From: Spirogloea muscicola
Taxonomy: Eukaryota > Streptophyta > Zygnematophyceae > Spirogloeales > Spirogloeaceae
Assembly: GCA_009602725.1 (NCBI GenBank)
Contig: WELB01000141.1
Span: 51,167-75,461 of the forward strand
Direction of reading: 5' to 3'
Length of the DNA: 24,295 nt
Under the pieces are notes generated by a model. That model saw nothing but the letters and a program-made list of their open reading frames with translations, did not search any database and had not been told where the DNA came from. The number at the start of each line of letters is the position of its first letter. The first letter of the stretch is position 1. Made by a program: the position numbers and the translations under genes. Below are positions 1 through 24,295 of this stretch, in pieces.

Positions 1-186
1 CTCCCCGCTGCGGCACCGCGCCGGCCGCCCTGCCACAGACGAGGCTCAGCCGCGGCGGCGCCGGCCCCGGCGCCCGCGCGCCGTCGCGCTCTCGTACCCC
101 GCGCTCGTCTTCGGAGCTCGACGCGACGGCTGCTGACCGAAGGTGGCGTCCCTTCGCCGTGGCCGCCCGAGGTACAGCGCTCTGCC
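1..186. promoter_or_regulatory. GC-rich segment, probable lpxA promoter/5' leader
   Basis: This stretch is extremely GC-rich, rich in CGG/GCC, and has no convincing reading frame. The other genes here begin in similar GC-rich DNA, so I infer that it is the promoter or 5' untranslated region of the lpxA gene downstream. No TATA box was seen. Confidence 0.35.
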
Positions 187-341
187 ATGGACGGCGAGCG
201 GGCAGCCGAGGCGGCGGGGAACGCACCGTCTATTCAGATCACAGCTGTGCGAGCGCTGACGAAGCGGATAGCGCCGAGACGAGCACCAGTGGCCACGTGG
301 GAGCTGGAGCTACAACGTTTCTGGGAGGGAGGCTCAGCAAG
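187..341 (+). CDS. Candidate upstream first exon of lpxA (organelle-targeting leader?)
   Basis: An ATG opens a frame of 51 codons plus two bases that ends at a plausible donor (GCAAG|gtcggg). The peptide is rich in Ala and Arg, as organelle presequences often are. It ends in phase 2. It could join an exon starting at 931 (acceptor gatgctag|TGCC), which restores the lpxA frame and would give a protein of about 372 residues. The alternative is that lpxA simply starts at the ATG at 854. Nothing in the peptide itself identifies it; the case rests on GC content and phase. Confidence 0.33.
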
Positions 342-853
342 GTCGGGCCTTAATCTTCTTCTGCCTTAAATGATATCTACCAGCATGTCCAGTAATATAC
401 CATCTTGGAATTACTGTTGATGAGGTGCCAGTCGAATGCAGGCCTATCAATGCCACTTGCAGCTACTTGTAATCTTAGGCCAGTTTGTCATCATTGAGTC
501 TGCCAGCTTGCCAGCTTGCAAGCCATGTTGTTGGAACTCGAAGTTACTTACCTCGAATGTGGTTGCTTTGGCGGTGGCTTCTCAGCATGGCGGCAAGCTC
601 AAATGCTTCCAGGTAGCGACCAAGGGAACCACAAGCCTGAGCAACAAGGAGTGGTCTCCAGAGCCTCGTGCTTCAACTGCACCTTCAGGTCCCAACCGGA
701 AAACCAGGCTTGCTCAACACAATGTCACTAAAAGTTGGAGCTTTTACATGCATTGTTGCTCAGTCAGCTCATTACCAGCGCAAGTTATTGTCGCCATACT
801 GACTGAATGCAAGGTTGAGGAGAGAAAAAGGAGGTGAACAGATTTTAAGGAGG
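342..853. other. Probable 5' intron or leader of lpxA, no gene seen
   Basis: AT-richer DNA with stops in all frames and only short chance reading frames. If the exon at 187-341 is real, this is most of lpxA intron 1. Otherwise it is untranslated leader or intergenic DNA. Confidence 0.4.
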
Positions 854-3367
854 ATGCCAACACGTCAGCACTTGGCTAACCCACATGAGGAAGTCGCTCA
901 TGTTGGCTTTGGTGGCATTGCAGATGCTAGTGCCCATGAAAGGTCAACAAGGTGCGCTGATGACAGAGGAGCAAGTGGCAACATCACTCTGTTGGGCCAG
1001 AGCACAACCATCCATGCATCATCTGTGGTGCATCCAGATGCTGTTTTGGGAGAGGTAATAGTGGTCTGATTTGCATGACTTTACCACTGATTGCATGATA
1101 CTCGAAAACGAGAGCGGTGGCCCACAAGAGTGGCCTCCAATATGCCCTGCATTGTGCCAATGAGCTCCTCATTCCTACTGCTGGAACAAGTTACCTTGGC
1201 AGTTCTAATTAAGCAGGCGGTCCTTGTTTTTCAATCCGCATTGACACTTTTGCAGGGCGTGGAGGTTGGCCCACTCTGCACAATTGGGCCTGGGGTGAAG
1301 ATTGGCGCAGGCTCCAGATTGCATCCTGGATGCCATCTTGCAGGGGATACAGAGATCGGTGAGGGGTGCGAGATTTTGAGGTATGATTGGAACTTGCATT
1401 GCATCCATTATAGCTTGCCAGAAGGGCTATGCATCTGTACAATGTTGTAAGTCTCGCTCTAAAAATGACTGTCCTTAAGAGTTAGGGATGCAGGGAAAAA
1501 TTAGAGAAAAACTGTAGTGACTCCACATGGTCAATGCACCTTCCATTCTGTGTGCTTGGTCAGCGGGGCAATTGTTGGAGCAGACATCCCTGGTCGCACT
1601 GTTATTGGCGACAACAACAAGATTGGCTACCATGCTGTTGTTGGAGGGAGGTGTCAGGATCTAAAATACAAGGTCAGTGATACAATATCTAATTGGCATG
1701 TTATGTGATCAGATGCGGTGCCAGCAAGAGCCAGGTAATTGCAGGCCTGTTTGTTCCTTGATACACTGTAAGCAGGTCTGACATCCTTGAGTGCTTCCAC
1801 CGACTCACATATCTTTATCTGCTGTAGTGCTCTGCTTCATCTTCACATTAGTTGTGCAGCTTGACTTCATTCAATCCCTTGGCAATGGACAACCAAAGCT
1901 GTCGTCTGCTGAATGAACTGCAGGACGGGAGTGAATGCTATCTCACTATTGGGCATAACAATGACATCAGAGAACATGCCAGCATCCACAGATCCTCAAG
2001 AATAGATGCCTGCACGGTGAGTAACCTGCGCATGTGCTCCACATTCAGGCTCTGCTCATCTATCAGCCACTGCTCTTGTGAGATGCAATACAATCAGAAC
2101 TGAGATGCAGTACGATTGGAACACATGACAGCACTAGGCTGTTTGCTGCCCTTGATACAAGGATTGCAGTGTCATGAAAGACTCATCATGAGCAACACAC
2201 GAGGGTTGGCATAGTGTGCCTGTTGTATGACGAAGCACCATTGCCATGTATCCAACAGGTCATTGGCGACAACAACCTGATCATGGGTGCCTGCCATGTT
2301 GCTCATGACTGCATCTTGGGCAATCGTAACATACTAGCCAATGGAACTCTGTTGGCTGGTCATGTGGTTCTGGAGGTTGGTGCCGCGTTGATGTACCCCT
2401 TTGCCATGTCATGGTACTTGTTATGCAAGTTATTCTGTAACTGCCAATACTCATAAGCAGCAGCAACCAAATATTGTAAGCAGGTCCAAGTGTGGTGCAT
2501 CTGGTGCATTGAATGCAGGACTTTGTCCATACTGGAGGAGCAGTGGCAGTCCACCAATTCTGTCAAATTGGATCATATTCCTTCCTCGCCGGTGGTTCTA
2601 TGGTGCGTTGTTCTTCCTGCTGATTGTCATCAGAGAGTGCTAGAGTTTGGCATGCTATTATAGTGCAATAAAGCTTCCGTCATACTTATCTCAGATCTGC
2701 CTTACTTTGCAGGTCGACCGTGATGTACCAGTCTACATGATGGTTGCTGGGGACCGAGCTGAATTGAGAGGGCTGAATCTGGAAGGAATGCGGCGATGCG
2801 GATTTTCAGATGCGGAGGTGGGCCTAGGGATGCTTGATAGCAGCTAACATGTATTAATTCTTCCAGCAGTAGTACAAGCAGTGTTATGGCTTGGTTATGT
2901 TAGCCATGTCACGTATTCATGGCTTCTCAACTCACTTCATCCCCTCTCCAGGTGAAGAGTATTCGTCGAGCATACCAAAGGTTATTCATGAATTCTGATG
3001 TAAAAGCTGGTGGACTGGAGGACAGACTGACCGACCTGGTAAGTGCCTTGCCCTTGAACATCAGTGGAGGTAGTGCATTCATTCTTAGTTCGTAATAAAC
3101 AACACATATGTGATCTCCTCTGAGCAGTAAGCAGGTTTCTAACTAGATCTACGCATACCTGTCCTTGCGTTGCTCAACATGTTTGCCAACATGAAGGATT
3201 AACAGTCTCTGCGCAAGTCATGCACTGAAGCTCTTTCCACTTGTCAGGAGGGGAGTCTTAATGATTCATCTGATGCGGCTGTGACACTGCTGGTGAAGTC
3301 TGTGCGAGCCTCCTTTGGAGACAACCGACGAGGCATCTGCAAGTTTCGGCACTGGACATCAGTCTGA
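854..3367 (+). CDS. lpxA: UDP-N-acetylglucosamine O-acyltransferase (LpxA), multi-exon
   Basis: LpxA moves a 3-hydroxyacyl chain from acyl-ACP to UDP-GlcNAc, the first step of lipid A synthesis; in plants the pathway is reported in mitochondria. Exons: 854-1054, 1256-1380, 1564-1672, 1924-2016, 2259-2375, 2519-2602, 2713-2817, 2952-3038, 3248-3367, all with GT-AG junctions and matching phases, giving 346 residues (E. coli 262, with a longer leader here). Hexapeptide-repeat signatures run from about residue 53 ([12 protein letters not shown]) through [15 protein letters not shown], then CQDLKYK and IREHASIHR. The catalytic His is H192 in CHVAHDC. H189, H211 and H227 sit at exactly the E. coli H122/H144/H160 spacing. 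The C-terminal helical domain follows ([22 protein letters not shown]). The start is uncertain: the ATG at 854 is the simplest in-frame choice, but an exon from 931 joined to 187-341 is also possible. Coding GC is low for this window. Confidence 0.92.
2079..2122 (+). repeat. 22-bp imperfect tandem duplication in lpxA intron 4
   Basis: Two adjacent 22-bp units, 2079-2100 and 2101-2122, both starting TGAGATGCA, match at 18 of 22 positions. They lie inside an lpxA intron. Confidence 0.7.
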
Positions 3368-4647
3368 GGGGGCTGCTAAGCTCTTGTTCCCCCAACTCCT
3401 GCACTTGCTGTACATGATTAGATTTGGCTGAGCCTCCAGAGGGCCGTCCAGCCCGTATTGACTCGTGCTGGATTCTGGTGCGCATCTATTGCTATTAGCC
3501 GTATTCCTAGTGTGCTAGGATTGTTTTAGGGTTCTCCCTTAGACGGTGATATGCCTTCTGTCGCAAGACAGGGCAAGGGTATGCCTCCCCTCCATTCTTT
3601 GTATCTTCAAGCTTAGGAAACTCTCACAAGGCAAGCGTTATGCAACTGCGTTAGGCATGCTGCTTCAAACCGGGGCGTGGCTCATGCACGCCCCAGTGGT
3701 CGGGCCTGGAGCACGACACGCTTGGCTGGCCAGCTGTCTCTGGAGCTATAGCCAGCCCCTTGCACTATCTCACCACTCCCCTAACCAATATTATCTCCCC
3801 CAATCTCGGTTGCATTCTCCATCTTCCACATGAGCTAGCTTCCAATGGGCAGGTCTGGACAATTCATTGAATAGCCAGACTCTTCATGCGACCAATAAAA
3901 CCAGCACAGGCCGAGTGCTGTGTAGAGGATGCTCACATAAGGTGAGCCGTCGGGTAGCACGACTGCTCAGCGTCCTGTCACAAGGGCCTGATGATGGTCA
4001 ACAGAAGCGGAAGCTGTTGCCACAACATAGATGTGCTGATTTGTAGTCAGGTGCTGTTTGTGCCTGTCTATCTGCTGCAAGACTGACTTTGAACCTGGAC
4101 AGTCATGCATTATGAAGACCAGCCATCAACAGAGGGGCATGCAAGTCTGACCAGCTGTAGCATTTCAACAACTGTGTCCTGGTATCCTGTTTGACTCCAC
4201 GTCTCAGCCGAAGCTGCTCTAACACTTAGACTAAGAAGTTGCTCCCAGGTAGTGCGACTGCGACTACCCACACAGTGCCACTGAACCTTTTTTCTCAAAA
4301 TTGCTCTGGTGCCCCTTGCTAACTAAGTAGAATGCTGAAGGTCTTTGCCGCTGTATAATTGAGGCTTTTCCAGGCGACTACCTGTACCTAGAAACGGGTC
4401 TGAGTTCCACTGACGAAGCAGCCCAAACTAAGCTGTACTGAGCGGCCTCACTTTTGTGCAAGAAAATGTCCCGGCTGCTATCTTCACCGGAAAAAGTGCC
4501 ACACATTGTCAACTTCCTCCACACTCCAGGTGGTCAAGGTAGGACTCGGCTTGACTCGCCGAAGACCCAATCACCACACAGTCGTGCAGTCCCTCCGAGG
4601 TGAAGGCAGCGACGAGCAGGGCAGGCAGGCCCGGCATGCGCGCGCGC
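3368..4647. other. Convergent intergenic region / 3' UTRs of lpxA and ycf54-like
   Basis: No reading frame here resembles a protein family, and no RNA gene was seen. It must hold the 3' untranslated regions of the two convergent genes. No TGTAA, the usual green-algal polyadenylation signal, was found close to the lpxA stop. Confidence 0.6.
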
Positions 4648-5182
4648 TCAGGACAGCGCCGACTGGGGCGGCAGGAAGGGCGTCCACCAGGGGCCGTCGT
4701 ACTTGGGGTACGGCGCCACCCACTTGTCGGGCTGCCCGAACTGCACGTCCACGGGCTTAGATGCGAGCGCCTCGGCGTCGGACGCGGCGTCGAACTCGCC
4801 TTTGAGCACGCGGTCCAGCCGCAGCTTCATGAACGTGATCCACACCGCGTCGGTGGAGACGAGCGCGACGGCGGGGCGGCGCAGGCGCGCGGCCAGGCCC
4901 GGGAAGCGCGCCAGGAAGTCCGGCTCGTACGCCAGCCAGAAGTCGCGGCGCCGCCCCTGCTCGCCGAACAGCCGCAGGCGCTCGCGCATGAGCTCCTGGA
5001 AGTGCTCCTCCTCGTCCAGCATGAACGCCGCGTTCGCCACCACGAAGTGGTACGTCCCGCCGCCGCCGCTGTCCTCGGCCGCCGCCGCGTCCGGCGCCGC
5101 CGCCGCCGCCTCCGCCGAACCCTGGGGTGCCTCGGGCGCGGCNCGCGGCGGCGGCGGCGGCGGCGGCGACGGCGGCGGCCAT
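4648..5182 (-). CDS. ycf54: Ycf54/LCAA-like subunit of Mg-protoporphyrin ester cyclase
   Basis: Ycf54 (LCAA in plants) is an accessory subunit of the aerobic Mg-protoporphyrin IX monomethyl ester cyclase, which makes protochlorophyllide in the plastid. The core begins at TYHFVVANAAF (about residues 43-53) and continues EEEHFQELMRER, DFWLAYEPDFLARFP, VALVSTDAVWITFMKLRL and VLKGEF, ending in a plant-type tail with WVAPYPKYDGPWWTPF. D80, F81 and R121 seem to match cyanobacterial D39, F40 and R82, which I recall as needed for cyclase binding. A single N at 5143, in a CGG run, breaks the frame; dropping it gives one open frame from the ATG at 5182, 177 residues. The first 40 residues are mostly Ala, with little Ser/Thr, so a plastid transit peptide is not obvious and an upstream exon is possible. 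It is the only gene here without an intron. Confidence 0.88.
5143..5180. repeat. CGG triplet run with one ambiguous base
   Basis: A run of CGG/GCG triplets encodes poly-Ala at the start of the ycf54-like protein on the minus strand. The N at 5143 probably marks an unresolved repeat length rather than one unknown base. Confidence 0.75.
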
Positions 5183-6248
5183 GGCGGGCGGGGCTTGGGA
5201 CTTGGGCCTTATCCGGTAGCCTTCGGGGACGGGAAGCACCCGTCAGGCTGACGGCCACCAGCTGACGGCGGCGGGCCCGTCCACCATTGTGCACTCATTT
5301 GTCCCCAAAAAGAAATTCATTTGGTCGTCGAATGCCTGTGACAGAACCTTGCCCTAGCGGACCACCATCGCCTTCTCGTGAAGAATGCTGAAGGAAGCCG
5401 CTAAAAATCCCATACGTGTCCTCAGTGTTGCTATGCCACGTTGTTTAGACTGCAGGACCTGGCGGCAAAACCAAGCTTGCCCGTGGGTTTCCACCAGATT
5501 TAAGTGTCATTTAACAGACACCTATGCATTTCCGAAAGCATGCAGGAGGGCCTGTGGGGAGCTTGAGCAACTCCGCGTGACTCCGATCTTGGAGTTCTGC
5601 AGCAGATGGCTGCAATACTGAATGCAACGCAAGCCACAGTAGCAGCGCCTCCAAACGTGTTGAAGGCCACCATTGTCGGCCTCCCAGGTGGTAAGTTCAA
5701 CAGAACCGCTCTGCTTATACACAGGTAAAACCGCCGACCCAAGACAGTCCAGAAAGTAGCCAGTTGCAGCATTGGCAGCTTACTGAAGGAGTTTCAGAAT
5801 CAGATGTAATGTAGAAGGATTACAAGGAGTAACAAGCCCTTATATACTTGCGGTGTACAAGGGTTAAAATGACTGAAAAGATAGCCAACAGCAAGCTCTC
5901 CAGGTTAAAGCTCCAATCACATGACATGTCTGTGAGCCCCTCTTCATGCAATGTGCAGCTCTGCTGGCTATCGTATCATACATGTACAATATGGGCGCCT
6001 GCATCTTCCTCAGTGCTGCCTCTATATACGCAGTGGAGGCTTTCAGTGCTAGTTTCAGCATGTATGCGCCTTGTGAAACTTGCTGGCATTATTAAGGCCT
6101 CCTGGCTTGCATACATTCCTCATTGTACAAGGACCCAATAACGAGTTATCATATCTGTGTCCACATCGTCAAAAGCATGCGGATACAGCTATGGGTATCC
6201 ATCAACATTATGTGCTAGTCATGCAATACAGCTACAGATATATTAATA
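5183..6248. other. Region between ycf54-like 5' end and helicase 3' end
   Basis: No gene was recognised. The part next to 5183 is GC-rich leader or promoter of the ycf54-like gene; the rest is AT-richer and should include the helicase 3' UTR. A minus-strand TGTAA (plus-strand ttaca at 5820-5824), about 430 bases past the helicase stop, is a possible polyadenylation signal. Confidence 0.5.
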
Positions 6249-9200
6249 TCATCTGGTAGTCGACTCCACCTCGCTTGACAGCACTACAGTATGTGCACTC
6301 TGCTTGGCTTGGCCTCCTGGACGCGAGAGCATGTACAAGCTCTCCTGGCGCATGTGCTCCAGCCAGGCCCGCCAGATGGGGCTCGACACCAAGGTGCGCG
6401 CTGAGCCGACGACCACCAGGCCCCGCTTGGCGCGCGTGAGGGCCACGTTGAGCAGCCGCGGGTCCTGTACGAAGCCCAGTGCACCTGAAGCGCCGGCTCT
6501 GACAGTCGACACGATGATGACCTGCGGCAGGCAACAAAATAAATTTTCTAAAAAAATTTATAGCAGTGATTGACAACCAAAGCACCCTGGCCAAGTTTTC
6601 GATCACGGCAAGCTGCTGGCAGCAGCTGTGACTCCAAACCACACAAGGCTTACGGTCACAGAACGACTTTGAATGACAATATTGCACACACTGACCTCTT
6701 TCTCACGGCCCTGGAACCCATCCACGCTCTTGACTTCTAGCCCCTCCCAGGAAGGCCCTGCCGCCTGGAAGAGCTCTTGAATAAGCCGCACCTGCTTAGT
6801 GCCACATGCATGAATTGTGGAGACACAGCTTAAGCACCGGGCTCCAAATTGACGCATAGCTCGTAGAGAGCCTGCTTCATCCATCATGTGCAAATTAAGT
6901 CACAGCACATATGGCGGGGCTGAAAGCTGAAGGATCTACCTTATGACTATTGCTTACAGATTTGCATGCTTTGTGTTCAACGGTCGCTCTCTCGTGCTAT
7001 CAAGTACAACTCTGCCTGGTTGGCATAGCTGGCAGAAGAGACACACAGCAGAAGACGAACAAGCCTTGCCTGGCCTTGATAAGGGGTTATTATTCCAATC
7101 GCCTCGTGACCGCCCTCCAGATTGTCAGCTTCCATAAAGCCAGTCACAATCTTCACAACCTGCATAGCATTTCAGTCATATTGAAAGAGAGAAGCACGTT
7201 CCATTTGTGATCATGTACTCCTTATATTCAAGCAAGCTGAATAGAAAGCTCTAGAAGATTCAAGATGATGTATCAAGCTACTCAGAAAGTGAGCATGCCT
7301 GCTCCGCTTCTAGTCGGTTGAAGAACGTCTTGCCGGTCACGCCTGCACCTCTCTCCTGGCCATCTGTGCAGTCCACAAAAGCCAGCGGCTTGGTTGCAGC
7401 CGGCCAAGCGAAGCTGTCAAAGACAGTCGCATGCCGTCACCAGTGAGAGTCTCTCATGATAGCAAGAACAAGCGGCATGCCCTGCAAGTGTGCTGTCTCT
7501 TCTAAAGTGTCATGATTGTGAGTATCTCTTGAATTTTGATATCTCTTGAATTTTGATATCTTGTATGTTACGAGTAAATGCCTTGTCTCGTCAACCACAG
7601 CCGTTACTGGTTCTCTCGTGGATCTCCTATTAAGGTTGGGTGAGAAGGACCGCAGGCTGTCAATGACAAGCTACGTGCTTGCTATCTGTGGCATACCCCA
7701 AGGCAGCAGGACGGTCAGACGGGCGGGGTTGACTCTGAAGCTTGCTGTCGTAGAAGGCCTTGGATGGAAATGCTGCAATCGCAGGGTGCATTCTGCATCC
7801 AGTATATATCCACTATAAGCACCACACTGACCGTGTACATAAAGGGAAGGTCAACTGCAAGGATAAGGGTTGATGATACAAAGGCTCAAGACCGGCAGGC
7901 CACTACTTACTCTAGGTATTGGCCGGTGAAGAATCGCATGACGTAGATCAATTTGTTTGGATGGAACACCTGTACTGTGTGTTGAGGAGTAGCGGCTGGA
8001 TCCCGCAAGCTTGAAGCCGTTCAAAGAGGCTGACAGCAAGACCGCTCTGTGCGAGAGTCAGTCAGAAAGGGCAAGTCAGACTGCAGCTACAAGCAAGCCG
8101 CCTCCGAATCTGTCCGGACAGCATTAGCCACACTCTAGGGTTTGTTTGAAAGATTACACCATTGACCACTCACTACAGTACCGTTGTAGAAGTAACTTGG
8201 TTAATGAGGCCATTCAAACGTTTGAGCTCCAGACCGCTCACTACAGTCCCATAATAGAAGTAACTTGGTTAATGAGGCCATTCAAACGTTTCAAATATCC
8301 TGAGCTCCAGAGTTCCTGCATTCCGCCCTCGTCTCTTGACGAGTATTTACAACAGCCTGATTATCTGGAAGACTCTGCCCTATGCCAGCAGCATACCTGG
8401 AGAGCTTCCTGTGACAGGACGGTCGGCGGGAGCTGCCGTGGGTCGCCCACAAGGACCACGGAGCTCGCGCCGCTTGCAACGAGCGCGATGAGAGCTGATG
8501 GCTCGGTCGCCTGCGAAAAGGAACAGCGCGATTCTTGGCATGCAGATTGGATGCTGTGTCACGAGCTGCTTCTGTTGCGCAACTTGCACAGCGCATAGCG
8601 TGCACTACAGACAGGTCTGGATGCACTCCAGCTTGTGCATGTAACAAGTCATCAGAAGTATGGACTGCCCAGCGCGGCAGTGGTGCAGAGGACGCCGCTG
8701 ACGACCTGGGCAGCCTCGTCGATGACGCACGTCGCAAACCTCCTGCCTGTGAGCACTGGGTCGCCGGCGCCCACGCACGTGGCCACCACCATGTCTGCCC
8801 TGAAGCAGGTGTCACGCCGTTAGGCGGCGTGGAATGCAGTCTTGCATCAACTTGCATGAAGCTTTGCTCGTTGCAGATAGGGCCCTGGCACATCAATGCC
8901 ACAAACTCAAAATAGAAGAAAGAAAGATGTGACGCATCTATAGTGGTTGTCATCAAGCGTACCTGTCGAGGATGGAGCTCACAACCTGTGCCTCCAGGCT
9001 CTCAGCTTCGCCCCACACGGATGCAGCAAGGCGTGCCGCCGCCGTGCGCTTGGCACCGCTACGGTCATAAGCATCTGCCCTCAGCAGCTGTAACCGGCCC
9101 CGGAGCTTTGCGACGTCGCGCATGGTGGGGTGCGCCGCTACCAGCGCCTCCAGCGTCGCATCCCGCAGCGCCGCCTTCACCTGCGAAGCTGGCGAAGGAG

Positions 9201-11313
9201 CGGCTGCGTCATAGCCAAGCCGGCTGCAGATCAGCGGCTCAACTTGCACACAGATCATACACAAAACAGGCATACTTCACCGTGCTTGCCTTGCCATCCT
9301 GCACGCCCTCATTGTCGATCCTTAATCCCCTACTAATGAAGTTTTGTTTGGTAGCAACACGCCGCACCTTGACAGGGCGGCCGAGGCGCACGGGCTGCAG
9401 ACCCAGTGCAAGCAGGCCCTCCACCAGGTTGTCTACCGCCACATTGCTGCGGCAGCAAGGAGCCTTGGCACACTCAAGAAGTGCCGCCGACAGCGTGAAA
9501 GCCATAGGCCTTTTGTGGCATTCTCCGTGTATACTATACATACAATGTATACCCTATATACTATGTTTCAAAGTATATTTAGTAAAAACTTAAGCTATAA
9601 TGTAGTATGTGGGGGCTGCTGACCTGTCGGCGCAAGCGAGGATGGGGCCGCGCTTCATGGCGCGCAGGACCGCCATGAGGTGCAGCAGCGTGCGGGTCTT
9701 GCCGGTGCCAGGCGGGCCCTGCCAGAGCGTCACGCTACGCGCCGTGGCAGCGGCGATGGCCGCCACCTGGCTGGCGTTGAGGCTGATCGCCGGCTGGGCC
9801 GAGTCGCCATTCTGGGCGCCCGCCAGGAGTGCCTCCACGGCACGGCCTTGGACGGCGGCGCTGCCGATGCGAACATCAGCAGGGGGCCTCGCCACCGCAG
9901 CAAGCGCCTGGCCAAGGGGACCGCCCGGGGCGACCTGCGACGGCATGGCTGCCGCCGGCAACGCCGCCAACTCCTTCCTGGGCTGCGATCCAACGTGGTC
10001 ACCGGTGATGCGGAGCTTCTCGGCTTCCAGCACCACTGCCGCCAGCGCCGCAACGCCCTCGCCGAGCAGCGAGGGCACTGCGCTGCCACTGCCGCTGTCT
10101 GCCTGCTTCCTCTCGCGGCGACCTCCATCCGGCCTCTGCCGAGCACCATGCGCAGGCCGCGCCGATGCGCTGCTGCGCTCGCCGAGTGCGGCAGCAAAGA
10201 CAGTGACGGCCTCCGTGGCCCGCCGGTATGCAACCTCGTTTGCCGACAGGTCCAGCCGCCACCGGGAGCCGGCAGCGGCTGTCACCAGCGGCACATCCCG
10301 CCGTGCAACGACCACAAGCAAGTGCCTGCCGGCGTCAAGCAGGTATGTCCCACCGGTCATGACGAGCGGCTACGCTCACAGCTCCAGCGAGTGGCTCAGT
10401 ATCGGCTATGCATGCTGAAGCCTCGGAACCCCGCCCATGCCACTAAGTATCACTGCTTGCATATGCAGATAAAGCAGAGCATATCTATGGACCCTGTTGT
10501 ACATACTTCAGCTCAATCTCAGGCTTCAGAATGTAGCGAGCGAGCAGCGGGTGTAGCGAAGCGGCAAGCCTCACCCCCGGGCGGCCTCCAGGACGACGCC
10601 TTCGACGGCGTCCGCGCCATCCTCCAGGGGGCCCCGGGCGCTGATCGTCACCATGTCCCCCTGCAGCAGCAGCGCAGCCAACGAGTGCCATGGCAATGCT
10701 CGGGTCAGTTGGTGCAGCTGGGCTGGTCAGGGGCAAGCTCCAGATGGGCTCTCGAAAGGGGCCACACCCTGTCATTGTTCTCCCATTGTAATCATTGTCC
10801 TAAGCGCAGGTTGATTGAAGAGAGATTCCTTTTTTTGAATACAGAGAAATCTCCAGAGAGCACCACACCTGCCCAAAACGGTGGTGTGGCGGCAAGCCGC
10901 CTGGGCCTGGCGCCGACAGCCGCACAATCGCGTCCTTCCTGCGAGCACGCAGTAAGTAGCGTCGCCAGAAAACCCATGAGATGCAGCATGCAGTCGTGCT
11001 CGGAGTCGTCAATGAAAGGGTCTAGGGTTCAGGGTCTAGGGTGCAGAGATTAGGGTTTGACGATTAGGTCTGGGGTGTAAGGGTTTAGGGTTCCAGGGTT
11101 TCGGATTTGGGGTTCGGGTTCAAGTAGAAGCTGACGCGTAGAAGCGGCCCTCGTGGCGTGCGGCGAGGCCAAAGAGCGCCACGCCTTCCTCAGCGAGGCG
11201 CGCAGCCGGCCAGCGCTCCAGTCGCTCCCGCACTGCCCTCGCCTCCTCGTCCTGCGGCGGACGCGGCGGCGGCAGTGGCGCCGTGCCGAGCGCCGCGCTG
11301 CTGTGAGCAGGCC
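6249..11313 (-). CDS. Superfamily 1B Upf1/SMUBP2-like helicase, 5' end in assembly gap
   Basis: This is an ATP-driven 5'-3' RNA/DNA helicase of the Upf1/IGHMBP2 group; its substrate and cell compartment are unknown. Visible exons, in transcript order: 11313-11136, 10938-10869, 10660-10575, 10325-9624, 9446-9368, 9180-8963, 8799-8706, 8510-8397, 8046-7970, 7792-7697, 7413-7299, 7159-7070, 6791-6696, 6521-6249. All phases agree, giving at least 761 residues. The N-terminus ([27 protein letters not shown]) resembles the SMUBP2 barrel region; no Upf1 zinc domain is visible. Motifs: Walker A GPPGTGKT (314-321), Ib [17 protein letters not shown] (471-475), [12 protein letters not shown] (497-505), [19 protein letters not shown] (662-671), [12 protein letters not shown] (696-705). 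Two consecutive introns have GC rather than GT donors. The start codon lies in the gap, head to head with purN. Confidence 0.93.
7524..7557. repeat. 17-bp perfect tandem duplication in a helicase intron
   Basis: The unit ATCTCTTGAATTTTGAT occurs twice in a row (7524-7540, 7541-7557) inside the helicase intron at 7414-7696. Confidence 0.9.
8165..8310. repeat. Tandem duplication (68 and 78 bp) in a helicase intron
   Basis: Copy 1 is 8165-8232 and copy 2 is 8233-8310. Both start ACCnCTCACTACAGT, share a long near-identical core (AGTAACTTGGTTAATGAGGC and onward) and end GAGCTCCAG. Copy 2 carries about 10 extra bases before that end. The repeat lies in the intron at 8047-8396 and codes for nothing recognisable. 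Confidence 0.88.
11018..11118 (-). repeat. Degenerate telomere-like (TTTAGGG/CCCTAAA) tract in helicase intron
   Basis: On the plus strand this intron carries repeated AGGGTT, TTAGGG and GGGTTTAGGG pieces with irregular spacing. The gene is on the minus strand, so the transcript reads CCCTAA/AAACCC. It follows the first visible exon and is probably intron 1 or 2. Confidence 0.8.
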
Positions 11314-12097
11314 NNNNNNNNNNNNNNNNNNNNNNNNNNNNNNNNNNNNNNNNNNNNNNNNNNNNNNNNNNNNNNNNNNNNNNNNNNNNNNNNNNNNNNN
11401 NNNNNNNNNNNNNNNNNNNNNNNNNNNNNNNNNNNNNNNNNNNNNNNNNNNNNNNNNNNNNNNNNNNNNNNNNNNNNNNNNNNNNNNNNNNNNNNNNNNN
11501 NNNNNNNNNNNNNNNNNNNNNNNNNNNNNNNNNNNNNNNNNNNNNNNNNNNNNNNNNNNNNNNNNNNNNNNNNNNNNNNNNNNNNNNNNNNNNNNNNNNN
11601 NNNNNNNNNNNNNNNNNNNNNNNNNNNNNNNNNNNNNNNNNNNNNNNNNNNNNNNNNNNNNNNNNNNNNNNNNNNNNNNNNNNNNNNNNNNNNNNNNNNN
11701 NNNNNNNNNNNNNNNNNNNNNNNNNNNNNNNNNNNNNNNNNNNNNNNNNNNNNNNNNNNNNNNNNNNNNNNNNNNNNNNNNNNNNNNNNNNNNNNNNNNN
11801 NNNNNNNNNNNNNNNNNNNNNNNNNNNNNNNNNNNNNNNNNNNNNNNNNNNNNNNNNNNNNNNNNNNNNNNNNNNNNNNNNNNNNNNNNNNNNNNNNNNN
11901 NNNNNNNNNNNNNNNNNNNNNNNNNNNNNNNNNNNNNNNNNNNNNNNNNNNNNNNNNNNNNNNNNNNNNNNNNNNNNNNNNNNNNNNNNNNNNNNNNNNN
12001 NNNNNNNNNNNNNNNNNNNNNNNNNNNNNNNNNNNNNNNNNNNNNNNNNNNNNNNNNNNNNNNNNNNNNNNNNNNNNNNNNNNNNNNNNNNNNNNNN
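11314..12097. other. Assembly gap (784 Ns)
   Basis: An unbroken run of N lies between the outward-reading 5' parts of the helicase (minus) and purN (plus). Both start codons and any shared promoter must lie in it. The flanks are GC-rich with triplet repeats, which probably explains the gap. Its true length is unknown. Confidence 0.98.
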
Positions 12098-12098
12098 G

Positions 12099-13765
12099 CC
12101 GCGGCGGCCGCCGCCCGTAAGGCCGGCGTTCACGGTGGCGGCGGCGGCGGAGGAGGCTGGCGGCGGCGGCGGCGGCGGCGGCGAGACCAGCCCGTACGAT
12201 GCGACGAAGCTTGCGGTGTTTGTGTCGGGCGGCGGCAGCAACCTGCGCAGGCTCCGCGAGGCCATCGCCGACGGCGAGGTCTTTGGCGAGGTCGCCGTCG
12301 TCGTCAGCGACAAACCGGGTAACCCGCCGCCGCCGCCCCCACCGCCGCCGCCATGGTGCCCGTGTCACCCACGTTGGCAGCCGGGCAGATGCGCTGCATG
12401 ATGACAGAGTATTGCCGTAATTGACGAGTATTAGACATAAGTGACCTTCGTCTAAGAACATGGGTGGGGAAATAGATTCAGGTCTGAGATGCGAAGCCCT
12501 AATCTGAGACCCTAAACCCCCTATACCCTGAACCCTAATCGTAAACCCTTCAACCCTACATCCAAACTCCCTCGGCCATGCTCGGCTGGACGACCGTCGT
12601 CTAAGGCCGCCACTTCCGGCGCTGGCTGGCTGACGACGCCCGCCGCAGAGTGCGGCGGCTGCGCGTATGCCAGGGACCAGGGCATCCCCAGGCTGCCGTT
12701 CCCCCGCTGCAAGGCCGCGCCCGACGGCCTCTCCGTCGACGCCCTGCTCCAGTCTCTCAGGTGGGCACTAAGCGGTGATGGCGCCGGCCCACAGCGCCAC
12801 GACTCCCGACGGCTAACGAACCCATGTAGCATTCTTAATCTAAAGGCCAGCGTTCGATTCTCGATGGTCGGCGCTTCCGCTGGCGGCTGCAGGGGCTTCG
12901 CAGTGGAGTACGTGCTGTTGGCGGGGTACCTGAAGCTGCTGCCGGTGGAGCTGGTGCGCGCGTACCCACGCGCCATCCTCAACATCCACCCCGCGCTCCT
13001 CCCCTCCTTTGGCGGCAAAGGTTTTTATGGCATGGCCGTCCACCGCGCCGTGATCAAGTCCGGTGCCCGGTGAGGACTCCCAAGACGGCCGCACTAATGC
13101 TCGAACATGCCGTACCGGTTGTCGTCAGTGGTTGGGTTATGGGCTGGCCATCCTATAGAACGCAGCTTACGTGGCATCATCACGGCTTCTGGCCAGAGCC
13201 GGCCGCAAATGCTGCCGCCTCTGAAGCGGCTGCAGTCGGGCTGGCGGGCGGCGGCCCCAGGTTCTCAGGCCCCACGGTGCACTTTGTGGACGAGCACTAC
13301 GACCACGGTCCCATTGTAGCGCAGCGCATCGTCCCGGTCTTACCCTTTGACTCGCCCCAGGACCTGGCCAAGCGCGTCCTGGAGCAGGTATGCTCCAGCA
13401 GGCTGCGATCCACTCAACAGCCTCGTCAGGGGCTCCCTGTGGAGGACAGAGTATTACATGATTTATAGACTTAAGAACAGTTAGTAGCTTCATCACCATG
13501 GTGAGATAATGCTCTGCTTCTCAGCAGCCAATTTCATATTGGGGGCACTGCAAGTCTGTCTCCCTAATACCGCACCAGTGACCAAGTCCACCCGCTTGAC
13601 GTTCATCATATGATCAACAAAAGCGACTCTCTTGCGAGGCATTTGCTGCAGGAGCACCAGGTGTATGTCCAGGTTGTTGCTGCGCTCTGCGAGGACCGCA
13701 TCACATGGCGCGAGGACGGTGTCCCGCTGTTGCGGACCTCCTGGGACGAGTGCGAGTACCTGTAA
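12099..13765 (+). CDS. purN: Phosphoribosylglycinamide formyltransferase (GAR transformylase), 5' partial
   Basis: PurN transfers a formyl group from 10-formyltetrahydrofolate to GAR, step three of purine synthesis; in plants it is plastid-targeted. Exons: up to 12318, then 12649-12760, 12893-13069, 13261-13387, 13652-13765, with consistent phases and at least 249 residues visible. The frame is open into the gap, so the start and any transit peptide are not seen. A poly-Gly stretch (21-28) precedes the domain. Signatures: KLAVFVSGGGSN (37-48, phosphate-binding loop), ECGGCAYARDQGIP, VLLAGYLKLLPVELVRAYP, the catalytic NIHPALLPSFGG with N141 and H143, and HFVDEHYDHGPIVAQ with D184 (E. coli N106, H108, D144). 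The end (WREDGVPLLRTSWDECEYL) is complete. It is the plant-type single-domain enzyme, not the animal trifunctional form. Confidence 0.96.
12135..12182 (+). repeat. GGC triplet run encoding poly-Gly in purN
   Basis: Near-continuous GGC/GCG triplets next to the gap encode Ala/Gly-rich low complexity just before the PurN catalytic domain. Confidence 0.8.
12495..12558 (+). repeat. Degenerate CCCTAAA-like tract in purN intron 1
   Basis: Several CCCTAA, ACCCTAAACCCC and AACCCT pieces lie in the intron at 12319-12648, C-rich on the coding strand. Confidence 0.8.
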
Positions 13766-14603
13766 GTCTTGGAGGGACCAAAGGTCTGATGACAGTGCAA
13801 GACGAAGGTAGCTGGAGGCCATGTCATCAGTTAAGACCTGCCAATTTCTGTCATCAGCTTCTAATTGCTACTGTAGGACTGTGACATGGTGACTTTGTAC
13901 TGTGCTTGGGTAGGCGCCATCAGTGCAGTTCCTTGAGAACCTAAGTTGTGCTTGCTTACACACTTTAGGTGACAAACGCCGCCTGCAATGCTGACTCACA
14001 CTGCAGCAGGTGAAGGAAGTGAATAGGCTGGTTTGAAGCTTTCCAGTACAAGTCTTAGTACATGCCAGTTTTATGAGTCACACTGTCTAATGTATTGACT
14101 ACACTGGTCTGCAACGAGCTAACTCTTCAGTTGACTGTGATTGGCAATGGCCAGTTCAAAAGCCCACAGAAAAGGCTCCGTGTGGTTCTCAGATGACAAC
14201 AACGGGCACAGTCGCCCATAACTAAGATTATTGTCAGACACCCCGTACAGAAGGCGACTGAGCAGCTTACGCTGCTAAAAGTCGGCCTCCATCAAAACGT
14301 GGTGCAAAAAATGAGAGCAAAGTACGTCTAGATCACGAGCAGCATAGCTGTGAGTAAGAGCATGAGCAACTTTGAGTACTCCCCTGTGTGGTGGCAAGGC
14401 GGCCATGCCAGCCTGGATCAGATGGCTAATGGGTACAGCGCAAGTATAAATGATGCAGAGGTCTAATATGTGAAGGCCAATGTTGGTGGTGAGGTGACAA
14501 AGAAGGTGATCCATGACAACATCTACTTCTAGTACCAAATACAATGCTAGTCATTGTTATTGCCAAATCAGCCATGCCCACCCTGGTGGCCATGACAAAA
14601 GCA
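13766..14603. other. Convergent intergenic region / 3' UTRs of purN and kinase
   Basis: AT-rich sequence between two convergent stops. No reading frame or RNA gene was recognised. A minus-strand TGTAA at 13956-13960 could serve the kinase gene but lies about 640 bases past its stop. Confidence 0.55.
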
Positions 14604-17600
14604 TCAGTGTGCGGATATCTGGGCCAGCGCCAGCTTCAGCTGGTCGTCAGCCAATGGTTTGGTCAAAAAGCCGTCCATCCCGACCTTGGCACACTTCTCT
14701 CGCGCTCCTAGTACAACGTCAGCGGTGATGGCGATGATGGGCACACGCGGGGAGGCTGCGGCGCTGTCTGGCGCCCCAGCTGCGCACTTGTTGACAGCAG
14801 AAGCAGCAGCCTCCAGCTCCATCCGCCTCACCTCCTTTGTAGCCTCGTACCCGTCCATGACGGGCATCTGCATTGGAACAAATTAATCCAATTCAGTTGT
14901 CGTAGCATTGACCCAGCACAGAGATGACTGCAACACAATAATGTCCTTGTTGCACATCACTCTGCAGGCTGTGTATGACTGGACAACCACGTTTGACAGC
15001 TCAAGAAGCATCAGTCACACCAACAGTTCTGCTAACCATGATAAAAACTAAGAGATGTAAAAGACCGCAAGCAGCGCAGAGCAGACATTATCATGCCCAC
15101 TCACCCATGACAATATTGTGCTGACAACTACGTGTATAGCAAGTGCTGGTTCTCAAGCTATTGAAAAATAGGACCATGAAGGGGCATATGAACGAGATAT
15201 GGACGTCAAGAAGCGTGCAACAGAGTACCAACCTGGAGGTCCATAAAGACGCAGGCGAATGGGTGCCTGCCTGGTGAAAGCTGCTCCACGGCCTTCTTGC
15301 CATTTTCAGCATACGACACAGCCATGCCATAGCCAGCGAGCTTGCGCCCAAGCACCTTGCGATTGACAGGATTGTCATCCACCACCAGCGAGCACTTGCC
15401 CTTGAGGAGGTCAAGGCTGGACGAAGTGGCCGGGCTGGCGGGTGCTGGCGGCGCCAATGTGGGACGTTGAGATGGTGATGGGGCTGCAACGGCAGGCCAG
15501 CCCATAGAAGGCGGGACTGCAACGGCTTCCATTGCTGCAGCAGGTCGCAGCGGCCCGGCAGGGACAGTGGCGTCTGTGCCGCCACTGCCATCCTGCCGGC
15601 GCAAAACTCCATCATCCAACTTGCGCAGTGACTGCGCGGCGGTAGGACCATCTGAAGTCGGTGCATGACACTCCGCTCTGTTTACCTCATCAGCCTGCGG
15701 TGGCCGCCTGCACGAGTCGTCTGTCGCCTTGCCTGCACTATCTGCCAACAATTGCTGGCACTCAAGCCGCCTGGCCTGGCTGCCAGCCTCCTCATCAGCG
15801 GCCCCCTCGGAGCTGGAGCAGCTGGGCCACGACTGAAGCGGCGTGACAGCGGAGCCGCCAGCCTCCTCGAGCATCTTAGGAGGCAGCGTCTTCCGAGAGT
15901 AGAAGTGGCCGTCCGCCTCTGCTGCATCGGGCCTCGGCACAGCTTGCATGGGCGGCGACTGCTGCAGCAGGGCGGCAGCAGTCGTGGACAGGCCAAGCCT
16001 GGCAGTAGAGCGGCTGTCCAGCAAACCAGCGGAGCAGCTCAGCGATAGCGCGGCCGTCACGGTGGAGCCGCACGCCCGGCCGTCCGATATCACGCAGAGC
16101 TCTGCCAGCAAGGTGTGGATGTGGAGCGCCGCCGCCTTTGCCAGCTGCACGCCGCCGGCGGCAGCCTCCGCATCGGCTCCGATGCCGCCTCGGCCGCACC
16201 TTTGCATCTTGAGCGCCTGCAGGGCCTCCGCCGCCCAGCCCTGGTGCTGCCGCGGCAGCGAGCTGCAGGAGCCGCCGCCGGCTGGCCCCGCCGACTCGCC
16301 ACCTGTCGCCTCTGCCTCCTGCCACTGCCCGTGCCAGCGCTCCATGTACTCCGTCTCCATGACCGTCACCTGCCCCAGAGCAGCTCCCTTGCCGGCTCCA
16401 TCGACCTGACCGGTCCCCTGGTTGGCTCTGCTCGACGACCTGGCGAGGTCATCTTCCTCGACAGCCGGGGTCTTCATAGTGGGGCTGCTGACTGAGCAGC
16501 CGTCGGCTTGGAAGCGGAAGGACAGGCAGTCCTCGCTGATGGGGTCACTGCCGAGGCGACTCAACATTGGCAGGTTCAGCTCCTCACTCACAGGTTGCAC
16601 AACTGCTGCCAGCTCGGCAGTCTCAGCCGGGCTCGAAGCGCAGTCGCAATCGCCATCCGAGCCAGCGGACGTGCCGTCTTGCAAGTTGCACACGAGAGCG
16701 TCGCAGCTCCCAGCGGGGGTCGCCCAGCTGCCGGGCTCGCTGAGCTGCGAGCTGCTCTCCCCGCCGGCTTCGGCCGCTGCCTCTGCCTGCGAGCCGCCGA
16801 GCACGTCCCCCAAGTCCAGCAGTGGCCGGCTCTCGTCGTCGGCTCGGACGAGACCCGGGCTGTGCAGGCCAAACCCCTCCAACATGTCGTCGTCCGGCGC
16901 AGCCTCTGGTAGCGTGGTCGACACACCAAGCTCCGAGTAGACAAAGTGCGCGAGCCAATTGACGAGCTTCCAGCAGGAGTGCAGCGCTGTGTCGACATAC
17001 TCGCGCTCCACAGCGCTTAGCTGCGCCTGCTCCTGGAGGAGGTTCATCATGCCTGGTGACAGGGAAGGCCTCCGCTTCTTGTCAGTTTGTGAAAGTTACA
17101 TCGAGAGGGCAGCTACGACGACAATCAGGGTCAACGGCAGCGGTGAAGGTCTCACCAATCATGCCGTGCAGGGGCGTGCGGATCTCATGCGAGACCATAG
17201 AAAGGAAGGCCTTCTTGGCAGTGACGGCGCCCTCTGCGACCTCCCGTGCCTTGGCCAGCTCCACCAGAAGCTTACTGGTCTGCTGCTCCGCACGGTTGGC
17301 GAAGTGCCAGACCGCCAGCAGGCAGCTGGAGATGCTGGCGAGTGTGAACAGCATCGCAGCCCAGATGGCCGGCTCCTGGTCGCACCTGAGGGGCCAACCA
17401 GCGCCGGCCAATGCCAATCACGCTCAGGCCGGATTCTTGGGACGCGACATTGCTCTGGCATACCAGTCAGGCAGCACAGACGCGCCGGATGACATGCCGA
17501 AGGGCGCAAGAGAAGGCCGCAACATACCTCAGCGCGGACAGCGCTTTGCCCTCGGCAGCACCCGGGCCGCCTCCGAGCATGAGGGACGCGGCAAGGATAG

Positions 17601-17975
17601 CGAGGGCGGCTGTGATGCCCCACAACGCGGTGACGAGCTGCTTACTCCCTAGCGAGGTCTCCGGCACAGGGGCTTGCAGTATCCCGTCCTCGTCCAGGAT
17701 GCTGTGCCGCCGCGCAGGGGCCACCCCAACCCCGCATCAGATGCGGTGCCCGCACTTGCTTCGCTAGTCGTCGCATAAGAGTACCGAGGACTCCTGACGG
17801 CCATAGCATCGCCGTCACTGCGCTCGAGCAGGCAGCCATCGCTACACAAGCTAGCTCGTGTACTGCTTGACATCAGGGACGCTTCCACGCAGCGCAAGCT
17901 TAGAGCCCTGCCCTCGGCGGCTCCACTACGTGTCAACATCGCCACCCGGGCTTTCATCGTCCACAAGGCCTCCAT
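14604..17975 (-). CDS. Hybrid histidine kinase-like protein lacking a visible ATPase domain
   Basis: A membrane phosphorelay protein. Proposed exons, in transcript order: 17975-17785, 17701-17528, 17385-17156, 17052-15233, 14867-14604; 892 residues, phases consistent. Two membrane segments (about 86-106 and 128-150) flank a loop of about 20 residues, with no sensor domain seen. A helical linker leads to the H-box [16 protein letters not shown] (phospho-His H188) and the second dimerisation helix ([19 protein letters not shown]). Residues of about 245-750, all in one exon, are low-complexity Ala/Ser/Gly/Glu with no N, G1, F or G2 box. A complete receiver follows: D757/D758, acceptor D803 in FMDLQMPVMDG, T853, K875 in FLTKPL. 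The H-box style recalls plant AHK-type receptors. The start is less sure: the first intron would be 83 bases, and another ATG lies upstream near 18058. Sensor and partners are unknown. Confidence 0.84.
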
Positions 17976-18614
17976 GCTGCTGCTAGTGAGAGTATGGCGC
18001 GGGCGGGACTCACAGCTCCAGGTTCAGCGCATCGTGCTCCATTTCCATCGACCCCGCGCCGGCCCTCATCCGCGCGGCCCGCGCTCAGCCGGCATCGCCT
18101 GCGGCGAAGCTGCGCCTGCGCGCCACCTCGGCTGGCCGGGCGACGAAGCTCGCAAATCTGGGCGCCTGCCGCCAGCAGCACCGTCGCGCCGTGGCGGCGG
18201 CGGCGGCGCNAAGGCGGAGGGCACGGCCTGCTGGCCCGGCGCCCAGGCGAGCGCGGGACCTCGGACGGCGGCGCAGGTCAGGCGCTAGCGCCAGCCGCCG
18301 TCGCCGCCGCCGCCGCTGCCGCAGTGGCCATGGGGCCTCAGAGGGGGGAGCAGCGGAACTGGCTGGGAGGTGTTTCCGCTGTTCCGGCCATCTCCAGATT
18401 CTTCCTCTCGCCGGGCGGCGGGCGCGCTTTTCCCTGTTCTCAACGGGCGAGCAATTTCTTCTATTCTTCCCCGCCCAGCCCGCCCGGAGGCACACCACCT
18501 GGCACATGGTAAATCACAACTGTCATCTAATGGAGGTCCCCCACCCCCCACCTGGGAAAAGCAGTTCCGTTCCCGGAGTCCCCCCGTGTTTGCACAGTGC
18601 CTGGTGGAGGAGCC

Positions 18615-18624
18615 GCCACGTGGC
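18615..18624. promoter_or_regulatory. G-box GCCACGTGGC (copy 1)
   Basis: A perfect 10-bp palindrome with a CACGTG core, a known plant-lineage bZIP/bHLH site, located between the divergent kinase and AIG2-like genes. Confidence 0.55.
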
Positions 18625-18657
18625 GCACCCCGAAGTCGGCCGCCGGCCAGCGCCTCC

Positions 18658-18667
18658 GCCACGTGGC
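18658..18667. promoter_or_regulatory. G-box GCCACGTGGC (copy 2)
   Basis: The same 10-bp palindrome again, 43 bp (about four helical turns) from copy 1, which favours a functional pair. Confidence 0.55.
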
Positions 18668-19249
18668 ACGCGCTCCCCTCGGGCCCGGGCCCCCGGGCTG
18701 GGCTGGGCGCCCCCCCGCCCTCCGCGACACAGCTGATCCGCGGTCAATCATTTAATCACTTCATTTCGTGCGCGAATAGAAATTCGCTGCTGCAAATCCG
18801 GGGGCGCAGATCACGCGTGGGCACGTCGCGACAAATGGCGGATCCGATCTCGCCCGCCCACGTTGCCCCCGGTCGGGCACCCCAAGCCGGAACTTAACTC
18901 TAAATCTACCTTCACCGAGTCCGCTAACTCCGCCACTTTAGGTCCCTCAGCCGAGCCGTTCCACCAAGGCGTCACGGGCCCCCGACCGTCCCCTCCCCCC
19001 CACTCTGCCACCATCTACTGCCCCCCGCTTCTCGACAGCCCCGCTAACTTTTGGATACCGCTCCGCAGTCCCGGCCCCCAGGAGATTCCAGCCCCAAGCG
19101 CTAACCCTACTTGCCGGCCTCGCCTGGCGCGGCGACGACCCCGCCGCGTTGAGCGGCGCCTGATCCGCCGCTTTTCGCGGCGCAATATTCGTCGTCGTCG
19201 CCGCCGCCGATTCTGCCTGCGGCCAGCGCCCCAGCGCTCCCTCGTCGCC

Positions 19250-20976
19250 ATGGCGGCCGCCGGCGCCGGGTCCACCGCCGTGTTCGTCTACGGCACGCTG
19301 CTGGCCGACGAGGTCGTGGCGCTGCTGGGCCGTGTACCCGCCGCCGCACCCGCGCGTGTCGCCGGCTTGTGAGCCCCCGCCGCCACCGCGCCTTTCGCCG
19401 CAGCGGACGGCCAGGCGGCGACGCCGCCAGCGCGGCGCTCCATAGCCATTCCAGCGCAGCGGCCGCAGCCAATCACTGTGACCCTAGTCTGGTTCCCAGT
19501 CCTTGGGCTTCCCCAGTAGCTTCCCCGTCGGAAGCCATGGCCTTGGACCGTTGAGCTGACGGAGATACCCCCGCCGCCGTCCTCAGCGGCGCCGCTGCCG
19601 CAGCCATCGATACGCCGTCCACGACCGCCTGTACCCCGGGGTCAGCCCCCTCGCCGGCTCCGAGGTCGTCGGCAAGGTGCGCAGCCGCGCCGCCTGGCCT
19701 CTGAGTGCGCCGTTTCGTCTCGTGGCCGGGGGTGCTGCTCTCAGCCCCGCCGACCGCTCTCAGAACCCCAAACCCCAAACCCTTGAATCCCCCACCGGAA
19801 ACCCCTAGGATTGAGTGCAAACCCTAATACGTGAGAGCCAGTGTTTCCATAGCCCTAACCCCTTTACTACCATTGACTGAGAGGTCCGTCAGCCGGACTT
19901 GAGAGTCGACAGACTTCACTTCACATTCTCTCCGCCTTTCCCCCACCATGCAGCAGATAGCAGATTCTGAGCTTGGATGGCCGACGTATGACCCCTCCTC
20001 ATAGCCACGTCTCGCCTCGCTCCTTTATCCCGCTGGTCTGGAAAATCCATGGAATGCTCATCTCTGCATAAGTCTTTGTCAGTGAACTCTCCCTTCTATT
20101 ACTTCAAGCATCCACCAGTCAATGATAAGTCCTCTAGATCTGAGCAGATCTGATGTGATCCCTGTTAACTGCTCGCTTGCTTTTCAAACTGAACATCTAG
20201 CTGATGCGCAAAGGGCTGCGGCGAAGTGCATGCAGGTCCTCCTTGACATCAGTCCTAAAGAGCAAGCCATCCTGGATGAGTTCGAGGATGTTGAGTACGT
20301 CCGGCAGGCCGTGGGTGTGACCCTGCTCGTGAGGCCTCCATGTGCGCCTCTTATATTTGCCTTTAGTACGGTGTCACAAGTTCGTGATTCGGTAGGCATC
20401 CTTGCACTGCTCATTGCTATAAGAGCTGTCTAGCTGAACCACCGGGAATAGTAGTGATCAACCAAATAGTTGTCAACAACGTCGTGATTCTGCGAGCTTT
20501 GCACATTCACTGGCAAGTCTGTGTCCCTTCACGCGGGTGGTTCTTGGTACAACGAGGCATTGTTGAAGAGGGTCTTCACCTGCAGTACGTCCTACTGTTT
20601 CTTTTGACCTTACCGGCAGTTTATGCTCTTAGCATTTGGCACATGCTCTTTGCAGGGAGACCAGACACAGGTGATGTCACAAGCTGAGCGGCCACCCGTG
20701 ATGCAGGCGCACATCTACGTGTGGGCAAAGCAGGATGACGAGCGCCTGCATGGAACATGGGACTATGAGGTGTAGTACTTGAGCCATCAACCTCCAAGAG
20801 CTTGTATAATAAATAGCTGTCCTGTGGCGAGACTGAGATTCATGAGTTAGTCCAGGTCGTCGATTCCGCAGGCCTGGAGAAGGGATCACCTCCACGAATA
20901 TGTCAAGATGTGTGGGCTTTTCATCACTGAGATCAGCAGGCAGTGGGGCCCCGTGCACCAAGACATTGTCAAGTAG
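19250..20976 (+). CDS. AIG2-like gamma-glutamylcyclotransferase family protein
   Basis: Members of this family (GGCT-like/AIG2-like fold) release 5-oxoproline from gamma-glutamyl compounds. Arabidopsis AIG2 is pathogen-induced; the exact substrate of the plant type is unsettled. Exons: 19250-19368, 19604-19676, 20236-20328, 20656-20769, 20872-20976; phases agree, giving 167 residues, about the family's length. Signatures: FVYGTLL (12-18, substrate-binding loop), VAGFHRYAVHDRLYPGVSP (37-55), ILDEFEDVEY (76-85, holding the likely catalytic Glu, E81 or E84), HIYVWAKQDD (114-123), LHGTWDYE (126-133), then a helical tail (WRRDHLHEYVKMCGLF). The ATG at 19250 sits in gtcgccATGG, a good eukaryotic start context, just before the conserved core, so no targeting peptide is present and the protein is probably cytosolic. 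It may share regulation with the divergent kinase gene. A small exon between 20329 and 20655 cannot be excluded. Confidence 0.92.
19763..19862 (+). repeat. Degenerate CCCTAAA-like tract in AIG2-like intron 2
   Basis: Repeated ACCCCAAACCCC, AAACCCCTA, AACCCTAA and CCCTAACCCC pieces lie in the intron at 19677-20235, C-rich on the coding strand, as in the helicase and purN tracts. Confidence 0.8.
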
Positions 20977-22394
20977 ACAATATGTGGAGCTTGGTGCTTC
21001 TCATTGTCGATGAGATACAACTTGCTTTCGAGCAGTCCATGATCTATCTTAGCTTTTAACAGGCAGGTAAGGTCGTAGAGTGCTAGGTATCTAGGGTGTG
21101 TATGTGGGTTGTGTTGAGTGTGTGTTTAGGTGTGAGATTCATTGTCACTCAAGTTTCGTTGACTAGACTAGACTTTAGCAACTGCGCCATGTATGAGGAT
21201 CTGAGGCCCGGCATATGATGTTAAGATCTCGTGGGAGGCCCGGCATATGATGTTAATATCTCATGGGAGGGCCCTGATGTAGCTTTGGGGCATCGCTGCC
21301 TCGCGCGGCGAGCATCTCTATGTGCCGCCGGCCAAGTGGGCCTGGAGAATGAAGAGCATCAGGGGTTTCTTTTCAGAGGCGTTTTACAACGTCAAATTAT
21401 AGATCTGATGATCTCAAGATTAGGCTCACAGACGAGGCACCTAGGAAAAACAGCCCTTCCAATGTGAGGCAATGGCTGTGAGAGGCCAGCCCAAAGGAAC
21501 GATTCTTCCTGTGGAAAGTAACGGTGGAGATGGTATGGAGAGGACGTCAGAGACCTGCCAAGCTGGGTGTTGTGCAACAGCCGTCGTTGGCTCATTATGT
21601 CAATCTGACAAGGGATGGTAAGGTGGCGGTACATGTGGACACATAAGGTGGACTCGCGTTCGGTCGGTTTGAAATGGAGTTGCGAACATGGTACCTCCAG
21701 CGCAGCTCTGCTTAGGAATAACATCCTATCTGCTCTTGCCAACCAATAGCAAGGCTGCACAACATATCCTGCCCCCCGCGACGCTCAAAGAGAAGCCCAA
21801 TGAGAAGCCCAAAAGTACACAGCCCGCTTCGACGGCTGTGACCGACCTTGACGAATGCTAGCGGGTACTGGCCAGGCTAGCGGCGGGTAATTATAGGCAT
21901 TGGTGGAAGCGAGGATTCCAAACTACGCTTGCCACTGGGACCAGGGGTGCCAGTCAGGGCAGATGGCCTGCCCCAGGAAACGATGTGGTTGCTTGCCTGA
22001 CCGAGCACAAGGGTGTGGAGGGCCGGGGCCAAACAGTCTGCTTGGGCCAGTCTCTCGCTTGGACTGACTGCCGACCTTGTGCCGATGCCACCGCTGCTGA
22101 TGATGCCGCCGCTGCAGCTGCATCAGCAGGCATCGAGCGCGCGTCTCCAACCGTGCCAAGAGGGCGCGAACGGGGCCAATTGGCGAACTAGTCGCTAGAG
22201 AGCCTTACACCGACGCGACTCAGCCAATTCACGTTCCGGTGGACAGGGTTACAAGCTTGGCTTGGTACTTTGCTTGGAAGAACTTCCGAACACTATTTCG
22301 GCAGATTTAAGGCCGGTAGTGCCAACATATGCGTCACTTGCGTGACTATGGATGACTTGGAGCAGTCTGTGAATATAACAACTTGCATCATGTA
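20977..22394. other. Downstream of AIG2-like gene, no gene recognised
   Basis: Includes the AIG2-like 3' UTR and a GT-rich patch near 21085-21140. Short reading frames on both strands match nothing I know and show no splice-linked conserved motifs. One direct duplication is annotated separately. Confidence 0.55.
21204..21267 (+). repeat. 32-bp direct tandem duplication
   Basis: Two adjacent 32-bp units, 21204-21235 and 21236-21267, both start AGGCCCGGCATATGATGTTA and differ at two positions. Confidence 0.88.
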
Positions 22395-22650
22395 TACACT
22401 GGTTACTGCTACGTTGTTCTTGCTACTGACACTTGGTTACTGCTACTCTGTTCCTGTTACCGACGTTTGTTACTATGATAAGGTTCTTATCGTCGGCACT
22501 TGATACTGTTACTACAATTCTTTTCTTTATGCCGACACTTGATACAATTACCCCAACAACTCTTCATTTCACCGGCAAATGATACTGTTACTCTGATCTT
22601 GTTACCGATACTTGTGAATGTCACGAGTATCGGTGACAGTAATCTCTCTG
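22395..22650 (+). repeat. Degenerate tandem array, period about 33-40 bp
   Basis: A recurring core like ACACTTGATACTGTTACT appears near 22397, 22431, 22465, 22498, 22537, 22577 and 22610. Spacings are 33-40 bp and the T/C-rich spacers vary. It is strand-biased (pyrimidine-rich on plus). The last unit folds back on itself at 22601-22637. Confidence 0.6.
22601..22637. repeat. Imperfect hairpin at the end of the tandem array
   Basis: GTTACCGATAC at 22601-22611 pairs with GTATCGGTGAC at 22627-22637 with one mismatch (a possible G-T pair). GTGA and TCAC extend the stem around a 3-base loop after an internal TT/GA mismatch. Confidence 0.6.
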
Positions 22651-23016
22651 GGAGTCAACATACCCATTCCTCGCAAGTTTCTGAGTGTGTACCATGTTAT
22701 CTGCTACTACTTTCCCTTTGTTCTGCGCTACATTGCACACAGACTTGCTTCATCTGTTCTGCCACGCAACCTCTGACACGTCACTCCTTTGTCCGCAATC
22801 TGACCTATCTAAGTTGTATGGCAATCGACGTCCGATGGCAGAACTCGGGCTTGTCGTGCTACAGGGCGTCGACTGCCTTATAACGTCGAGAAGTCAGATC
22901 ACGACGGAAGCAGGCAACAAATCAGCCTCTCGTGGTGGGCACTCAAGGAAATGATGTATAAAGAAGGGCTACGAGGAAATCAGTGACATCGCACGACAGG
23001 CTTCCGCTGCGAGCGG
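22651..23016. other. Stretch without a recognised gene
   Basis: Mixed-composition sequence between the tandem array and the palindromic region. No reading frame with recognisable motifs was seen. Confidence 0.5.
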
Positions 23017-23040
23017 TCAGGATCATCCGGATGATCCTGA
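23017..23040. repeat. 24-bp perfect palindrome
   Basis: TCAGGATCATCC followed immediately by its exact reverse complement GGATGATCCTGA. It is an isolated element about 180 bp before the fold-back cluster. Confidence 0.9.
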
Positions 23041-23222
23041 CGGTGGTGACGGCGCTGACGAGGGTCTTGGCCGCCCCACCCGTCAGGCGGCGACTGGCGG
23101 TGACGCTGACGCACGCCGCCCCCCTCTCGCTGGGCCGTTGACCACTGGACAGACACGGCCGCCACGCGGCAGCCGTCGCACACTTCGGCAAGCAGCAAGC
23201 AGTTGCGCGGAACCGAATACCG

Positions 23223-23535
23223 AACACTTGGCGATAAGCTGCTTGCTGTTCTTATGCAACGCAAGTGAGCTTATCGCCAAGTGTTTCGAACACTTGTCCT
23301 GAGAGAAGTTTCCCGCAGGACTGGTGTCGCCACTGCCATGCAACGCAAGTGAGGTGATCGCCAAGTGTTGGCGATAAGCTTCTCTTGGCGTTGCATGGCA
23401 GTGGCGACACCAGTCTCGCCGGAAACGTCTCCGCCGGCGCCCCAGCGTCCAGTGTCCGCCACTCCGGCGAGACTGGTGTCGCCACTGCCATGCAACGCCA
23501 AGAGAAGCTTATCGCCAAGTGTTGGCGGACACTGG
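23223..23535. repeat. Fold-back (nested inverted repeat) cluster, possible MITE-like element
   Basis: Hairpin 1: 18-bp perfect arms (23223-23240 and 23268-23285) with a 27-base loop. Hairpin 2: 56-bp perfect arms (23368-23423 and 23463-23518) with a 39-base loop. A further pair, CCAGTGTCCGCC (23449-23460) and GGCGGACACTGG (23524-23535), overlaps the loop and flank of hairpin 2, so other folds are possible. A 28-bp segment starting GACTGGTGTCGCCACTGCCA is repeated exactly at 23319-23346 and 23471-23498. The motif ATCGCCAAGTGTT recurs three times in plus orientation. No transposase is present; whether it is mobile is an inference. Confidence 0.75.
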
Positions 23536-23540
23536 GCCGC

Positions 23541-24200
23541 CGGCAGCCGCCACGTCACGTGCAGAGTCACATGCCAACCGCGAAGGCGGCAGCCCGCCCC
23601 CTCCACACGGGCCGCCGCGACTGCCGGCGCCCTCCCCAAGCTACTCAGCGTGTCATGCAGCGCCACGTGGTGATGCCGCAGCTCGGCGCGCTGTACCTAA
23701 TTTCGGGGAGGGGGGTGTGGGGCCTCGAGGGAGGGGCCAGGAAAGGAAATCGTTATGGCCGGGGGGAGGGGGGTCGGGCCGGCGCCGAGCTGCTCCGGCG
23801 CCGCCGGATGGGACCTCGGCATCGGACGGCGCCGGGCGGCGCGCGGCGGCACCCGCACGCCCGCGCGTGTGGGGCGGGTGGGCGGTGCACGTGTCGTTAG
23901 CGACGAGCACGTGCCACCTGCCACATCATTGGGCGGAGGCGGCTGGGGATCACAAGCGGGCACGTCATTGGCCCGGATAGTCCGGCAGGGCGGTCGGTCG
24001 GCCTACCGACACGTGGCCCCGACACGTCAGCCGGGGGCTTTCCACACCCCGGCATATCCGTTGGCGGCATCTGGGGTGCCGCGCCGGCCAATCAGCTCGC
24101 GGCGCCATCAGGGGCTCGCAACAGGTGGCGAGCTGGCACGGGGCGGGGCGCCGGCCCGACGCTGACGTAGACGTGACCGCCGACGTGGGCAGGCGCCGCG
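23541..24200 (+). promoter_or_regulatory. G-box/CCAAT-rich probable promoter of a gene beyond the window
   Basis: Five CACGTG G-boxes (23556-23561, 23664-23669, 23888-23893, 23908-23913, 24010-24015), several other ACGT cores, and three CCAAT boxes (ATTGG at 23928-23932 and 23967-23971; CCAAT at 24088-24092) lie in about 650 GC-rich bases with no convincing coding frame. The pyrimidine-rich DNA that follows would fit the leader of a rightward gene, which is an inference. Confidence 0.5.
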
Positions 24201-24295
24201 GGGGCGCCCCCCCTCCCCCCATGCCGCCTGTCCCTTTACCCAGGCCCTGCCTTCTGGAGCCTCTCCCCTCTCCTCCCCCCCCCCTCCCTCCCTCC
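24201..24295 (+). other. C/T-rich tract at the window end
   Basis: Long C and CT runs on the plus strand, typical of a 5' untranslated leader or a simple repeat. It is cut by the window edge, so its nature cannot be settled. Confidence 0.4.

Follow-up and report, generated by a model that had tools for sequence, protein, structure and literature searches.

A histidine kinase-like gene with no recognizable ATPase domain

The window (the whole 24,295-nucleotide stretch of DNA that we analyzed) encodes a putative relative of hybrid histidine kinases that has a HisKA domain and a receiver and lacks a catalytic ATPase domain (HATPase_c). A preliminary description of the sequence had claimed that this domain is missing, and the claim holds up: Pfam, profiles of the ATPase boxes, and the other reading frames were all empty, and a second copy of the gene is equally without the domain. 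From the comparison of these two diverged copies, we conclude that the gene is maintained by selection and is not dead.

The gene model has five exons (Table 1) and predicts a protein of 847 amino acids. Comparison with the second copy, on contig C64, suggests the placement of exons 1 and 2: exon 1 is in frame, with no indel in either copy, and an in-frame stop precedes its ATG. Exon 4, the feature originally reported, has 1,820 bases and an open frame of 606 residues, and its flanking introns are 103 and 365 bases. It had been described as open throughout and joined to the exon with the H-box, which agrees with the frame and with the junction between exons 3 and 4 (ATT G|GC), across which the HisKA domain becomes continuous. 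Exon 4 was also said to encode the second dimerization helix, a linker of about 500 residues, and a complete receiver. The helix and the linker (508 amino acids) stand, but the receiver is incomplete within exon 4, because the exon ends in ...FMDLQ and both T808 and K830 are in the exon at 14867-14604. The receiver becomes continuous across the phase 0 junction of exons 4 and 5 (CAG|ATG, or DLQ|MP). The phospho-site residues listed as H188, D803, T853, and K875 are indeed kept, as H143, D758, T808, and K830 in our model. The earlier numbering, for a protein of 892 amino acids, is exactly 45 higher at every site, so the two models differ at the N terminus only.

Table 1. Predicted exons of the gene, stretches of its linker, and other features of the window (window coordinates)
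Feature	Position	Strand	Description
Exon 1	18014..18069	-	Start codon and first residues MRAGAGSMEMEHDALNLEL; donor GTGAGT; predicted
Exon 2	17528..17701	-	First hydrophobic segment, protein 40-66; GT-AG borders; no indel between copies
Exon 3	17156..17385	-	Second hydrophobic segment (82-106), coiled stretch, first HisKA helix, H-box HEIRTP (H143)
Exon 4 (reported feature)	15233..17052	-	Second HisKA helix (155-196), linker (197-704), receiver start with D711/D712 and D758
Exon 5	14604..14867	-	Remainder of the receiver (MPVMDG, T808, K830) and stop codon
Central linker stretch	15941..16378	-	Protein 379-524; single-sequence models mainly helical
Conserved island of the linker	16025..16132	-	Protein 461-496
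Ycf54 domain	4648..5208	-	PF10674, E 1.2e-31; consistent with a photosynthetic eukaryote
AAA_11 domain	9590..10369	-	PF13086 with GPPGTGKT, E 3.6e-10; helicase-like
Formyl transferase	12516..13468	+	PF00551 over two overlapping open frames, 8.9e-15 and 2e-9; frames adjoin an N run at about 11.3-12.1 kb

Domains of the predicted protein

In the joined protein, Pfam matched HisKA (PF00512) to residues 133-183 with E = 3.2e-11 (2e-11 in the C64 copy) and Response_reg (PF00072) with E = 9.1e-21 (2.4e-21 in the C64 copy), and both matches are above their cut-offs. A genome-wide profile scan also found the HisKA match, at C141:68314-68385. The receiver residues D711, D712, D758, T808, and K830 are all kept in both copies. 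When the protein from exon 4 was compared to NCBIfam, the matches were confined to residues 535-606, which is the receiver. In PDB, the top matches are receivers from hybrid kinases, with 7p8e (1.2e-37), 7p8c (1.6e-22), and 7p8d at the head of the list. 7p8c and 7p8d are titled "Receiver domain of histidine kinase 4," and 7p8e and 7p8c are presumably plant proteins.

Besides the missing ATPase domain, no sensor domain is recognizable by Pfam, an absence that the preliminary description did not mention. The two hydrophobic segments (19-residue hydropathy of the first, up to 2.08) are 15 residues apart, which leaves no room for a CHASE domain. Pfam searches at E values up to 10, a range in which HMMER's filters remove most matches above about 0.1, gave one further match for the window copy (E = 3.2) and no matches to CHASE, to GAF, to the HPt domain (PF01627), or to the CRE1-type first receiver (PF24896) in the predicted protein. 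The model for the CRE1-type receiver does match the paralogues on C32 and C69. On prokaryote contigs, we examined 26 pattern-matched stretches for relatives of the protein, and none were confirmed.

Searches for the ATPase domain

The preliminary description had proposed an HMM search for HisKA and HATPase_c. With HisKA detected as above, HATPase_c (PF02518) had no match in the window copy or the C64 copy at E up to 10, with the same filtering. The description had also raised a hidden exon or another frame that encodes HATPase_c, and none turned up: Pfam found no HATPase_c in nine other translations of the region, and regular expressions for the N, G1, and G2 boxes had no hit when all six frames of the window and of the C64 stretch (L009) were scanned. 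In the genome scan, no HATPase_c match was on C141 or C64 among the 38 of 141 candidates that were scored. In our judgement, the introns are too small or too stop-ridden to conceal an ATPase domain. Given the small introns, the nine empty translations, and no listed match on either contig, a hidden HATPase_c exon seems very unlikely.

We also built profiles of the boxes from this genome's own kinases (N, n = 15; G1, n = 14; G2, n = 19), after removing segments that contain stops. With the N and G1 profiles, the linker was not reported at all, while 77/500 (N) and 128/500 (G1) shuffled linkers were. With the G2 profile, the linker scored -0.8 bits (C141) and 0.1 bits (C64), as compared to leave-one-out scores of 13.3 to 67.9 for the family. 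These two scores were reached by 17/500 and 11/500 shuffles of the C141 linker, fractions that we did not count because three boxes were tried, the score is low, and the best site (linker residues 89-100) lies outside the glycine motif. That site is not STARLGLS, which had been suggested to be a decayed G2 box. We rejected this candidate: LGL is present in 37.6% of 2,000 shuffled linkers, which is chance level, and the G2 profile prefers the other site.

The linker is of low complexity and is rich in alanine (16%), serine (11%), glycine (10%), and proline (8%), with 0.8% each of asparagine and isoleucine. Its frame has no stops over 508 codons in either copy, while the other five frames have 5-13 stops. 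Single-sequence AlphaFold2 models are of low confidence (mean pLDDT of 47.7 for the center of the linker and 42.6 for all of exon 4). The center was modeled as helices only, with no strand; in the model of exon 4, strands are in the receiver part only (blocks with pLDDT of 77-82), and the linker is helices or coil at low confidence.

Is the linker an extremely diverged HATPase_c and first receiver that still binds ATP? Its length resembles that of the ATPase domain plus first receiver of the paralogues (as estimated by eye), and a HATPase_c domain in plants can reportedly diverge so far that domain searches no longer find it, as in ethylene receptors of subfamily II (PMC12918298). However, no profile matches the linker, its composition is skewed as described above, and the low-confidence models have no strand between HisKA and the receiver. 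In addition, the linker's best tblastn match in 30 kinase loci, its own copy aside, has E = 1.9. We therefore consider this explanation highly improbable. A histidine kinase without an ATPase domain cannot phosphorylate itself. Since no HATPase_c is recognizable, the predicted protein should not autophosphorylate.

A second copy and evidence of selection

The second copy, on C64, has 90% DNA identity to the window copy and the same structure. All exons are free of indels between the copies, with no frameshift and no stop. Exon 5 is 96.2% identical without a gap, the 103-base intron is 88% identical without gap columns, and the 365-base intron is 81% identical with 19 gap columns. As the ATPase domain is missing from both copies, it was most simply lost before they split.

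The copies are close (dS = 0.18), and dN/dS between them is 0.284 overall. It is 0.349 in the N terminus (interval 0.16-0.68), 0.081 in HisKA (85 codons with 7 synonymous and 2 nonsynonymous changes; interval 0-0.30), 0.341 in the linker (interval 0.23-0.45), and 0.045 in the receiver (13 synonymous and 2 nonsynonymous changes; interval 0-0.15). In the linker, substitutions at codon positions 1, 2, and 3 number 40, 29, and 65. The linker's lowest dN/dS, 0.14, is in a 60-codon window (467-526); across the 36-residue conserved island (Table 1), 1 residue differs between the copies, and no known domain was found there. Thus, the linker shows the pattern of a translated region under mild constraint, and HisKA and the receiver are tightly held.

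The preliminary description had argued from the kept phospho-site residues that the gene is not dead. Two indel-free copies under purifying selection are a stronger argument than the kept residues alone. The alternative is an artefact or a pseudogene, that is, a misassembly, a missing exon, or a decaying gene. Although the exon structure was predicted from sequence and the C64 copy has a run of N upstream of exon 1, an artefact would not readily give the same structure on two different contigs, without a frameshift or stop and under purifying selection, and we give this explanation very little credence.

Other kinases in the genome and the origin of the gene

The profile scan found HisKA at 78 exon places in the genome and HATPase_c at at least 43, a minimum since 38 of 141 candidates were scored and split domains are missed. 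Kinase matches often come in groups of two to three, with near-equal scores and on different contigs, which resembles a polyploid or unmerged assembly. With the regular-expression patterns used on the window, we found at least one ATPase box on the coding strand in 28 of 29 other HisKA loci, which represent apparent copy groups as judged from scores, with many further copies outside the sample. The exception is on C52 (L018, extended as L041; C52:81000-88000), which has HisKA exons and no ATPase box downstream within the stretch. The C52 locus may be a fragment or a truncated kinase gene; given this locus, the C141/C64 pair may not be the sole such case in the genome. The genome also contains a putative plant-type HPt with VHQLKGSS, as two exon-split copies (C241, L039; C252, L040), which were recognized with a query sequence. 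The Pfam Hpt model had no matches in the genome scan and missed this pair too.

Two pairs of paralogues, C32/C172 and C69/C94, have the make-up of CHASE-domain hybrid histidine kinases, the type of the cytokinin receptors. Their CHASE matches, each within a single exon, are weak and below the cut-off (4.5e-4 and 6.9e-4), and the genome scan for CHASE had no match at E = 0.001. Their HATPase_c domains are divided among exons, in pieces that score under the cut-off, yet the boxes are clear, and their CRE1-type first receivers match at 7e-9 and 3.6e-13. Like our gene, these kinases have the HisKA H-box and a receiver at the end, and they share two of its intron positions, one in phase 1 that follows the H-box (ATT G| or ATC G|) and one in phase 0 at DLQ|MP. 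Unlike them, our gene lacks CHASE, HATPase_c, and the CRE1-type first receiver, and its linker is in one exon. L030 shares the DLQ|MP intron only, and L031 shares neither.

By summed tblastn scores, in which overlapping pieces are counted, C32/C172 come first after the gene's own copy by a small margin, both for HisKA (68.2 and 67.4 bits; next is L017, 57.3) and for the receiver (160.3 and 163.4; next is L031, 154.0). The best single HisKA piece is from L030 (51.2). The CHASE pairs, L030, and L031 all show identities of 0.49-0.51 to our gene. We also made a quick FastTree of query-anchored pieces, with 13 rows, as 18 of the 30 loci had under 90 receiver columns and were dropped. With HisKA and the receiver combined, the gene has a long branch, which falls to the side of L014-L016, L028, and L024 (local support 0.96); with the receiver alone, it is on the same side (0.86). 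Descent from the CHASE kinases is not supported by this tree, which places the gene apart from C32/C172 and C69/C94. Intron positions and the tree disagree on the parent; we infer descent from a plant-type hybrid histidine kinase.

What the protein might do

From the preliminary description's interpretation, a kinase-dead protein with an H-box and a receiver, encoded by a live gene, is supported; a relay scaffold, phosphorylation by a partner, and a receiver-controlled phosphatase are candidate roles that it offered. We lean, at slightly less than an even chance, toward a kinase-dead, membrane-anchored, dimeric phosphate acceptor that derives from a plant-type hybrid kinase and would act as a drain or buffer on the HPt pool. 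The receiver's D758 would take phosphate back from the plant-type HPt (C241/C252), and the phosphate would then be lost as inorganic phosphate. The HisKA domain would mediate dimerization and might also hold phosphate as an additional station. Overall, the phosphorelay would be drained or buffered constitutively. In Arabidopsis, AHK4 is reported to dephosphorylate AHPs via Asp973 of its receiver, with no effect of cytokinin, and CKI1 likewise dephosphorylates AHPs in vitro (PMC6963811). A remnant with the anchor, HisKA, and receiver would retain AHK4-type reverse activity alone. In favor of a drain, we counted the absence of HATPase_c, purifying selection, the full set of receiver residues, and the presence of the HPt pair. 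Against it, a pure drain would need the receiver only, and the protein has nonetheless retained its H-box (H, E, and T of HEIRT).

The kept H-box fits phosphorylation in trans by a partner equally well. In this alternative, HisKA would pair with a complete kinase of the same cell, whose ATPase domain would charge H143, and phosphate would pass to D758 and on to HPt, so that the protein would be a receptor subunit or a signal integrator. HisKA is constrained as well as intact at the HEIRT residues, the genome contains kinases that have ATPase boxes and a similar HisKA, and AHK3-AHK4 heterodimers have been reported (PMC6963811). However, the CA-proximal end of helix 2 lacks the DVLDLSKIE pattern of the paralogues, the Pfam match to HisKA stops at position 50 of 66 in the profile, and the diverged end of the helix could hinder docking of the partner's ATPase domain. 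A trans-phosphorylated relay seems unlikely on balance, if a serious contender.

Less probable still is a receiver-bearing scaffold or dominant-negative decoy, which would titrate HPt or kinases by binding, with phosphate chemistry being secondary. The long linker, with conserved islands such as the 467-526 minimum, could be a binding platform, and the pseudo-HPt AHP6 is reported to work by competition (PMC6963811). But a decoy would not need H143, D711, D712, D758, T808, and K830, and all six are kept in both copies.

Comparison with known proteins

The phosphotransferases Spo0B and ChpT have a kinase-derived, dimeric, helical His domain with no autokinase activity that is fed by receivers; they are soluble and keep a degenerate ATPase-like domain. 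In contrast, no ATPase-like domain is recognizable here, and the receiver is fused. DivL of Caulobacter, a pseudo-histidine kinase, is likewise reported to have been repurposed away from kinase activity (PMC4211667). It has a tyrosine at the phospho-site and keeps the catalytic fold, which is the reverse of what we see.

Some archaeal proteins described as "possible incomplete histidine kinases" have a HisKA domain with its histidine and no HATPase, and AF_1472 has a receiver as well; roles as phospho-acceptors, in phosphotransfer, or as phosphatases were suggested (PMC5847659). Unlike our protein, they have sensor or PAS/GAF domains (AF_1472 has a receiver, PAS/GAF, and HisKA) (PMC5847659). 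Ours is eukaryotic and is predicted to be membrane anchored, with no sensor found and with a C-terminal receiver after a 508-residue linker. The Arabidopsis response regulator ARR22 was proposed to be an Asp-dependent phosphatase of AHP phospho-histidine (PMC2478664). It differs in being preferentially cytoplasmic, and the abstract mentions neither a HisKA domain nor a membrane anchor (PMC2478664).

Among eukaryotic proteins, the subfamily II ethylene receptors are similar in being membrane proteins with HisKA and a receiver, and several members from the wheat group, such as TaETR2D and TaETR4, are reported to have no detectable HATPase_c, a domain that has diverged in this subfamily (PMC12918298). 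Thus, eukaryotic HisKA-receiver proteins without a recognized ATPase domain have already been reported. The ethylene receptors have three transmembrane domains, a GAF domain, and ethylene binding (PMC12918298), unlike our protein with its two hydrophobic segments, 508-residue linker, and no GAF match. Our protein differs in having no recognizable input domain, in its linker, and in its non-ethylene ancestry. In a literature search, no such algal protein was among the matches listed, as judged by titles and the beginnings of abstracts.

Implications

Tentatively, this gene may encode a eukaryotic hybrid histidine kinase without its sensor and ATPase domains that has been kept as a two-copy, membrane-bound His-Asp phosphate station, which would either drain or buffer the HPt pool in an alga or be charged in trans by full-length kinases. 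A 508-residue linker of a new kind would stand in place of the catalytic core, and, unlike in the ethylene receptors without a recognized ATPase domain, there would be no recognizable input domain. Annotation from HisKA only or from the receiver only would label the protein a histidine kinase, and the same error affects its archaeal counterparts (PMC5847659). Hybrid kinases are mostly viewed as sources of phosphate, although AHK4 and CKI1 have been reported to run backwards (PMC6963811). If our reading is true, this protein would be a natural case of separation of function, and it asks whether the receiver and HisKA have a job of their own, such as damping the relay.
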